In this document: positions 1-64,000 of the stretch, piece after piece | Layout: each line of letters begins with the position of its first letter | How positions within the stretch are numbered: the first letter of the stretch is position 1 | NCBI RefSeq assembly: GCF_000423705.1 | Contig: NZ_AUIM01000012.1 | Location: forward strand, 1 to 64,000 | Direction of reading: 5' to 3' | Source: Stappia stellulata DSM 5886 | Lineage (GTDB): Bacteria > Pseudomonadota > Alphaproteobacteria > Rhizobiales > Stappiaceae | Length of the DNA stretch: 64,000 nucleotides | The notes under the pieces: model-generated | Seen by the model: the letters and a program-made list of their open reading frames with translations, nothing else | What the model was told of the DNA's origin: nothing | Databases searched by the model: none | Translations under genes and position numbers: made by a program

Positions 1-1296
1 GCCTGCCCGCGCCGCCTCGATGGTGGCGTTCAGCGCCAGAAGGTTGGTCTGCTCGGCGATGTCGGTGATGAGTTTCACCACCTCGCCGATCTTGCTGGCC
101 GCCTGGGCGAGGCCGGCGATCTTTTCGTTGGTGGCATGCGTGCCCTCGGTCGCCTGGGAGACGACCTGGGTGGTCTGGCCGACCTGGCGGGAGATCTCGG
201 CGATGGAGGCGGAAAGCTCCTCGGCAGCACTTGCCACGGTCTGCACGCTGTCGGTCGCGGCCGAACTTGCATCGGCCGTCTCGCCGGCGCGTTCCGCGCT
301 GTCCTGGGCGGAGGCGCTCAATTCGCGCGCCGTCTGGTCGAGACCTTGCGCCGTCTCGCTCACCGTGCCGATCAGCTGCTGCACCGTGCCACGGAAACCG
401 GAAATCAGCTCTTCGGTGCGCGCCTGGCGCTCGCGGGTTCGCGTTTCCGAGGTGTCGCGTTCCAGCGCAAGCGTCTCGCGCTCGATCGCACGCTGCTTGA
501 AGACCTCGACCGCCTTGGCGATCGCGCCGATCTCGTCCTTGCGGGCGGTAAAGGGGACGTCTGCGTCATGCGCACCGTCCGCGATGCGTCGGGCAACCTT
601 CGCGATTTGCGGGATCGGGCGCAGAAGCCGGCGGGAGAGCAGCGCCATCGCGCCGACCGCCACGAACAGGATCGGGACGAAGGCGATCATCAGCTTGTCG
701 GTGACGGCGCTCATCAGCGCCGTGATCTGTGCCTTGCGAACCCCGGCGTAGAGAATGCCGACGATGTCGCCGCCGGGCGAATAGATCGGTTCGTAGATGG
801 TGAAATAGGGCGTTCCGAGAATGACGGCCTCGCCACGAAAGGTCTCGCCCTTGGTAACCACCGGATAGACGGCGCCGGTCTGGCCGAGTTTCGTGCCAAC
901 GGCGCGTGAGCCATCGGGCTTGATGATGTTCGTCGTCTTGCGCCAGAAGTCCCGCGTCTCGGGGTCCCACTTGAAGACGGTGACCGTCTCGCCGGTCATG
1001 CGTCCGATCTTGTCGATCATGCCGTGATCGGTAATCTCGTCGGGAATGTTTGCCATGACCACGCGGGAGACGTTGCCGTCCTCCGCCCAGGTGATCTCGG
1101 TGCCGGGCATGTCCTGTCCGACCTCGGTTGCGGCAACCCGCAGGCTGGTGTTCTGCCGTGCGACGGCATCCGCCTGGATGCGTTCGGACAAAACCAAGTG
1201 TATCACGATGGCAACGGTTCCCAGCGCGGCGGTGATCATGACAGCGGCTGCCAGGGAGACAATTGAAACCAGATTGAGACGTGAAAACAGGGCCAT
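1..1296 (-). CDS. Methyl-accepting chemotaxis protein, Cache_3-Cache_2 type (3' end outside window)
   Basis: Membrane chemoreceptor that passes ligand binding to CheA/CheW. The visible 432 residues show a transmembrane segment at about 8-34, a periplasmic sensor to about 198 that resembles the single Cache_3-Cache_2 type ([20 protein letters not shown] region), a second membrane segment at about 202-222, a HAMP domain to about 275 and the start of the signalling coiled coil, including the conserved [19 protein letters not shown] hairpin stretch where the window ends. The ATG at 1296 is preceded by GGAGACTGCC. The cytoplasmic tip and methylation region continue beyond base 1. It lies downstream of a second receptor gene in the same orientation, separated from it by a terminator, so it probably has its own promoter in 1297-1399. 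Confidence 0.93.
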
Positions 1297-1399
1297 GGCC
1301 GGCAGTCTCCTAAAGATCTAACAATTTTTTTCCCGACTGGAAACGATACGCTACCTGAAATTGGTAAACCGGCTCTTATGCACCCCTGAATGGTCAGCG

Positions 1400-1430
1400 A
1401 AAAAAAGCGCGCCCGGGTTTCGAGCGCGCT
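1400..1430 (-). terminator. Rho-independent terminator of the downstream chemoreceptor gene
   Basis: A perfect 7-bp stem (agcgcgc at 1406-1412, gcgcgct at 1424-1430) with an 11-nt loop. Read on the minus strand it is followed by a run of T (1405 down to 1400). It lies 30 bp past the stop of the receptor gene ending at 1460, so it should end that transcript before the next receptor gene. Confidence 0.8.
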
Positions 1431-1459
1431 TTTCTATAGATTTCAAACGTCTGGCTGGA

Positions 1460-3136
1460 TCAGGCCGCCGCAACCTTCGCCAGGAAGGTTTCGAATTCTG
1501 TCTTCAGCCTGTGCGATGTCTGGGTAACCTGGCGGGAGGCGTCCAGAACATCGTTGGCGCTCGCCGTCGACTGTTCCGCCGTCGACAGCAGGCCGTCGAG
1601 GTCGACGGCGACGGCGCGGGTGCCTTCCGCGGCATGCTGCACGTTGCGCGAGATCTCTCCGGTCGCGGAGCCTTGCTGCTCGACCGCGGCGGCGATGGCG
1701 GCCGTATAGCCGTTCACGTCTTCCATCGTGCGGGCGATCACGCCGATCACGTCGACGGCCTCGCCGGTCGATCCCTGGATCGCGCCGATCTGGGCGCCGA
1801 TTTCCTCGGTCGCCTTCGACGTCTGGGTGGCGAGCTCCTTCACTTCCGCCGCGACGACCGCAAAGCCCTTGCCGGCCTCGCCCGCGCGCGCCGCCTCGAT
1901 GGTGGCGTTGAGCGCCAAGAGGTTGGTCTGTTCGGCGATCGCCTGGATCAGGGTCACGACCTCGCCGATCTTGTTGGCCGCCGCCGCGAGGCCTGCGACC
2001 TTGGCGTTGGCGTCCTGTGCGTTGACCGTGGCGTCGGTGACGACCTGGGTGGTCTGCCCGACCTGGCGCGAGATTTCGGAGATCGAGGCGGCGAGTTCTT
2101 CCGCCGCGCTTGCCACCGACTGCACGTTTTCCGAGGCGCTTTGCGATGTCGCGGAGGCGTTGGTGGTGCGTTCGGCGCTTGCGGATGCGGAAAGAGACAG
2201 TGTTTCGGCGGCGCTGCCGAAGGTTGCGTTCGTCTGTTCCGCTTCGTTCAGAAGGTCGGCGATGACAACGCGGAAGTCTCCGATCATGGCGTCGATGCGC
2301 TGTTGGCGCTCGATCTCGGTTGCCTGGGCCCGAGACTGGTTGACACTCAGTTGCTCGCGTTCGATTGCCGCCTCGCGGAAGGCTTCCAGGGCCTGGGCCA
2401 TGTCGCCGATCTCGTCGCCGCGCTCCACGCCGGGCACCTCGCTGTCGGTATCCCCGTCGCGCAGGGAGCGCATGCGGTCGCCAAGTGCATTGATCGGCCT
2501 TGTGATGGAGCGCACCAACAGCATGCAGATGCCGCCGCACAGGGCGAGGATCACCAGGACGATGCCGGAAAGGCGCAGGAGTTCGGAATAGAAAATCGCG
2601 TCCAGGTCGTCGACATAGACACCCGTACCGATAACCCAGCCCCAGGGCTGGAAGGCCTTGATGTAGGAATATTTCAGGACCGGCTCTTCCGACCCGGGCT
2701 TCGGCCAGTAGTATTCGACGAGGCCGGAGCCCTTTGTCTTGGCCAGCTTGACGAACTCGGAGAAGAAGCGCGTGCCGTCCTTGTCCTCAAGTGTTTCAAG
2801 GTTCTTGCCTTCCAGCTTGGCCGAGAACGGATGCATCAGCATGACGTGCTGCATGTCGTTCACCCAGAAATACTCGTTGCCGCCATAGCGCAGCGCGCGC
2901 AGCATTTCCGAGGCGTCGCGCCTGGCCTGCTCCTCGGTCTTGTCACCGGACTGCGCAAGGGCGTATTCGCGGGCGACCATCGATGTCGCGGTCTCCACGA
3001 TGTGGGTCAGCTCGGCCTTGCGGTCTTCCACGAGCCGTGAGCGGTAACCGGACACCTGGACCGCAAGAAGCGCGGCGATGCCGAGGGCGAAGAGAAGAAC
3101 AAGCGCACCGAGACGGTGTCCGATTTTCAAGTTCAT
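1460..3136 (-). CDS. Methyl-accepting chemotaxis protein with sCache_2 sensor
   Basis: Complete 558-residue chemoreceptor. Residues 8-30 form a membrane anchor. Residues 35-185 are a periplasmic sCache_2-like sensor, with the typical NEYFWVND and GWVIGTGVYVDD motifs. A second membrane segment lies at about 190-212, followed by HAMP and a long MCP signalling domain containing [20 protein letters not shown]. There is no C-terminal CheR-binding pentapeptide; the protein ends in Ala residues. sCache_2 sensors usually bind small organic acids, but the ligand cannot be told from the sequence. The signalling part is very similar to that of the neighbouring receptor while the sensors differ, which suggests duplication with sensor replacement. 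Confidence 0.95.
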   Translation of the reverse strand: MNLKIGHRLGALVLLFALGIAALLAVQVSGYRSRLVEDRKAELTHIVETATSMVAREYALAQSGDKTEEQARRDASEMLRALRYGGNEYFWVNDMQHVMLMHPFSAKLEGKNLETLEDKDGTRFFSEFVKLAKTKGSGLVEYYWPKPGSEEPVLKYSYIKAFQPWGWVIGTGVYVDDLDAIFYSELLRLSGIVLVILALCGGICMLLVRSITRPINALGDRMRSLRDGDTDSEVPGVERGDEIGDMAQALEAFREAAIEREQLSVNQSRAQATEIERQQRIDAMIGDFRVVIADLLNEAEQTNATFGSAAETLSLSASASAERTTNASATSQSASENVQSVASAAEELAASISEISRQVGQTTQVVTDATVNAQDANAKVAGLAAAANKIGEVVTLIQAIAEQTNLLALNATIEAARAGEAGKGFAVVAAEVKELATQTSKATEEIGAQIGAIQGSTGEAVDVIGVIARTMEDVNGYTAAIAAAVEQQGSATGEISRNVQHAAEGTRAVAVDLDGLLSTAEQSTASANDVLDASRQVTQTSHRLKTEFETFLAKVAAA

Positions 3137-3479
3137 GGGGACTCCCTAGAGCCGGCTGGCTGGAGACAGGACGGATGACGTGCCTCTGGACAATCGGATA
3201 TGACCGCGACGCTGCGGCCGGTCGCTGTATAGAAGACGCGCGAACCTGTTATGATTTTCTAAATTCTTCGCCGAAAGTGAAAGTAGTGCCGATTATTTAG
3301 TCATTACAATCAGCAAGATACTTGTATAGAAACCTAAAACCCTGGGTGGATTTCGGCCGTTTTCCCGGCAAATTCCCGGTGGGCAGTGCGGGCCCTGCAC
3401 CTCTTGGGCGCGCGCGCCGGGGGGGCGTCCGGCGGGCCCGGATCGCGGCGGTCGCCGCGGCACGCGGGAAAGCGAGCGC
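3137..3479. other. 343-bp intergenic region
   Basis: No convincing gene. Bases 3236-3330 are conspicuously AT-rich compared with the surroundings and probably carry the promoter of the leftward chemoreceptor gene. Bases 3370-3480 are very GC-rich with no clear stem-loop plus T run, so I do not call a terminator for the SDR gene. Confidence 0.5.
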
Positions 3480-4229
3480 TCAGATGTGCTGGCCGCCGTT
3501 CACATGCACTTCCGCGCCGGTGACATAGGACGACTGGCTGGAACACAGGAAGAAGATCGTCTCGGCGACCTCCTGGGGCAGGCCGAGACGGCGCAGCGGA
3601 ATATCGCCGATCATGTCCTCGGTGCCGGGGGACAGGATCGCGGTGTCGATCTCGCCCGGGGAAATCGCGTTGACGCGGATGCCGTGCGGACCGAAATCGG
3701 CCGCCATTTCGCGCGTCAGGCTGGCAAGCGCCGCCTTGGAGGTGGCATAGGCGGTGCCCGCGAAGGGATGCACGCGGATGCCGGCGATGGAGGTGACGTT
3801 CACCACCGCGCCCTTGGCGTTCGACAGTTCCTTGAACAGGCCGCGTGCCAGCAGGATCGGCGCGAAGAAGTTTACCTGGAACACCGTGCGCCAGGCATGC
3901 ATCGGCGTCGTCAGCGAATTCATCCGCCCGCCGTCGTCTTCCTTGGGGCTGATGCCGGCGTTGTTGACCAGCGCATGCAGTCTGGATCCGCCGTCGACGA
4001 GGCGCTTCTGGATTTCCGCGATCGCCACGCCCAGGTTTTCCGGGTCGGACAGATCGACCTGGATGTGGTCTTCCGGTCCCGACGGCCAGGGGCACTTGTC
4101 GGAAAACGCATGGCGCGAGCAGGTGATGACACGCCAGCCTTCCGCGGAAAAGCGCTTCACCGTGGCATGGCCGATGCCTCGGCTCGCGCCGGTGAGGACG
4201 AGCGTCTTGCGGTCGCTTGGCGGTGTCAT
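3480..4229 (-). CDS. SDR family NAD(P)-dependent oxidoreductase
   Basis: Classical short-chain dehydrogenase/reductase of 249 residues. Seen: the cofactor motif TGASRGIG near residue 15, NNAG near 100, the active-site Ser in VVNVTSIAGI, the YATSK catalytic Tyr/Lys pair, and an ISPGEI segment after it. The open frame extends upstream to 4604, but ATG 4229 has a GAAAGG ribosome site 7 nt away and gives the normal family length, while the upstream part overlaps the bfd promoter and coding region. The substrate cannot be deduced. The gene is divergent from bfd-bfr with 129 bp between them. Confidence 0.9.
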   Translation of the reverse strand: MTPPSDRKTLVLTGASRGIGHATVKRFSAEGWRVITCSRHAFSDKCPWPSGPEDHIQVDLSDPENLGVAIAEIQKRLVDGGSRLHALVNNAGISPKEDDGGRMNSLTTPMHAWRTVFQVNFFAPILLARGLFKELSNAKGAVVNVTSIAGIRVHPFAGTAYATSKAALASLTREMAADFGPHGIRVNAISPGEIDTAILSPGTEDMIGDIPLRRLGLPQEVAETIFFLCSSQSSYVTGAEVHVNGGQHI

Positions 4230-4358
4230 GTGGCGGCCTTTCGGGTTCGGCGGAGGCGGGTTGCATTTGCTTCCGGCTACCGGCTTCCATATGTAGGCTG
4301 GGACGGTGCGCTTGACGAGGGAAAACCGGCTCTTGCCTCGAACGGACGGAAAACCTGC

Positions 4359-4592
4359 GTGATTGTGTGTTCCTGCAATGTACTGACCGACAAGGAGCTG
4401 CGCCGCGCCGCGCGCGAGCTGCAAAGCGGTCCCAACGGCGTGATCGCGACGCCGGGTGCCGTGTTTCGCGCGCTCGGCAAACGCCCGCGCTGTGGTGGCT
4501 GTTTCAGTTCGATCATACCGATCATCCACGAGGAGGCGTCCGAGGACCGCAAGGCGGCGGGCGGCAACAGGGAGAACTCCGATGAAGGGTGA
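4359..4592 (+). CDS. bfd: Bacterioferritin-associated ferredoxin
   Basis: Small [2Fe-2S] protein (77 residues) that reduces ferric iron in bacterioferritin so it can be released. The N-terminus VIVCSCN and the later RCGGC give the four cysteines in the Bfd arrangement C-x-C ... C-x2-C. The start is taken as GTG 4359, which places the first cysteine at residue 4 as in the family; no ATG fits. The gene overlaps bfr by 11 bp, so the two are translationally coupled. Coupling with bfr is common in proteobacteria and supports the call. Regulation by iron (Irr/RirA in this group) is likely, but I found no clear operator. Confidence 0.88.
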
Positions 4593-5067
4593 CGCGAAAG
4601 TCATCGACTATCTGAACAAGGCGCTGCGCCACGAACTGACGGCGGTCAACCAGTACTGGCTGCACTACCGGCTTCTGGAGGACTGGGGTTACGCGAAGCT
4701 TGCGGCCAAGGAGCGCATGGAATCGATCGAGGAAATGCAGCATGCGGACAAGCTGGTGGAGCGGATCCTGTTTCTGGAAGGCTTTCCCAACATGCAAAGC
4801 CTCGATCCCTTGCGCATCGGCCAGTCGCTGAAGGAAGTGATGGAGGCCGATCTCGCCGGCGAGTATTCCGCCCGTGCGCTCTATCGCGAAGCCCGCGAGA
4901 TCTGCAAGACCGCGTCGGATTATGTGACCCTGCGTCTGTTCGAGGAACTGCTTGGCGACGAGGAAGACCACATCGATTATCTGGAGACCCAGCTGCAGCT
5001 GATCGAGCAAATCGGCATCGAGCGCTACGGACTTCTGCAGGCGGCGTCGGCGGACACCGCGCCCTGA
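4582..5067 (+). CDS. bfr: Bacterioferritin
   Basis: Haem-containing 24-mer ferritin subunit that oxidises and stores iron. 161 residues, the usual length. All ferroxidase ligands are present at the canonical positions E18, E51, H54, E94, E127 and H130, and the haem ligand Met52 is present (EEMQH). ATG 4582 has a GGGAG site 8 nt upstream, inside the end of bfd. The larger open frame beginning at 4456 is only the read-through of the region under bfd. The stop codon lies inside a 22-bp direct repeat. Confidence 0.96.
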
Positions 5068-5111
5068 GAGGCGCGCAGGCAGAAATGCTGCCCTGAGAGG
5101 CGCGCAGGCAG
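5061..5111. repeat. 22-bp perfect direct repeat spanning the bfr stop codon
   Basis: The 22-bp unit beginning gccctgagaggc and ending aggcag occurs at 5061-5082 and 5090-5111, separated by 7 bp. The first copy carries the bfr stop codon (TGA 5065-5067). It looks like a recent local duplication of the 3' end of bfr. No hairpin is formed. Confidence 0.85.
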
Positions 5112-5125
5112 GAACCGCGTTCTGA

Positions 5126-5797
5126 TCAGGCCGGCGCGATCTCGACAATCGCGCCGGCGGCCGCTTGCGCATCCGCTGCGTCATGGGTGACGAGCAGGAC
5201 GGGCAGGCCGCGGGCGCGCGCCATTTCGAACACCAGGTCCCGGATCTGTCCGCGAAGCGCGGTATCGAGTTTTGAAAAGGGTTCATCCAGAAGCAGCGCG
5301 CGCGGGGCGCTGACCAGCACCCGCATCAGGGCCACGCGGGCCTTCTGACCGCCCGAGAGCGTGGCCGGGTCCCTCTTTTCCAGCCCGGCAAGCCCGACCT
5401 CCGCCAGCGCAGCCGCGATGGCGGCCTTGCGCGCCGCGCGGCCGCGCAAGCGGGGCGGCAGCGCGAAGGCGAGATTGCCGCCGACGGAGAGGTGCGGAAA
5501 CAGCAGCGGGTCCTGGAACAAGAGACCCATGTGACGCTCATGCGCGGCAAGCCGCGTGACATCCGTCCCGTCGACCAGCACGGCACCCGAGGCCTGAAAC
5601 ACGGAATCGAGAAAGCCGGCCGCATAGGCAAGCAAGGTGGATTTGCCGACACCGGACGGCCCCATCACCGTCAAAACATCTCCCGGAGCGATATGGGCAT
5701 CAAGCGCGATCAGCGGCTGTCCGGCGCGGGCGATCCGCACGTCCTGGAAGCGAAGGCCGGCAGGCGTGTCGGCGGGCAAGGGCAAGGCCTCCGTCAT
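5126..5797 (-). CDS. ynjD: ABC transporter ATP-binding protein, YnjD-like
   Basis: ATPase subunit (223 residues) of a binding-protein-dependent importer. Seen: Walker A GPSGVGKST, Q-loop FQDP, signature LSGGQKARVAL, Walker B ALLLDEP and switch His in LVTHD. ATG 5797 overlaps the permease stop by 4 bp (ATGA), which decides the start; the open frame upstream of it is a shadow of the permease gene. Length, order and the fused permease match the E. coli YnjBCD system, whose substrate is not established (thiamine-like importers are the nearest known relatives). Confidence 0.9.
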   Translation of the reverse strand: MTEALPLPADTPAGLRFQDVRIARAGQPLIALDAHIAPGDVLTVMGPSGVGKSTLLAYAAGFLDSVFQASGAVLVDGTDVTRLAAHERHMGLLFQDPLLFPHLSVGGNLAFALPPRLRGRAARKAAIAAALAEVGLAGLEKRDPATLSGGQKARVALMRVLVSAPRALLLDEPFSKLDTALRGQIRDLVFEMARARGLPVLLVTHDAADAQAAAGAIVEIAPA

Positions 5798-7476
5798 GTC
5801 GAGGGCTGAAGGTCGCGCCGCGCCCTGAAGGCAACGCCGGGAACCAGCGCGGCCAGGGCGAAGGCGAGGAAGGGAAGCGCCATCTGCAGCAGGGCGTAGA
5901 TCGCGATGAGGCGGCGGTTGCCGCCGGCTGCAAGCGCGACCGCCTCTGTCGTGACGCTGGCGAAGCGCCCGCCGCCGATCAGGAGCGTCGGCAGATATTG
6001 TGCGACCGAGACGGCGATGCCGAGTGCTGCCGCCGTTGCGGTCGCGCGCAGCGCCAGCGGCAGACGCACGCGCCAGAAGACGCGGTCGGGTGGAGCGCCA
6101 AGTGCGGTCGCGACATGGCCGTAGCGCGGATCGGCGGCGCGCCAGGGATCGGAGAGCGCCAGAAAGACGTAAGGCAGCACGAAGACGAGATGGGAGAGCG
6201 CGACCGCGAGCAGCGTATCGTGCAGACCGCACAGGAGAAACAGGATCTGCAGGCCGAACAGGAAGGCGATCTGCGGCACGATCAGCGGCACATAAAGAAG
6301 CGGCAGCGTGCGGTGGCGCAGCGCGCGGCCCTTGCGCGTCTCGCCTTCCAGGCAGGCGAGTGCCAGCACGACGGCGAGTGCGGTGACGGGAAGGGCGATG
6401 GAAAGCGTCACGCCGACCGCCTCGGAGATTGCGCCCAGATGACGGAGCCAGTTGTCGAACGACAGATGCGCGGGAAGCGCGTCGGGAAAGCGCCAGGGGC
6501 CGGCAAGGGACCACAGGCACAAGACGCAAAGGCCGAGCAGCAGGGCGCCGATGAGCGCAGCCATCCCGGCGCCTGCGGCAAGGGCGACCCAGCGGTCGGC
6601 GAAACGCCGCCCCCCGCCGTCGGTCCAGCGGCGCCCGACGTGGATCGCCAGTCTCTCGCCCACGATCCACAGGCCGATGGCGCCGAGGCTGATGGCAAGC
6701 TGCAACAGCGCGCCGGCAGATGCCATGAAGCGGAAGGAGAGGTCCGGATCGTTCATCCAGGCAACGAGCCGGACGGCGAGCGGCGCGGGCGTGGTCGGCC
6801 CCAGGATCAGCGCCACGTCGACAACGGAGGTGGCATAGGCGAGCACGGCGAAGACGGGCAGGCGGATCTGTGGGTAGACGCGCGGCAGGACGACCTTGAG
6901 CCATCCGGCAACGGGGGCATAGCCGAGACCGGTCGCAACCCGTCGCGCCGCCAGCGATTTCGTCTGCGGAAGCGCCGCCAGCACCATGAGAAACAGGAAG
7001 GGGATTTCCTTCGCCATCAGGCCGAAGGTCATGGCAAGGCCATGGGGATCGCCGATGATCAGCACGTCGGGCGGGCGGGTCATGCCGTTCGCCCAGGGCG
7101 AGACGAGCCGCATCGCCCATCCCGACGGGGCGATCAGGAATGCGAGGCCGAAGGCGGCGGCGGCATGGGGAACCGACAGGAGCGGCGAGAGCAGCGTCTT
7201 CACGCCGCGAAACATCCGCGTGCCCTCGAAGGCAGCGGTGAACAGCATGACGATGACAAAGGCGCCAAGCGTCGCCGCCAGTCCGGTAAACAGGCTGAGA
7301 AGCACGGAGGTGGCCAGCCCCGGCTGGGCGAGAAGGGCGCGGACCGGCTCGAGCGACACGCTCGTGCCGCCAAGCGCGGGCACGTAGCCCGCCGCCGGCA
7401 GCAGCGTGCCCGCAAGCCCGGCGATCACGGGTCCGAGCATCAGCGCTAGCGTGAGAAACGGCGCGGCCCTCAGCAT
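5794..7476 (-). CDS. ynjC: ABC transporter permease with two fused permease halves, YnjC-like
   Basis: Inner-membrane permease of 560 residues with about twelve predicted hydrophobic segments and two copies of the binding-protein-dependent transport domain (about 50-260 and 330-550). This is the internally duplicated organisation of YnjC/ThiP-type permeases. The segment around PHGLAMTFGLMAKEIPFL in the first half and DPRYGHVATALGAPPDRVF in the second correspond to the ATPase-contacting loops. It follows the binding-protein gene by 22 bp and overlaps the ATPase gene by 4 bp. Confidence 0.9.
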   Translation of the reverse strand: MLRAAPFLTLALMLGPVIAGLAGTLLPAAGYVPALGGTSVSLEPVRALLAQPGLATSVLLSLFTGLAATLGAFVIVMLFTAAFEGTRMFRGVKTLLSPLLSVPHAAAAFGLAFLIAPSGWAMRLVSPWANGMTRPPDVLIIGDPHGLAMTFGLMAKEIPFLFLMVLAALPQTKSLAARRVATGLGYAPVAGWLKVVLPRVYPQIRLPVFAVLAYATSVVDVALILGPTTPAPLAVRLVAWMNDPDLSFRFMASAGALLQLAISLGAIGLWIVGERLAIHVGRRWTDGGGRRFADRWVALAAGAGMAALIGALLLGLCVLCLWSLAGPWRFPDALPAHLSFDNWLRHLGAISEAVGVTLSIALPVTALAVVLALACLEGETRKGRALRHRTLPLLYVPLIVPQIAFLFGLQILFLLCGLHDTLLAVALSHLVFVLPYVFLALSDPWRAADPRYGHVATALGAPPDRVFWRVRLPLALRATATAAALGIAVSVAQYLPTLLIGGGRFASVTTEAVALAAGGNRRLIAIYALLQMALPFLAFALAALVPGVAFRARRDLQPST

Positions 7477-7498
7477 GGCGCCGGCCCGTGCGGTCCGG

Positions 7499-8734
7499 TC
7501 ACTGCGCCGCGTAGCGCTTGGTCCACGCGCGCTCCAGCTCCGTCATCCAGCTTGCGTGCGGCTCGTCGATCACCGGGCCGAGGTCTTCCGGCGAAAGCGT
7601 CGCGATGCCGAGGTCGAGCGCCTCGAAGCGGGCGCGGTCGTCGCTCTCGAGCCGTGCGACGGCAAGCACGGTCGGATCGCCCCAGATCTGCGGATCCTGC
7701 TTGCGCGCCTGGGCCTGCGGCGAGATCAGGAAGTTGGCGAGCACCAGCGCGCCGGCCTTGGCGGAGGCGTTGAAGGGAATGGCGACGAAATGGGCGTTTC
7801 CGATGGTGCCGCCCTCGAGGACGAAGGTGCGCACGGTATCCGGCAACTCGCCGGAGGCGATCGCCGCCGAGGCGCCGGACGGGTTGAAGGTGAAGGCGAT
7901 GTCGACCTCGCCGTCGGCAAGGAGCTGGCGCATCGCCGGCTGGTTCTGCGGAAAGGCCCGGCCCTGGCGCCACAGGTTCGGATGCAGCGCGTCGAGATAG
8001 GCGAACAGCGGTGCGGTGTCCGCCTCGAAGGTTTGCGGGTCGACCGGCCGGGTCAGTTTGCCGGGTTCGGCGATGGTGGTCGCCAGCACCTGCTTCAGGA
8101 AGGTCGAGCCGTGGAAGTTCGGCGGCTGCGGATAGGTGAAGCGGCCGGGGTTCTCCGCCACATGGGCGGCAAGGGCGGCAAGCGTCGTCGGCGGTTCGGC
8201 GAGCGTCGCGGTGTCATGCATGAACACCAGCTTCGCCATGCCCCAGGGGCTTTCCAGTCCCTCGGTCGGCTCTGTGAAGTCGGTGACCACGGCGGGTTTG
8301 TTCGCAACGTCGACCAGCGGCCAGTTCGGCAATTTCGTCGCCCAGCCGGGCGCCATCAGCAGGCCGGCTTTTTTCAGGGAAATGAAGTTCTCGCCGTTGA
8401 TCCACACGAGATCGACCGCGCCATCCGTCTCCTTGCCCGCGGCCTTCTCGGCGACGATGCGGCTGACGACATTGGCGGCGTCGCCGACCTTGACGTGTTC
8501 GACCGTGATGTCGTGACGCTGTTTAAGCGTTTCGCCCGCCCAATCGATGAAGGCGTTGATGCGCGGCTCGCCGCCCCAGGCATGGAAATAGACCGTCTGC
8601 CCGCGCGCTTCCTTCACCACGAGACCCCACTTTTGCACGTCCGGCGTTTCCGCCCGTGCCGGCGCCATCGCCATGAGTGCGAGGGCCGCGGCGCTCAGGA
8701 GTGTCTTCGAAAACGGCGGCAGGCGGAGGTGCAT
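7499..8734 (-). CDS. ynjB: ABC transporter substrate-binding protein, YnjB-like
   Basis: Periplasmic binding protein, 411 residues, with a signal peptide ending MAPARAE at about 29. Family features include YFHAWGGEPRIN near 50, DLVWINGENF near 115 and GEVDIAFTFNPS near 265. It resembles the YnjB family of extracellular solute-binding proteins. It is the first gene of the three-gene leftward operon, with a strong ribosome site (AAGGGAAGGA) before the ATG. The ligand is unknown; thiamine, iron or polyamine import cannot be told apart from sequence alone. Confidence 0.87.
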   Translation of the reverse strand: MHLRLPPFSKTLLSAAALALMAMAPARAETPDVQKWGLVVKEARGQTVYFHAWGGEPRINAFIDWAGETLKQRHDITVEHVKVGDAANVVSRIVAEKAAGKETDGAVDLVWINGENFISLKKAGLLMAPGWATKLPNWPLVDVANKPAVVTDFTEPTEGLESPWGMAKLVFMHDTATLAEPPTTLAALAAHVAENPGRFTYPQPPNFHGSTFLKQVLATTIAEPGKLTRPVDPQTFEADTAPLFAYLDALHPNLWRQGRAFPQNQPAMRQLLADGEVDIAFTFNPSGASAAIASGELPDTVRTFVLEGGTIGNAHFVAIPFNASAKAGALVLANFLISPQAQARKQDPQIWGDPTVLAVARLESDDRARFEALDLGIATLSPEDLGPVIDEPHASWMTELERAWTKRYAAQ

Positions 8735-8834
8735 GATCGATCCTTCCCTTTTTCCGTTAGGTGCAAGAGCCTGGCGCGAGGGTCAAGACACGGCTTCGTG
8801 ACGGGTGCGTCAGCAAAGAGGGGAGCCGGGCGGA

Positions 8835-9323
8835 TCAGTCGAGCGACAGGACGTGCGTGTCCTTGACCTCTTCCATCACCGCGTATGTGTGGGTTTCGCG
8901 TACGCCGGGCAGGTCGAGAACGGCGTCCGCCAGAAGCTTGCGGTAGGACGCCATGTCGGAGACGCGGGCCTTGACCAGATAGTCGAAGCCGCCCGCCACC
9001 ATGTGGCACTCCAGCACCTGCGGCACGCGCTTCACCGCGCGGGCAAAGGCATCGAACACCTCCGGCGTCGTGCGGTCGAGTTTCACCTGAAGGAAGATCA
9101 AGAGCCCCTGGCCGAGCTTGAGCGGATCGAGTTCTGCGGAAAAGCGCAGGATATAGCCCTCCCGGACAAGCCGTTTCATCCGCTCCGCCGTGGCAGTGGG
9201 GGAGAGGTTGACCCGTGCGGCAAGATCCGTTGTCGTGATGCGGCCGTCGCTCTGCAGCACGCCGAGGATGCGTCGGTCGGTGCGATCAAGCGGCGTGAAT
9301 TCCTCTGAATTTTCGTTCTTCAC
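8835..9323 (-). CDS. putR: Lrp/AsnC family regulator of proline catabolism, PutR
   Basis: 162-residue Lrp/AsnC regulator: an N-terminal winged helix-turn-helix (about 12-60, LDRTDRRILGVLQSDGRITT onwards) and a C-terminal RAM ligand-binding domain (about 75-155) with the GGFDYLVKARV motif. It is divergent from putA with a 140-bp intergenic region. In Agrobacterium, Rhodobacter and relatives this arrangement encodes PutR, which activates putA with proline and represses itself. The position together with the absence of a DNA-binding domain in this PutA supports the name. Confidence 0.9.
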   Translation of the reverse strand: MKNENSEEFTPLDRTDRRILGVLQSDGRITTTDLAARVNLSPTATAERMKRLVREGYILRFSAELDPLKLGQGLLIFLQVKLDRTTPEVFDAFARAVKRVPQVLECHMVAGGFDYLVKARVSDMASYRKLLADAVLDLPGVRETHTYAVMEEVKDTHVLSLD

Positions 9324-9463
9324 CGAGAATACCTCAGATTTTGGTGCTTATTTCGATCAGAATAACGGTCAAAACCGCGTTAGACTAATGAAAATGAAGG
9401 AGGGCTTTCGCGCCGTCGCGCGAGCCAGCCGCCGGGACAAATTTGCATCGTGAGGAGAACAGC
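9324..9463. promoter_or_regulatory. putR-putA divergent control region
   Basis: 140 bp between divergent start codons. Much richer in A+T than the flanks, notably 9326-9390, as expected for an Lrp-type operator region. The putA ribosome site (GAGGAGA, 9452-9458) lies just before ATG 9464. Individual operator half-sites are not clear by eye. Confidence 0.6.
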
Positions 9464-12400
9464 ATGAGCCAGTCCGTCGACCGTGTGCCCGTGACATCGC
9501 CCGGTCCGGAGCTTTCGCCGTTTCGCGCCGCCTTCGCGCCGGCCGACGAAAAGGTCGTGCGCGCGCTGGTCGGTCAGGTCGGGTTCGACACCGGCGGCGA
9601 GGCACGTGTCGACGACATTGCGTCGGGCTACATCCAGACGATCCGTTCCGCCATCGGCGGGCTTGGCGGCGTGGAGGATTTCCTGCGCGAGTATGGCCTG
9701 TCGACGCGCGAGGGACTGGCGTTGATGGTGCTGGCCGAGGCGCTGCTGCGCGTGCCGGACGCCAGGACCGCCGACAAGCTGATCGAGGACAAGCTCGCCG
9801 CCGCCCGCTTCGACGAAAGCGAGCACGGCCCCTCCGACACCTGGCTCGTGTCCGCCTCCTCCTGGGCGCTGGGCGTCACCTCGCAGCTCATTCACCCCGG
9901 CGAGAAGCCGAACACCATTCTCGCTTCGCTGGTCAAGCGCATGGGCATGCCGGCGGTTCGCGGTGCGACCCGTCAGGCGATGCGGGTTTTGGGCCACCAG
10001 TTCGTGCTCGGCGAGACGATCAAGGCGGCCCTGTCGCGGGCGCGGTCGCAAGAGGCCAAGGGCTACCGCTACTCCTACGACATGCTCGGCGAGGGCGCGC
10101 GCACCGCCGAGGACGCGGAGCGCTATTTCCGCTCCTATGCCGATGCCATCGAGGCCATCGGCGCCGCCGCCGGCAAGAAGGGGCTGCCGGAGAGGCCCGG
10201 CATTTCGGTGAAGCTTTCCGCGCTGCACCCGCGCTACGAGGCCGTGAAGGGAACCCGCGCGCGCGACGAGATCGCGCCGCGCCTCCTGGAACTGGCCCAG
10301 GCGGCGAAGCGTCATGATCTCAATTTCACGGTGGATGCGGAGGAGGCCGACCGGCTCGAGATCTCGCTGGATGTGTTCGCAGCCGTTGCGTCCGACCCCT
10401 CGCTTGCCGGGTGGGGCGGCCTCGGCCTTGCCATCCAAGCCTATCAGAAGCGCGCGCTGGAAACCGTCAACTGGGTGATCGACCTGGCGACGCGGCTCGA
10501 CCGCAAGTTCATGGTGCGTTTGGTCAAGGGCGCCTATTGGGACACGGAGATCAAGCGCGCGCAGGAGCGCGGGCTTGACGACTTCCCGGTCTTCACCCGA
10601 AAGGCCGCCACGGATCTCTCCTATCTCGCCTGCGCCCGGGCGATGCTCGCCGCCCGTCCGCGGCTCTATCCGCAGTTCGCCACCCACAACGCGCTGTCGG
10701 TCGCCCAGGTGATCACCATGGCCGGCAACGAGGGCGGTTTTGAGTTCCAGCGCCTGCACGGCATGGGCGAAAGCCTGTTCAAGGCGGTGTCTGAACGCGA
10801 CGGCCATCCCTGCCGGATCTATGCGCCGGTCGGCGGGCACCGCGATTTGCTGGCCTATCTGGTGCGTCGCCTCCTGGAAAACGGCGCGAATTCCTCCTTC
10901 GTGTCGGCGGTCGGCGATTCCGCCGTGCCGATTTCCAGACTGCTCGCCCGGCCGCAGGATCTGCTGGCCGGCGGCACAAAGTCGCGCAATCCGAAGATCC
11001 CGCTGCCGCGCGATCTCTACGGCGAGAGCCGCGACAACTCGAAGGGATTGGAGTTCGGCTATGCCGCCGACCGCATCGCGCTGACCGACGCAATGGCCGC
11101 CGCACCGTCGAAGATCGAGGATGCCCGTCCGCGCTATCCGGGCGCCCCTTCGAACGGGGCGCCGCGCGACGTGGTGTCGCCGGTCGACGGATCGCGGGTC
11201 GGAACCGTGCATGAGGCGCAGGCGGGCGAGGTCGGGGCGCTGTTCGATGTCGCGCAAAAGGGGTTTCAGCATTGGTCGCGCACGCCGGTCGATGTGCGCG
11301 CGAAGGCGCTGGCGAAAGTCGGCGATCTTCTGGAGCGCGACAGTGCGAAGCTGATGGCGCTGATGGCGCGCGAGGCCGGCAAGACCCTGCCCGACGGGCT
11401 GGCGGAAGTGCGCGAGGCGGTCGATTTCTGCCGCTTTTATGCAGCCGAAGCCGAAAAGCTCTTCGGCGAGGGCGTCTTGATGCCGGGACCCACGGGCGAG
11501 GAAAACCGCTACCGCTTCCGCGGGCGCGGCGTCTTCGTCTGCATCTCGCCGTGGAACTTCCCGCTCGCGATCTTCCTCGGCCAGGTGACGGCGGCCCTTC
11601 TCGCCGGCAACACGGTGATCGCAAAGCCCGCCGACCAGACGCCGCTTGTGGCCCATGAGGCGGCAAAGCTGCTCTATGAGGCCGGCGTGCCGGAGGATGT
11701 GTTCCTGCTGGCGCCCGGCGGGCGCGAGCTTGGGGCCGCGATTGTCGCCGAGCCGCGCGTGGCCGGCGTTGCCTTCACCGGCTCGACCGAAACCGCCTGG
11801 GCGATCAATCGCGCCTTGGCCGAAAAGCGCGGGCCGATCGTGCCATTGATCGCGGAGACCGGCGGCATCAACGCCATGCTGGTCGATGCGACGGCGCTCC
11901 CCGAACAGGTCTGCGACGACGTGATGATGTCGGCCTTCCGCTCCGCCGGCCAGCGCTGTTCGGCGCTGCGGCTCCTTTATCTGCAGGAGGATGTCGCCGA
12001 CAAGCAGCTCGCCATGCTCAAGGGGGCGGCGGCGGAAATGTCGCTCGGCGATCCGGCCGATCCCGCGACCGACATCGGTCCGGTGATCGACGCGGCGGCG
12101 CGTGACAAGCTGATGGCGCATATCGACGACATGCGGTCGAAACAGAAGGTCACCTATGCCGGTCCGACGCCGACGGACGGTCTCGCCAACGGCACTTGGG
12201 TCGCGCCGCATATCGTGGAACTCGACAAGCCGGACGCGCTGGAGAAGGAGACCTTCGGCCCGATCCTGCATGTGGTGCGCTACAAGGCCGCCGACCTGCC
12301 GAAGATGCTGGAGACCATCGCCGCGACCGGCTACGGGCTGACGCTTGGCGTGCACTCGCGCATCGACGCGACGGTGGCGCAGGTGGTCGACCGGCTGTCG

Positions 12401-12604
12401 GTCGGCAATGTCTACGTCAATCGCAACACCATCGGTGCCGTCGTCGGCACGCAGCCCTTCGGCGGCTCGGGCCTCTCCGGTACCGGTCCCAAGGCCGGCG
12501 GTCCGGGCTATCTGCCGCGCTTCGCGCTGGAACAGGTCGTCTCGATCAACACGGCGGCCGCCGGCGGCAACGCCAGCCTGATCGCCATGGCCGAGGAGGA
12601 TTGA
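9464..12604 (+). CDS. putA: Bifunctional proline dehydrogenase / L-glutamate gamma-semialdehyde dehydrogenase
   Basis: Oxidises proline to glutamate in two steps: FAD-dependent proline dehydrogenase and NAD-dependent P5C dehydrogenase. 1046 residues. The PRODH barrel lies at about 130-460 (KLSALHPRYE, FTVDAEEADR, MVRLVKGAYWD, and the flavin-site VRRLLENGANSSFV). The aldehyde dehydrogenase domain lies at about 530-1020, with catalytic Glu in AETGG and catalytic Cys in SAGQRCSA. There is no N-terminal ribbon-helix-helix domain, so unlike E. coli PutA it should not repress its own gene. ATG 9464 was chosen for the GAGGAG site 6 nt upstream. Confidence 0.97.
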   Translation: MSQSVDRVPVTSPGPELSPFRAAFAPADEKVVRALVGQVGFDTGGEARVDDIASGYIQTIRSAIGGLGGVEDFLREYGLSTREGLALMVLAEALLRVPDARTADKLIEDKLAAARFDESEHGPSDTWLVSASSWALGVTSQLIHPGEKPNTILASLVKRMGMPAVRGATRQAMRVLGHQFVLGETIKAALSRARSQEAKGYRYSYDMLGEGARTAEDAERYFRSYADAIEAIGAAAGKKGLPERPGISVKLSALHPRYEAVKGTRARDEIAPRLLELAQAAKRHDLNFTVDAEEADRLEISLDVFAAVASDPSLAGWGGLGLAIQAYQKRALETVNWVIDLATRLDRKFMVRLVKGAYWDTEIKRAQERGLDDFPVFTRKAATDLSYLACARAMLAARPRLYPQFATHNALSVAQVITMAGNEGGFEFQRLHGMGESLFKAVSERDGHPCRIYAPVGGHRDLLAYLVRRLLENGANSSFVSAVGDSAVPISRLLARPQDLLAGGTKSRNPKIPLPRDLYGESRDNSKGLEFGYAADRIALTDAMAAAPSKIEDARPRYPGAPSNGAPRDVVSPVDGSRVGTVHEAQAGEVGALFDVAQKGFQHWSRTPVDVRAKALAKVGDLLERDSAKLMALMAREAGKTLPDGLAEVREAVDFCRFYAAEAEKLFGEGVLMPGPTGEENRYRFRGRGVFVCISPWNFPLAIFLGQVTAALLAGNTVIAKPADQTPLVAHEAAKLLYEAGVPEDVFLLAPGGRELGAAIVAEPRVAGVAFTGSTETAWAINRALAEKRGPIVPLIAETGGINAMLVDATALPEQVCDDVMMSAFRSAGQRCSALRLLYLQEDVADKQLAMLKGAAAEMSLGDPADPATDIGPVIDAAARDKLMAHIDDMRSKQKVTYAGPTPTDGLANGTWVAPHIVELDKPDALEKETFGPILHVVRYKAADLPKMLETIAATGYGLTLGVHSRIDATVAQVVDRLSVGNVYVNRNTIGAVVGTQPFGGSGLSGTGPKAGGPGYLPRFALEQVVSINTAAAGGNASLIAMAEED

Positions 12605-12663
12605 GGGGTTTCTTGTTTCTGGTGCTCATTTGGGCTGCATTCAAGGCTTGAAGGAACACCTCG

Positions 12664-12933
12664 ATGCCTCGAAATACCTACGTTCGGGCGCGGATCGATC
12701 CGGCCTTGAAGGAGGATGCAACGCTTGTGCTCGACAGTCTGGGTTTGACCATCTCGGACGTCGTGCGCATGACGTTGACACGGATCGCGCGGGAAAAGGC
12801 GCTTCCCATCGAACTGACGCGTCCGAACGCAGAAACCATCGCAGCGATGGAAGAGGCAAGAGCGCTGAGCGCGGAGCGGAACGGTCGTTTCGATACCGCA
12901 GATGAACTGATCGAAGCACTAGAGGGTCGCTGA
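12664..12933 (+). CDS. Antitoxin of the RelB/DinJ family
   Basis: 89-residue antitoxin. The N-terminal half (about 1-50, VRARIDPALKEDATLVLDSL, LTISDVVRM) is the ribbon-helix-helix DNA-binding domain of RelB/DinJ proteins; the rest is the acidic toxin-neutralising tail. A GAAGGAAC site precedes the ATG. It should autorepress its operon and inhibit the YafQ-like protein encoded immediately downstream in the same reading frame. It begins 59 bp after putA. Confidence 0.88.
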   Translation: MPRNTYVRARIDPALKEDATLVLDSLGLTISDVVRMTLTRIAREKALPIELTRPNAETIAAMEEARALSAERNGRFDTADELIEALEGR

Positions 12934-13272
12934 TCGGCCTCGGGGCGAAATCGCGGGAAGTCGGCGTCTTCCAAAAGGGCCCGGCTTCCGCGTCGCTTCG
13001 ATTACACCAAAAAATTTTCCAAGGACTGGGAACGTCTCAACCGCACCGGGCGGTTTGACATGGCGAAGCTCAAGGACGTTATGGGCTTGATCGTTGCAAG
13101 TGATGCTCCCTTGCCGCCTGAGTTGAACGATCATCCATTGATCGGCGACTGGAAAGATCATCGCGAGTGCCACATCGGCGGCGACTTTCTGCTGATCTAT
13201 CTTCTCGACGAGGCGAGGAACCTGGTTGTTTTCGTGAGAACGGGAACCCATGCTGAGCTCTTCGACGGCTGA
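12934..13272 (+). pseudogene. YafQ-type mRNA interferase toxin lacking a start codon
   Basis: The frame directly after the antitoxin stop codes for a YafQ/RelE-fold toxin: SKRARLPRRFDYTKKF, then DHPLIGDWKDHRECH and RTGTHAELF. The histidines and aspartate matching E. coli YafQ H50, H63, D67 and H87 are all present. Between the antitoxin TGA (12931-12933) and this homology there is no ATG, GTG or TTG in frame; the only in-frame ATG is 13060, which would remove the first strand and helix and leave 70 residues. The sequence TGATCGGCC at 12931-12939 would give an in-frame overlapping ATG if the C at 12935 were absent, so a one-base insertion (or a base-call error) is the simplest explanation. The body of the gene is intact. 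Confidence 0.6.
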
Positions 13273-13315
13273 AGGCGGCCCCAAAACATAGACGTGGAGA
13301 TTCCTCTGCTCGACC

Positions 13316-15811
13316 TCACGTGCCCCGTGGCTTCGCCCGGGCGGTCGCTTTCGTGGCAAGCGGATCGTCCGGCCAGGGGTGTTTGGGGTAGCGGCCTTTC
13401 ATTTCCGATTTCACCGCCGCCCAGGAGCCGCGCCAGAAGCCCGGCAGGTCCTTGGTGATCTGGATCGGGCGATGGGCGGGCGACAGGAGTTCCAGGATCA
13501 GCGGTACGCGTCCGCCGGCAATCGCGGGGTGGGTGTCGAGGCCGAAGAGCTCCTGCACGCGAATGGCAAGCGTCGGTCCTTCCTCGCGCGCGTAGTCGAT
13601 GGCAATCCGCGACCCCGATGGGGCCGCGAACTGCGCGGGCGTCAACCGCTCGAGCTCCGCCATGCGGTGCTGCGGCAGAAGCCCGGCGAGCGCATTGCCG
13701 AGACAGGCGGCATCGATCTCCGATGCCTTCGTGACCCCGGCGAGATAGGGCGCAAGCCAGTCGTCCATCGTTGCCGTGAGGGTCTCATCGGAAAGATCCG
13801 GCCAGTCGTCCGCGCCGTTGTCGCCAAGCATCCTGCGCAGCACCATGACCCGGCCGCGCAAGGCCCGTTGCGCCTTCGACCAGTTGAGCGCGCCGGCACC
13901 CTTTTTCGTCAGGTGCTCCGCCAGGGCCGCCGCGACCGCTTCCGGGTTGGGCGACGGCTCGATGTCCTCGGCAAGCACCAGCTTTTCATAGCGACGGACG
14001 CGGCGCGCGCGCACGGCACCCGACGCATCGCAGACAACCCGCGTTTCCGTCACGATCCGGTCGGCGAAAAGCGTCTCGATCTCCTCGCGCGATATCGGGG
14101 CGGCCAGCAGGATGCGCCCGCGCGCCGCCGTGCCCTGCACCTCGGCGAGCACGAGGAAGGGCGCGCGCGCGAGCGCGTCGGTTTCCTCCAGCCGCGCCGC
14201 GCGACCATTGGCCATGCGAAAACCGCCGCGCCCGTCCTGCGCCTGCGCGACCCGGTCGGGAAACGCCAGCGCCAGCACGTGCCCGCAGGCTTGCGTGTCG
14301 GGGTCTCCGGTCTCGACGCCCGCCGCCGCGCGCCAGCGTGCGGCGAGCGCGCGGGCGGATTTGGCGCGCGGGTCCTTCGTCCGGCGGAAGGCGGAGAGCC
14401 GGCCGCGCAGATCGCTGTCCCGCCCGCCGAGACCTTGTTCCGACAGGAGCGCGGCGATCTCGGCGGCAAGGCCTCCGTAGCCCGCGCCCCCCGCCGCGAC
14501 CAGCATGTGCGACAGGCGTGGCGGCAGGGCGAGCTGCATCATCCGCTTGCCCTCGCCGGTCAGCAGGCCGCCGGCGTCGAGCGCGCCGAGGCTCGTCAGC
14601 AGCGTGACCGCCTGCGACCAGGCAGCCGGCGGCGGCGCATCGAGAAATCGCAAGGCGGCCGGGTCCGACACACCCCAGGCGGCGAGATCGAGCACAAGGC
14701 GCGACAGGTCCGCCTCCAGGATCGCGGGCCGGTCGTCGGGGGCAAGGGCTGCGGTCTGCGGTTCGTCCCACAGCCGGTAGCAAAGACCGGGTTCCATGCG
14801 TCCGGCGCGGCCCCGGCGCTGGTCGGCGGCGGCCCGGGAGACCCGGACGGTTTCCAGCCGCGTCAGTCCGGTGGCCGGCTCGTAGACGGGAACCCGCGAC
14901 ACCCCGCTGTCGATCACGACCCGAACGCCCTCGATGGTGAGCGAGGTCTGCGCGATGGAGGTTGCCAGAACCACCTTGCGTCGGCCGTCGGGAGCCGGGC
15001 GGATCGCGGCGTTTTGCTCCGCGCCCGTCAGCGCGCCGTAAAGCGGGGCGAGATCGGTGTCGGCGGGCAGGTGGCCTGAAAGCAGATCGGCCGCGCGGCG
15101 GATCTCGCCCTGGCCCGGCAGGAAGACGAGCACGGAGCCGTGCTCCTCGCAAAGCGCCTTGCGCACGGCCGATGCGGCCTGATCAGCCGCCCCTTTTCGC
15201 GGGTCGCGCCCGAGATAGACCGTCTCGACGGGAAAACTGCGCCCGGCACAGGAGATCACCGGAGCACCGTCCAGATGCGCCGAGATCCGCTGCGCGTCGA
15301 TGGTCGCGGACATGATCAGCAGACGCAGATCCTCATTGAGCGCGGCTTGCGCATCGAGCGCCAGCGCAAGGCCGAGGTCGCCGTCGAGGGAGCGTTCGTG
15401 AAATTCGTCGAAGAGCACGGCCGCAACGCCGGAAAGTTCGGGATCGTCGAGGATCATGCGGGTGAAGACACCCTCGGTGACCACCTCGATGCGTGTCCTT
15501 GCCGAGACCTTGGTTTCCAGCCGCACGCGCAGGCCGACCGTCTCGCCGACGCTTTCGCCAAGGAGCGAGGCCATACGCTGCGCTGCTGCGCGCGCCGCGA
15601 GCCGGCGCGGTTCGAGCAGGATGATGCGCCCGTCGTTGCCGGCCTCCCTGCGCCAGGGGGCGTCGAGGAGGGCAAGCGGAACGACCGTCGTCTTGCCGGC
15701 GCCGGGTTCCGCAACGAGGACGGCGCGCGTGTTCGCTTCGAGCGCTGTCGTCAGATCGCCGAGCACCGCGTCGATTGGCAGCATCGGTCTCGAGATAGTC
15801 CGAAAGGTCAT
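13316..15811 (-). CDS. hrpB: ATP-dependent helicase HrpB
   Basis: DEAH-family RNA helicase of 831 residues, the usual HrpB length. Seen: Walker A AEPGAGKTT near residue 38, DEFHER as the DEAH-type motif II, SAT motif III, and QRRGRAGR motif VI. These are followed by helicase-associated domains and the HrpB-specific C-terminal region (AIDYAREEGPTLAIRVQELF, PGFWRGSWAAVKSEMKGRYPK). ATG 15811 overlaps the glk stop by 4 bp, which is why I prefer it to the ten-residue longer frame. The cellular role of HrpB is poorly defined in the family. Confidence 0.95.
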   Translation of the reverse strand: MTFRTISRPMLPIDAVLGDLTTALEANTRAVLVAEPGAGKTTVVPLALLDAPWRREAGNDGRIILLEPRRLAARAAAQRMASLLGESVGETVGLRVRLETKVSARTRIEVVTEGVFTRMILDDPELSGVAAVLFDEFHERSLDGDLGLALALDAQAALNEDLRLLIMSATIDAQRISAHLDGAPVISCAGRSFPVETVYLGRDPRKGAADQAASAVRKALCEEHGSVLVFLPGQGEIRRAADLLSGHLPADTDLAPLYGALTGAEQNAAIRPAPDGRRKVVLATSIAQTSLTIEGVRVVIDSGVSRVPVYEPATGLTRLETVRVSRAAADQRRGRAGRMEPGLCYRLWDEPQTAALAPDDRPAILEADLSRLVLDLAAWGVSDPAALRFLDAPPPAAWSQAVTLLTSLGALDAGGLLTGEGKRMMQLALPPRLSHMLVAAGGAGYGGLAAEIAALLSEQGLGGRDSDLRGRLSAFRRTKDPRAKSARALAARWRAAAGVETGDPDTQACGHVLALAFPDRVAQAQDGRGGFRMANGRAARLEETDALARAPFLVLAEVQGTAARGRILLAAPISREEIETLFADRIVTETRVVCDASGAVRARRVRRYEKLVLAEDIEPSPNPEAVAAALAEHLTKKGAGALNWSKAQRALRGRVMVLRRMLGDNGADDWPDLSDETLTATMDDWLAPYLAGVTKASEIDAACLGNALAGLLPQHRMAELERLTPAQFAAPSGSRIAIDYAREEGPTLAIRVQELFGLDTHPAIAGGRVPLILELLSPAHRPIQITKDLPGFWRGSWAAVKSEMKGRYPKHPWPDDPLATKATARAKPRGT

Positions 15812-16851
15812 TTCGGCGTGCGGGCCGCTTCGCGCATCCACGTCCGGCCGTGGAGGTCGACCGCGAACCGGTCCGGCTGACGCGCGAAGCCGGCCAGTCC
15901 TTCAAGGGCCGGCGCGTCGTGGCGGACGAGATACGTCGGGATGGCGGCCATCAGGCGCTCGTGCGGTGCCTTGGCCTGGAAGGCGGCGCGAAAGCCGCCG
16001 TCGACCAGATGGCGCTCGATGTGTTCCGGGATGCCGCCGCCGAGGAACACGCCGCCGCGCGCCAGAAACATCAATGCAAAATCGCCGGCAACGCGCCCAA
16101 GCGCCTGGGTGAAGATCGCCAGCGTGAGATTTGCGATCTCGTCGCCGGCATCCGCCGCGCGGGTGACATCCGCTGGTTTGGCGAAACTGCGCGTCGCGTT
16201 TTCGGCCGCACACACCGCCCGTGCCAGCCGCAGGAGACCGGAGCCGCTGATGATCTGTTCCGCGCCGATGCGCCCGCCAATGCGCTCGATATGCGGCCAG
16301 ACACGATAGTCATCCGCGCTCACCGGACCGAGCTCCACATGGCCGCCTTCGCCGGGGAGCGGCACCCAGCGCCCGGCGGCATGGATCATCGCCGCCGCGC
16401 CGAGGCCCGTGCCGGGACCGAGCACCACCTGTGGCATCTGTGCGATGCGTGTCCCCGGACCGATCTGCTGCAGGTGGTCGCCGTCAAAACCGGGAAGCGC
16501 CAGTGCCTGGGCCTCGAAGTCGTTGAGAACGAGGACCCGGTCGAGATCAAGTTCCGCCATCAGTCGGCGCGGCTCGATCACCCAGTCGGCGTTGGTAAGC
16601 GGGATGCGCTCCCCCGTCACCGGGCCGGCGACGGCGAGCACCGCGGAGCGCGGGCGCCCCGTGCCCTCCAGAGGCAGGGCGCTCCGTGCTGCCTCGGCAA
16701 AGCCCGCGTGATCCGCAGTCGGCACGCGGGCGGCCGGGCCTGTCGGTGCATCGGGGGCGGCAACAAGCGCAAAGCGGGCGTTGGTGCCGCCGATATCGGC
16801 GACCAGCACGGGAAAGGGAAAGGCCGCGTGCGGAATCGGGCTTGAGGTCAT
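15808..16851 (-). CDS. glk: Glucokinase
   Basis: ATP-dependent phosphorylation of glucose to glucose 6-phosphate. 347 residues, ROK-independent bacterial Glk family: phosphate-binding [12 protein letters not shown] near residue 18, the substrate loop [20 protein letters not shown], and the [10 protein letters not shown] motif. It sits between mgsA and hrpB, overlapping each by 4 bp (ATGA), so all three should be translated from one leftward mRNA. Confidence 0.95.
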
Positions 16852-17315
16852 GACGGGCCGCGGGGGATTTCTGGTGTCTTCGATGTGGTCGACAGTCCGG
16901 CGAGCCGGGCGGAGCGCAGCAGGATTTCCGCGGTCGCCGGATTGAGGGCCATGGGAATGTTGTAGACGACGGCCAGCCGCATCAAGGCCTTGACGTCGAC
17001 ATCATGCGGCATCGGCGACAGCGGGTCGACAAAGAAGATCAGCCCGTTGAGCCGGCCTTCGGCGATCATCGCGCCGATCTGCTGGTCGCCGCCGAGCGGG
17101 CCGCTTTTCAGCGGCAGGATGTCGAGACCGGGACAGGCATTGGCGATGCGTCCGCCTGTGGTGCCGGTGGCGACCAGCGAATAGGCGCCGAGCTTGTCGA
17201 CATGCGCCTGGGCGAAGGCGACCATGTCGTCCTTCTTGGCATCATGCGCGATCAGCGCAAGCGCCGGACGCGGCGCGTCGGAACGGGGCAGGAGGTCGGG
17301 AAGCGATCCGGTCAC
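16848..17315 (-). CDS. mgsA: Methylglyoxal synthase
   Basis: Converts dihydroxyacetone phosphate to methylglyoxal and phosphate, a bypass that relieves sugar-phosphate stress. 155 residues. Seen: [13 protein letters not shown] near residue 20, ATGTTGGRI (phosphate-binding loop), [11 protein letters not shown], and [18 protein letters not shown] containing the catalytic Asp region. First gene of the mgsA-glk-hrpB unit. Coupling to glucokinase makes sense, because unchecked hexose phosphorylation raises triose phosphate. Confidence 0.95.
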
Positions 17316-17457
17316 GGCAGGGTCCTGTGTTCACGCGGGATGCGCGGGAAGCGCTGCCCCTCCGTTTAACCGCTTCCGCGTCGCGTTGGAACCCGCCCGC
17401 CGGCGCGCCCCTGCCCCGCGGTCGACGCGGTGCGGGCCGGTTGCCGGTTGCGGCGGA

Positions 17458-18306
17458 TCAATCGTAGAGGCCGCAGTTGACCCGCTTGCGCGCGCTTGCC
17501 GGCATCACGCGCGGTCCGGCCGGCACCAGCCCGGCGATCTCGAGCACGAGTTTCATGCGGATCGCGTCGGCGAATTGTGCCTTGGAGTGCACCGGCACGA
17601 AGAAATGTCCGGGGCCGCCGATGACGCAGTCCTCATAGTAGCGGTCGATGTCGAGCATCGCCTGCCAGGCGGTGTCCTTTGTCTTCAGCATCAGCGGCAG
17701 CCCGTTGATGGTGATGCCGGCCGCCACTGCGCGGTCGCGGTAGAGCGTGACGGCGCCCCCCTGGTTGTTGGGGCCGTCTCCGGAAATGTCGATCACCTTG
17801 CGCAGGCCCTGAAAGCGGTTGCCCTCGACCATCGCAACGGCGGCCTCGAGGGCGGAGGCGATGGACGTGCGCCGGCGCTGGTTCAGCGGTGCCTCGGCGA
17901 CCTTGGCGGCAAAGGCGGCGGCGGTGGCTGCATCGCTGATCACCGACCAGTCGGCGACGATGAACTGTTCGCCCGTGCCGCCCCATTCCATGTAGGAGAC
18001 GGCGATGCGCCCGGTCGGACCGTGGCGGATGGCGTCGAGCACGTCCCGCGAGGTCAGGGCCGCGACATAGCCGGCGCGCTGGACTTCCTGTTCGTCGGTG
18101 TCCATCGACTGGGAAATGTCGACCGCAAGCACAAGTTCGACATCGACTTCGGCGTCGGGGTCGTAGCTGTAGCCCAGCGTCTGGGCATGGGCCATGTGCA
18201 GCGAGACCGCAAGTGCGATCGAAGCTGCGAACAGCGCGACCAGCGCGCCGCGGAGGACGGCAAGAGCCGTGTCCCTTGCCGGGGTGGGGTGAACTGAAAC
18301 GCGCAT
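17458..18306 (-). CDS. DUF1194 domain-containing secreted protein (VWA-like)
   Basis: 282-residue protein with an N-terminal signal peptide (hydrophobic 18-37, cleavage about AHAQ) and a DUF1194 domain. The strand ending in AVDISQSMD carries a D-x-S-x-S metal-site (MIDAS) motif and there is an ISGDGPNN motif later, so a von Willebrand A-like fold is expected in the periplasm. Function unknown. ATG 18306 has GGAGAG 7 nt upstream; the longer frame to 18456 adds an unlikely basic leader. Confidence 0.88.
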   Translation of the reverse strand: MRVSVHPTPARDTALAVLRGALVALFAASIALAVSLHMAHAQTLGYSYDPDAEVDVELVLAVDISQSMDTDEQEVQRAGYVAALTSRDVLDAIRHGPTGRIAVSYMEWGGTGEQFIVADWSVISDAATAAAFAAKVAEAPLNQRRRTSIASALEAAVAMVEGNRFQGLRKVIDISGDGPNNQGGAVTLYRDRAVAAGITINGLPLMLKTKDTAWQAMLDIDRYYEDCVIGGPGHFFVPVHSKAQFADAIRMKLVLEIAGLVPAGPRVMPASARKRVNCGLYD

Positions 18307-18947
18307 GGTCGAACTCTCCTTCAACCGATGTGACAAGCTCCCGCCTGTTTGACGCCGTCTCCCGAGCCCCTCCCGGTGTGCCTTCTGTCGTCGCCGTTGC
18401 GCCGCTTTGCGGATGTGATCCGCGCGATGGGAAGCGCGTTGCCGGCAACCGGGCACCTGTCCCTGAGATCAGCAATTGCCGTGCCAGTGTCGTCAATACG
18501 GCGCGGACAACCCGCCGGTTGTTCCGTCCCTCGCGCTGGCCCGTCGGCGAAAAGTGCCGCAGCGTCAATGGTCAAGCCCGCCATGGCGGGAGAGGCCGAC
18601 GGGGGGTGTTGCGGCCCGGTCTCCTGCGGGTCGCGAATGACATGTGTGCGCATGCCGCCGGGACCGGTCTTGCAAAACGCAAGGCGGCCGGCATTAATTG
18701 CCTCCCGCTGCGGCATTTCATGCCCCGTCGGCGGGCACCCGAGTGACCGGATCCGCGCCGCACCGGCTCCGGGCGATTGCACAGACAACGCGCTTGACGT
18801 TCCCGGAAGCGTCATGCAGTCTGCTTGAAAGAAATCGCAGGCGATGAATAATTTTTCGGCAATTGCGATCTTTCGGCCCGGCGCCAGCAAACGAGCGCCA
18901 GCGACACAGCGTCGATCCGGGGCATGCGGCGAGGGAGGGGTGTGGCC
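18307..18947. other. 641-bp region without a convincing gene
   Basis: Divergent spacer between the DUF1194 gene and the SorC-type regulator. Open frames here (for example 18349-18828) have no recognisable domains and atypical composition, so I call none. The right end (about 18790-18870) turns AT-rich and contains TTGACG at 18794, a possible -35 element for the nucleoside cluster. Confidence 0.45.
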
Positions 18948-19934
18948 ATGCAACAGGGCGACTGGACCACGGACATGGCCATTCGCGCGGCATGGATGTC
19001 GTTCGTCGGTGGCGCCACCCAGGGCGAAATCGCAACGCGCCTCGGCATTTCCAACGCCAAGGTTCACCGTCTGATCGCCCATGCGCAGCGCACCGGCCTC
19101 GTGCGTTTCCAGATCGCCGGGCGGCCGGCCGACTGCCTGGAGACCGAGGCGGCGCTGATCACCGAATGGGGCTTGTCGTCCTGCCTGATCGCGCCCGATA
19201 TCGGCGCCGGCGGCGACGGTCCCGAAGACAGCGACATCCGCGCGATTGCCGCATTGGCCGGCCCGCATCTTGCCAATCTGGTGTCCGGCTCGGGCATTTC
19301 GCAGCTCGGCGTCGGCATGGGGCGTACCCTGAAGGCGACGGTGGCGCAGATGCCGCGCGTCCAGCGGCCCGATCTCAGGATCGTCTCGATTTCCGGCTCG
19401 CTCACCCGAAAGCTCTCTGCAAATCCCTTCGATGTCGTGCAGCAACTGGCCGAGCGCACCGGCGGGGAGGGGTTCTATCTGCCCGTTCCCTATCTGGCGG
19501 AAAGCGCGGCCGAGCGGGACATGTTTCTCGGTCAGCGTAGCGTGCAGGCGCTGCTGGAGCGCGCCCGCGCCTCCGACCTCTTCGTCATCGGCATCGGCTC
19601 GGTGGAGGATGACGGGCATCTCATTCGCCGCGACCTGATCTCGCGCGACGAGCAACGCGACCTGATCGCCTCGGGCGCGGTCTGCGATCTCATGGGCCGG
19701 TTCATCGGGCGCGACGGCCGGCTCGTCGGGGCGAAACTGGGGGAAAAGGCGGTCGGCCTGCCGTTCGAGGCGGTGCGCGGGGCGCGCGTCGTCGCGCTGG
19801 CGGGTGGGCTCGGCAAGCTGGAAGCAACGCGGGCGGCGCTGAGCGCGGGGCTGATCACGGACCTGATTGTCGACGAAAAACTGGGACGCGCCCTGGTGTC
19901 GGCGAAGGGCACACAACAGGCCCGCTCGGCATGA
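18948..19934 (+). CDS. SorC/DeoR-type transcriptional regulator of the nucleoside cluster
   Basis: 328-residue regulator of the SorC family: an N-terminal helix-turn-helix at about 15-55 (WMSFVGGATQGEIATRLGIS, NAKVHRLIAHA) and a C-terminal sugar-phosphate-binding domain (about 60-320) with the SISGSLTRKL and GIGSVEDDGHLI motifs. ATG 18948 has GAGGGAGGGG 7 nt upstream. As the first gene of the nucleoside uptake/catabolism cluster and co-directional with it, it probably senses a phosphorylated pentose such as deoxyribose 5-phosphate or ribose phosphate and controls the operon (inference from position). Confidence 0.87.
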   Translation: MQQGDWTTDMAIRAAWMSFVGGATQGEIATRLGISNAKVHRLIAHAQRTGLVRFQIAGRPADCLETEAALITEWGLSSCLIAPDIGAGGDGPEDSDIRAIAALAGPHLANLVSGSGISQLGVGMGRTLKATVAQMPRVQRPDLRIVSISGSLTRKLSANPFDVVQQLAERTGGEGFYLPVPYLAESAAERDMFLGQRSVQALLERARASDLFVIGIGSVEDDGHLIRRDLISRDEQRDLIASGAVCDLMGRFIGRDGRLVGAKLGEKAVGLPFEAVRGARVVALAGGLGKLEATRAALSAGLITDLIVDEKLGRALVSAKGTQQARSA

Positions 19935-19971
19935 GGCCGGCGGGGGGAAGCAGCTGGAGGTTTTGCAGGTG

Positions 19972-20964
19972 ATGAAACGATACATTCTCGGTGTCGCGGC
20001 GGCGACGCTTCTTTCCACAACCGCAATGGCGGAAGAATTCGCGCCGGCGGTGGTCTATGACCTCGGCGGCAAGTTCGACAAGTCGTTCAACGAGGCCGCC
20101 TATACGGGCGCCGAACGCTTCAAGGCCGAGACCGGGGTCGAGTATCGCGACTTCGAGATCCAGAACGACAGCCAGCGCGAGCAGGCGCTGCGCAATTTCG
20201 CCCGCCGGGGCGCCAATCCGGTGATCGCCATCGGCTTTTCCCACGCCAACGCGCTGGAAAAGGTCGCCAGGGAGTTCCCGGACACGAAATTCGCCATCGT
20301 GGACATGGTCGTCGAACTGCCGAATGTGCGCTCCATTTTGTTCAAGGAACAGGAAGGCTCCTACATCGTCGGCAAGCTTGCGGCGATGGCGTCGGAAACC
20401 GGCAAGGTCGGGTTCGTCGGCGGCATGGACATTCCGCTGATCCAGAAGTTCGCCTGCGGCTACAAGCAGGGCGTCATGGAGACCAACGCCGACGCCGAGG
20501 TCTTCCAGAACATGACCGGCACGACGGGGGCCGCCTGGACCGATCCGGTCAAGGGCGGCGAACTGGCCCGCTCGCAGATGGATCGCGGCGCGGACGTGAT
20601 CTATCACGCGGCCGGCGGCACCGGCCTCGGCGTGCTGCAGGCGGCGGCGGATGCCGGCAAGCTCGGCATCGGCGTCGACAGCAACCAGAACGCCCTGCAT
20701 CCGGGGCAGGTGCTGACGTCCATGCTCAAGCGCGTCGACGTGGCGGTCGAGACCGCCTTTAAGGATGCCCGCGACGGCAACTGGAGCTCCGGGTTCTACA
20801 CGCTCGGTCTTGCGGAAGGCGGCGTCGACTGGGCGCTCGACGAGCACAACGAGGCGCTGATCACCGACGAGATGAAGGAGGCGGTCGCCCAGGCGCGCGC
20901 CGACATCGTCTCCGGCAAGATCGAGGTCCATGACTACATGGCCACCAAGGACTGCCCGTTCTGA
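19972..20964 (+). CDS. BMP family nucleoside-binding protein, first copy
   Basis: Periplasmic PnrA/BMP-type substrate-binding protein, 330 residues, with a cleavable signal peptide (residues 1-20, cleavage after TAMA, no lipobox). Seen: VVYDLGGKFDKSFNE near the mature N-terminus, VGFVGGMDIPLI in the middle, and HAAGGTGLGVLQAA and GVDSNQNALHPG towards the end. BMP proteins bind purine and pyrimidine nucleosides, and the transporter and catabolic genes downstream support that ligand class. ATG 19972 is preferred over GTG 19969. It is about two-thirds identical by eye to the next gene. Confidence 0.93.
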   Translation: MKRYILGVAAATLLSTTAMAEEFAPAVVYDLGGKFDKSFNEAAYTGAERFKAETGVEYRDFEIQNDSQREQALRNFARRGANPVIAIGFSHANALEKVAREFPDTKFAIVDMVVELPNVRSILFKEQEGSYIVGKLAAMASETGKVGFVGGMDIPLIQKFACGYKQGVMETNADAEVFQNMTGTTGAAWTDPVKGGELARSQMDRGADVIYHAAGGTGLGVLQAAADAGKLGIGVDSNQNALHPGQVLTSMLKRVDVAVETAFKDARDGNWSSGFYTLGLAEGGVDWALDEHNEALITDEMKEAVAQARADIVSGKIEVHDYMATKDCPF

Positions 20965-20984
20965 TCTGAAACCGGGCACAAAAA

Positions 20985-21009
20985 GCGGTCGCCCTTCCCG
21001 GGCGGCCGC
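20985..21009 (+). other. Stable stem-loop between the two BMP genes
   Basis: 10-bp stem (gcggtcgccc at 20985-20994 and gggcggccgc at 21000-21009, one G-U pair) with a 5-nt loop. Only a short T run follows, so complete termination is unlikely. Its position after a binding-protein gene suggests a role in transcript attenuation or 3'-end protection, giving more binding protein than transporter. Confidence 0.6.
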
Positions 21010-21039
21010 GATTTGCAGGCAAGCCGGGGTGAGCGCACG

Positions 21040-22038
21040 ATGTCCCTTTTGACTTGGAAGAGCTGGCTTGGCGGCGCGGCGATGCTTCTCGCGTCGAGCG
21101 CGGGCCTTTCGGCGGAGCCGGCGCTGGTCTATTCCGTCGGCGGCAAGTTCGACGGGTCCTTCAATGAGGCGGCCTATCGCGGCGCAGAGCGTTTTGCCGC
21201 CGAGACCGGCGAAAGCTACCGGGACTTCGAGATCGCGCGCGATGCGGAAAGCCTGCAGGCGCTTCGCAATTTCGCCCGGCGCGGCGCGGACCCGGTCGTT
21301 GCCATCGGTTTCAACCAGGCTTCCGCAGTTTCCGGCGCGGCCGCCGATTTTCCCGACGCCAATTTCGCCATCGTCGACATGGTGGTCGATGCGCCAAACG
21401 TGCGCTCCGTCGTCTTTCGCGAGCACGAGGGTGCCTATATCGCCGGCCTGCTCGCGGCGATGGCGTCAAAGACCGGCACCATCGGTTTCGTCGGCGGCAT
21501 GGATATCCCGATCATCCGCCGGTTTCTTTGCGGCTACCGCGAGGGCGCGGCCTCCGTCTCCGGCGACGTGCGGGTGATCTTCAACATGGCCGGCGACACG
21601 CCGGCGGCCTTCGCCGATCCCGCGCGCGGCGCGGAGCTTGCCCGCAGCCAGATCGCGCGCGGCGCCGACGTGATCATCCAGGCGGCCGGCGGCACCGGCA
21701 TCGGCGTGCTGCAGGCGGTGGCGGATGCCGGCAAGCTCGGCATCGGCACCGACAGCAACCAGAACGGCCTGCATCCGGGGCATATGCTGACCTCGATCCG
21801 CAAGCGCATCGACACCGCAGTCTATGCCAATTTCATGGACGCGCGGGCCGGCGCCTGGACGCCGGGCGTGCAGGAACTGGGTCTGAAGGAAGGTGGCATG
21901 GACTGGGTTCTCGACGCCGACAATCGCGCGCTTGTCACCTCCGCGATGGAAGCGGCGGCCCGCGCCGCAGAAGCCGGCATCGCGCAAGGGCGCCTGTCGG
22001 TGCACGACACCATGCGCGACGGGGAGTGTCCGCTGTGA
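21040..22038 (+). CDS. BMP family nucleoside-binding protein, second copy
   Basis: 332-residue paralogue of the preceding gene, colinear over its whole length: LVYSVGGKFDGSFNEAAYRG, IGFVGGMDIPII, QAAGGTGIGVLQAV, TDSNQNGLHPGH. The signal peptide ends near LSAEP. Tandem duplication followed by divergence suggests two ligand ranges served by one transporter (for example purine versus pyrimidine nucleosides), which is inference. ATG 21040 gives a standard signal peptide. The stop overlaps the GTG start of the ATPase gene by 4 bp. Confidence 0.92.
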   Translation: MSLLTWKSWLGGAAMLLASSAGLSAEPALVYSVGGKFDGSFNEAAYRGAERFAAETGESYRDFEIARDAESLQALRNFARRGADPVVAIGFNQASAVSGAAADFPDANFAIVDMVVDAPNVRSVVFREHEGAYIAGLLAAMASKTGTIGFVGGMDIPIIRRFLCGYREGAASVSGDVRVIFNMAGDTPAAFADPARGAELARSQIARGADVIIQAAGGTGIGVLQAVADAGKLGIGTDSNQNGLHPGHMLTSIRKRIDTAVYANFMDARAGAWTPGVQELGLKEGGMDWVLDADNRALVTSAMEAAARAAEAGIAQGRLSVHDTMRDGECPL

Positions 22039-23570
22039 GTGAGCGACTTGCCATCGAGCTTGAGGGCATCGACAAGCGGTTCGGCGCGGTTCATGCCAAC
22101 AAGGACATCCACCTGAAGGTCGCGAAGGGCTCGATCCACGGCATCGTCGGGGAAAACGGCGCCGGCAAGTCGACGCTGATGTCGATCCTCTACGGCTTCT
22201 ATCATGCCGACGGCGGCGAGATCCGCGTCGACGGCAAGACGGTGACGATTGCCTCCAGCCAGGCGGCCATCGCGCTCGGCATCGGCATGGTGCATCAGCA
22301 TTTCATGCTGGTGGAGAATTTCACGGTGCTTGAGAACGTCATTCTCGGCGCGGAGGGCGGCGCACGGCTTGGCGCCGGTATCGGACGGGCGCGGGCCGAG
22401 TTGAAGCGGCTGGCCGCGGATTACGATCTCAAGGTCGACCCGGATGCGGTCACCGGCGATCTCCCCGTCGGTCTGCAACAGCGGGTGGAAATCCTCAAGG
22501 CGCTGTTTCGCGGCGCCGACGTTCTCATCCTCGACGAACCCACCGGCGTGCTGACGCCGCCGGAGGCCGACCACCTCTTCCGCATCCTCCGGGTCCTGCG
22601 CGACGAGGGCAAGACGGTCCTTTTGATCACCCACAAGCTGCGCGAGATCATGGCGGTGACGGATGAGGTCTCCGTCATGCGGCGCGGCGAGATCGTTGCC
22701 ACCCGCGAAACGTCGAAGACCTCCATGGGGGAACTGGCCGAACTCATGGTCGGACGCCGGGTGCTGCTGGAGGTGGAAAAGACCCCGGCGCAACCGGGCG
22801 CGCCGCTTCTCACGGTCGAGGGTCTGAACGTGCGCGACGGGCGCGGCGTCGAGGTGGTCAAGGACGTGTCGTTTCAGGTGCGCGCCGGCGAGATCGTCGG
22901 TATCGCCGGCGTGTCCGGCAACGGCCAGTCGGAGCTTCTGGAGGCGATCGCCGGCATCCGTCCGGCACGCTCGGGCATCGTCACCATCGACGGCACGCGG
23001 GTGGATCTGGCGGCCGCGCGTCGCGACCCGGCCGAGATCCGAAGCTACGGTCTTGCCCATGTTCCGGAGGACCGCCACCGGATGGGGCTGGTGACGCGGT
23101 TTCACGAATACGAAAACGCGATCCTCGGATATCACCGCGATCCGGCTTACGGGCGCGGCGCCTTCCTCGATCTCGATGCGATCCGCGACACGGCGCGGGC
23201 GGAAATAGAGAAATACGACATTCGTCCGCCCGACTGCTTTCTCAAGACGGCCAATTTTTCCGGCGGCAACCAGCAGAAGATCGTCCTGGCGCGCGAGATC
23301 GAACGCGACCCGGCCGTGCTTCTGGTCGGCCAGCCGACGCGCGGCGTCGACATCGGTGCCATCGAATTCATTCACAAGCGGCTCGTCGCGCTGCGCGACG
23401 CCGGCAAGGCGGTGCTTCTCGTCTCCGTCGAGCTTGACGAGGTGCGCGCGCTCGCCGACCGGGTGCTCGTCATGTTCGATGGCCGGGTGGTGGGCGAACG
23501 CGCGCCGGAAACGGCGGAAAGCGAACTGGGGCTCCTGATGGCGGGTGCCGTTCAGGAGGCGGCGGAATGA
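22035..23570 (+). CDS. Nucleoside ABC transporter, double ATP-binding protein
   Basis: 511-residue ATPase with two fused nucleotide-binding domains, like RbsA/YufO. The first half has Walker A GENGAGKST and Walker B LILDEPT; its signature reads LPVGLQQRVEIL. The second half has a degenerate Walker A (GVSGNGQSEL) and a good signature (FSGGNQQKIVLAREI), the usual asymmetry of the family. The GTG start at 22035 overlaps the upstream stop (GTGA); longer frames are shadows of the BMP gene. It energises the two permeases encoded next. Confidence 0.94.
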   Translation: MSERLAIELEGIDKRFGAVHANKDIHLKVAKGSIHGIVGENGAGKSTLMSILYGFYHADGGEIRVDGKTVTIASSQAAIALGIGMVHQHFMLVENFTVLENVILGAEGGARLGAGIGRARAELKRLAADYDLKVDPDAVTGDLPVGLQQRVEILKALFRGADVLILDEPTGVLTPPEADHLFRILRVLRDEGKTVLLITHKLREIMAVTDEVSVMRRGEIVATRETSKTSMGELAELMVGRRVLLEVEKTPAQPGAPLLTVEGLNVRDGRGVEVVKDVSFQVRAGEIVGIAGVSGNGQSELLEAIAGIRPARSGIVTIDGTRVDLAAARRDPAEIRSYGLAHVPEDRHRMGLVTRFHEYENAILGYHRDPAYGRGAFLDLDAIRDTARAEIEKYDIRPPDCFLKTANFSGGNQQKIVLAREIERDPAVLLVGQPTRGVDIGAIEFIHKRLVALRDAGKAVLLVSVELDEVRALADRVLVMFDGRVVGERAPETAESELGLLMAGAVQEAAE

Positions 23571-24673
23571 TGGCCGGACAGATGCCGCGCTGGGCGGATT
23601 ACATTCTCATGCCGGCGATCAACGTCGCCGCCGCCTTCTTCGTCTCGGGTCTGGTGGTGCTGGCGATTGGCGAGAACCCGTTCGACGCGGTGCGCATTCT
23701 GGTCTGGGGCGCCTTCGGCTGGAACGAGGGCATCGGCTTCACGCTGTTTTACGCCACCAATTTCATCTTTACCGGCCTTGCGGTGGCGGTCGCCTTTCAT
23801 GCGAGCCTCTTCAACATCGGCGGCGAGGGGCAGGCCTATGTCGGCGGTCTCGGCGTGGCGCTTGCCTGTCTGGCGCTCGACCGCTTCGTGCCCTGGTGGG
23901 TGACCATGCCGCTTGCCGTTGCCGGTGCCGCCGCCTTCGGCGCGGCCTGGGCCTATATCCCGGCGGTGCTGCAGGCCAAACGCGGCAGCCATGTCGTGAT
24001 CACCACGATCATGTTCAACTTCATCGCCGCCTCGCTGATGGTCTATCTGCTCGTCAATGTCATGGCGAAGGAAGGCTCGATGCAGCCGGAAACCCGCACC
24101 TTCGAGGACGGCGGTCGCCTGCCGCTGCTCGACACCATCCTGCCGGGCGTCGATTTCGGCTCCGCGCCGGCCAATCTCTCCTTCGTCATCGCGCTGCTGG
24201 CATGTCTTTTCACCTGGGTGCTGATCTGGCGCACCAGGCTCGGCTACGAGATCCGCACCTTCGGTGCAAACCAGACGGCGGCCGTCTATGCCGGCATTTC
24301 GCCGGTGCGGATCACCATCGTCACCATGCTGATTTCCGGCGGGCTGGCCGGCATGATGGCAGTGAACGAGATCATGGGGTCGCAGCACCGGCTCCTGATC
24401 GAGTTCGTCTCCGGCTACGGTTTCGTCGGCATCGCGGTCGCGCTGATGGGCCGCTCGCATCCGCTCGGCATCGTCTTCGCCGCGATCCTCTTCGGCATGC
24501 TCTACCAGGGCGGCGCGGAACTCGCCTTCGAGATGCCGGCGATCACCCGCGACATGATCGTGGTGATCCAGGCGCTGGTGATCCTCTTTGCCGGGGCGCT
24601 GGAGCACATGTTCCGTCCGACCCTCATCAAGCTGTTCGGCATCCTGTCCGCGCCGGCTTCACGCGCGGCCTGA
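23567..24673 (+). CDS. Nucleoside ABC transporter permease, subunit 1
   Basis: 368-residue inner-membrane protein of the BPD_transp_2 (branched-chain/ribose/nucleoside) family, with eight or more hydrophobic segments. Family motifs: HASLFNIGGEGQAYVGG near 90 and FGANQTAAVYAGISPVRIT near 235. Its start overlaps the ATPase stop by 4 bp. It pairs with the smaller permease that follows, matching YufP/YufQ-type guanosine/nucleoside transporters. Confidence 0.93.
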   Translation: MMAGQMPRWADYILMPAINVAAAFFVSGLVVLAIGENPFDAVRILVWGAFGWNEGIGFTLFYATNFIFTGLAVAVAFHASLFNIGGEGQAYVGGLGVALACLALDRFVPWWVTMPLAVAGAAAFGAAWAYIPAVLQAKRGSHVVITTIMFNFIAASLMVYLLVNVMAKEGSMQPETRTFEDGGRLPLLDTILPGVDFGSAPANLSFVIALLACLFTWVLIWRTRLGYEIRTFGANQTAAVYAGISPVRITIVTMLISGGLAGMMAVNEIMGSQHRLLIEFVSGYGFVGIAVALMGRSHPLGIVFAAILFGMLYQGGAELAFEMPAITRDMIVVIQALVILFAGALEHMFRPTLIKLFGILSAPASRAA

Positions 24674-24686
24674 GGAGAGGCGCCCA

Positions 24687-25655
24687 ATGCTCGACACGAT
24701 CATCCTCATCCTCGACAGCACCGTGCGGCTTTCCACGCCGCTGTTGCTGGCCGCCCTTGCCGGACTTTACTCGGAGCGCTCCGGCGTCTTCGACATCGGG
24801 CTGGAGGGCAAGATGCTGGGCGCGGCCTTTGCCGCCGGCGCCGCCGCCGCCGTGACGGGCTCGGCCTGGATCGGGCTTGGCGCGGGCATTCTGGTGTCCA
24901 TCGCGCTGGCGCTGGTGCACGGTTTCGCCTGCATCACCCACCGGGGCAACCAGATCGTCTCCGGCGTCGCAATCAACTTCCTCGCAATCGGACTGACGGC
25001 GCTGCTCGGGCAGGACTGGTTCCGCCAGGGCGGGCGCACGCCGCCGGTGACAGGGGATGCGCGCTTTGGCAGCATCGTCTTGCCCTTTGCCGACAGTCTG
25101 CGCGATGTGCCGGTGGTCGGCGGGATCTATGCCGAACTGCTCTCCGGCCATAACATCCTGGTCTACATTGCATTCCTCGCCGTGCCCTTCACCTGGTGGG
25201 TGCTGTTCCGGACCCGCTTCGGCCTGCGCTTGCGTGCCGTTGGCGAAAACCCGGCCGCCGTCGACACGGCCGGCATTTCCGTCACCTGGCTGCGCTACCG
25301 CGCGGTGATTTGCACCGGTATCCTGTGCGGCATTGCCGGCACCTATCTGTCGGTCGCGCAATCGGCCGGCTTCATCAAGGACATGACGGCCGGAAAGGGC
25401 TTCATCGCGCTGGCAGCGCTGATCTTCGCCAAGTGGAAGCCGGTGCCGGTGATGTTTGCCTGCCTGCTCTTCGGGTTTCTCGATGCGGCGGCGATCCGCC
25501 TTCAGGGACAGCAGGTGCCCGGCATCGGCGAGGTGCCGGTGCAGGCGATCCAGGCGCTACCCTATATCCTGACCGTCGTGCTTCTGGCCGGCTTCATCGG
25601 CCGGGCCGTTCCGCCCAAGGCTGGCGGCACGGCGTATGTAAAGGAACGCTCATGA
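24687..25655 (+). CDS. Nucleoside ABC transporter permease, subunit 2
   Basis: 322-residue BPD_transp_2 permease, YufQ-like. Seen: LYSERSGVFDIGLEGKML near 30, HRGNQIVSGVAINFLAIGL near 95, and GLRLRAVGENPAAVDTAGI near 190. ATG 24687 follows a GAGGAGAGG ribosome site. The stop overlaps the cytidine deaminase start by 4 bp, tying uptake to catabolism at the translational level. Confidence 0.93.
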   Translation: MLDTIILILDSTVRLSTPLLLAALAGLYSERSGVFDIGLEGKMLGAAFAAGAAAAVTGSAWIGLGAGILVSIALALVHGFACITHRGNQIVSGVAINFLAIGLTALLGQDWFRQGGRTPPVTGDARFGSIVLPFADSLRDVPVVGGIYAELLSGHNILVYIAFLAVPFTWWVLFRTRFGLRLRAVGENPAAVDTAGISVTWLRYRAVICTGILCGIAGTYLSVAQSAGFIKDMTAGKGFIALAALIFAKWKPVPVMFACLLFGFLDAAAIRLQGQQVPGIGEVPVQAIQALPYILTVVLLAGFIGRAVPPKAGGTAYVKERS

Positions 25656-26059
25656 GCCGCTTTGCGGATCTTTTCGCCGCCGCCCGTGTCGCGCGCGACA
25701 ATGCCCATGCCGGCTACTCCGGGTTTCCGGTCGGCGCCGCTGTTCTGACCGACGACGGGCGGATCTTCGCCGGTTGCAATGTCGAGAACGCCAGCTTCCC
25801 GGAAGGCTGGTGCGCGGAGACGACGGCGCTTGGCGCCATGGTCGCGGCCGGCGGGCGCCGGGTGGTGGAAGTGGTGGTGACGGCGGATGCCGCCCTCTGC
25901 ACGCCCTGCGGCGGCTGCCGCCAGCGGCTGGCGGAATTCGCCGGCGACGACACGCCGGTTCACATCTGCAACGCGACGGAGCTGCGCCGGACGTTCCGGC
26001 TGGACGAACTCCTGCCGGCAAAATTCGAACTTCACGATCAAAGGGACATGTCTTCATGA
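25652..26059 (+). CDS. cdd: Cytidine deaminase
   Basis: Zinc enzyme deaminating cytidine and deoxycytidine to uridine and deoxyuridine. 135 residues, the small homotetrameric type. Zinc ligands and catalytic Glu are in WCAETTALGAM (C-A-E) and CTPCGGCRQ (C-x2-C), with the substrate motif GCNVENASFPEGW. Start fixed by the ATGA overlap with the permease gene, stop overlapping the next start the same way. Confidence 0.95.
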   Translation: MSRFADLFAAARVARDNAHAGYSGFPVGAAVLTDDGRIFAGCNVENASFPEGWCAETTALGAMVAAGGRRVVEVVVTADAALCTPCGGCRQRLAEFAGDDTPVHICNATELRRTFRLDELLPAKFELHDQRDMSS

Positions 26060-26868
26060 GCGGTTATGGACGCGAATGCGCCGAACAGTTGCGCGCCGCG
26101 CGCCCGGGAAATTACCGTCTCGGCATGGTGCTCGGCTCCGGCCTCGGTGCGCTTGCCGACGAGATCGAGGACGCCGTGCGCCTTCCCTATGCACGGCTGT
26201 CGGGATTTCCGGTGCCCTCCGTCTCCTCGCATGGCAGCGAACTCGTCGCCGGCACGCTCTCCGGCGTTCCCGTCGTCGTGCTGTCGGGGCGCGCGCATTT
26301 CTACGAGAGCGGCACGGCTGACATCATGCGCACGCCGCTGGAGACGCTGAAGGAGCTTGGCTGCGACACGCTGCTCCTGACCAATGCGGCCGGCAGCCTG
26401 CGCGAGGACCTGGCGCCTGGAACGCCGATGCTGATTTCCGACCACATCAACTGGTCGGGTCGCAATCCCTTGATCGGCGAGGAGAGCGAGGCGCGCTTCC
26501 TCGACATGAGCGCCGCCTATGATCCGGACCTGCGCGCCCGTCTTGCCGCTCTTGCGAAAGACGCCGGCATCACGGTGGGCGAGGGCGTCTACATGTGGTT
26601 TTCCGGCCCCTCCTTCGAGACGCCGGCGGAAATCCGCATGGCGCGGCGGCTGGGCGCGGATGCGGTCGGCATGTCGACCGTGCCGGAAGTGATTCTCGCG
26701 CGCGTCATGGGGTTTCGGGTTGCGGCGATTTCCACCATCACCAATTACGGTGCGGGCCTGCAGGCGCATGCATTGTCCCACGCCGAGACCAAGGCGACCG
26801 CATTGACGGCCGTCGACGCACTGAAAACGCTGATCCGGCGTTTCGTGAAGGACCTTGCCGATGACTGA
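26056..26868 (+). CDS. punA: Purine nucleoside phosphorylase (PunA/XapA type)
   Basis: Phosphorolyses purine (deoxy)nucleosides to base and (deoxy)ribose 1-phosphate. 270 residues, trimeric class. Seen: LGSGLGALADE phosphate loop, SGRAHFYE, LLLTNAAGSLRED, and the GMSTVPEVILARVMG and TNYGAGL stretches that shape the base site. Start fixed by the 4-bp overlap with cdd. Confidence 0.95.
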   Translation: MSGYGRECAEQLRAARPGNYRLGMVLGSGLGALADEIEDAVRLPYARLSGFPVPSVSSHGSELVAGTLSGVPVVVLSGRAHFYESGTADIMRTPLETLKELGCDTLLLTNAAGSLREDLAPGTPMLISDHINWSGRNPLIGEESEARFLDMSAAYDPDLRARLAALAKDAGITVGEGVYMWFSGPSFETPAEIRMARRLGADAVGMSTVPEVILARVMGFRVAAISTITNYGAGLQAHALSHAETKATALTAVDALKTLIRRFVKDLADD

Positions 26869-27649
26869 GATGACCGCTGCCGAAACGGCGGCCCGCGCGC
26901 TGCCGCTCGTTGACCTGACCAATCTGGACGACGCCTGCCGCGCGGAAGACATCGACACGCTTTGCGCCCGTGCGGTCACGCCGCACGGGCCGGTCGCGGC
27001 GGTGTGCATCTGGCCGCGCTTCGTCGGCCAGGCGGTCGCGGCCCTTGCCGGAACCGGCGTGCGGGTCGCCACGGTGGTGAATTTTCCCCAAGGGGGCGAC
27101 GAGACCCTGAAAGTCGTCGCCGAGACCCGGCAGGCGGTGGCCGACGGGGCCGACGAGATCGATCTGGTGATGGCCTATGGTGCCTTTCTCGCCGGTCGGC
27201 GCGGTTTTGCCGAGGAACAGATCCGCCGTGTGCGCGCTGCCTGCCCGGAGGCGACGTTGAAGGTCATTCTGGAAACGGGCGAGATCGCCGATCCCCTGTT
27301 GATCCACGCGGCCTCCAATGTGGCGATCGGCGCCGGCGCCGATTTCATCAAGACCTCCACCGGCAAGGTCGCGGTCAATGCGACGCTGGAGGCGGCCGAA
27401 ATCATGCTGACGCTGATCGAGGAAGTGCGTCGCGACAGCCTGCTCGAGATCGGGTTCAAGCCGGCCGGCGGCATTCGCACCGTCGAGGATGCGGCAAGCT
27501 ATCTGGCGCTGGCCGACAGGATCCTCGGGCAAAACTGGGTGTCGGCGGCAAGCTTTCGCTTCGGCGCCAGCGGGTTGCTGGATGCGTTGCTGGCAGCTCT
27601 CGGGGACCCGCCCGAAGACGGCCCGATCCCTTTGAAATCAGGATATTGA
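26861..27649 (+). CDS. deoC: Deoxyribose-phosphate aldolase
   Basis: Cleaves 2-deoxyribose 5-phosphate to acetaldehyde and glyceraldehyde 3-phosphate. 262 residues, class I aldolase. The Schiff-base Lys is in [10 protein letters not shown] and the second active-site Lys in [12 protein letters not shown] 26861 overlaps punA by 8 bp and has a GAAGGA site upstream; ATG 26870 is an alternative. DeoC products feed lower glycolysis. Confidence 0.95.
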
Positions 27650-27654
27650 CCGCG

Positions 27655-28977
27655 ATGCTGGCACAGGAACTCATCCGCAAGAAACGCGATGGCGGCACGC
27701 TGGATGCCGAGGAGATCGGCTTTTTCGTCAAGGGGCTGGTCGACAGGTCGGTGACCGACGCGCAGGTCTCCGCACTGGCGATGGCGATCATCTTCCGCAA
27801 GCTCTCGGGCGACGAACGCGTTGCGCTGACGCTCGCCATGCGCGACAGCGGCACGGTGCTCGACTGGTCGGACCTCGACCGGCCGGTGGTCGACAAGCAT
27901 TCCACCGGTGGCGTCGGCGACAATGTGTCCTTGATGCTGGCGCCGGCGCTGGCGGCCTGCGGCGCGGCGGTGCCGATGATTTCCGGGCGGGGTCTCGGTC
28001 ATACCGGCGGCACGCTCGACAAGTTCGACAGCATCCCGGGCTATGTTACGCAGCCCGATAATGCGCTGTTTCACAAGGTGGTGGCCGATGTCGGCTGCGC
28101 GATCATCGGACAGACGGCGGATCTTGCGCCGGCGGACAAGCGCTTCTATGCGATCCGCGACGTGACCGGCACGGTGGAAAGCGTCGACCTCATCACCGCC
28201 TCGATCTTGTCGAAGAAGCTCGCCGCCGGGCTTCAGGGGCTTGTGCTCGACGTCAAATGGGGAAGCGGTGCCTTCATGGCGACGCTCGAGGAGGCGATGG
28301 CGCTTGCCGAAAGCCTCGTCGCGGTCGCCAATGGCGCGGGCTGCCGGACCACCGCTCTCCTGACCGACATGAACGAGCCGCTGGCGTCTGCCGCCGGCAA
28401 CGCGCTGGAAGTGCGCAACGCGGTCGATTTCCTCACCGGTCGGGCCGTCGACAACCGGCTTCACGATGTGACCGTCGCGCTTGGCGGCGAGGCGCTGGCG
28501 ACCGCGGGGCTTGCGGCGGACAGGGCGGCGGGGACCGATGCGATGCGGGGTGCCTTTGAAAGCGGGGCAGCGGCCGAGCATTTCGCGCGCATGGTGACCG
28601 CACTTGGCGGTCCGGCGGATTTTCTGGAGAAGTACGAGGCTTACCTGCCGTCCGCCCCGGTGGAGCGGGCGATCTATCCGCTCGAGGAGGGAACCGTCCT
28701 GTCGGTCGATGCGCGCGCCATCGGCGTTGCGGTGGTGGAACTCGGCGGCGGACGCCGCCGGCCGGAAGACACGATCGATCCCTCCGTCGGGCTGGAACAT
28801 CTCGCAGGCGTCGGGCATTCCGTCGACAGCGACGCGCCGCTTGCGATCGTTCATGCGGCCGATGAGGAAAGTGCCGCCCGTGCGGTCGCGCTTGTTCAAA
28901 ACGCCTACACGATCGGCGCCGCCGCACAGGTGGAGGACAGGCCGGTGATCGCCGGACGGGTCGGTCCGTCGGGTTGA
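27655..28977 (+). CDS. deoA: Thymidine phosphorylase
   Basis: Phosphorolyses thymidine and deoxyuridine. 440 residues, the same length as E. coli DeoA. Seen: [26 protein letters not shown], and the hinge/phosphate segment [10 protein letters not shown]. It starts 5 bp after deoC; ATG 27655 is the first residue of the conserved N-terminus ([13 protein letters not shown]). Together with deoC and deoB it forms a complete deo pathway. Confidence 0.95.
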
Positions 28978-29036
28978 CCGTGCGAGCGACGAAAGACGGG
29001 ACGAACCCGTCAGACTGCTGACAAAGAGGAAACCCC

Positions 29037-30257
29037 ATGGCCCGCGCAATCCTGTGCGTATTGGACAGTTTCGGCATCGGCGGTGCTCCGGATGCGGCAA
29101 GCTTTGGTGACGAGGGCGCGAACACGCTCGGTCATATCGCGGCCGCCTGCGCCGCCGGCGCGGCCGATCGCGAAGGCCTGCGCGAAGGCCCGCTCACGCT
29201 TCCCAACATGACGCGTCTCGGTCTGGCGCGGGCATCGCTTCTGGCGAGCGGCGAGGCGCCCGCCGGCCTCGACGTTGGCGTGGAGCCGGACGGGATCTGG
29301 GGGGCTGCGAGCGAGACCTCGCACGGCAAGGACACGCCCTCCGGCCACTGGGAAATCGCCGGCGTGCCGGTCGCATTCGACTGGGGCTATTTTCCCGATA
29401 CCGAGCCGACCTTTCCCGAGAACCTGACCGAGGCCATCGTGGCGCAAGGCGGCCTGCCGGGAATTCTCGGCGACAAGCATGCTTCCGGAACGGTGATCAT
29501 CGCGGAGCTTGGGGAGGAGCACATCAGGACGGGAAAGCCGATCTGCTACACGAGCGGCGATTCCGTCTTCCAGATCGCAGCTCATGAGACCCATTTCGGC
29601 CTGGAGCGCCTCTATGCGCTCTGCGAGACCGTAAGATCGCTGGTCGATCCCCACAACATCGGGCGGGTGATCGCGCGTCCCTTCGTCGGCGAGACGGCCG
29701 AGACCTTCGAACGCACCGCCAACCGTCGCGACTACTCCGTCCTCCCGCCCGAACCGACATTGCTCGACCGGGTGGTGGACGCCGGCCGCCGGACGCATAC
29801 GGTCGGCAAGATCGCCGATATCTTTGCCCATCAGGGGATTTCAACGGTCCGCAAGGCCGCCGGCAACATGGCGCTTTTCGACGAGACGCTGGCGGCGATG
29901 GAAGAGGCGGAGGACGGCGATCTCGTCTTCGTCAACTTCATCGATTTCGACAGCCTGTTCGGCCACCGCCGCGATGTTGCGGGCTATGCCGCCGCCCTTG
30001 AAGCCTTCGATGCGCGGCTGCCGGAACTGCTTGCGCGGCTGAAGCCGGGCGACCTGCTGCTGCTCACCGCCGATCACGGCTGCGACCCGACATGGCGCGG
30101 TACGGATCACACCCGCGAACGCATCCCGGTGATCGGCACGGGGCCGGGGCTTCCCGCCGCCGCCATCGGCGTGCGCGCGACCTTCGCGGACATCGGCGAG
30201 ACGGTTGCGGCGCATCTGGGTCTTCCGCCGGGCCGGCACGGAAAGGGGTTCCTGTAA
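29037..30257 (+). CDS. deoB: Phosphopentomutase
   Basis: Interconverts (deoxy)ribose 1-phosphate and 5-phosphate, linking the phosphorylases to DeoC. 406 residues, alkaline-phosphatase superfamily. The metal-site N-terminus is [12 protein letters not shown], the active-site Thr is in EGANTLGHI, and the late metal motif is [18 protein letters not shown]. An AGAGGAAA ribosome site precedes the ATG. Confidence 0.96.
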
Positions 30258-30267
30258 ACGGCGACGC

Positions 30268-30297
30268 GCGGCCCCCGGATAAGCGGCCCCCGGATAA
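30268..30297. repeat. 15-bp perfect tandem duplication
   Basis: The unit gcggcccccggataa occurs back to back at 30268-30282 and 30283-30297, in the 58-bp gap between deoB and the PhyH-family gene, just upstream of that gene's ribosome site. It looks like a replication-slippage product and could change leader structure. Confidence 0.85.
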
Positions 30298-30315
30298 CAT
30301 GACAAGGACGGACGA

Positions 30316-31188
30316 ATGATTGCACGCTCATTTGACGCGCCCGCCGACGGTCGTTTGACGCCGGAGATGCGCAAGGCTTACGCGGACGACGGCTTTTTGG
30401 TGCTCAACCGCTACAAGAGTGCCGGGGAATGCGACGCGCTTGCCAGTCGCATGGCCGAATTGATCGACGCCTTCGATCCGGCGGAAAACGCCTCCGTCTT
30501 CGAGACGGGCGCGCAGAGCCACGCCCGCGACCGCTATTTTCGCGAAAGCGGCGACAAGATCCGCTTCTTCTTCGAGGAGGAAGCCTTTGATGCCGACGGC
30601 AAGCTGACACGGCCCAAGCAGGATGCGCTCAACAAGGTCGGCCATGCGCTGCATGATCTCGATCCCGTGTTCGAGGCGTTTTCCCGCGATCCGCGCCTGG
30701 CGCGCACCGCCGCCGATCTCGGGCTGGCCGATCCGCTGCTGGCGCAGTCGATGTATATCTTCAAGCCGCCGGAGATCGGCGGCGAGGTCAATTGTCATCA
30801 GGATTCCACCTTCCTGCATACCGAGCCGCTCTCCTGCACCGGTTTCTGGTTCGCGCTTGAAGACGCGGACGAGACCAACGGCGGGCTGCTGGGCGTGCCG
30901 GGCGGTCACACCGGGCCTTTGCGTCAGCGCTTTCACTACGACGGCGACGGTCTGACGATGGAGACGCTGGACAAGACGCCCTTCGGCGCGGATGCAGCCC
31001 TTGTCGCGCCCAAGGGGACGCTCGTCGTGCTGCACGGCCTCGTTCCCCATCGCTCCGCGCCCAACCGCTCGCCGCGCTCGCGTCATGCCTACGCGCTGCA
31101 TATGGTCGATGGCGCAGCCCGGTGGTCGGCGGACAACTGGCTCCTGCGGGCAGCGGATAATCCGATGCGGGGATTTGGCGGCTCATGA
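30316..31188 (+). CDS. PHYHD1-like Fe(II)/2-oxoglutarate dioxygenase (phytanoyl-CoA dioxygenase family)
   Basis: 290-residue PhyH-family oxygenase. Metal ligands H161 and D163 (CHQDSTF), distal H245 (PHRSAPN) and the 2-oxoglutarate-binding Arg near 256 are all present, so it should be active. Segments such as SMYIFKPPEIGGEV and the C-terminal RWSADNWL resemble the animal PHYHD1 branch rather than phytanoyl-CoA hydroxylase. It sits between deoB and the adenosine deaminase gene, overlapping the latter by 4 bp, so the substrate is probably a nucleoside, nucleobase or pentose derivative (inference from context). No lipid gene is nearby. Confidence 0.88.
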   Translation: MIARSFDAPADGRLTPEMRKAYADDGFLVLNRYKSAGECDALASRMAELIDAFDPAENASVFETGAQSHARDRYFRESGDKIRFFFEEEAFDADGKLTRPKQDALNKVGHALHDLDPVFEAFSRDPRLARTAADLGLADPLLAQSMYIFKPPEIGGEVNCHQDSTFLHTEPLSCTGFWFALEDADETNGGLLGVPGGHTGPLRQRFHYDGDGLTMETLDKTPFGADAALVAPKGTLVVLHGLVPHRSAPNRSPRSRHAYALHMVDGAARWSADNWLLRAADNPMRGFGGS

Positions 31189-32204
31189 CGCAATCCCTGG
31201 CCCCGGCCGTCGTGCCCAAGGCGGAACTGCATGTCCACATCGAGGGCGCCGCGTCGCCGGAGTTGGTGCGCGAGCTTGCCCAGCAAAACGGCGTCGATGT
31301 CACCGGCCTCTTTGCCGAGGACGGGGCCTACGCGTGGAGCGATTTCACACAGTTTCTCGCCGCCTATGACAGCGCAAGCCGGGTGTTTCGCACCCCTCAG
31401 GACTATACGCGTCTCTCCGAGACCTATCTGCGCTCCATCGCCGAACAAGGCGCGATCTACGCCGAACTCACCATCTCGCCCGACCATGCCGCCGCGGCGG
31501 GTCTCTCTTATGCCGACTACGTCGGCGGCCTTGCCGAGGGCATCTACCGGGCACGGGAGGCAACCGGCATCGAGGCGCGCATGATCGTCGTCGGTGTGCG
31601 CCACTTCGGTGCGCGCGCGGTGGAGCAGGTGGCGGCACAGGTCACCGCCCGGCCCCATCCGCTTGTAACCGGCTTCGGCCTTGCCGGTGACGAGGCGGAG
31701 GGTCATCCGGCGAATTTCGCCCGTGCCTTTCGCATGGCGGGCGAGGCGGGGCTCGGACTGACGGCCCATGCCGGCGAGACGGCGGGCGCGGAAAGCGTCA
31801 CGGCCGCGCTCGACTTCCTGCAAGTCTCGCGGATCGGCCACGGCGTGCGCGCCATCGAGGACACGGCCGTGGTCGAGCGCCTGGCGCGCGACGGCATCGT
31901 TCTGGAGGTGTGCCCCGGCTCCAATCTGGCGCTGGGGCTTTATGGCGCGCTACGGTTTCACCCGGTCAACCTGCTGCGCCGCGCCGGCTGTCGCATCACG
32001 CTGAATTCCGACGATCCACCGTTCTTCGGTACGACCCTTGGCGAGGAGTACGAGGGATGCGCGCGCACCTTCGGCTGGAGCCGGGAGCAGTGCCTGGACA
32101 TCACCCGAACCGCCATTGGCGCCGCCTTTTGCGACGAAGACACGCGCGGGCACCTGCTGCGTGCGGTGGCGGATGCGGCGGGGGCGCCTCCGGCCCCGGC
32201 CTGA
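31185..32204 (+). CDS. add: Adenosine deaminase family protein (adenosine or adenine deaminase)
   Basis: 339-residue zinc amidohydrolase of the Add family. Seen: ELHVHIEG (first metal His pair), TAHAGETAG (metal His and catalytic Glu), RIGHGVRA, and NSDDPPFFGTTL (metal Asp). The late SDDPPFF form is closer to adenine deaminases of this family than to classical Add, so the true substrate could be adenine; the cluster would fit either. Start set by the 4-bp overlap with the oxygenase gene. Confidence 0.9.
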   Translation: MTQSLAPAVVPKAELHVHIEGAASPELVRELAQQNGVDVTGLFAEDGAYAWSDFTQFLAAYDSASRVFRTPQDYTRLSETYLRSIAEQGAIYAELTISPDHAAAAGLSYADYVGGLAEGIYRAREATGIEARMIVVGVRHFGARAVEQVAAQVTARPHPLVTGFGLAGDEAEGHPANFARAFRMAGEAGLGLTAHAGETAGAESVTAALDFLQVSRIGHGVRAIEDTAVVERLARDGIVLEVCPGSNLALGLYGALRFHPVNLLRRAGCRITLNSDDPPFFGTTLGEEYEGCARTFGWSREQCLDITRTAIGAAFCDEDTRGHLLRAVADAAGAPPAPA

Positions 32205-32349
32205 GGAAAGCCGTGGGGCTTGTTGCTTTTCGCGACCGTCAGTGTTCCGCTCCGTGAGCGCTTGAACTAGAAGGATCGCAGCGAGGCGGCGTGCGGGCAG
32301 TCCGGTCCCGCGTTCAGACGATCCGGTCCGACACAAGAAGAGGCGAGAC

Positions 32350-32979
32350 ATGACAGGTGCCACCGTAATCGACCATCCGCTGGTTCAGCACAAGCTCACC
32401 CACATGCGGATGAAGGACACCTCGACCCAAGGGTTTCGCCGGCTTTTGCGGGAGATTTCCGTCCTGCTGACCTATGAGGTCACCCGCGACCTCCCGATCG
32501 CGCCGATGGAGATCGACACGCCGCTTCAGCCGATGTCGGCGCCCGTGATCGAGGGCAAGAAGCTCGTCTTCGCCTCCGTCCTGCGCGCCGGAAACGGTCT
32601 GCTGGAGGGCATGCTGGAGCTGGTGCCGGCGGCCCGTGTCGCTCACATCGGCCTTTATCGCGATCCGGAGACGCTGCAGCCGGTCGAATATTACTTCAAG
32701 GCGCCCGACGGCCTCGCCGAACGGCTCGTGGTGGTGGTGGATCCGATGCTGGCGACCGCCAACTCCGCGATTGCCGCCGTACAGCGCTTGAAGGATCGCG
32801 GCGCGACGCGGCTGCGCTTCCTGTGCCTGCTTGCCGCGCCCGAAGGCATCGCCAAGTTCAACGAGGCCCATCCCGACGTGCCGATTTACACCGCCGCCAT
32901 CGACGAAAGGCTCAACGAGAAGGGCTATATCGTGCCGGGCCTGGGCGACGCGGGCGACCGCATGTACGGCACCAAATAA
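32350..32979 (+). CDS. upp: Uracil phosphoribosyltransferase
   Basis: Salvages uracil to UMP with PRPP. 209 residues, the usual length. Seen: [21 protein letters not shown], the PRPP loop [13 protein letters not shown], and the C-terminal [17 protein letters not shown]. It starts 145 bp after add, so it may have its own promoter, but it completes the pathway by using the uracil released by pyrimidine phosphorolysis. Confidence 0.96.
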
Positions 32980-33014
32980 GCCAGGCTTTTCAGCCCGATA
33001 CCGGAGGCGTGGAC

Positions 33015-33941
33015 ATGATAGCGGTTTTTGGGTCGATCAACCTGGATCTGGTTGTTTCCCTGCCGCGCCTGCCCGCGCCCGGCGAGACCATCGTCGGGCC
33101 GGATCACCAGAGCTTTGCCGGTGGCAAGGGGGCCAACCAGGCGCTGGCCGCCGCGCGCGCAGGGGCGCGGGTGCGCATGATCGGCGCGGTCGGACAGGAC
33201 GCGCATGCAGGTCCCGCGCTTGCCAATCTGGAAGCCGCCGGCGTCGATCTCTCCGGTGTGCGCCGTCTCGACGGCACCACGGGTCTGGCAATGATCGGGG
33301 TCGCGGCGAATGGCGAAAACCAGATCATGTGCGCCAGCGGGGTGAACGCGCGCGTCGCCGCCGACTGGCTTGAGGGCGAATTGTCCTCCGAGGTGCTTCT
33401 GGTGTTGCAGCGCGAGTTGCGCGCCGAACCGATCCGCGATGCGGTGGCGCGCGCCCGTGCGGCCGGAGCGCGGGTGTTGCTCAATGCGGCGCCTTCGGGA
33501 GATGCGGATCTGGCATCGCTTCTCGACGATGTCGATATCGTGGTCGCAAACGAGATCGAGGCGGCGGAACTGGGGTGTGCGCGCGGCGCGGCGGGCGACG
33601 CCTCCGTGGAGGCCCTCTGCGCTGCGCTCGGCGGCACAGGCAGGTTGTGCGTCGTGACGCTCGGAGCGCGCGGGTTGGTCGCATGCAAGGGCGCCGACGT
33701 CTGGCGCGTTGCCGCACCGCGCATCGATGTGGTGGACACCACCGGGGCGGGCGATGCCTTCGTCGGGGGCTTCGCGGCGGCGCTCGACCGGGGCGCCGAT
33801 GTGGCGCGCGCACTGTGCGAGGGCACGGCCGCAGGTGCGCTGGCCTGTACGGCGACGGGCGCGCAAACCGCCTCGCCGGATGCCGGGGCAATCGCGGACC
33901 TGGCGGATACGCTCGTTTGCGACGATGCGCGGGCGGGTTGA
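33015..33941 (+). CDS. rbsK: Ribokinase
   Basis: PfkB-family sugar kinase, 308 residues, phosphorylating ribose (or deoxyribose) at C5. First signature region FAGGKGANQALAAARAG, second signature DTTGAGDAFVGG with the catalytic Asp. ATG 33015 has CGGAGG upstream and is 35 bp after upp. The last gene of the cluster; it would capture free ribose produced by nucleoside hydrolysis or imported with nucleosides. Confidence 0.9.
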   Translation: MIAVFGSINLDLVVSLPRLPAPGETIVGPDHQSFAGGKGANQALAAARAGARVRMIGAVGQDAHAGPALANLEAAGVDLSGVRRLDGTTGLAMIGVAANGENQIMCASGVNARVAADWLEGELSSEVLLVLQRELRAEPIRDAVARARAAGARVLLNAAPSGDADLASLLDDVDIVVANEIEAAELGCARGAAGDASVEALCAALGGTGRLCVVTLGARGLVACKGADVWRVAAPRIDVVDTTGAGDAFVGGFAAALDRGADVARALCEGTAAGALACTATGAQTASPDAGAIADLADTLVCDDARAG

Positions 33942-34092
33942 CCCCATTGATGCCGCCGGATTGCGACAATGCAAGGCTTTCGGGTAACCCTTTGCAAACC
34001 CAGACTGGCTGTTTTCCGTGCAGGTCAGCCCTCCCTTAACCCGTTTCGCGGATACTTCTCCCATCCATCCGCGCAAGGGCGAAGAGGGACCG

Positions 34093-34620
34093 ATGGGACG
34101 CTATCTGATCATTGCGATTGCGGTTGCCGTGGCCGCGGCCTTCGGCCCGGACATCGCCCGGACCTATCTGGACGACGGCCGCCTTCTCGCCGCCGCGCGG
34201 GTCGATGACGGCGACAGCGACAGTGATGCATCGCGGACGTCCTCGGGTCTGCGCACCCTCGTGCTCAAGGCGGGGTACAACGGTCATTTCCAGGTGAACG
34301 CCCATTTCAACGGTCGGCCCGTGCGCTCGTTGATCGATACGGGCGCCTCCGCCGTCGCCTTGCCGCTCGACGTGGCGCGGGCGGCCGGCATCGCGCCGTC
34401 CGCGTCGGACTATACCGTTCGGGTCAAGACCGCCAATGGCATGGCGCTGGCTGCGCCGGTGCGGCTGCGGGAAATGCGCCTCGGCAGCATCCGCATGCGG
34501 AATGTGGAGGCCCTGGTGATGCCGGCGGGGGCGCTGGAAATCCCTTTGATCGGCATGTCGGCGCTCAATCGCCTGCGCACCGTCGACATCCGCTCCGGCA
34601 CCATGCGGCTCATTCAGTAG
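34093..34620 (+). CDS. Retropepsin-like aspartic protease, TIGR02281 family
   Basis: 175-residue protein with an N-terminal membrane anchor (about 4-20) and a clan AA aspartic protease domain (about 60-175). The single active-site motif SLIDTGASAVAL means it must dimerise, like retropepsins. Periplasm-facing, common in alphaproteobacteria, function unknown. ATG 34093 follows GAAGAGGGA. Stands alone between rbsK and the acetylpolyamine amidohydrolase gene. Confidence 0.88.
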   Translation: MGRYLIIAIAVAVAAAFGPDIARTYLDDGRLLAAARVDDGDSDSDASRTSSGLRTLVLKAGYNGHFQVNAHFNGRPVRSLIDTGASAVALPLDVARAAGIAPSASDYTVRVKTANGMALAAPVRLREMRLGSIRMRNVEALVMPAGALEIPLIGMSALNRLRTVDIRSGTMRLIQ

Positions 34621-34778
34621 GCGCTCAGCGCCCGGCCTTCGCGTCCCGGCAGCATGTTCGCACCTGGATCGCGCCTCCCTGCTTGCGGCTGCCGGTCGAC
34701 ACCGTTATCAGCGATGGGGTGAGCGCTGCCCGGCCAGGACTGGCGGGCACGGCGGCAAGGGTGGGGACCCCGATTGCA

Positions 34779-35810
34779 ATGAAGACGATTTTTTCCACGG
34801 GCCAGCTGGCTCACAATCCGACCCATGAGATTTCCGACGGCGCGTTGCAGCCGGCGGTGGAAATTCCGGCGCGCGCCGAGATGGTGCGAGACCGCATTCT
34901 GCAAACCGCCTTCGGCGCGGTGCTCGAGCCGGACGATTTCGGCATGGCCCCCCTGCAGCGCGTTCACGATGCCGACTATCTGGCGTTCCTGGAAAGCTTC
35001 TGGACCCGCTGGACCAATGCCGGCCGCTCAGGCGAGGCCTTCCCGTTCGTCTGGCCGGTCAGGGGCCTGCGCAAGGATCCGGCCCCCGACCACATCGACG
35101 GCCTGCTCGGACGCTATTCCTTCGATGCCGGCACGCCGATGGGCGAACATACATTTGCCGCTGCCCGTGCCAGCGCCAATTCGGCCCTGACGGCGGCCCG
35201 GCTTGTCGCCGGCGGAGAGGCTTCCGCCTTCGCCCTGTGCCGTCCGCCCGGACATCACGCGGCGGCCGATTATTACGGCGGCTATTGCTTCCTGAACAAC
35301 GCCGCGATCGCCGCCCAGTGGCTGCGCGACGCAGGCGCTGAACGGGTCGCGGTGCTCGATGTCGATTACCATCACGGCAATGGCACGCAGTCGATCTTCT
35401 ACGAGCGCGACGACGTGCTTTTCCTGTCGATCCACGCCGATCCGCGCGAGGAATATCCCTATTTTCTCGGCCATGCCGACGAGACCGGCACCGGAGCAGG
35501 CGACGGGTTCAACGCCAACTTTCCGCTGGAACTCGGGGCAGACTGGCGCATCTGGTCGGCGGCGCTCGACGTGGCTTTGAAGCGTATCGAGGCGCATCGA
35601 CCGGACACGCTGATCGTCTCGCTCGGTCTCGATCCCTACCAGAACGACCCGATCTCCAAGTTCCGTCTGACCGGCGAGGATTTCACCCGCATGGGTGCGG
35701 CCCTTGCCCGCGCCGGCCTGCCGACGGTCTTCGTGATGGAGGGCGGCTATGCGGTCGATGCGCTGGGCGTCAATTGCGTCAACGCGCTCGCCGGATTTGC
35801 GAACGCCTGA
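34779..35810 (+). CDS. aphA: Acetylpolyamine amidohydrolase (histone deacetylase family)
   Basis: 343-residue zinc-dependent deacetylase, the length of Mycoplana AphA. Active-site histidine pair in PPGHHAAAD, zinc ligands in VDYHHGNGTQ and near LGLDP, and the Tyr-containing EGGYAVD. The family removes acetyl groups from acetylated polyamines. ATG 34779 begins the conserved TIFSTGQLAHNP N-terminus; the longer open frame upstream is not conserved-looking. Ends 2 bp from the convergent HAD gene. Confidence 0.88.
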   Translation: MKTIFSTGQLAHNPTHEISDGALQPAVEIPARAEMVRDRILQTAFGAVLEPDDFGMAPLQRVHDADYLAFLESFWTRWTNAGRSGEAFPFVWPVRGLRKDPAPDHIDGLLGRYSFDAGTPMGEHTFAAARASANSALTAARLVAGGEASAFALCRPPGHHAAADYYGGYCFLNNAAIAAQWLRDAGAERVAVLDVDYHHGNGTQSIFYERDDVLFLSIHADPREEYPYFLGHADETGTGAGDGFNANFPLELGADWRIWSAALDVALKRIEAHRPDTLIVSLGLDPYQNDPISKFRLTGEDFTRMGAALARAGLPTVFVMEGGYAVDALGVNCVNALAGFANA

Positions 35811-35812
35811 GG

Positions 35813-36442
35813 TCAGCCGCGCGGCGAGAGCGGAAAGCCGTGGTCTGCAAGGGCGATCCGCAGGCCGTCCGCGCCGGAGAAATGATGGGCGTGCATGCCG
35901 ATATCCCGCGCGGCGGCGACATTCGCGGCACTGTCGTCGATGAAGATCGTCTGTTCCGGCGCAAGCCCGTTGCGGGAAAACAGCACCTGGTAGATTGCCG
36001 GATCCGGCTTGAGGACGCCTTCATGGGCGGAGACCACGACATCGTGAAACGCCTCCCTGAGGAAGGGAAAGCGGATCTCGCATTCGGCGAATTTCTCGCG
36101 CGAGAAATTGGTGATCGCGTAAAGCGGCACACCGGCTGAGCGCAATTCCTCGAGGATCGCGACGCTTCCCGCGATTTCGCCGGTCACCATTTCCTGCCAT
36201 CTTTCGTCCCAGGCGGTGATGGCCTCGGCGTGTTCGGGGTGAAGCGCAAGGCGCTCCGCGATCGCGTCCTTGAAGCTGCGGCCCTTGTCGAGGCTGAGAT
36301 TGAACTCCGGCGGGCAGACGACCTCCAGGAAATGCGCCATCTCCTCAGGGTCGGGAAAGATCTCCCGGTAGAGCGCGCGCGGGTCCCAGCGGATCAGGAC
36401 ATTGCCGATATCGAAGACGACCGTGTCGGGTGTGCGTGGCAT
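35813..36442 (-). CDS. HAD family hydrolase, YihX-like
   Basis: 209-residue haloacid dehalogenase-superfamily phosphatase. Motif I reads FDIGNVLIRWD (nucleophile Asp, with Gly-Asn in place of the second Asp as in YihX-type enzymes), motif II ITNFS, Lys in LKPDPAIYQ, and motif IV IFIDDSAAN. YihX acts on glucose 1-phosphate, but the substrate here is unknown. ATG 36442 has GAAGGAG 6 nt upstream. Divergent from the PhnD-like gene with almost no spacer. Confidence 0.9.
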   Translation of the reverse strand: MPRTPDTVVFDIGNVLIRWDPRALYREIFPDPEEMAHFLEVVCPPEFNLSLDKGRSFKDAIAERLALHPEHAEAITAWDERWQEMVTGEIAGSVAILEELRSAGVPLYAITNFSREKFAECEIRFPFLREAFHDVVVSAHEGVLKPDPAIYQVLFSRNGLAPEQTIFIDDSAANVAAARDIGMHAHHFSGADGLRIALADHGFPLSPRG

Positions 36443-36456
36443 GATGGCTCCTTCAA

Positions 36457-37749
36457 ATGATTCGTAGTCTGCCACGGGAACGGCACAAGACGGTGACACC
36501 GCGCGCGCAAAATCGCAGGAAAAGTTCGTCCCGCGCGGCCGGGGCGACATGGCGCGCAACGCTCCGGCTGTGCGTGGCCGTGGCGGTGCTGCTGGCTCTC
36601 GCCTTTTCGTCTGCCGGCGCGCAGGAGGGCGCCGACACGGGGACGGACTGGTCCGCCGAGGCGCCGGCCGTGTGGACAAGCGAGGCGGAGCGGCAACCCC
36701 GCGCCACCGGTTCTCAATGGCCCTATCCGGACGAGCGCGACCGCAGCGACGGTGGTCTGGCGGCCGATGACGCCGAAGCGGGTTCGTGGGGGGGCGGCCC
36801 TCCGGGCGGCGCCGCGCCGGAGGAGGAGCGCCTGGAGACGGGCGCCGCCGGCGCCGACGCCTTCGATCCCGAGCGTCTGGCGCTCCTGCCGGTGCTGCGC
36901 GTCGGGCTGGTGCTCGATCCGGCGAGCGAGGATTTTCGCGCCGCCGAGCCGTTTCGCGCCGCACTCGAAACCGGGCTTCGCATCCCCGTTCATCTGGTGG
37001 CCTACCGGGATCTCGCGCGCCTTCAGGGGGCGTTGATCCGTGGCGAGATCGATTATGCGCCCCTGTCGGCCTCGGCCTATGCGGCGGCCTCTCGGCGGTG
37101 CGCTTGCGTCGTGCCGCTGATCGTGCCGCGCAGCGCCGATGGTGCGGCCGGATGGCACGCGGTCGCGCTTGTCGCGCAGGCATCGCCGTTTCAGGGGCTG
37201 GGGGATCTTGCCGGCGCCCGGCTTGCAACGGCGCGGCCCGTCTCGACGGCGGGCTACCGGGTGCCGCTTGCGGCGATGAAGGCGGATGGTCTCGATCCGG
37301 ACAGCCATTTCGCAAGCGTTCGGGCGTTCGACAGCACGCGCGCGGCCGCCGCCGCCGTTCTGGCGGGCGAGGCGGATGTCGCCTTCGGCTGGTCGTCCTT
37401 GCGTGGTGATGCAAGCAGCGGCTACAGCCGGGGCACCCTGCGGGACCTTGCCGAATTGCAAGGCGCGGGCACGCCCTCCCTGAGGGTGGTATGGACCTCG
37501 CCGCAGATCCCCAATGCGCCGCATGTGGTGCGCGACAGCGTTCCGCTCGCCATCCGCGACGCGCTTGTCGAGCTTCTTGTGCTCGATGCAGCGGTGTCGC
37601 CGTCGGACGCCTTGCGGTTGTCGCCCCATGGCTTCGTGCCGGTAACGCACGAGGATTTCGCAGCCGTGCTTGCGACCTTTCCAAAGGCGGAGGAGGGGGC
37701 GAGCGGCCGCCTGCGCCCGCTTGGCGGGGCGGCGGGGGAGTTGCGCTGA
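36457..37749 (+). CDS. PhnD-like periplasmic binding protein
   Basis: 430 residues as drawn. A basic N-terminus and hydrophobic stretch (about 36-53, cleavage about SAGAQ) form a signal peptide. A 70-residue Gly/Ala/Glu/Asp-rich linker follows, then a phosphate/phosphonate-type binding domain (about 140-400; RVGLVLDPASEDFR, GEIDYAPLSASAYA). GTG 36493 is an equally plausible start and would give a shorter n-region. No ABC permease or ATPase gene is nearby, so it may be an orphan sensor-type binding protein. The ligand is unknown. Confidence 0.72.
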   Translation: MIRSLPRERHKTVTPRAQNRRKSSSRAAGATWRATLRLCVAVAVLLALAFSSAGAQEGADTGTDWSAEAPAVWTSEAERQPRATGSQWPYPDERDRSDGGLAADDAEAGSWGGGPPGGAAPEEERLETGAAGADAFDPERLALLPVLRVGLVLDPASEDFRAAEPFRAALETGLRIPVHLVAYRDLARLQGALIRGEIDYAPLSASAYAAASRRCACVVPLIVPRSADGAAGWHAVALVAQASPFQGLGDLAGARLATARPVSTAGYRVPLAAMKADGLDPDSHFASVRAFDSTRAAAAAVLAGEADVAFGWSSLRGDASSGYSRGTLRDLAELQGAGTPSLRVVWTSPQIPNAPHVVRDSVPLAIRDALVELLVLDAAVSPSDALRLSPHGFVPVTHEDFAAVLATFPKAEEGASGRLRPLGGAAGELR

Positions 37750-37756
37750 TGCGCTG

Positions 37757-38932
37757 TCAGGCGTGGACGAGCCGCTGCACCTGCCGGGCGATCATGCGCT
37801 CCTCGTCGGTCTCGATCCGGTAGACGGCGACCTTCGCCTCCGCCGGCGACAGCCGGGTCGCCTGGGCTTCGTTGGCGTCATTGTCGAGCGCGACGCCGAG
37901 CCAGCCCATGTCGGCGCAGGCGAGGCTGCGCACGCGCGCCGAATGCTCGCCGATCCCGCCGGTGAAGACCAACGCGTCGAGGCCGCCGAGAATGGCGGCA
38001 AGCGCGCCGGTCTCGCGGCGGATGCGCAGCGCGAAATGCTCGATCGCCAGCTGCGCGGCCGGGTCGTCGGACGCTTCCAGCGTGCGCATGTCGGAGGACA
38101 GGCCGGACAGGCCGAGAAGTCCGGAGCGGTGGTAGAGCAGGTCGGCGATGGCATCCCCGTCCATGCCGCGCTCCTGCATCAGATACAAGAGCACGCCCGG
38201 GTCGATCTGGCCGCTGCGGGTTCCCATCGGCAGTCCGTCGAGTGCGGAAAACCCCATGCTCGTCGACACGCTGCGGCCGTCCCTGAGCGCGCACATCGAC
38301 GCGCCATTTCCCAGATGGGCAATGATGACGCGGCCGCGACCGACGTCCGGTGCGATCTCGGCGAGCCGTCCGGCGACGAACTCATAGGACAGCCCGTGAA
38401 AGCCGTAGCGGCGCACGCCCTCGTCGTAAAAAGCGGCGGGCAGGGCAAACGTATCGACGACGCGCGGATGACCGCGATGAAACGCCGTGTCGAAACACGC
38501 AATCTGGGGCGTTCCGGGAAAGGCGATCCGGGCGGCGCGGATGCCGGCCAGATTGTGCGGCTGGTGCAGGGGGGCGAGCGGTTCCAGACGGTCAAGAGCG
38601 GCAAGCAGCCGATCGTCGACAGGAACCGGGTCCGCATGGTCCGGGCCGCCGTGGACCACCCGGTGACCGACGGCCCGGATCGCCCTGTCGGGGGCGGCCG
38701 TTGCGAGAAACCCGACAATGGCGCCAAGCGCCGTGTCGTGGCAGGCGGCGTCATCGGCCGGCAGGGCACGGTCGGCGAGCGTCGTGCCGGCATCGTCGTG
38801 AACCGAAAGATGCGGATCGGTTCCAAGGCCGTCGACCTGCCCGCGCAGCAGCGAGTGCTCGCCGTCGAAGAGCTGGAACTTGATCGACGAGGATCCGGCG
38901 TTGATGACCAGAATGGCACTGTTCGTCGTCAT
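37757..38932 (-). CDS. ackA: Acetate kinase
   Basis: Interconverts acetyl phosphate + ADP and acetate + ATP. 391 residues, ASKHA fold. Seen: VINAGSSSIKFQLF at the N-terminus, HRVVHGG, DTAFHRGHP, the YGFHGLSYEFV motif, HLGNGASMCA, and FTGGIGEHSARVR. Its start overlaps the stop of the MaoC-Pta gene by 4 bp, so the two act as a Pta-AckA pathway. A butyrate/propionate kinase role is possible given the partner. Confidence 0.94.
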   Translation of the reverse strand: MTTNSAILVINAGSSSIKFQLFDGEHSLLRGQVDGLGTDPHLSVHDDAGTTLADRALPADDAACHDTALGAIVGFLATAAPDRAIRAVGHRVVHGGPDHADPVPVDDRLLAALDRLEPLAPLHQPHNLAGIRAARIAFPGTPQIACFDTAFHRGHPRVVDTFALPAAFYDEGVRRYGFHGLSYEFVAGRLAEIAPDVGRGRVIIAHLGNGASMCALRDGRSVSTSMGFSALDGLPMGTRSGQIDPGVLLYLMQERGMDGDAIADLLYHRSGLLGLSGLSSDMRTLEASDDPAAQLAIEHFALRIRRETGALAAILGGLDALVFTGGIGEHSARVRSLACADMGWLGVALDNDANEAQATRLSPAEAKVAVYRIETDEERMIARQVQRLVHA

Positions 38933-40374
38933 TGGCCGGCCTCCGGAACGATCTCGCGATGGGCGGTACCTTCCGGCTCGAACGGGGCGAGGGCCGTGCC
39001 GTTGCGCCGCCAGTGATCGTAGAGAAGCGCCAGCGTACAGGAGGCAAGGCGCGCGCGGGCATCGTCGGCACGGCTTGTCAGGATCACCGGCACCGAGGCC
39101 CCGACCACAAGACCGGCGGCTTCAGCATGGGCAATGAAGGTCAATTCCTTGGCCAGCATGTTGCCGGCTTCCAGATTGGGTGCGATCAACACGTCCGCAT
39201 GGCCGGCGACGAGCGAGGTGATCCCTTTGGTTTTCGCCGCTTGCACATCGATGGCATTGTCCATGGCCAACGGTCCGTCGACGATCCCGCCGGTGATCTG
39301 GCCGCGTTCCGCCATTTTGGACAGGACTGCCGCGTCGAGCGTCGAGGGCATCGCCGGGTTCACCGTCTCGATGGCCGAGAGAATGCCCACTTTGGGCGTG
39401 GCGATGCCGAGCGCGCGTCCCATGTCGATGGCGTTCTGGACGATGTCGACCTTGGCGGCGAGATCGGGTGCGATGTTGATCGCGGCATCGGAAATGATCA
39501 CCGGCGAGGGCCGGCCGGGAATATCCATCACGAAACAATGGCTCAGCCGCTTGCCGGTTCGCAGGCCTCCGTCGCGCTTGACGATATGGCCCAGCAGCAC
39601 GTCGGTGTGCAGATGGCCTTTCATCAGGGCGCGTGCGCGCCCCTCGTGCACCAGGGCGACGCCCTTGGCCGCAGCCTGTTCGTCAGACGCGACGTCGATG
39701 ATTTCAATCTCGCCGAGATCCTCGCCAAGGCTGTTTGCCGCCGCCTCGATGGCGGCCGCGTTGCCGATCAGGATCGGGGCGATCAGGCTTTCGCGCGCGG
39801 CCAGAAGCGCGCCGCCGAGCGAATTCGCGTCGTCGGGCGCGACCACTGCCACGGGCAGCGGCGGCAGCGGACGGACAAGCTCGTTCAATCGGTCGAAATG
39901 CTGGTGGCGTTCGACCAGAATGCCGGGAAGGGCGGAGGCGTCGAACGTGATGCGGGTCGACGGAGCAACCACAACGGCCTCGCCGTCGGCGATCACCGTA
40001 CCGTCGGAGCGGGTCACACGGGTATCGAGACGCACGACGCCGTCGGCCTCCTTGGCCGACACCGTGGCGCTGACGGTGAGCTTGTCGCCGAGATGGACGG
40101 GCGCGCGGAAGTTGAAGGTCTGCTTGCGGTAGGCGGTGCCGGGGCCCGGCAGGACGTTGCCGAGAACGGAGGAGATCAGCGAACCGACCCACATGGACGG
40201 CGCGACCGGATCGTCCTTCTCGCCGTCGCCGGTCCAGTCGATGTCGGGGATATGGACCGGATTGATGTTGCCGGAGGCATGGGCGAAGACGAAAAGGTCG
40301 TTGGCGGTCAGGATCCGCGTGAGCGATGCAGTCTCGCCGATGGTGATTTCATCATAGATCCGGTTTTGCGCCAT
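38929..40374 (-). CDS. Bifunctional MaoC-like enoyl-CoA hydratase / phosphate acetyltransferase
   Basis: 481 residues. Residues 1-150 form a MaoC hotdog hydratase domain (FVFAHASGNINPVHI contains the hydratase Asp/His-type motif). Residues about 165-465 form a PTA/PTB phosphate acyltransferase domain (LMKGHLHTDVLL, DAAINIAPDLAAK, VAGHADVLIAPNLEAGNML). The fusion is typical of alphaproteobacteria. It probably handles acetyl-CoA or short-chain acyl-CoA, making acyl phosphate for the overlapping ackA product. Confidence 0.92.
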   Translation of the reverse strand: MAQNRIYDEITIGETASLTRILTANDLFVFAHASGNINPVHIPDIDWTGDGEKDDPVAPSMWVGSLISSVLGNVLPGPGTAYRKQTFNFRAPVHLGDKLTVSATVSAKEADGVVRLDTRVTRSDGTVIADGEAVVVAPSTRITFDASALPGILVERHQHFDRLNELVRPLPPLPVAVVAPDDANSLGGALLAARESLIAPILIGNAAAIEAAANSLGEDLGEIEIIDVASDEQAAAKGVALVHEGRARALMKGHLHTDVLLGHIVKRDGGLRTGKRLSHCFVMDIPGRPSPVIISDAAINIAPDLAAKVDIVQNAIDMGRALGIATPKVGILSAIETVNPAMPSTLDAAVLSKMAERGQITGGIVDGPLAMDNAIDVQAAKTKGITSLVAGHADVLIAPNLEAGNMLAKELTFIAHAEAAGLVVGASVPVILTSRADDARARLASCTLALLYDHWRRNGTALAPFEPEGTAHREIVPEAGQ

Positions 40375-40478
40375 TGTCGTTCGTCCTTGCTCGCGAGGTC
40401 GTGCGGTCGCGTGAGGGGGATTGCCCGCGGGCGCTGTGCCCTCCAGCGGATGTATGGCACGTCTGTGAAGCGGCAGTG

Positions 40479-40498
40479 AACCCGGCAGGCGCCGGGTT
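40479..40498 (-). terminator. Possible hairpin downstream of the TadE gene
   Basis: Perfect 8-bp stem (aacccggc at 40479-40486, gccgggtt at 40491-40498) with a 4-nt loop, 39 bp past the end of the leftward tad arm. There is no T run on the minus strand, so it may act as a 3'-end stabiliser or a Rho-assisted terminator rather than an intrinsic one. Confidence 0.35.
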
Positions 40499-40536
40499 TG
40501 CCATTCGCATTGGCCCCAGGGGGCGGCGGGAGAGGA

Positions 40537-41133
40537 TCAGTTGCAGCACTCGACGTTGGTGCTGACGCGCGGGCGCATGAAGTATGTGTCGCTCAGTTCG
40601 ATCGTGTCGGTGCTGAAGACATCCTTCAAGATCGCGGCAAAGGTCGGACGATGCGTGTAGATGGCCTGCGAGACGATCAGATAGGTGTCCTTCTGTTTCG
40701 TCAGGCTGTCCGGGATCTCGATCGGTGGCGGCGAGTTCTTGCTCCATCCACCGGTGTTCAGGCCCCGGCTCCACACGACCCGGGGCTTGTTGACGTCCTT
40801 CATCCAGACACTGGAAACGACAAGTTTGATCCCGCTTGCGGGATAGGGATCGAGCATCGCCTCGGAGATCTCCATCAGGTCGTTGACCTGGGCGGACGTC
40901 AGCTTGTCCGTCTGCGCCACGAGATCTGCGAGCGCGCTTGCTGTCTGGCTGACCTTCCGGTCGAGCGTCAGCGCGGAGTTCAGTTCCACCATCCCGAGGA
41001 ACAGCAGCAACATGAAGGGCAGGACCAGCGCGAATTCGACGGCGGCAATGCCGCGCCTGTCTGAGCCAAACCGCGCAAGGCGCCGGAAGGCGCGCATCGG
41101 TTCTTGACGCGAGCGAAGCGGAAAGATCCTCAT
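40537..41133 (-). CDS. TadE/TadG-like pseudopilin, distal copy
   Basis: 198-residue minor pilin-like protein of the tad pilus. The N-terminus has RRGIAAVEFALVLPFMLLLF, a prepilin-type site (Gly before a hydrophobic helix with Glu at +5), followed by a globular periplasmic part. ATG 41133 has GGGAGG 7 nt upstream and lies 2 nt after the preceding stop. TadE/TadF-type pseudopilins are processed by TadV/CpaA and are needed for Flp pilus assembly. Confidence 0.85.
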   Translation of the reverse strand: MRIFPLRSRQEPMRAFRRLARFGSDRRGIAAVEFALVLPFMLLLFLGMVELNSALTLDRKVSQTASALADLVAQTDKLTSAQVNDLMEISEAMLDPYPASGIKLVVSSVWMKDVNKPRVVWSRGLNTGGWSKNSPPPIEIPDSLTKQKDTYLIVSQAIYTHRPTFAAILKDVFSTDTIELSDTYFMRPRVSTNVECCN

Positions 41134-41135
41134 GA

Positions 41136-41729
41136 TCAGCCTCCCGGCTTCTGCGTCGACCACGGGAAGGGTTCGTTGCGGAACACGGCGGTGGCGACCA
41201 GCAGCCGGTCCCCGGATCCCAGATCCGCATAGTTGGTCTTCATCAATGCGGAAATCATCGGCCACTTGTAGAGCGCGCGAACGATGACAATGTCGCCGGC
41301 CTCGCCGTGATTGTAGCCGACGTCATCGGTCATCTCGCCGTCTTCGATCAGCGGCTTTGAGGCATAGCCGGAGAAGGAGTCGACGCGTTCGACATCAATC
41401 GTCAGCCGGTCTTCGCTGACGGGGAAGCCGGACATGTTCTCGAGCACCTTGGTCTTGAAGGCGCCGACGTCGAAGCCCTGCGCATGGGCCTGCCCGGTGC
41501 GGATCAGCCGTGAGGCATCGAGTACGGCATTGTTCAGGACCTGGTCGGCGAACAGCGACAGGCCGATCTCGATCAGGCCGAACAGGAGCAGGAAGAATGG
41601 AATTGCGACGAAGCCGAATTCGATCGCCGTCGTTCCCTCGCGGTCGCGCAGGATCAGCCGCAGGGCGCGCCGCCTGCGCGCGTATGTTCCGTTCGAACCT
41701 GCCGAGAGGTCCTTCCCCGACGTTTTCAT
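41136..41729 (-). CDS. tadE: TadE-like pseudopilin, proximal copy
   Basis: 197-residue pseudopilin with the TadE domain REGTTAIEFGFVAIPFFLLL (Gly, then Glu at +5) near residue 33. I chose ATG 41729 because GAGG lies 10 nt upstream; ATG 41756 directly abuts the previous stop and has no ribosome site. It is the middle gene of the leftward arm, between the pilN-like gene and the second pseudopilin gene. Confidence 0.85.
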   Translation of the reverse strand: MKTSGKDLSAGSNGTYARRRRALRLILRDREGTTAIEFGFVAIPFFLLLFGLIEIGLSLFADQVLNNAVLDASRLIRTGQAHAQGFDVGAFKTKVLENMSGFPVSEDRLTIDVERVDSFSGYASKPLIEDGEMTDDVGYNHGEAGDIVIVRALYKWPMISALMKTNYADLGSGDRLLVATAVFRNEPFPWSTQKPGG

Positions 41730-41756
41730 TCCGGACATACCTCGGTCAAATCGCAT

Positions 41757-42245
41757 CTATTGGGAGACGCCCGCGGCCTGTTCGGACATTTGCGTGCGCG
41801 CGGTCGCCTGCTTGCTTGTGAGTTCGTAGCTGGCTTCCGTGTCGCCGACGCGCATCACCGGCTCGCAGGCCGGCGCACAGGAGTAGGACGTGCGCGCGGT
41901 GTTGCGATGGACGGTGACGATGTCGGCTTCCGGTGCGCTCACGGTAAGCACCTCGTCGATGATCGGTTCGCCGTCGGCGTCAAGGATCACCAGGTTGGTG
42001 GTGCCATAGAGCTTGCCCGTCACCACCACGGTCTGGCGGTCGTACATGGTGACATCCGCAATCGCAGGATTACCGACGATCACCGTGTCGGCGGGCGCGT
42101 CGATGCGGAACACCTTGGCCCGGTCGGTCATGACCTGAACGGCTGCGTCCTGTGCGTGTCCCGCAACCGGCAGCACCGCGAGAACGGCCGCGAACGCCAG
42201 CGCACCGGCGAGCGGCCTGAGCGAAATCAAGCGGAAAGGCGACAT
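41757..42245 (-). CDS. Pilus formation protein N-terminal domain protein (CpaC N-domain-like)
   Basis: 162-residue exported protein (signal peptide ending AGHAQ) consisting of the small domain that precedes secretins: AKVFRIDAPADTVIVGNPAI, then KLYGTTNLVILDADG. The C-terminal tail (about 110-162) has a Cys pair (SYSCAPACEP). It lacks the secretin channel itself, which is supplied by cpaC in the divergent arm, so it may be a periplasmic accessory of the secretin. ATG 42245 has AAGGAG 9 nt upstream; ATG 42251 is an alternative with tight spacing. Confidence 0.82.
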   Translation of the reverse strand: MSPFRLISLRPLAGALAFAAVLAVLPVAGHAQDAAVQVMTDRAKVFRIDAPADTVIVGNPAIADVTMYDRQTVVVTGKLYGTTNLVILDADGEPIIDEVLTVSAPEADIVTVHRNTARTSYSCAPACEPVMRVGDTEASYELTSKQATARTQMSEQAAGVSQ

Positions 42246-42641
42246 GTCCATCGGCTCCTTCAAAGAATTCCTACCCGAACGTGAAGGAGATTGGTGAAGG
42301 AACCGCTAACGCGGACGTTCGCGTTCTTGCGATCCGCCGCTATCGTTAATTCCGACAAGGGCGCCAGTTTACCAAGACCCGCTGTGTCGGCCGGCCGGAC
42401 TCGCTGGTGCTGGCGTGTCCTGTTGGTACGGGTTGAAGGACTTGGTTAAAATTGAATTCTATGTATTCGTATTGCATTAACCATGGATACTGGAGAAGGA
42501 ATTGTTTTTTCTCCGCTTTCCAAATTTAACCAACTGGCAACTTGTGGTTCCTATAGTCGCAACATCTTAGAGCGACCAAGCAAATAAAAAACGGTCGACA
42601 AGATGGTGCTGTCAAAACAAGTGGAAGTTAGGAGCCAACAA
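42246..42641. promoter_or_regulatory. Divergent control region of the tad locus
   Basis: 396 bp between the leftward pilN-like gene and rightward flp. Far richer in A+T than neighbouring coding DNA, especially 42438-42600, with several TTAA motifs (for example ttaaaattgaattct from 42446, a partial TTAA-N7-TTAA site). No gene fits. The flp ribosome site AGGAG is at 42630-42634. Confidence 0.6.
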
Positions 42642-42836
42642 ATGAAAAATCTTCTCGCACGTTTCGCCAATGACGAATCCGGCGCCACCGCGATCGAATA
42701 CGGCCTGATCGCCGGCCTGATCTCGATCGGTATTATCACGGCAGTGACTGCAGCCGGCGACTCGATCGCTGGCATCTTCGGTCAGGTCCAGACTGGCCTC
42801 GAGGGCGCCGCTGGTGATGTCGGCACGGGTGGCTAA
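42642..42836 (+). CDS. pilA: Flp/PilA type IVb major pilin
   Basis: 64-residue prepilin of the tad pilus. The leader MKNLLARFANDESG is followed by ATAIEYGLIAGLISIGII, so cleavage by the CpaA peptidase after Gly14 leaves a mature pilin with Glu at +5 and Tyr at +6, the Flp hallmark. ATG 42642 has AGGAG 7 nt upstream. Followed by its own strong terminator, so it is expressed at a much higher level than the assembly genes. Confidence 0.95.
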   Translation: MKNLLARFANDESGATAIEYGLIAGLISIGIITAVTAAGDSIAGIFGQVQTGLEGAAGDVGTGG

Positions 42837-42911
42837 GCCCTCTTGTCGTCTGACGGTCTAGCTTGGCCGGGGCGTGATCGCCACGACCCGGTCGAACTAT
42901 CCGGCACGAAT

Positions 42912-42941
42912 AACGGGCGGCCCTTGCCGCCCGTTTTTTTT
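42912..42941 (+). terminator. Rho-independent terminator after the Flp pilin gene
   Basis: 10-bp perfect stem (aacgggcggc at 42912-42921, gccgcccgtt at 42926-42935), 4-nt loop and eight T residues (42934-42941). A strong intrinsic terminator that separates pilA from cpaA. Confidence 0.92.
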
Positions 42942-43035
42942 CGTTTCGGATCAGGTCCCGGGACGCCTCTAAACCGCGTTTTAAGGGATGCGCTTTCAAA
43001 TTGGTGAAACGGAACAGCGCTTAAAGGAACGGAAC

Positions 43036-43542
43036 ATGCTCGAAGCGGCCCTCCTGGTGGTTTTTCCCTGCCTGCTGGCCTTTGCCGGCGCCTCCGACCT
43101 GTTCACGATGACGATCCCCAACCGCGTGTCGTTGCTGCTGGTTGCCGGTTTCGCCGTGCTTGCGCCCTTCATCGGGCTTGGCTTGGCCGATATCGGCATG
43201 CATGTGCTGGCGGCCGTGGTGACACTCGGTGTGTGCTTCGTTTTCTTCGCCTTGGGCTGGATGGGCGGGGGCGACGCCAAGGTGATGACCGCCGTGGCGC
43301 TGTGGTTCGGCTTCACGCCGTCCTTCTTGGTGTTCCTGACGTTTGCCGGGATTTATGGTGCCGTCCTGACGGTGGCGCTCGTGATGTTTCGGCAGGTTCA
43401 AGTTCTGCCGGGGCCGGCGCGACGGGCCGACTGGCTGTTGCGCCTCCACGACCAGCGCACCGGCATCCCCTACGGCATCGCGATTTCGCTTGCCGCGCTT
43501 CAGGTCTATCCGGAAAGCGTATGGTTCCACGCCTTGACGTGA
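43036..43542 (+). CDS. cpaA: Prepilin peptidase CpaA/TadV
   Basis: 168-residue A24 aspartic peptidase that cleaves the Flp prepilin and pseudopilins. Membrane protein with four or more hydrophobic segments. The two catalytic Asp motifs are GASDLFTMTIPN (near residue 18) and GGGDAKVMTA (near 77). ATG 43036 follows AAAGGAACGGA. The N-terminal methylase domain of larger prepilin peptidases is absent, as in other TadV proteins. Confidence 0.93.
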   Translation: MLEAALLVVFPCLLAFAGASDLFTMTIPNRVSLLLVAGFAVLAPFIGLGLADIGMHVLAAVVTLGVCFVFFALGWMGGGDAKVMTAVALWFGFTPSFLVFLTFAGIYGAVLTVALVMFRQVQVLPGPARRADWLLRLHDQRTGIPYGIAISLAALQVYPESVWFHALT

Positions 43543-43694
43543 GCGTCTGTCTTGCGCGCAAGGCTTGCACGCCTGCCGGGGCGGAGACCGCGCCGGCCCA
43601 TACGGCAAATATTAATAAAAAATAAACGATGCGGAGAGCGATTCTCCAAATGCAAAAGCTTTAAAATTCATTCATCTACATTGATCACACCTGA

Positions 43695-43711
43695 TTAACC
43701 ATGTCTTGACC
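43695..43711 (+). promoter_or_regulatory. CtrA-like box overlapping a -35 element upstream of cpaB
   Basis: TTAA (43695-43698), seven bases, then TTGA (43706-43709) is one base off the TTAA-N7-TTAA consensus of the alphaproteobacterial cell-cycle regulator CtrA. TTGACC at 43706-43711 could serve as the -35 hexamer, the overlap seen at known CtrA-activated promoters. It lies in the AT-rich 250-bp gap 43543-43792 between cpaA and cpaB, which holds no gene. In Caulobacter the pilin gene is CtrA-controlled. Confidence 0.4.
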
Positions 43712-43792
43712 ATTTGCCCGTCACAGTATCGGCAGGATGGTCGTCGGCGTTTTTGCCAGCGACCCGACATCGATCGATTGCGGGTGAGTGTC

Positions 43793-44569
43793 ATGAAAAT
43801 CGCGCGTCTGGCCATTTTGGGTGTTTCGCTGGGGGCAGGCCTTCTGGTCGCCCGCATGGTGATGACATCCGGCAGCGAGCCGCCGTCGGAGCCGGTCGTC
43901 GTCGCGGAAGCGGTCGAGAAGGACGAGGTGCTCGTCGCCGGTCGTGATATCCAGCTCGGGCAACATGTCAGTGAAGCCGACCTGACCTGGACGAACTGGC
44001 CTCGCGACCTGACGCCGCTCAACGCGATCCTGAGATCGGACCGTCCCGACGCGGTTGGCGAGATCGCCGGACGCATCGCCAAGGCCCCGGTCTATTCCGG
44101 TGAGCCGCTGCGCGAGGAGCGCCTGATCTCCAGCGACCGGGGCTTCATGTCGTCGATCCTGCCGAAGGGCAAGCGGGCGATCGCGGTGTCTGTGGAAGCC
44201 CTGACCTCGGCCGGTGGCTTTATCCTGCCCGGCGACAAGGTGGACGTCATTTTGACCCGCCAGTCCGGTCAGCGGGGCGGCAACAGTTTTACCAGCGAGA
44301 CCATCCTCCAGAACGTGCGCGTGCTGGCAATCGACACGATCACGGCGGGCGAGCAGGAGGAAAAGGCGCTGCCGCCGGGCCAGACCGCGACGCTCGAACT
44401 TGTGCCCAACCAGGCCGAAGTGGTCGCCCAGGCAACCCAGCTTGGAACGATCTCCCTGGTTCTGCGCAGTGTTCAGGATTCGGCCGACGATGCGGAGCAG
44501 GACGTGATTGGCGGCGGTGTGAACTTCGTGAAATTCGGCGTTACCGGCCAGATGCAGACCCAGCGCTAG
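43793..44569 (+). CDS. cpaB: Flp pilus assembly protein CpaB
   Basis: 258-residue periplasmic protein with one N-terminal membrane helix (about 4-20), a SAF domain (about 40-110; LVAGRDIQLGQHVSEADLTW) and the RcpC/CpaB C-terminal region (AGGFILPGDKVDVILTRQ). It is thought to help assemble the secretin. ATG 43793 starts the basic-hydrophobic anchor; the longer frame begins in the AT-rich promoter region. Confidence 0.93.
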   Translation: MKIARLAILGVSLGAGLLVARMVMTSGSEPPSEPVVVAEAVEKDEVLVAGRDIQLGQHVSEADLTWTNWPRDLTPLNAILRSDRPDAVGEIAGRIAKAPVYSGEPLREERLISSDRGFMSSILPKGKRAIAVSVEALTSAGGFILPGDKVDVILTRQSGQRGGNSFTSETILQNVRVLAIDTITAGEQEEKALPPGQTATLELVPNQAEVVAQATQLGTISLVLRSVQDSADDAEQDVIGGGVNFVKFGVTGQMQTQR

Positions 44570-44608
44570 AACAGCGCGGGTGTGGCAATGACGTCAAGGA
44601 GAACTAGA

Positions 44609-46048
44609 ATGGTTGCTCAACGTTTCCTCGGCATCGGCCTGGCCTTCGCGCTGGCCCTCGGCAGCATGGGTGTGCCCTCGCAGGGCCTTGCCGAGGGATA
44701 TCCGAAAACCGTGACGATCTCCGCCGGCGAGCGCGTCTCGGGACGCATTCTCCAGGTCGGTCTCGGCCGGTCGGTGGTGATCAACCTCGGTGAGGAAGTC
44801 AGCGACGTCATCGTGTCCAGCCCGGAGGTGGCCGACGCCGTCGTGCGCAGCGCGCGGCGGGTCTTCGTCTTCGGCAACAAGGCGGGGCAGGCGAGCCTCT
44901 TTTTGTTCGGCCGCGCGGGCAACCAGATCGCCAGCTTCGATCTCGCTGTCGAAAACGATACGACCGATCTCAACGCGATGATCGCCCGTTCGATCCCCGG
45001 TGCCCAGATCCGTGCCGAATCCATCAATGGAAACATGGTGCTGAGCGGAACCGCACCGAGCACGGCGGACGCCCAGCGGGCCGCCGACCTTGCCGCGCGC
45101 TTTGCCCGCAAGGAAGGTGAGACGCTCCCCGTTCTCAACATGATTGCCGTCACCGGCAAGGATCAGGTGCATCTCAAGGTTACTGTTGCCGAGGTCGAGC
45201 GCTCGATCATCAAGCAGCTCGGCGTCAATCTCGGCGGCAACATCGGCATCGGCAATTACAACGTCGGTTTCAATAATTCTCCGGGCTATACCGTCAACTC
45301 CAACGTCGTCGGTCGCTCGGCGGCCGGACTGTTCGATCCGACCAACCCATCCGCGACCTCCGGTTTCGTCGCCGGCGGCACCCAGCTCAAGGCCAACATC
45401 GAGGCGCTGCAGCGCGACGGCGTGATCCGCACGCTGGCCGAGCCGACGCTGACGGCGATCTCGGGCGAGAACGCCAGTTTCCTGGCGGGCGGCGAATTTC
45501 CGATCCCGATCTCCCAGGACAACGACAAGGTCACGGTCGAGTTCAAGAAATTCGGTGTCGGCCTCGATTTCACGCCGGTGGTTCTGAGCGGCGGACGCAT
45601 CTCCTTGCGCGTCAAGACAGAGGTCAGCGAGATCACCCAGGAAGGTGCGGTCAACATCGGCGCCCTGTCGATCCCGGCCCTGAAGGTGCGGCGCGCGGAA
45701 TCCACCGTCGAGCTTCCGTCAGGCGGCACGCTGGTGATGGCTGGTCTGCTCAAGGAATCCTACAAGCAGGATCTCAACGGCGTGCCCGGCCTGATGCAGG
45801 TGCCGATCCTGGGCGCGCTCTTCAAGAGTCGCGACTTCCTGCGCCAGGAGACTGAACTCGCCGTCTTCGTCACGCCCTACACCGTGCGCCCGGTGGCGCG
45901 GTCCGAACTCGTCGAGCCGACGAAGAACTTCGCGCCGGCCACCGACGGCGACACGATTTTCCTGAACCGCCTGAACCGCGTCTATCGCGTGTCCGGTAGC
46001 CCGGCCGAGGGCGGATATCACGGCCAGGTCGGCTTTATCTACGAATGA
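44609..46048 (+). CDS. cpaC: Secretin CpaC/RcpA
   Basis: Outer-membrane secretin of the tad pilus, 479 residues. Signal peptide ending near GLAEG, then the pilus-formation N domain (about 35-110), a BON-like segment and the secretin domain (about 180-420) with VPGLMQVPILGALFKSRDF and ELAVFVTPYTVRP. ATG 44609 has AAGGAG 7 nt upstream. Stop overlaps cpaD by 4 bp. Confidence 0.95.
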   Translation: MVAQRFLGIGLAFALALGSMGVPSQGLAEGYPKTVTISAGERVSGRILQVGLGRSVVINLGEEVSDVIVSSPEVADAVVRSARRVFVFGNKAGQASLFLFGRAGNQIASFDLAVENDTTDLNAMIARSIPGAQIRAESINGNMVLSGTAPSTADAQRAADLAARFARKEGETLPVLNMIAVTGKDQVHLKVTVAEVERSIIKQLGVNLGGNIGIGNYNVGFNNSPGYTVNSNVVGRSAAGLFDPTNPSATSGFVAGGTQLKANIEALQRDGVIRTLAEPTLTAISGENASFLAGGEFPIPISQDNDKVTVEFKKFGVGLDFTPVVLSGGRISLRVKTEVSEITQEGAVNIGALSIPALKVRRAESTVELPSGGTLVMAGLLKESYKQDLNGVPGLMQVPILGALFKSRDFLRQETELAVFVTPYTVRPVARSELVEPTKNFAPATDGDTIFLNRLNRVYRVSGSPAEGGYHGQVGFIYE

Positions 46049-46827
46049 TGGGGATCGCACCGATGAATGCAAAGACCGCACAGCGCCGCGCAGCGGCAGC
46101 GCGCCCGAGTCGGCCGGTCATGCCCGCCGTCGCGGTTCTCGCAGCGCTTCTCGCCGCGGGCTGCCAGAGCCAGGCGCCGACCACCTCCGCGCTTGCCGCA
46201 AACGATTACCGCCTGCGCCATCCGATTGTGGTCGGTGAAGGCACCAAGACGCTGGACCTGCCGGTCGGCAGCGGCATGCGGCAGCTGTCGCCGCAGCTTT
46301 CCGCGGTGGTGTCGAGTTTCGCCCGCGACGCACGTTCGCGCGGCGGCGGATCGGTTGAGATCATCGCTCCGTCGGGATCGCGCAACGAGGCGGCCGTCCA
46401 TGCCGTCCTGCCGCAGATCCGCAAGGCGCTCGCCCGCGGTGGCGTGCCGTCCAAGCGCATCGCCACGCGCAGCTACCGCGTCGGCGACAGCGGCGTCGCG
46501 GCCCCCGTGCGTCTTGCCTACACCGGCATTCAGGCAAGTGCGGGTCCCTGCGGCCAGTGGCCCGCCAGCATCAACGGCGGCGGATCGGCAACAAAGCACA
46601 ATCCGCAACTGAACAACACGCAGTACCACAATTTCGGATGCGCCTCTCAGGCGAACCTGGCGGCGATGGTCGACAATCCGTCCGACCTGCTCTACCCGCG
46701 CGCGATGGAACCGGGCGATCAGCTCCGCCGCGGTGTCGTCTACGAGAATTTCCGCAAGGGCGAGCAGACGGCATCGGAATACAAGCAGGGTGACGGCGCG
46801 CAGATTTCCGACGCAGCCGGAAGCTGA
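46045..46827 (+). CDS. cpaD: Pilus lipoprotein CpaD
   Basis: 260-residue lipoprotein: basic N-terminus, hydrophobic stretch and lipobox LAAGC near residue 40, then the CpaD domain (IVVGEGTKTLDLPVG near 62, CGQWP near 169, FGCASQANLAAMV near 200). It probably stabilises or localises the CpaC secretin at the outer membrane. Start set by the ATGA overlap with cpaC. Confidence 0.92.
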   Translation: MMGIAPMNAKTAQRRAAAARPSRPVMPAVAVLAALLAAGCQSQAPTTSALAANDYRLRHPIVVGEGTKTLDLPVGSGMRQLSPQLSAVVSSFARDARSRGGGSVEIIAPSGSRNEAAVHAVLPQIRKALARGGVPSKRIATRSYRVGDSGVAAPVRLAYTGIQASAGPCGQWPASINGGGSATKHNPQLNNTQYHNFGCASQANLAAMVDNPSDLLYPRAMEPGDQLRRGVVYENFRKGEQTASEYKQGDGAQISDAAGS

Positions 46828-46847
46828 TCCCGGGAGGAGCAGGACGT

Positions 46848-48164
46848 ATGAACACGCTGGCATTCGAGGACATGGGTGAAGACACCCGCCGGGCCATCGA
46901 CGAGGCGGACCGGGAAACGGAGATGGTTGCGCCGCCGCCGCCGGCCGACACGATCGACCTGAAAGCAGTGCCGCGCATCGCGATCCAGGCGTTTTGCGAA
47001 AGCGACGACGTTGCGGGCACGATCGAGCGGGCCGCTCAGGACCGTCGCATGGCCAAGGCGCATGTCAAGGTGCACAAGGGCGGGATCGCGGCGGCCGCGG
47101 ACTTCTATTCCACTGCCCCGACGCCGAACCTGATCCTGATCGAGAGCCTGATGAACCCGGAGGGGTTGATCGAGGGTCTGGAGCGCCTGGCGGAAGTTTG
47201 CGACGCGGGAACGAAAGTGGTCGTGATCGGCCACGTCAACGACGTGTCCCTTTACCGTGACCTCATTCATCGCGGAATCAGCGACTATCTGGTAGCGCCG
47301 ATCGACCTGTTCCAGGTGATCGGCGCGATCGGCGAACTCTATGTGAGCGCGGAGTCCGAGCCGCTCGGACGCACGATCGGCTTCATCGGCGCCAAGGGCG
47401 GCGTCGGGGCGTCCACGGTGGCGCACAACGTGTCCTGGTCGATCGCGCGCGTCTACGAGAGCGATGTGGTGCTGGCGGATCTCGATCTCGCCTTCGGGAC
47501 CGCCGGGCTGGATTTCAACCAGGACCCGCTCCAGGGCGTGTTCGAGGCAGTGTCCTCGCCGGACCGGCTCGACGAGACGATGCTCGACCGGCTCTTGTCG
47601 AAATGCGCGGACCGCCTCAGCCTGCTTGCCGCGCCGGCCTCCCTGGAGCGCGCCTACGATCACGGCGAGACGAGTTTTGACGGTCTCGTCGATGTGATGC
47701 AGGCCGGCGCGCCGGCGGTCGTCCTCGATATTCCCCATGGCTGGTCGTCGTGGATTCGTCGTTTGCTGGCGAATGTCGACGAGGTGGTGATCGTAGCAGA
47801 GCCGGATCTGGCCAACCTGCGCAACGCCAAGAACATGGTCGATACGCTGCGTCAGCTGCGTCCCAACGACACCGCGCCGCGCCTTGTGTTGAACCGGGTG
47901 AACGTTCCGAAGCGGCCCGAGATCAAGGTCAGCGAGTTCACTGACGCGCTGGGGCTCGATCCGGTCGCGGTGGTGCCGTTCGAGCCGCTCCTGTTCGGCA
48001 CGGCGGCGAACAACGGACAAATGATCGGCGAACAGGACGAAAAGCACCCGAGTGCAGCCCTGTTCGACCAGATTTCGCAGGTCGTCACGGGCCGCGGCGA
48101 GATCCAGAAGCCAAAGGGTCTGGATCTTGGCGCGCTGATGACCCGCTTGCTGAAAAAGGGTTAG
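46848..48164 (+). CDS. cpaE: Pilus assembly localisation ATPase CpaE/TadZ
   Basis: 438-residue MinD/ParA-like protein that places the pilus machinery at the pole. A receiver-like N-terminal domain (about 40-175) is followed by a P-loop with the deviant Walker A GAKGGVGAST near 185, and VLADLDLAFGT as the Walker A' region. The ribosome site GGGAGGAG lies about 10 nt before the ATG. Confidence 0.94.
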   Translation: MNTLAFEDMGEDTRRAIDEADRETEMVAPPPPADTIDLKAVPRIAIQAFCESDDVAGTIERAAQDRRMAKAHVKVHKGGIAAAADFYSTAPTPNLILIESLMNPEGLIEGLERLAEVCDAGTKVVVIGHVNDVSLYRDLIHRGISDYLVAPIDLFQVIGAIGELYVSAESEPLGRTIGFIGAKGGVGASTVAHNVSWSIARVYESDVVLADLDLAFGTAGLDFNQDPLQGVFEAVSSPDRLDETMLDRLLSKCADRLSLLAAPASLERAYDHGETSFDGLVDVMQAGAPAVVLDIPHGWSSWIRRLLANVDEVVIVAEPDLANLRNAKNMVDTLRQLRPNDTAPRLVLNRVNVPKRPEIKVSEFTDALGLDPVAVVPFEPLLFGTAANNGQMIGEQDEKHPSAALFDQISQVVTGRGEIQKPKGLDLGALMTRLLKKG

Positions 48165-48245
48165 GGCGCGGGGTGGCGGCCCGGCGCCCGCGGTGCGGAG
48201 GGGCCCTTCGCGATTTTCGATAAATGCAGTTGAGAGCAGGTGAAA

Positions 48246-49754
48246 ATGTTCGGTCGACGTGGCGCAACTCCCGGAACGGCGGCTCCCCGCCCCAAGGCTC
48301 CCGCCGCTCCCCCGGCGGGTCCGGCGGCAGAACCGCGCTCGAATGCCGCATCGGAGCAGGACGCGGCCATCGCTGCCGGCCCGGCGCCGGCGGCCGCCGC
48401 GCAGCCCGCTCCCCGACCCAAGGCCCCTGAGCCTGCCCCGGAAAAGCCCGCGCAGCGGCGCTCCAACGACTATTATGCGACCAAGGCGTCGATCTTCAAC
48501 GCGCTCGTCGAGGCCATCGACCTGTCGATGCTCACAAGGCTGTCGCCGGAGGACGCGCGCGAGGAAATCCGCGATGTCGTCAATGACATCATTGCGCTCA
48601 AGAACGTCGTCATGTCGATTTCCGAGCAGGAAGACCTGCTGGAAGATATCTGCAACGACGTTCTGGGCTATGGTCCGCTGGAGCCTCTGCTCGCGCGCGA
48701 CGACATCGCCGACATCATGGTCAACGGCGCCGACACGGTCTACATCGAGACCCAGGGCAAGATGCAGCAGACCGGTGTGCGCTTTCGCGACAACAAGCAG
48801 CTGATGAACATCTGCCAGCGGATCGTCAGCCAGGTCGGCCGGCGCGTCGATGAATCCAGCCCGATCTGCGACGCGCGCCTTGCAGACGGCTCGCGTGTCA
48901 ACGTCATCGCCCCGCCGCTTGCGATCGACGGGCCGACGCTGACCATTCGTAAGTTCAAGAAGGACAAGCTGACGCTGAAGCAGCTGGTCCAGTTCAACTC
49001 CGTGTCGCCGGAAGGCGCCACCGTTCTGGAGATCATCGGCCGCAGCCGGTGCAACGTGCTGATTTCCGGCGGCACCGGTTCGGGCAAGACGACACTGCTC
49101 AACTGCCTGACGGCCTACATCGATTCCACCGAGCGCATCATCACCTGCGAGGATGCGGCGGAACTGCAGCTGCAGCAGCCGCATGTGGTGCGTCTTGAAA
49201 CCCGCCCGCCCAATCTGGAAGGCGAGGGCGAGGTGACCATGCGCGATCTGGTCAAGAATTGCCTGCGCATGCGGCCCGAGCGCATCATCGTCGGCGAGGT
49301 GCGCGGACCCGAGGCCTTCGATCTGTTGCAGGCGATGAACACCGGCCACGACGGCTCGATGGGCACATTGCACGCCAACAGCCCGCGCGAGGCGCTCTCG
49401 CGCCTGGAATCGATGATCACCATGGGTGGCTTCACGCTCCCCTCCAAGACCCTGCGCGAGATGATCGTGTCCTCCATCGACGTGATCGTCCAGGCGCAGC
49501 GCCTGCGCGACGGTTCGCGCCGCATCACCCATGTCTCCGAGGTGATGGGCATGGAAGGCGACGTCATTATTACCCAGGACGTGTTCCTTTACGACATTCT
49601 CGGCGAGGACCCGAACGGCAACCTGGTCGGACGGCATCGCTCCACCGGCATCGGCCGGCCGAAGTTCTGGGAAAAGGCCCGTTACTTCGGCGAGGAGCAC
49701 CGGCTTGCCGCGGCACTCGATGCAGCGGAAGTGCGCGAGGGCGAAAATGTCTGA
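48246..49754 (+). CDS. cpaF: Tad secretion ATPase CpaF/TadA
   Basis: 502-residue secretion ATPase powering pilus extension and retraction. An Ala/Pro-rich leader (about 1-72) precedes the T2SS-E domain. Seen: Walker [14 protein letters not shown], Asp box [11 protein letters not shown], Walker [17 protein letters not shown] and His box [14 protein letters not shown] 48246 has AGCAGG at the right distance; GTG 48240 sits too close to it. Overlaps tadB by 8 bp. Confidence 0.95.
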
Positions 49755-50766
49755 GCTGAAGGACCTGCTCTCCCCCGAACTGACGATGCTGGCGACGGCC
49801 TTGCTCGGCGCCTTTTCCATTGGCGGAATTCTCTACGCCCTGCTGCAGCCGACCCTCACCGGTGAAAAACAGCGCGAAAAGCGGCTCAAGACCGTTGCCA
49901 GCCGCCCCACGTCATACGACGCCAGCCGTCTCGTGAAGGACAACGACCGGCGCCGCAAGTCCGTTCAGGACCAGTTGCGGGACTTTGAAGCGCGTGAAAA
50001 GAAGCGCAAAGACAAACAGGCGCGTCTTAGTCTTGAGGAACGCATCGATCAGGCGGGGCTGACCTGGACGAAGCGGGCCTTCTACATATTCTCGGTGGTC
50101 AGCGGCATTGTCGTGACCTTGATCGGTTTCGCGATCACCTCGTCCATCATCGTCAACGCGGGCTTCGCCTTTGTCGGTTTTTTCGGCATTCCCCGCTTTT
50201 ATCTGGGGCGCAAGAAGAAGAAGCGCATCGACGCGTTTCTCAATGAATTGCCGAATGCCGTGGATGTCATTGTGCGCGGCACCAAGGCGGGTCTGCCGCT
50301 TGCGGAATGCATCCAGATCGTGGCGGCCGAGGCGCGCGATCCGATCAAGACCGAGTTCCGCCGCCTGATCGAGGCGCAGACCATGGGCGTGACGCTGAGC
50401 GAGGCGATTGTGAAGCTGCCGCAACGGATGCCGGTGGCGGAAGCGAACTTCCTGGCGATCGTCGTCGCCATCCAGTCCCAGGCCGGCGGCTCTATGTCGG
50501 AGGCGCTTGGCAACCTCTCCAAGGTCCTGCGTGAGCGCAAGGCGATGAAGGGCAAGATCCAGGCGATGAGCCAGGAGGCAAAATCCTCTGCCGCCATCAT
50601 CGGGTCGCTGCCGTTCCTGGTCGTCGGCGTGCTGTCGTTGACCAGTCCGTCCTACATCATGCTTCTGGTCACCGAACCCGCAGGCAACATGATCCTCGCC
50701 TTTTCCGGTTTTTGGATGCTCACTGGAATGGCCATCATGAAGAAAATGATCAACTTTGACTTCTGA
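49747..50766 (+). CDS. tadB: Tad inner-membrane platform protein TadB
   Basis: 339-residue polytopic protein with a T2SS-F domain (about 185-310; LPNAVDVIVRGTKAGLPLAE, IQSQAGGSMSEALGNLS). One membrane segment near the N-terminus, a charged cytoplasmic stretch, a hydrophobic pair at about 115-160 and C-terminal segments. It forms the inner-membrane core with TadC. ATG 49747 lies inside the cpaF end. Confidence 0.93.
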   Translation: MSELKDLLSPELTMLATALLGAFSIGGILYALLQPTLTGEKQREKRLKTVASRPTSYDASRLVKDNDRRRKSVQDQLRDFEAREKKRKDKQARLSLEERIDQAGLTWTKRAFYIFSVVSGIVVTLIGFAITSSIIVNAGFAFVGFFGIPRFYLGRKKKKRIDAFLNELPNAVDVIVRGTKAGLPLAECIQIVAAEARDPIKTEFRRLIEAQTMGVTLSEAIVKLPQRMPVAEANFLAIVVAIQSQAGGSMSEALGNLSKVLRERKAMKGKIQAMSQEAKSSAAIIGSLPFLVVGVLSLTSPSYIMLLVTEPAGNMILAFSGFWMLTGMAIMKKMINFDF

Positions 50767-50781
50767 CCCAAGGGCCCGGCC

Positions 50782-51768
50782 ATGATGGGACTGGATTTTT
50801 CTGATCTGATGAGCCAGCAGATGATCATCGCCGCGCTTGCGATGGTCGCCGTTGCCGGGACGGTCTTCGTTCTGGTGATGCCGCTGCTTGAGGGCGACAA
50901 GCTGAAGAGCCGCATGAAGTCGGTGGCGCTCGAACGCGACCAGATGCGGGCCCGCGAACGCGCACGTATGACCGACGAGAAAGCCAACGCCCGGGTTTCC
51001 CTGCGCAATCAGCCAAAGCAACAGGTGCAGCGCATCGTCGACCGGCTTAACCTCAAGAACCTGATGTCGGACGAACAGACCAAGCTGCGCTTGACCCAGG
51101 CCGGTTTTCGCGGAACGAAGCCGCTCTATACGTTCCTGTTTGCACGCCTGGTCATGCCGGTGCTGCTGTTTTTCGTGGCGCTGTTCTACACCTTCGTGGT
51201 GCTGCAACTCGATCTTCCGCCGATGATCAATGTCCTGATCGCCAGCGTGATCGCCTTTATCGGTTACTACGCACCGGACCTCTATCTGAGGAACCGCATT
51301 CAGAACCGCCAGCTGTCCATCAACCGGGCATGGCCGGATTCGCTCGATCTGATGCTGATTTGCGTGGAATCGGGCATGTCCATCGAGGTCGCCTTTCGCA
51401 AGGTGTCGGAGGAGATCGGCGTGCAGTCGGTTGCCCTTGCAGAGGAACTGACGCTGACCAACGCCGAGTTGTCCTATCTCGGCGAGCGCCGGCTCGCCTA
51501 TGAGAACCTCGCAAAGCGCACGGGCCTTGAAGGTGTCAAGAACGTGTCGCTCGCTCTCATTCAGGCGGAACGCTATGGCACGCCGGTGTCGCAGGCGCTT
51601 CGGGTGATGGCCGACGAGAACCGGGCGCAGCGCATGCAGGCCGCCGAAAAGAAGGCCGCCGCCCTGCCGCCCAAGCTGACGGTTCCGATGATCGTGTTCT
51701 TCCTGCCCGTGCTGCTGGCCGTCATTATCGGACCGGTGATCATCCAGGCGCTTGCCACCTTCAAGTGA
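50782..51768 (+). CDS. tadC: Tad inner-membrane platform protein TadC
   Basis: 328-residue paralogue of TadB with a T2SS-F domain (about 180-305; WPDSLDLMLICVESGMSIEV, RYGTPVSQALRVMADE) and membrane segments at about 15-35, 115-160 and the C-terminus. Last gene of the rightward tad arm, 15 bp after tadB, followed by a terminator. Confidence 0.93.
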   Translation: MMGLDFSDLMSQQMIIAALAMVAVAGTVFVLVMPLLEGDKLKSRMKSVALERDQMRARERARMTDEKANARVSLRNQPKQQVQRIVDRLNLKNLMSDEQTKLRLTQAGFRGTKPLYTFLFARLVMPVLLFFVALFYTFVVLQLDLPPMINVLIASVIAFIGYYAPDLYLRNRIQNRQLSINRAWPDSLDLMLICVESGMSIEVAFRKVSEEIGVQSVALAEELTLTNAELSYLGERRLAYENLAKRTGLEGVKNVSLALIQAERYGTPVSQALRVMADENRAQRMQAAEKKAAALPPKLTVPMIVFFLPVLLAVIIGPVIIQALATFK

Positions 51769-51817
51769 TCCACGCCGGGCCGTTGTCCGAGGCATGGCCC
51801 CGATCCATCCAGACAGA

Positions 51818-51850
51818 AAAAAGCCTCCGGGACGATCCCGGAGGCCTTTT
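51818..51850. terminator. Bidirectional intrinsic terminator between tadC and tadD
   Basis: GC stem (gcct-c-cggga against tcccgaggc, one bulged C, 3-nt loop) centred at 51835. It is flanked by A residues on the left (51818-51823) and T residues on the right (51847-51850), so it can terminate the convergent tadC and tadD transcripts from both sides. Confidence 0.8.
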
Positions 51851-51896
51851 CGGTTGAAATGCTGCGATCGGCGAAGCGGCGCTTCGCCGGAGCCGA

Positions 51897-52715
51897 TCAG
51901 CCGCCGCGCTTCTTTTTCTCGGCGGCGGAAATTTCCGCCCAGGAATTGCGCTGCGCCAGCATCGATTTCAGATAGGCGATGTTCTGGTTGGCCTGCGCCG
52001 GATCGAGCTCCGAGCGCGCCACGCTTTCGGCTTCCTGGAAACGTCCCTGCAAGCCGATCGACAGGGCGAGGTTCTGCCGGATACGGCTGTCGGCCTTGGG
52101 GCTTGCAGCTGCCTTCTGGAGGATCTCTTCGGCCTGTTTCACTTCGCCGGCGAGCAGATAGGACATGGCGAGATTGTTGAGGAGGCTCGGCTCGTCGGGC
52201 GCGATCTTCAGCGCCTGGCCATAGAGCGAGCGAGCCTTGTTGGTGTTGCCCATCTGATCCTCGATCGCCGCTTCCGCGGAGAGAAGACGCCAGTCGGGCC
52301 GGGTCGGGGTCTGGGCGCCCTTGATCACCTGAAGTGCCTCGGGCAGCTTGCCGCCCATCGCCAGGATCTTGCCATAGGCGGCGGCGATGTCGCGGTCGCT
52401 CTGCTTGTTGATCACCGCCTTGCGCAGCACCGCCTCGGCCTGCGGGATCTGGCTGTTGCGCCGCAGGGCGGCCGCGTAGTTCAGGATGTTTTCGCGGTTG
52501 TCGGGCGCCTTTTCATAGGCCTGCCCCCAGTAGCCAACCGCCTGTCGCGCGGCATCGGAGCCGGGTGCGGCGTAGCCCTGGGTGGCGCTGGCATGGGTGC
52601 CGACCGCGCGCTTGGACGAGGCGCAGCCGGTGACCGCGAGTGCTGCCGCCAGCGACAGGGCGAGAACGAAGTGGCTGGGGACCGAGCGTCCCCGGGAACG
52701 GCGCGTGGATGGCAT
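51897..52715 (-). CDS. tadD: TPR lipoprotein, TadD-like
   Basis: 272-residue lipoprotein (lipobox AVTGC near residue 31) with about four to five tetratricopeptide repeats between 55 and 255 (NYAAALRRNSQIPQAEAVL, NNLAMSYLLAGEVKQAEEIL). TPR lipoproteins of this type (TadD) act as pilotins for the tad secretin. It is convergent to tadC and shares its terminator rather than being in the operon, so the name rests on domain and position. Confidence 0.85.
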   Translation of the reverse strand: MPSTRRSRGRSVPSHFVLALSLAAALAVTGCASSKRAVGTHASATQGYAAPGSDAARQAVGYWGQAYEKAPDNRENILNYAAALRRNSQIPQAEAVLRKAVINKQSDRDIAAAYGKILAMGGKLPEALQVIKGAQTPTRPDWRLLSAEAAIEDQMGNTNKARSLYGQALKIAPDEPSLLNNLAMSYLLAGEVKQAEEILQKAAASPKADSRIRQNLALSIGLQGRFQEAESVARSELDPAQANQNIAYLKSMLAQRNSWAEISAAEKKKRGG

Positions 52716-52893
52716 GGTGCCAGGCTCCTCAACGCGAAAGACGGGTTTGCAAATTGCGCTTCCCCATCAATACGTCGTTAACCCTAATGCTTCGTTAAAC
52801 GCAGCGCCTCGTTGCTTTTTGCCGTGCCATCTCCTTCGGATTGCGGGTCGATGGGGCTTCATGCTTTAACGTCGGTTCCGTCCTGTTTCCAAC

Positions 52894-54300
52894 ATGAGGC
52901 TCAAGACCTTGCGCCAGTCCCTGCGTGCCTTCGATCCCGCCCTCAAGCCGGTTCCCCTTCACCTCGTCGACAAGGCGGGATGCGCCGCAGCGCTTCAGCG
53001 GCTGGGGCCGGGCGCCGGCGAATGGGCCGCCGCCAACGGGTTCGAGGGCGCAAGCGGTCAGCTTCTGCTGGTTCCGGGCGAGGGCGGCATTGCAACAGCC
53101 GCGCTTTATGGCGTGGCCGATCCGCGGGATCCCGGCTTTGCCGCGGGCGAGCTGGCGCGCAAGCTTCCCGGCGGCGATTACGCGCTCCAGCTTGAGGGCA
53201 AGGCCCGGCAGGAAACATTGCTTGCTTTCGCGCTGACCGCCTACCGCTTCGAGCGTTACCGCAAACCCGCGACGCAAAGCCGGCCTGCCATCGTCCTCGA
53301 CGAAGGCGATGACGCGGAGGCTCTCGGGGTGATCCTCGATGGCGTCGCGCTTGCCCGCGACCTGATCAACACGCCGGCGAACGATCTCGGTCCGGAGGAA
53401 TTGGCGGCCGCCGCGCGCCAGCTGTTCGCCCTGCACGGTGGCTCGACCCGCGTGGTGGAAGGCGAGGCGCTGGTCGCCGACGGCTTTCCGATGATCCATG
53501 CCGTCGGGCGGGCCAGCACCCGGGCGCCGCGCCTTGTCGATGCGGTCTGGGGGGCGGAGGACGCGCCGAAGGTGACGCTGGTCGGCAAGGGCGTGGTGTT
53601 CGACACCGGCGGCCTCGACATCAAGCCGGCGAGCGGCATGGCCTTGATGAAGAAGGACATGGGCGGGGCGGCCAATGTGCTGGGCCTGGCCTCCATGATC
53701 ATGGCGGCCGGTCTGCCCGTGCGCCTGCGCGTGCTGATCCCGGCGGTCGAAAACGCCATATCCGGCTCCGCCTTCCGGCCGGGCGACGTGCTCGACAGCC
53801 GCAAGGGGCTGCGGGTCGAGATCGGCAACACCGATGCGGAAGGCCGCCTCGTGCTGGGCGATGCGCTGACCCTTGCCGATGAGGAAAAGCCTGAAATCCT
53901 GATCGACATGGCGACCCTGACCGGGGCTGCCCGCGTGGCACTCGGACCGGAACTCCCCCCGTATTTCACCGACGACGAAGCCTTCGCCGGCGCCCTCGCC
54001 GCAAAGGCGGAGGAAACGCGCGATCCGCTGTGGCGGCTGCCGCTGTGGCGTCCCTACGAGAGTTATCTCGACAGCCGCGTGGCGGACATCAATCACATCA
54101 ACACCACCGGGGCGGGGTTCGCCGGATCGATCACGGCAGCGCTGTTTCTCTCCCGTTTCGTGGAAAACGCCGCGACCTGGGTGCATCTCGACATCTACGG
54201 CTGGTCGCCCTCCGACCGTCCGGCCCGTCCCGCAGGTGGCGAGGCGCAGGGCATTCGGGCGCTGTTTGCGCTGCTCACGGAGCGCTTTTCGCGCGGATAG
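52894..54300 (+). CDS. Leucyl aminopeptidase family protein (M17)
   Basis: 468-residue zinc/manganese aminopeptidase. The catalytic domain (about 150-465) has VGKGVVFDTGGLDIKPASGM, the metal Lys/Asp in MKKDMGG and the family signature NTDAEGRLVLGDAL. The N-terminal domain is shorter than in E. coli PepA, as in the alphaproteobacterial PepA-like group. It is probably cytosolic peptide turnover. No strong ribosome site is visible before ATG 52894. Confidence 0.92.
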   Translation: MRLKTLRQSLRAFDPALKPVPLHLVDKAGCAAALQRLGPGAGEWAAANGFEGASGQLLLVPGEGGIATAALYGVADPRDPGFAAGELARKLPGGDYALQLEGKARQETLLAFALTAYRFERYRKPATQSRPAIVLDEGDDAEALGVILDGVALARDLINTPANDLGPEELAAAARQLFALHGGSTRVVEGEALVADGFPMIHAVGRASTRAPRLVDAVWGAEDAPKVTLVGKGVVFDTGGLDIKPASGMALMKKDMGGAANVLGLASMIMAAGLPVRLRVLIPAVENAISGSAFRPGDVLDSRKGLRVEIGNTDAEGRLVLGDALTLADEEKPEILIDMATLTGAARVALGPELPPYFTDDEAFAGALAAKAEETRDPLWRLPLWRPYESYLDSRVADINHINTTGAGFAGSITAALFLSRFVENAATWVHLDIYGWSPSDRPARPAGGEAQGIRALFALLTERFSRG

Positions 54301-54404
54301 GGACGGGTGGCCGTCTCATCGGCTACGCATAACGGAACCGAAACGATTTCGCGCCATGATGCTGGAACCGTGCCGCTCGGCACGGGTAAGCGAATGGGGA
54401 CGAA

Positions 54405-54755
54405 ATGGGTGTCGAGATACGGCCCTCGCAGGCGTTGCGCCTGTGGCATGACGTCACGATGGAGCTTGTCACCGACGGGGACAAGGACCTGACGGCACGC
54501 CAGATGGCGATCCTGCTGACGGTCTATCTGGAGCCGCCGCCGCATACGGTGCGCGGCCTGGCGGCCCGGCTGACTGTGACGAAGCCGGTGATCACCCGCG
54601 CGCTCGACACGCTTGGCGCGATGAAGCTTCTGTCGCGCAAGCGCGACGAGGCCGACCGCCGCAACGTCGTGATCACGCGAACGGTTGCCGGCGCGCTTTA
54701 TCTGGAAGAGATTGCCGATACGATTGTCGCCAAGGCCGCGACGATGCCCCGCTGA
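54405..54755 (+). CDS. MarR family transcriptional regulator
   Basis: 116-residue winged helix regulator: DLTARQMAILLTVYLEPPPH, the recognition helix VRGLAARLTVTKPVITRALD and the wing region SRKRDEADRRNVVITRT. It is short for MarR, with reduced dimerisation helices. It lies 23 bp before the NlpC/P60 gene and may be co-transcribed with it. Ligand and targets are unknown. Confidence 0.88.
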   Translation: MGVEIRPSQALRLWHDVTMELVTDGDKDLTARQMAILLTVYLEPPPHTVRGLAARLTVTKPVITRALDTLGAMKLLSRKRDEADRRNVVITRTVAGALYLEEIADTIVAKAATMPR

Positions 54756-54778
54756 CCGATCCGACGGACACTGATCTC

Positions 54779-55666
54779 ATGCCAGATGCTTCTCCCGCCG
54801 CTCTTGACCGCCGCTTGCACCCGGTGCGCCCGGACCTCGCGGCGGAGAGCTATCGCGGACGGGTCGAGGCCGAGGCTTTCGCGCCGGGCGTTGCCATGCG
54901 GGTCGCCGCCGACAGCGTCGCCCTGCGGCCCGTGCCCGATCCGGCGCGTTCCATCGACACCGAGGCGCTCCACGGCGAGATTTTCACCGTCTACGAGACC
55001 CGTGGCGACGGCTGGGCCTGGGGGCAGTTGGAGACCGACGGCTACGTCGGTTTTCTCCCGTCAAATGCGCTGGGGTCCACCGGCGCGACGCCGACGCATC
55101 GCGTCGCGGCCTTGCGCAGTTACCGCTATCCGGATGCGGAACTGAAATCCCCGCCGCTCGGTCTCCTGTCCATGGGCACAAGGGTCTGCGTCACGGGGCA
55201 GGCCGTCACGCGCGGGCTCGCATTCGCGCTGCTCGACGACGGCTCGGCCATGGTCGCGCGCCATCTCGTGCCGCTCGATCACCGCGAGGCGGACTGGGTC
55301 GGCGTCGCGGAAACCTTCCTCGGTACGCCGTATCTGTGGGGCGGGCGCACGTCGCTCGGGCTTGATTGCTCGGCCATCGTCCAGCTTGCCGCAGCCGCCG
55401 GCGGTCTCGACGTCCCGCGCGACACCGACATGCAGGAACGCGAGGCCGGAACGCCGCTCGACATCGCCTCCGGTCTGCCAGCGCTCCAGCGCGGCGATCT
55501 CGTCTTCTGGAAAGGCCATGTCGGCATCATGCGTGACGGCGAAACGCTGCTGCACGCCAACGGCTTCACCATGTCGGTGGCGAGCGAACCGCTTGCGCCG
55601 GCAATCGCGCGCATCGCCCGCAACGAATGGGGGGCACTGACAGCGGCGCGGCGGTTCGTCTTGTGA
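54779..55666 (+). CDS. NlpC/P60 family cysteine peptidase with SH3 domain
   Basis: 295-residue putative cell-wall hydrolase. The N-terminal part (about 30-165) contains bacterial SH3-like segments (GWAWGQLETDGYVGFLPSNA). The C-terminal NlpC/P60 domain (about 175-290) has catalytic Cys in GLDCSAIVQLA and His in KGHVGIMRDG, with a third His in LLHANG. No signal peptide is seen, so export is unclear. Family role: cleavage of peptidoglycan stem peptides. Confidence 0.9.
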   Translation: MPDASPAALDRRLHPVRPDLAAESYRGRVEAEAFAPGVAMRVAADSVALRPVPDPARSIDTEALHGEIFTVYETRGDGWAWGQLETDGYVGFLPSNALGSTGATPTHRVAALRSYRYPDAELKSPPLGLLSMGTRVCVTGQAVTRGLAFALLDDGSAMVARHLVPLDHREADWVGVAETFLGTPYLWGGRTSLGLDCSAIVQLAAAAGGLDVPRDTDMQEREAGTPLDIASGLPALQRGDLVFWKGHVGIMRDGETLLHANGFTMSVASEPLAPAIARIARNEWGALTAARRFVL

Positions 55667-55786
55667 TACGCCGGTCGCGAATGCGATCCATCTCGGCGGC
55701 TGTCCGGCCGCCGATCCTTGCGTGGCGATGCGCTATCTGTAACTGCGTTTTGTGAAAATTGACCGCATTTGTATTCAAGGTGGCAT

Positions 55787-55849
55787 GATCCTGCACCGAA
55801 CCGGCCGGATCCTGCACCGAACCGGCCGGATCCTGCACCGAACCGGCCG
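55787..55849. repeat. Three perfect tandem copies of a 21-bp unit
   Basis: Unit starting gatcctgcacc and ending accggccg at 55787-55807, 55808-55828 and 55829-55849, followed by further ccggccgg steps. Each unit carries the palindrome ccggccgg at the junction. It lies in the 317-bp gap between the NlpC gene and the DUF1284 gene; that gap otherwise holds an AT-richer stretch at 55738-55785 and no convincing gene. Confidence 0.9.
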
Positions 55850-55983
55850 GCAGCCGGCCGGCGGCTCTTCAGGCGGGCCGGGCGGACCGCATCGTTTTGC
55901 CGTTCCCGGTTGGGGTGTTATCAGATCCGTTCTTGCCGGCGGTGCAATGTGTGCCAAGGATCTTTTGTTGACCGCGAAACGCC

Positions 55984-56454
55984 ATGACGATTGATATTCG
56001 TCCCCACCATCTGCTGTGCATCCTGACGTATGCGGGAAAGGGGTACTCGGAAGAGTTCACGCGCAACTATGGTCGGATCGTCGCGCGGCTGAATGCCGGG
56101 GAAACCGTCTCGATCGTCGAAGGGCCGGATGAAATTTGCGCACCGCTGGTGGATGCCGAGGCCGAGCCGCATTGTCTGCGTGAAAGTGTGACACGGCGCG
56201 ATGCGGATGCCTCGGCGAGCCTGGCCCGCCTGCTGCGCCGCCCGATTGCGGTCGGAGACGAGATCCTGCTCGACGTCCCCACGACCGCCGCGCTTCGCGA
56301 CGCCTTCGCCAGCGGGACCGTCCGAAAGGCCTGCGACGGCTGCCAGTGGTCGCGATTGTGTTGTTCGATTGCCCGGCGTGGCTTTAGGGACGCCTTTCTG
56401 ATCGGGCACGCCGCGCCCGAACCCACGCCCGATCAATCGAAAGAGCGGGAGTAA
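55984..56454 (+). CDS. DUF1284 domain-containing protein
   Basis: 156-residue protein beginning with the DUF1284 signature IRPHHLLCILTYAGKGYS. Seven cysteines (12, 52, 64, 117, 120, 126, 127), with the last four in CDGCQWSRLCC, suggest an iron-sulfur or other metal site, as proposed for the family. Function unknown. Its 3' end overlaps the convergent bioN gene by 22 bp, so the two genes' transcripts are partly antisense to one another. Confidence 0.85.
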   Translation: MTIDIRPHHLLCILTYAGKGYSEEFTRNYGRIVARLNAGETVSIVEGPDEICAPLVDAEAEPHCLRESVTRRDADASASLARLLRRPIAVGDEILLDVPTTAALRDAFASGTVRKACDGCQWSRLCCSIARRGFRDAFLIGHAAPEPTPDQSKERE

Positions 56455-57026
56455 ATTGCCTGGGACACCTCGTCGGCGGTCTTCAGGATGCGCACCACGA
56501 GCGGCACGAGGACGGCCTTGAAATTTCGGTCGAGGCCCCGCGCGCGCTGCGCCTCCCGGACCTCGCCAAGCACCGTGCGCACCAGCGGAATGAACCGCAG
56601 GCACAGCGAGATCGCCAATGCAATCCGGGCTTTCGGCACCCAGGACGGGGCAAACCGGAGAGCGGAGAGAATCCCGTCGACGAACTCGCTCGTCTTGGTC
56701 GTCAGGGTGACGAGCGCGGCTGCCAGGATGAGGACCACGAAGCGCGCGACGACGAATCCCGCAAAGACGACGTCGGTCAGGTAAACCTGGACAGCGAAGA
56801 TCGCGGCAAGAATCCAGAATGCCGGTCGCAGCGACACGAAGGCATGACGCGGGGCAAGGCCTGCAAGCGCGAAACCGGCGAACACCAGGATCCCGGCGAC
56901 CGCGACCGAGGCCCACCCCTCGACGATGAAGAGGCTGGAGCACAGGACCACGAGCGAGGCGATCTTGACGATGGGGCGGGCGCGATGAAGCGGGCTGTCC
57001 GCGAAGACGTAAAGGTCGCTCAGCAT
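56433..57026 (-). CDS. bioN: Biotin ECF transporter T component BioN
   Basis: 197-residue membrane protein of the EcfT/BioN family, with about five hydrophobic segments and the coupling motif EAQRARGLDR near residue 155 (Ala-Arg-Gly box contacting the ATPase). Last gene of the leftward biotin-transport operon; its start overlaps bioM by 7 bp. Its short length is normal for BioN. Confidence 0.92.
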   Translation of the reverse strand: MLSDLYVFADSPLHRARPIVKIASLVVLCSSLFIVEGWASVAVAGILVFAGFALAGLAPRHAFVSLRPAFWILAAIFAVQVYLTDVVFAGFVVARFVVLILAAALVTLTTKTSEFVDGILSALRFAPSWVPKARIALAISLCLRFIPLVRTVLGEVREAQRARGLDRNFKAVLVPLVVRILKTADEVSQAIYSRSFD

Positions 57027-57688
57027 CGCGAGCTCGCAACGTAGCCCGCCACAACCGATGCAGCGTCGCCGTCCGCGACGATCGTGCCATCCTCGATGTG
57101 CAGGACCCGGTCGAAATGCGCCAGCAGCTCGAGGTCATGGGAGACGACGACGACATGCTGGTCCAGCCCGTCGATCGCCGCCATGAACTTGCGCTTGTTC
57201 CACAGATCCAGAAGCGTGGTCGGCTCGTCCAGCACGATCATCTGCGGCCGCATCACCAGAACGCCGGCGAGGGCAATCATCTGCTTTTCGCCGCCGCTCA
57301 GCCGATGGGTGAACCGGTCGCGCAGATGGACGAGGTCAAAGCGTTCAAGAACCTCTTCGATCCTGGCTTGCGTCTCGGACGCGGACAGTTTGAGGTTCTT
57401 GAGGCCAAAGGCCAGGTCCTCCGAGACGATCGGATAAACGATCTGGTTGTCGGGATTTTGAAACACAAAGCCGACGTGTCGCCTCAGCGCGCCGCGTTCA
57501 CGAACCGCGTCGAGCGTGACCGTCCCGCGGGTCGGTGTCTCGATACCGTTGAACAGGCGCGCGAATGTGCTTTTGCCGGAGCCGTTGCGGCCAATGATGC
57601 CGACACGCCTCTCACGGAGATGGACGGTGATGCCGTTGAGGATGGCAACCCCGTTTTTCTCAACGCAAACATCGGTAAAGGCGATCAC
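57020..57688 (-). CDS. bioM: Biotin ECF transporter ATPase BioM
   Basis: 222-residue ATPase. Seen: Walker A GRNGSGKST near residue 36, Q-loop FQNPDNQIV, signature LSGGEKQMIALAG, Walker B MIVLDEP, and the switch His in VVSHDLELL. It begins 15 bp after bioY and forms the energy-coupling module with BioN. Confidence 0.93.
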   Translation of the reverse strand: MIAFTDVCVEKNGVAILNGITVHLRERRVGIIGRNGSGKSTFARLFNGIETPTRGTVTLDAVRERGALRRHVGFVFQNPDNQIVYPIVSEDLAFGLKNLKLSASETQARIEEVLERFDLVHLRDRFTHRLSGGEKQMIALAGVLVMRPQMIVLDEPTTLLDLWNKRKFMAAIDGLDQHVVVVSHDLELLAHFDRVLHIEDGTIVADGDAASVVAGYVASSRC

Positions 57689-57703
57689 GTCTGCGAAGGT
57701 CCG

Positions 57704-58270
57704 TCAGCTGAGTTTCTGGGGCTGGGTGCGGGGCGAGATAATCGGGTAGGAGCGCTTCACGACGACGATGACACCCGCCGCGACGAGGGATTTCAGGAGG
57801 TCGCCGGGAATGAACGGCAGCGATCCGGTGAGCGCTGCGCCAATCGGGATCTCGGCGACGGCAGCGACCCACGGCACTCCGATCGCGTAAAGCAGAACCA
57901 CGCCGCCGGCCAGGCAGATGGTCAGGGCGACGACAAAGTTCAGGTGGTTCCAGAAACGTTCCGTCAGGAAGCCGATCGCGGAAGCCGCAACGATCCAGCC
58001 GAGCAGGAAACCGCCGGAGGGGCCGAGAAACACGCCGAATCCCCCGCGACCGCCGGCAAGCAGCGGCAAGCCGATGGCGACGAGGACAAGGAACAGAACG
58101 AGTGCGAGGCCGCCGCGCACGGCGCCGAGTATGCCGCCGGCCAGCATGACGCCGAGCGATTGCGCCGTAACCGGCACGCCGACCACGGGAAGCGTGATCG
58201 GCGGGAAAACCGCAAGGCCCGCGACAATGGCGGCGAAGAGGGCGATAAAGACAACGTCACGAGTGTCCAT
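57704..58270 (-). CDS. bioY: Biotin transporter substrate-binding component BioY
   Basis: 188-residue S component with six hydrophobic segments and the BioY motifs TLPVVGVPVTAQSLGVMLAG near residue 25 and GPSGGFLLGW near 90. The start is ATG 58270 with a GAGGAT site; this is 8 bp after the stop of the PhyH-family gene, so both probably lie on one transcript. I saw no BioR-type TTAT-ATAA box nearby. Confidence 0.93.
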   Translation of the reverse strand: MDTRDVVFIALFAAIVAGLAVFPPITLPVVGVPVTAQSLGVMLAGGILGAVRGGLALVLFLVLVAIGLPLLAGGRGGFGVFLGPSGGFLLGWIVAASAIGFLTERFWNHLNFVVALTICLAGGVVLLYAIGVPWVAAVAEIPIGAALTGSLPFIPGDLLKSLVAAGVIVVVKRSYPIISPRTQPQKLS

Positions 58271-58278
58271 GGAGATCC

Positions 58279-59253
58279 TCAACTCGGTGCGGCGGCAGGC
58301 TCTCGCTGGACAAGCCGGCGATCGCGATCCTTGAAATACCTGCAATGCGACAGGCTGGCGCCATCCGGGCCGCCGATTTCGATGTGAGACCGCGTGAAGG
58401 CCTTGTAGCCGTATTTCTCGGCCGGGTATTCGAGATTCTTCGCCCGTTGCAAGTCATAGCGGGAGTTTGCATCCACGAACCGCATAACGAATGCGGCGCG
58501 TTTCGGCAACGCTCCCTCGCCAAGCATGACGCTGCGGTGGACCACATACTTGTTGAAGAGCAGAATGTCGCCCGGCTCGAAATCATCCTCCACCTGATGC
58601 TGTTCGAGGATTTCCAGCATCGTCGGCGAGTTGAGGATGCCCGAACGCAGGGCGAAATAATCCTCCATGCTCGTCTTCAGGCCTGCCCGTTCCTTTCCCT
58701 CCAGAGTCGAGACGATCGCGGGTTCGATCTGCTCGTAGATGAATTTCCCCGAAATGACGGAATCGGGGACATAGGCCATGCCGCCACGCTGGCCGGTCGG
58801 GTCGACGCGGTGCAGGGGCGCCCAGATCGTGCATCCGAACTCCTCGGCGCGCTGATAGCCGAAGCTTTGCACGCCAACGTGCCAGGGAAACCCCTTGCTG
58901 ACGTTTTTCTCCAGCTCGAAACACAGCTCGAAGGTGAGGAAGAGGTCCCGCTCGACGAGCGTCGTCAGAGCCTGGCGGAAATACGCCCGTGCAAGCAAGT
59001 CGTAGATGTCGGATTTCTCGGCCTCGAAATCATACTTCAGCCGGCTGAATTCGCTCTTGAAGTTATCGGGTGCGCGGCTCATTTCGACCTCGACACGGTC
59101 GAGCAGCGTGTTCACGACCTCCGCGTTGAAGAAACCGTCCAGCTTGACGAAGCCGTCGCGTCGAAAGCGTTCGATCTGGTCCGGCGTCGCCTGAAACGCG
59201 TTGTCGAAGGGATGGCCACCCATGGCATGTTCCGTTCCTGTTGCCGCGAGCAT
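58279..59253 (-). CDS. PhyH-family Fe/2-oxoglutarate protein with HVG in place of HxD (possible halogenase)
   Basis: 324 residues with the PhyH (phytanoyl-CoA dioxygenase) fold: RRDGFVKLDGFF near the N-terminus and WAPLHRVDPTGQRGGMAYVP in the core. At the usual metal site, 19 residues before that core Trp, the sequence is WHVGVQS: H125 is kept but the carboxylate (expected at 127) is Gly. The distal H239 and the 2-oxoglutarate Arg (R252) are intact. HxG/HxA instead of HxD is the feature of Fe/2OG halogenases such as SyrB2 and WelO5, where chloride takes the empty site. The gene is 8 bp upstream of bioY. Starts ATG 59253, GTG 59262 and ATG 59223 are all possible. Confidence 0.8.
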   Translation of the reverse strand: MLAATGTEHAMGGHPFDNAFQATPDQIERFRRDGFVKLDGFFNAEVVNTLLDRVEVEMSRAPDNFKSEFSRLKYDFEAEKSDIYDLLARAYFRQALTTLVERDLFLTFELCFELEKNVSKGFPWHVGVQSFGYQRAEEFGCTIWAPLHRVDPTGQRGGMAYVPDSVISGKFIYEQIEPAIVSTLEGKERAGLKTSMEDYFALRSGILNSPTMLEILEQHQVEDDFEPGDILLFNKYVVHRSVMLGEGALPKRAAFVMRFVDANSRYDLQRAKNLEYPAEKYGYKAFTRSHIEIGGPDGASLSHCRYFKDRDRRLVQREPAAAPS

Positions 59254-59706
59254 ATGCGCCACTCTCTCGTTTTACTACTTGAAGATGCATGGACTTTTGC
59301 GAATTCAACGTGACCTATTGCCGCCAAGGCATGGTGGTGTCCCTGCGGAGGTCGTACCGTTCGGTACGCCGATGCGTATGTCGTCTTGGTGCGCGCAAGT
59401 AATCTAAAGAAGCGCGACTTCGCGCGCATTAATTTCCTGAAAGCCTTCTTGCCGATTGCGTTTCGTTTCAAGTCGGGGGAGAAATCTGATATGCACGAAA
59501 CGCATTTGTCATAGACGACAACGCAGGCTATCACTCGCGCGTCTTCGGTGCCGCATGAAGCGTTGCGCCGGGACCACCAGGGACCGTGCACGGCGAAAGC
59601 CGGGGCCGGTCGGCGATTTTTCGAAACAGCAACGTCCATGTCGTTCGGGTCTTTCGGGGCACGGACGTGTCTTGGCGTTTGCGCTTTGGACGGGCGATAC
59701 CCAGCA
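59254..59706. other. Intergenic region upstream of the PhyH-bioYMN operon
   Basis: About 450 bp with no gene I would defend. AT-richer at 59260-59320 and 59400-59515, consistent with promoters for the leftward operon and for the rightward receiver-like gene. An open frame starting at 59548 runs into that gene, but its first 53 codons have no family resemblance. Confidence 0.45.
59353..59368. promoter_or_regulatory. 16-bp perfect palindrome, candidate operator
   Basis: CGTACCGTTCGGTACG: two 7-bp arms around a 2-nt centre, 100 bp upstream of the PhyH-family start. The short perfect dyad in an AT-richer leader is typical of a dimeric repressor site. It does not resemble the BioR box. Confidence 0.45.
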
Positions 59707-60132
59707 ATGATGCACGCGATACCCCATGCAGTCTTTCTGCACGTGGAAGCCGATTGTCGGGATGCAGGCATGTGGAGCGATGCACTTGCGCGGGTGACCG
59801 GCAACGTCCGGGTCCGGCGGGTGAGCGCGGCGGAAACCGCCCTTGCCCTGATTTCCGAATCCGGGGAGGGCGGCCCTCCGTTCGACTGCGTGGTGTCGTC
59901 GCTCTGCCTTCCCGGCCTCAATGGCGCGGGACTCGCCCGCCGGCTGCGCCAACGCTTCGATGCGGCGACGCTTCCCGTCTTCGGGTTGACGCGCGATGCG
60001 CCGGCCTCGGCCCCCGATTGCGACTGGTTCGATGCCGTGTTCCAGAAGGCGGGTGACGTTCGCGGTCTTCTTCCCGCCGCCGCCGCAATCGTCGACCTGT
60101 GGTTTTCCCAGGCCCGCCGCTTTCACTGCTGA
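59707..60132 (+). CDS. Degenerate receiver-domain protein
   Basis: 141 residues resembling a CheY-like receiver domain: AVFLHVEADCRDAGMWSDAL at the start, FDCVVSSLCLPGLNGAGLAR in the middle, LPVFGLTRDAPA later, and a Lys in VFQKAGDV at the position of the conserved K. The phosphorylated Asp is replaced by Ser (VVSS) and the acidic pair at the N-terminus is only partly kept, so it is unlikely to be phosphorylated normally. No output domain. ATG 59707 or 59710 marks the start of the domain; an extension to 59548 is open but unlike the family. Confidence 0.6.
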   Translation: MMHAIPHAVFLHVEADCRDAGMWSDALARVTGNVRVRRVSAAETALALISESGEGGPPFDCVVSSLCLPGLNGAGLARRLRQRFDAATLPVFGLTRDAPASAPDCDWFDAVFQKAGDVRGLLPAAAAIVDLWFSQARRFHC

Positions 60133-60147
60133 GGACGCCGCCCTGCG

Positions 60148-61092
60148 TCAGTATCCGCGCGCGGGGTCGACACGATTGTCGAGTGTGCCGTCGGCCTCGA
60201 AGCGCAGGATCTGCGCCGCGATGTAATCGGAAATCGCCTCAGGATCGCTGTCGGCGGCCACATGCGGTGTCAGGATCGCGTTTTCGCAGGCCCACAGTGG
60301 GCTGTCCGGCGAAAGCGGTTCCGTCTCGAAGACGTCTAGGCTCGCGGCCTTGAGCGTTCCGTCGTTGAGCGCTGCAACGAGGTCCGCCTCCACATGGCTG
60401 CCGCCACGCCCCGCGTTGATGAAGACGGGCCCGCCGAGAACGCCGTCGCGCGCCAGTTTTTCGAGCACGCTCCGGTCCACAAGGCCGCGTGTTTCCGCTG
60501 TCAGCGGCAAGAGGTTCACCAGCACATCCGTGCGCGCCAGAAAGGCGTCGAACTCCGCGTCACCCGCGAAACTGTCGATGCCCTCGAGCGTCTTTTTCGA
60601 GCGCGACCAGCCGGCGACATTGAAACCGAGACGTTTCAAGACATCCGCCGCGTCGGCCCCCAGCACACCGAGACCGAGGATGCCGACGCGCAGATCGCCG
60701 GCGCTCGGTTGCTCGAGTTCGCGCCACACCCGCTCCCGCTGCTGGGCGGCATAGGCGAGATGCTGGCGATGGTGCAAGAGAACCTGAAGCGCGATCCACT
60801 CGCTCATGCGTGCGGTGAGATCCGGATCGACGACGCGCACGATGGGAACCTTCGGCAGGTCGTCCTGGCCCAGCAGATGATCGACGCCGGCGCCGAGCGA
60901 AAACACCAGCTCCATATTGGGGCAGTCGGACAGGACCCTCGCCGGCGCCTTCCACGTGAGCGCATAGCGGATGTCGGCGGGGTTGCCGACGGCGTTCGGC
61001 CAGCTGCGGATGTCACGGTCGGGAAAGCGCGCCTTCAGTCGTGCAACCCAAGTCTGCGTGTCCCATCCCTTTACCGCGATCAGCAGCGCCAT
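60148..61092 (-). CDS. ghrA: 2-hydroxyacid dehydrogenase, glyoxylate/hydroxypyruvate reductase A type
   Basis: 314-residue D-isomer-specific 2-hydroxyacid dehydrogenase. NAD(P) motif VGILGLGVLGADAA near residue 140, substrate Arg/Glu region VNLLPLTAETRGL, and the catalytic His in LTPHVAA near 285. Closest in layout to GhrA, which reduces glyoxylate and hydroxypyruvate. ATG 61092 has GGAGG 6 nt upstream and starts the conserved ALLIAVKGWD. Confidence 0.9.
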   Translation of the reverse strand: MALLIAVKGWDTQTWVARLKARFPDRDIRSWPNAVGNPADIRYALTWKAPARVLSDCPNMELVFSLGAGVDHLLGQDDLPKVPIVRVVDPDLTARMSEWIALQVLLHHRQHLAYAAQQRERVWRELEQPSAGDLRVGILGLGVLGADAADVLKRLGFNVAGWSRSKKTLEGIDSFAGDAEFDAFLARTDVLVNLLPLTAETRGLVDRSVLEKLARDGVLGGPVFINAGRGGSHVEADLVAALNDGTLKAASLDVFETEPLSPDSPLWACENAILTPHVAADSDPEAISDYIAAQILRFEADGTLDNRVDPARGY

Positions 61093-61142
61093 GTCCGTCC
61101 TCCCCAAGTGCGTCCAGAAACCCGTTTGCGATCAAGTCGCTG

Positions 61143-62375
61143 TCATAGCCGCTCAGACCGTCCGGCGAAAGGGGAGGTTGCGCGCGCACCGCCGTCCGAA
61201 GGTGCGGAGGCCGCGGAGGGCGTGGCCGCGCCATTGGGGTGGGGGGAGGCCTCCGGCGCAAGCTCCAGCTCTCCGATCCCGCGCCCGCGCTTGCCGATCT
61301 TGTCGGTGGAAATCAGGATCTGCCCGATGTCGTCGTTTGCCTGGGAAAAATGCTTCTGCAGTTTCTGTACGCGCTCCTCCAGCCGGTCGACATCCTTGAC
61401 CAGATGTCCGACCTCCGCCTGGATCAGATGCGCTTCCTCGCGCATGCGGGCGTCGCGCAGCAGCGACTGCACCACCTGGACGCAGAGCATCAAGAGCGAC
61501 GGCGAGACGATGACGACGCGAAGCCGGTGCGCGCGCTGCACCAGATCGTCGAATTCCTCGTGGATCTCGGCAAACACGCTTTCCGACGGCACGAACATGA
61601 AGGCCGTGTCCTGCGTTTCGCCGGGGATGAGGTAGCGCTCCTTGATGTCGGTGAGATGCTTGCCGATGTCGCGGCGAAAGCGGGCGCGCGCCTGTTTCAG
61701 CTGTTCCGCGTCCTGCGCGCGGCGGATGTCGCTGTGGGCTTCCAGCGGAAACTTGGCGTCGATGACGAGGGGCGGCGCGCCGCCCGGCAGATGGATCAGA
61801 CAGTCGGGCCTCACGCCGCTCGACAGCGTTGCCTGGAAGCTGAAGCGGCCCGGTGGCAGCGCGTCCTGGATCAGCGCCTCCATGCGGCCCTGGCCGAAGG
61901 CGCCGCGCGTCTGCTTGTTGGAGAGCACCGACTGCAAGGCGCCGACCTGTCCGCTGAGTTCGCGGATCGTCGTCTGCGCCCGGTCGATGACGGCGAGGCG
62001 CTCATGCAGATGACGCAGCCCGTCGTGGGTGCGTTTGGTGCCGTCCGCCATCGACTGGCCGAGCTTGTGGCTCATGCCGTCGAGCCGCTCGTTCACCGCA
62101 CGCATCAGGTCACCCTGGCGTGTGCCGAAAACCTCAGCCATCGTCTGCATCCGGCCGGTCATTTCCGACTGGACCTTCAGCAGGTCGGAGATCCGCCCTT
62201 CGAGCTCGCGGGCCTGTTCCTCCGCCCGCCATTCCGCGTGGCGTCGCGCGCGGGCGAGCCGCATCAGCACGATCAGCGCCAGCGCGAGCAGAACGGCAAC
62301 GCCGAGCGCTGTGGACGTCAGCGCCTGCGCCACGGTGACGGGCCGGTCGCCCAGGGAAAACAGAATCGCATCCAT
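61143..62375 (-). CDS. rmuC: DNA recombination protein RmuC
   Basis: 410-residue protein with an N-terminal membrane helix (about 18-40), a long coiled coil (about 45-160) and the RmuC nuclease-like domain (about 165-350; [46 protein letters not shown]). RmuC limits DNA inversions and is thought to act on DNA ends. The Ala/Pro-rich tail after about 370 is variable. ATG 62375 begins the membrane-anchored form; the longer frame overlaps def on the other strand. Confidence 0.93.
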
Positions 62376-62481
62376 GGAAACAAATATAGAACATCCGCGC
62401 GCGGCGGAAAACGCCCCCGTTGCAGCGTCCGGGAGGCAGGCGCGCGTTGACGGCGGCGCGCGCATCTCATATTTGAGCGGC

Positions 62482-63000
62482 ATGACAAAGCGAGACATTC
62501 TCATTCTGCCGGAGGCGAAACTGCGCCTCGTGAGCGATCCCGTGGAGCGGGTCGACGATGCCGTGCGCCAGCTGGCCGACGACATGCTGGAAACCATGTA
62601 TGCCGCGCCGGGCATCGGACTGGCCGCGATCCAGATCGGCGAGCCACGGCGCATGCTGGTGATGGACGTCGCGCGCGAGGACGAAGACCCGGATCCGATG
62701 GTGGTGATCAACCCCGAGATCGTCTGGGAATCGCCGGAACTGGCAACCTATCAGGAAGGCTGCCTTTCCATTCCCGAGTACTATGCGGATGTGGAGCGTC
62801 CCGCGCGCATCGGGTTGCGCTTTCTCGACCGCGCCGGCGCTCAGCGCGAGCTTGAGGCCGACGGCCTGCTTGCGACCTGCCTGCAGCATGAGATCGATCA
62901 CCTGAACGGCGTTCTGTTCATCGATCACATTTCCAAGCTGAAGCGCGACCGAGTGATGAAGAAGTTCCAGAAGCAGGCGCGTCTGGCGGAGAAACCTTGA
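62482..63000 (+). CDS. def: Peptide deformylase
   Basis: Removes the formyl group from nascent N-terminal Met. 172 residues with all three motifs: [17 protein letters not shown] (metal Cys) and the zinc/iron site QHEIDHLNG (HExxH). ATG 62482 starts [10 protein letters not shown]. It is followed by fmt, the usual def-fmt pairing. Confidence 0.97.
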
Positions 63001-63042
63001 CCGCCGCGGCAGCGATTGCCTTGCGCGCCGGGAGCCGGCCTG

Positions 63043-63225
63043 ATGGACAGGGCCTGTTTCCTCATGGTTTTCGCTGTCTTTTTCGCACTCATGCCCCCTG
63101 TCGCCAACCTGTCGCTGGCAGGGGATCGCGCTCCTGGCGATGCCCGAAGGGTGTCCCTCGTCGGGCGGGCGTTCCTGGCGGGGGTCGCGATGGACGTGAC
63201 GGTGACGAGCCTCGGGGCGTTGTGA
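63043..63225 (+). CDS. Possible small membrane or secreted protein
   Basis: 60-codon open frame in the 286-bp gap between def and fmt. It begins [20 protein letters not shown], a signal-peptide-like stretch, preceded by a GGGAG site 8 nt upstream. No family recognised; it may be chance in GC-rich DNA. Confidence 0.25.
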
Positions 63226-63286
63226 CCGGGGCCTGCAGCCTGATGGCGCGTTCCGCGACCAGGCCGGACCGGAAAAGGAGACACGG

Positions 63287-64000
63287 ATGACCTTGCGGAT
63301 CGTCTTCATGGGCACGCCCGAGTTCTCGGTACCCACGCTGGTGGAGATCGTGGGGCAGGGGCATGATGTTGTTGCCTGCTACACCCAGCCGCCGCGCAAG
63401 GCCGGGCGGGGCATGGAGGAGCGCAAGTCGGCCGTGCATCAGGCGGCCGAAACGCTGGGCATCGAGGTGCGCACGCCGGTCTCGCTGAAATCAGCCGAGG
63501 AGCAGGCCCGCTTCGCAGACCTCGAGGCCGATGTCGCCGTTGTCGTCGCCTACGGTCTCTTGTTGCCGCAAGCCATTCTCGATGCGCCGCGCCACGGCTG
63601 TCTCAATCTTCACGCCTCGCTGCTGCCACGCTGGCGCGGGGCCGCTCCGATCAACCGCGCGATCATGGCCGGTGACCGCGAAACCGGCGTCGAGGTGATG
63701 CGCATGGAGGCCGGCCTCGATACCGGCGCCGTGTGCATGGCCGAACGGGTCGCCATCGACGACGCCATGACGGCGGGCGACCTGCATGACCGGCTTTCCG
63801 CGCTCGGCGGCGACCTGATGGTGCGCGCGCTCGGCGCGCTCGCCCGCGGCGGGCTGACCGAAACGCCGCAGGCGGAAGAGGGCGTGACCTACGCCAGGAA
63901 ACTCGCCAAGTCCGAAACACGCATCGACTGGACGCAGGCCGCGCGCGCGGTGCACGATCACATTCGCGGCCTGTCGCCCTTTCCCGGCGCCTGGTGCGAG
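63287..64000 (+). CDS. fmt: Methionyl-tRNA formyltransferase (3' end outside window)
   Basis: First 238 residues of Fmt, which formylates initiator Met-tRNA with 10-formyl-THF. Seen: [16 protein letters not shown], the tRNA-contact loop [11 protein letters not shown], the active-site [20 protein letters not shown] (Asn-His) and AGLDTGA. A strong AAGGAG site lies 6 nt before ATG 63287. The C-terminal tRNA-binding domain begins near the window edge. Confidence 0.96.

What the first reader, a model, noticed from the sequence alone, without database searches (positions are those of the whole stretch)
58279..59253. PhyH-family protein with a halogenase-type HVG metal motif, co-operonic with a biotin transporter
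Seen: at the metal site (codons at 58873-58881) the facial-triad motif is His-Val-Gly instead of His-x-Asp, while the distal His239 and 2-oxoglutarate Arg252 remain, and the gene ends 8 bp before bioY. Established: loss of this carboxylate to Gly or Ala with the other ligands kept is the hallmark of Fe(II)/2OG halogenases (SyrB2, WelO5). Inference: it may chlorinate or otherwise modify a small molecule handled with or imported like biotin. Alternatives are an inactive paralogue or a different metal ligand taking over.
Basis: partly seen in the sequence, partly recalled or inferred. Interest (0 to 1): 0.82.

Follow-up and report, generated by a model that had tools for sequence, protein, structure and literature searches.

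The report
Biotin halogenase beside a biotin importer
The gene is a close relative of BtnX, which the Protein Data Bank lists as a biotin halogenase, and it sits in the same operon with a biotin importer that a marine bacterium needs in order to kill algae, so it may poison or lock up a vitamin.

Summary
In detail: a PhyH-type Fe(II)/2OG enzyme with His-Val-Gly instead of His-x-Asp, 8 bp before bioY, then bioM and bioN. The inference is largely right and, for the enzyme, already on record. The closest solved structure (PDB 9pv1/9q04, "Biotin halogenase BtnX") is letter for letter the Dinoroseobacter shibae plasmid gene Dshi_3684, 76-77% identical to the window protein and in the same operon. 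The Gly, both His and the Arg are invariant in 15 of 15 aligned homologues, down to 26% identity. btnX-bioYMN (plus DUF1284 in most copies) looks like a rare mobile cassette: on roseobacter plasmids, inserted in this genus (empty site in 4 of 4 genomes read), decayed in two sister species. The host lacks a recognisable bioB.

Unexpected link: published transposon hits in Dshi_3684, bioY or the ATPase gene abolish D. shibae's killing of a biotin-requiring dinoflagellate; the authors proposed biotin depletion and called 3684 hypothetical. I propose that imported biotin is halogenated into an antivitamin, or locked away. The chemistry rests on a deposited name and homology; no activity was tested, and the insertion may be polar. 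New member of a known enzyme, with a testable role.

The parts
58279..59223 (-). btnX orthologue, Fe(II)/2OG halogenase of the PhyH family; 314 aa from the likely start ATG 59223 (324 aa from ATG 59253)
58873..58881 (-). metal motif His125-Val126-Gly127 (numbering from ATG 59253)
   Evidence: codon positions; H125 and G127 invariant in 15 of 15 rows
58537..58539 (-). distal metal ligand His239
   Evidence: invariant in 15 of 15 rows; role recalled from the family
58498..58500 (-). Arg252, expected 2-oxoglutarate contact
   Evidence: invariant in 15 of 15 rows; role recalled from the family
57704..58270 (-). bioY, substrate-binding subunit of a biotin ECF transporter, 8 bp after btnX
   Evidence: Pfam PF02632 1.1e-34
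57020..57688 (-). bioM (ECF ATPase)
   Evidence: Pfam PF00005; TIGR04520 below its cut-off (198.8 of 315 bits); same order in L002, L010, L011, L045
56433..57026 (-). bioN (EcfT/CbiQ-type transmembrane protein), overlaps bioM
   Evidence: Pfam PF02361 1.5e-12
55984..56454 (+). DUF1284 gene, convergent with bioN, part of the cassette in most copies
   Evidence: Pfam PF06935 2.6e-16; next to bioN in L010, L011, L045, L046, L047, no match in L002
59254..59547 (.). AT-richer region upstream of btnX (GC 0.517 against 0.659 for the window); no BioR-type box with up to two mismatches and no sigma-70-like site found

Best explanation
The gene encodes an orthologue of BtnX, an Fe(II)/2-oxoglutarate-dependent biotin halogenase. 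His125 and His239 hold the iron; Gly127, where hydroxylases have Asp, leaves a site for chloride or bromide; Arg252 holds 2OG. A ferryl intermediate takes a hydrogen from biotin and the halogen rebounds (mechanism inferred from the halogenase family). The BioYMN importer encoded by the next three genes brings biotin in, so a bacterium that apparently cannot make biotin imports it and halogenates part of it. Most likely role (inferred, about 0.4 on its own): the halogenated biotin harms biotin-requiring neighbours such as dinoflagellates. The confidence below is for the enzyme and operon assignment only; the first rival concerns the role and does not contradict that assignment.
For: PDB 9pv1/9q04 'Biotin halogenase BtnX' is the best match (7.5e-165, 551 bits) and is identical over 310 of 310 residues to D. 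shibae pDSHI01 DSHI_RS18615. Position and length identify that gene with Dshi_3684: annotated at 89186-90118, published insertion at 89405 in a 310 aa gene. The second PDB match is CurA with the same WHVGV motif (8.2e-28; 1.7e-44 with the profile). H125, G127, H239 and R252 are invariant in 15 of 15 rows. bioY lies directly downstream in 6 of the 7 close-relative loci read (window, L002, L010, L011, L016, L045; not L003). dN is below dS in the 6 of 15 pairs where dS could be computed. No bioB over the cut-off in 4 of 4 carrier genomes tested, G000, G008, G1113 and G1114. Transposon mutants in Dshi_3684, 3685 and 3686, 3 of the 5 non-killers among 28 tested, no longer killed Prorocentrum minimum (PMC8831719). 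In that paper's table Dshi_3684 has the highest mean logCPM of the 28 genes and the only adjusted p below 0.05 (day 24 against 18: log2FC 1.867, p 0.039).
Against: 'Biotin halogenase' is the depositors' name; the paper behind it was not found in the library and was not read. No activity was measured here. The D. shibae insertion in Dshi_3684 may be polar on bioYMN, so a role of btnX itself in killing is not shown. Dshi_3684 does not rise further from day 24 to 30 (log2FC -0.563, p 0.576). No exporter or self-resistance gene was recognised in the cassette. The Anderseniella copy (L003) has no bioYMN within about 10 kb, and the more distant relatives read (L012-L015, L017-L020, L022) have none nearby. 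Nothing shows that the window's own host harms algae.
Confidence: 0.85

Rival explanations
1. Privatisation: halogenation is a lock. Imported biotin is converted into a form that stays in the cell or that others cannot use, so the operon depletes biotin rather than making a poison. (Same enzyme, different role.)
For: The authors of PMC8831719 propose biotin depletion by the uptake operon. The cassette holds an importer and no recognised exporter.
Against: Plain depletion does not need a halogenase. An auxotroph that destroys its own vitamin would pay for it.
Confidence: 0.25
2. The true substrate differs from free biotin: a relative such as desthiobiotin, biocytin or a biotin catabolite, imported by the same BioY.
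For: Marine bacteria that keep bioB can use desthiobiotin (abstract and passages of PMC9561691). Distant relatives (about 42% identity) sit with LysE exporters, in Klebsiella also with an HrmI-like oxygenase, instead of bioY, so substrates may vary in the wider family.
Against: The deposited name is biotin halogenase. The 4 carrier genomes tested lack bioB over the cut-off, so desthiobiotin could not be turned into biotin there.
Confidence: 0.12
3. Inactive or hydroxylating paralogue in which another residue completes the metal site.
For: A Gly alone does not prove halogenation (general knowledge). My structure model was too poor to exclude another ligand (mean pLDDT 36.2). A broken 34% relative reads HYD at the motif.
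Against: HxG and both other residues invariant in 15 of 15 rows; dN well below dS; 76-77% identity to a protein deposited as a halogenase.
Confidence: 0.04

Closest known systems
BtnX of Dinoroseobacter shibae (PDB 9pv1, 9q04; DSHI_RS18615 = Dshi_3684 on plasmid pDSHI01)
   Same: 76-77% identical, same motif residues, same gene order btnX-bioY-bioM-bioN with a convergent DUF1284 gene
   Different: Here the cassette lies in a 351,674-base contig whose flanking genes are also together on chromosome-sized contigs of G011 and G008, not on a plasmid; no resolvase and no second BioY was recognised beside it
CurA halogenase domain (PDB 3nnf, 3nnj, 3nnl, 3nnm)
   Same: Next closest solved relative, same WHVGV motif
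   Different: Part of a polyketide synthase acting on a carrier-bound substrate (recalled); no biotin context
Biotin antimetabolite producers of Streptomyces (stravidins, acidomycin, alpha-methyldesthiobiotin; abstract, section list and passages of PMC13336041)
   Same: Small molecules modelled on biotin used in competition, the kind of role proposed here
   Different: 0 occurrences of words beginning with 'halogen' or 'bioy' in the main text; streptavidin-based self-resistance; the abstract describes interference with biotin synthesis
bioYMN biotin ECF transporters
   Same: The three downstream genes are such a transporter by family
   Different: The other BioY genes of the genus that are 43-49% identical to this one show no btnX in the flanks held, about 1.5 kb or less

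Membership tests
PhyH / Fe(II)-2OG dioxygenase superfamily | Match to the family profile over its cut-off | tested here: met
   PF05721 25.4 bits against 22
PhyH / Fe(II)-2OG dioxygenase superfamily | Double-stranded beta-helix fold | tested here: inconclusive
   Own model useless (pLDDT 36.2); expected from 76-77% identity to a solved protein
Fe(II)/2OG halogenases | Gly or Ala in place of the metal-binding carboxylate, conserved among homologues | tested here: met
   G127 invariant in 15 of 15 rows
Fe(II)/2OG halogenases | Both His ligands and the 2OG-binding Arg kept | tested here: met
   H125, H239, R252 invariant in 15 of 15 rows; roles recalled
Fe(II)/2OG halogenases | Halide bound at iron and carbon-halogen bond formed | not testable with these tools
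   Needs crystallography or an assay of this protein
BtnX (biotin halogenase) | Orthology to the solved protein | tested here: met
   551 bits, 306 residues aligned; in one 6-row clade with it, support 99/99
BtnX (biotin halogenase) | Same genomic context (biotin importer) | tested here: met
   btnX-bioY-bioM-bioN in window, L002, L010, L011, L045
BtnX (biotin halogenase) | Biotin as substrate | not testable with these tools
   Known here only as the name of PDB 9pv1/9q04

The most novel reading that the evidence does not exclude
btnX-bioYMN is a mobile antivitamin module: biotin-auxotrophic, alga-associated bacteria import the scarce vitamin that their algal partner also needs, halogenate it, and the product (not mere depletion) kills or restrains the partner. 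It would be the unknown factor on the D. shibae killer plasmid, and the window's species carries a chromosomal copy of it.
Probability: 0.35. Interest if true: 0.87.

Novelty: new member of a known kind. Interest (0 to 1): 0.62.

Why it matters
How D. shibae turns from mutualist to killer of a dinoflagellate was put down to an unknown factor on its 191 kb plasmid (PMC4643747, passages) and later to biotin depletion (PMC8831719). If the killer operon's first metabolic gene is a biotin halogenase, the question becomes directly testable, because a halogenated vitamin can be looked for by mass spectrometry. Modified B vitamins as weapons or locks between algae and bacteria would be a new element of vitamin exchange in the sea. 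The window shows that the same operon also lives in the chromosome of another, unnamed species and seems to move between lineages.

Tried and rejected
Structure prediction: three rows only, mean pLDDT 36.2, not used; therefore no fold search and no test for another carboxylate at the metal site.

BioR-type control: the consensus TTATMKATAA (recalled) has no exact match in the window. With up to two mismatches there are 14 matches against 6.1 expected (0 of 100 shuffles reached 14); none lies between btnX and the next gene upstream, one (two mismatches, 55733-55742) lies between the NlpC-like and DUF1284 genes. Exact matches lie in 5 of the 51 loci then held: L023, L024 and L038 (bioB or bioY loci of G012, G009 and G001), L014 and L022. 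Not pursued. Promoter scan: 0 found, 0.7 expected; terminator-like sites 7 found, 4.8 expected.

bioD and bioA: TIGR00347 rang in 0 of 14 genus genomes, and TIGR00508 passed its cut-off in 0 of 16 genomes, including those that have bioB. So these two models do not separate carriers from non-carriers; auxotrophy of the host rests mainly on the missing bioB.

bioB and btnX within the genus: btnX or a remnant in 4 of the 8 genomes without bioB and in 0 of the 6 with it. By my own count of combinations this is about p = 0.07, not significant.

Avidin (PF01382): 0 of 6 genomes, but the control rang nowhere either, so this shows nothing.

Viral contigs: 77 pattern matches, 0 relatives. The phage collection gave 1 record, an unverified scaffold. 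The genome-contig scan gave 2 relatives among 78 pattern matches; it reaches close relatives only.

The DNA alignment of the remnants used a wrong stretch of L046; only its L047 row is meaningful. The remnants rest.

Rows of the 15-row alignment: window, L002, L003, L004 and 11 of the 17 plasmid records. Left out: H2 (L016, same protein accession as H1), H4, H5, H9, H12 and H17 (not fetched), and the phage-record hit H18 (L021, in-frame stop). L012 entered only from its annotated start, without the N-terminus.

Full report
WHAT WAS CHECKED. The open frame 58279-59253 on the minus strand translates without an internal stop and matches PhyH above Pfam's gathering score. His-Val-Gly lies at 58881-58873, the second His and the Arg at 58539-58537 and 58500-58498. 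The stop codon and the ATG of bioY are 8 bp apart, and bioM and bioN follow closely on the same strand.

WHAT IT IS. Against the PDB sequences the best match by far is chain 9pv1_A (entries 9pv1, 9q04), named 'Biotin halogenase BtnX' (7.5e-165); the next is CurA, with the same WHVGV motif (8.2e-28). With a profile of 15 homologues the order is the same, and the further matches are weak: EctD 4.1e-6, then MysH, a leucine hydroxylase and CytC3. The 9pv1 sequence is identical over all 310 residues to DSHI_RS18615 on plasmid pDSHI01 of Dinoroseobacter shibae DFL 12. The window protein is 76-77% identical to it.

CONSERVATION. In 15 aligned homologues, from 79% down to 26% identity to the window protein, H125, G127, H239 and R252 are invariant. 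Between the window and Oceaniradius copies dN is 0.12 and dS 1.21; dS could not be computed in 9 of the 15 pairs. This fits a working enzyme, not a decaying paralogue. Against: one broken 34% relative in an unverified scaffold reads His-Tyr-Asp near the motif.

CONTEXT. btnX is followed by bioY, bioM and bioN in the window, in Oceaniradius stylonematis (L002), in the same-genus genome G008 (L045), and on plasmids of Pseudosulfitobacter (L010) and D. shibae (L011). Roseovarius (L016) also has it, with bioN cut by the record's start. The Anderseniella copy (L003, a MAG) stands alone, so 6 of the 7 close-relative loci read are linked. A convergent DUF1284 gene follows bioN in the window, L045, L010 and L011, but gave no match in L002. 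DUF1284 and bioY also lie together on plasmids of Rhodovulum and Agrobacterium vitis that gave no btnX match, so that pairing is not special to this cassette. The relatives at about 38-45% identity that I read, in Klebsiella, Pantoea, Acinetobacter and Streptomyces plasmids, have no bioYMN in the flanks held; in Klebsiella, Pantoea and Acinetobacter a LysE-type exporter follows.

MOBILITY AND LOSS. The gene is rare: of 61 genomes (own included) 4 match: the window's own, G008, and G005 and G007 with remnants only. The order, class and phylum samples gave 1 of 397, 1 of 385 and 1 of 398, each time the window's own genome (E 1e-10 or better; the samples overlap). In G005 and G007 the flanking genes and bioYMN-DUF1284 are kept, but btnX is reduced to fragments. 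In G011, G008, G006 and G009, the four I looked at of the genomes without btnX at this place, the NlpC-like and response-regulator-like genes are neighbours with no cassette between them, an empty site. G008 carries its own copy elsewhere (L045). NlpC and most other flank names were given by eye; the response-regulator match is below its cut-off. The window protein is closer to the Oceaniradius and roseobacter copies (80%, 76-77%) than to that of G008 in its own genus (66%). In the tree G008 groups with Anderseniella (100/100), though the program flags Anderseniella as a long branch. The simplest reading is separate gains of the cassette within one genus. On the roseobacter plasmids an annotated recombinase sits just upstream (resolvase by Pfam in D. 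shibae). btnX has lower GC (0.596) than the window (0.659).

HOST PHYSIOLOGY. The biotin synthase model passes its cut-off in 6 of 14 genomes of the genus, not in the window's own; it also fails in the genomes of L002 and L003, whose completeness is not told. So 0 of 4 carriers tested have bioB. The six others may be bioB-only desthiobiotin users, as described for many aquatic bacteria (PMC9561691, abstract and passages). This is inference, since the bioA and bioD models were uninformative.

LINK TO ALGAL KILLING. PMC8831719 (abstract, sections 5, 12 and 13, and passages read) tested 28 transposon mutants of the D. shibae 191 kb plasmid. Five no longer killed the dinoflagellate Prorocentrum minimum; three of these were in Dshi_3684, 3685 (BioY) and 3686 (ATPase). 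Dshi_3684 is listed as a 310 aa 2OG-Fe(II) oxygenase with the insertion at 89405, inside the BtnX gene at 89186-90118. Elsewhere the paper calls it hypothetical, and it proposes biotin depletion. In its Table 1 (expression data there credited to Wang et al. 2015) Dshi_3684 has the highest mean logCPM of the 28 (10.655) and the only adjusted p below 0.05 (day 24 against 18, log2FC 1.867, p 0.039); it does not change significantly from day 24 to 30 (p 0.576). The authors state that both organisms are auxotrophic for biotin. Among the rows listed I saw no paper joining the halogenase to the killing: 20 of 51, 1 of 1, 15 of 254, 9 of 9; the locus-tag search gave only PMC8831719. The paper behind the PDB entries was not found and may well make the link. 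Polar effects of the insertion on bioYMN are not excluded.

ALGAL COMPANY OF THE CARRIERS. Records name dinoflagellates (Alexandrium ostenfeldii, Prorocentrum lima) as sources for two D. shibae plasmids and harmful-bloom algae for Pseudosulfitobacter. Oceaniradius stylonematis was described from a red alga, and another strain of it was assembled from a dinoflagellate culture (PMC11355691, passages and a reference title; whether that strain has btnX is unknown). Against a strict pattern: Roseovarius sp. THAF9 comes from a plastic particle in an aquarium, and the source of the Anderseniella MAG was not looked up.

MECHANISM. Shown here: the motif, its conservation, orthology to BtnX, the operon, the signs of mobility. 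Taken from the deposit's name: biotin as substrate. Taken from the family (recalled; the start of the abstract of PMC10187165 in the listing says that halide, 2OG and O2 all bind the iron directly): halide at the place of the missing carboxylate, ferryl, hydrogen abstraction, halogen rebound. Inferred: BioYMN feeds the enzyme; the product is an antivitamin or a locked form of biotin.

VERDICT. The enzyme is a new member of a known kind. The interest lies in the link between a biotin halogenase and a known algal-killing operon, and in the mobile cassette. Both are open to direct tests.

Noticed in passing
L013 8846-11586 and L017 4859-7598: Klebsiella plasmids carry a BtnX-like HxG protein (41-42% identical) between an iron-containing redox enzyme and a LysE exporter. 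The L013 enzyme resembles HrmI (9n1a, 4.1e-35) and weakly 4-chloro-allylglycine synthase (7twa, 2e-4), which hints at an amino-acid product rather than biotin.
   Followed up: partly
L019 1541-9442 and L020 3797-11604: A second, more distant HxG clade (26-27% identical) lies in an apparent biosynthetic cluster on Klebsiella and Pantoea plasmids with octopine-dehydrogenase-like, DapH-like, SDR, ATP-grasp, MFS and LysE genes.
   Followed up: no
L015 12004-14363: In Streptomyces sp. NBC_01207 a BtnX relative (38-39%) is followed after 5 bp by a GNAT-TauD fusion, a second 2OG-type enzyme.
   Followed up: no
L021 155-1882: An unverified 'Bacteriophage sp.' scaffold holds a 34% relative interrupted by an in-frame stop; its second part reads His-Tyr-Asp near the motif, so HxD relatives of this family may exist.
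   Followed up: partly
L046 8190-8389 and L047 7495-7947: Decayed btnX remnants in two sister species with bioYMN kept next to them: the importer outlives the halogenase.
   Followed up: yes
window 55782-55850: Three tandem copies (21-base spacing, 93-100% alike) between the NlpC-like gene and DUF1284, near the outer end of the cassette.
   Followed up: no
L011 13218-13790 and L010 15217-15789: A second BioY lies convergent to the btnX operon next to DUF1284 on the roseobacter plasmids, about 37-38% identical to the window BioY.
   Followed up: no
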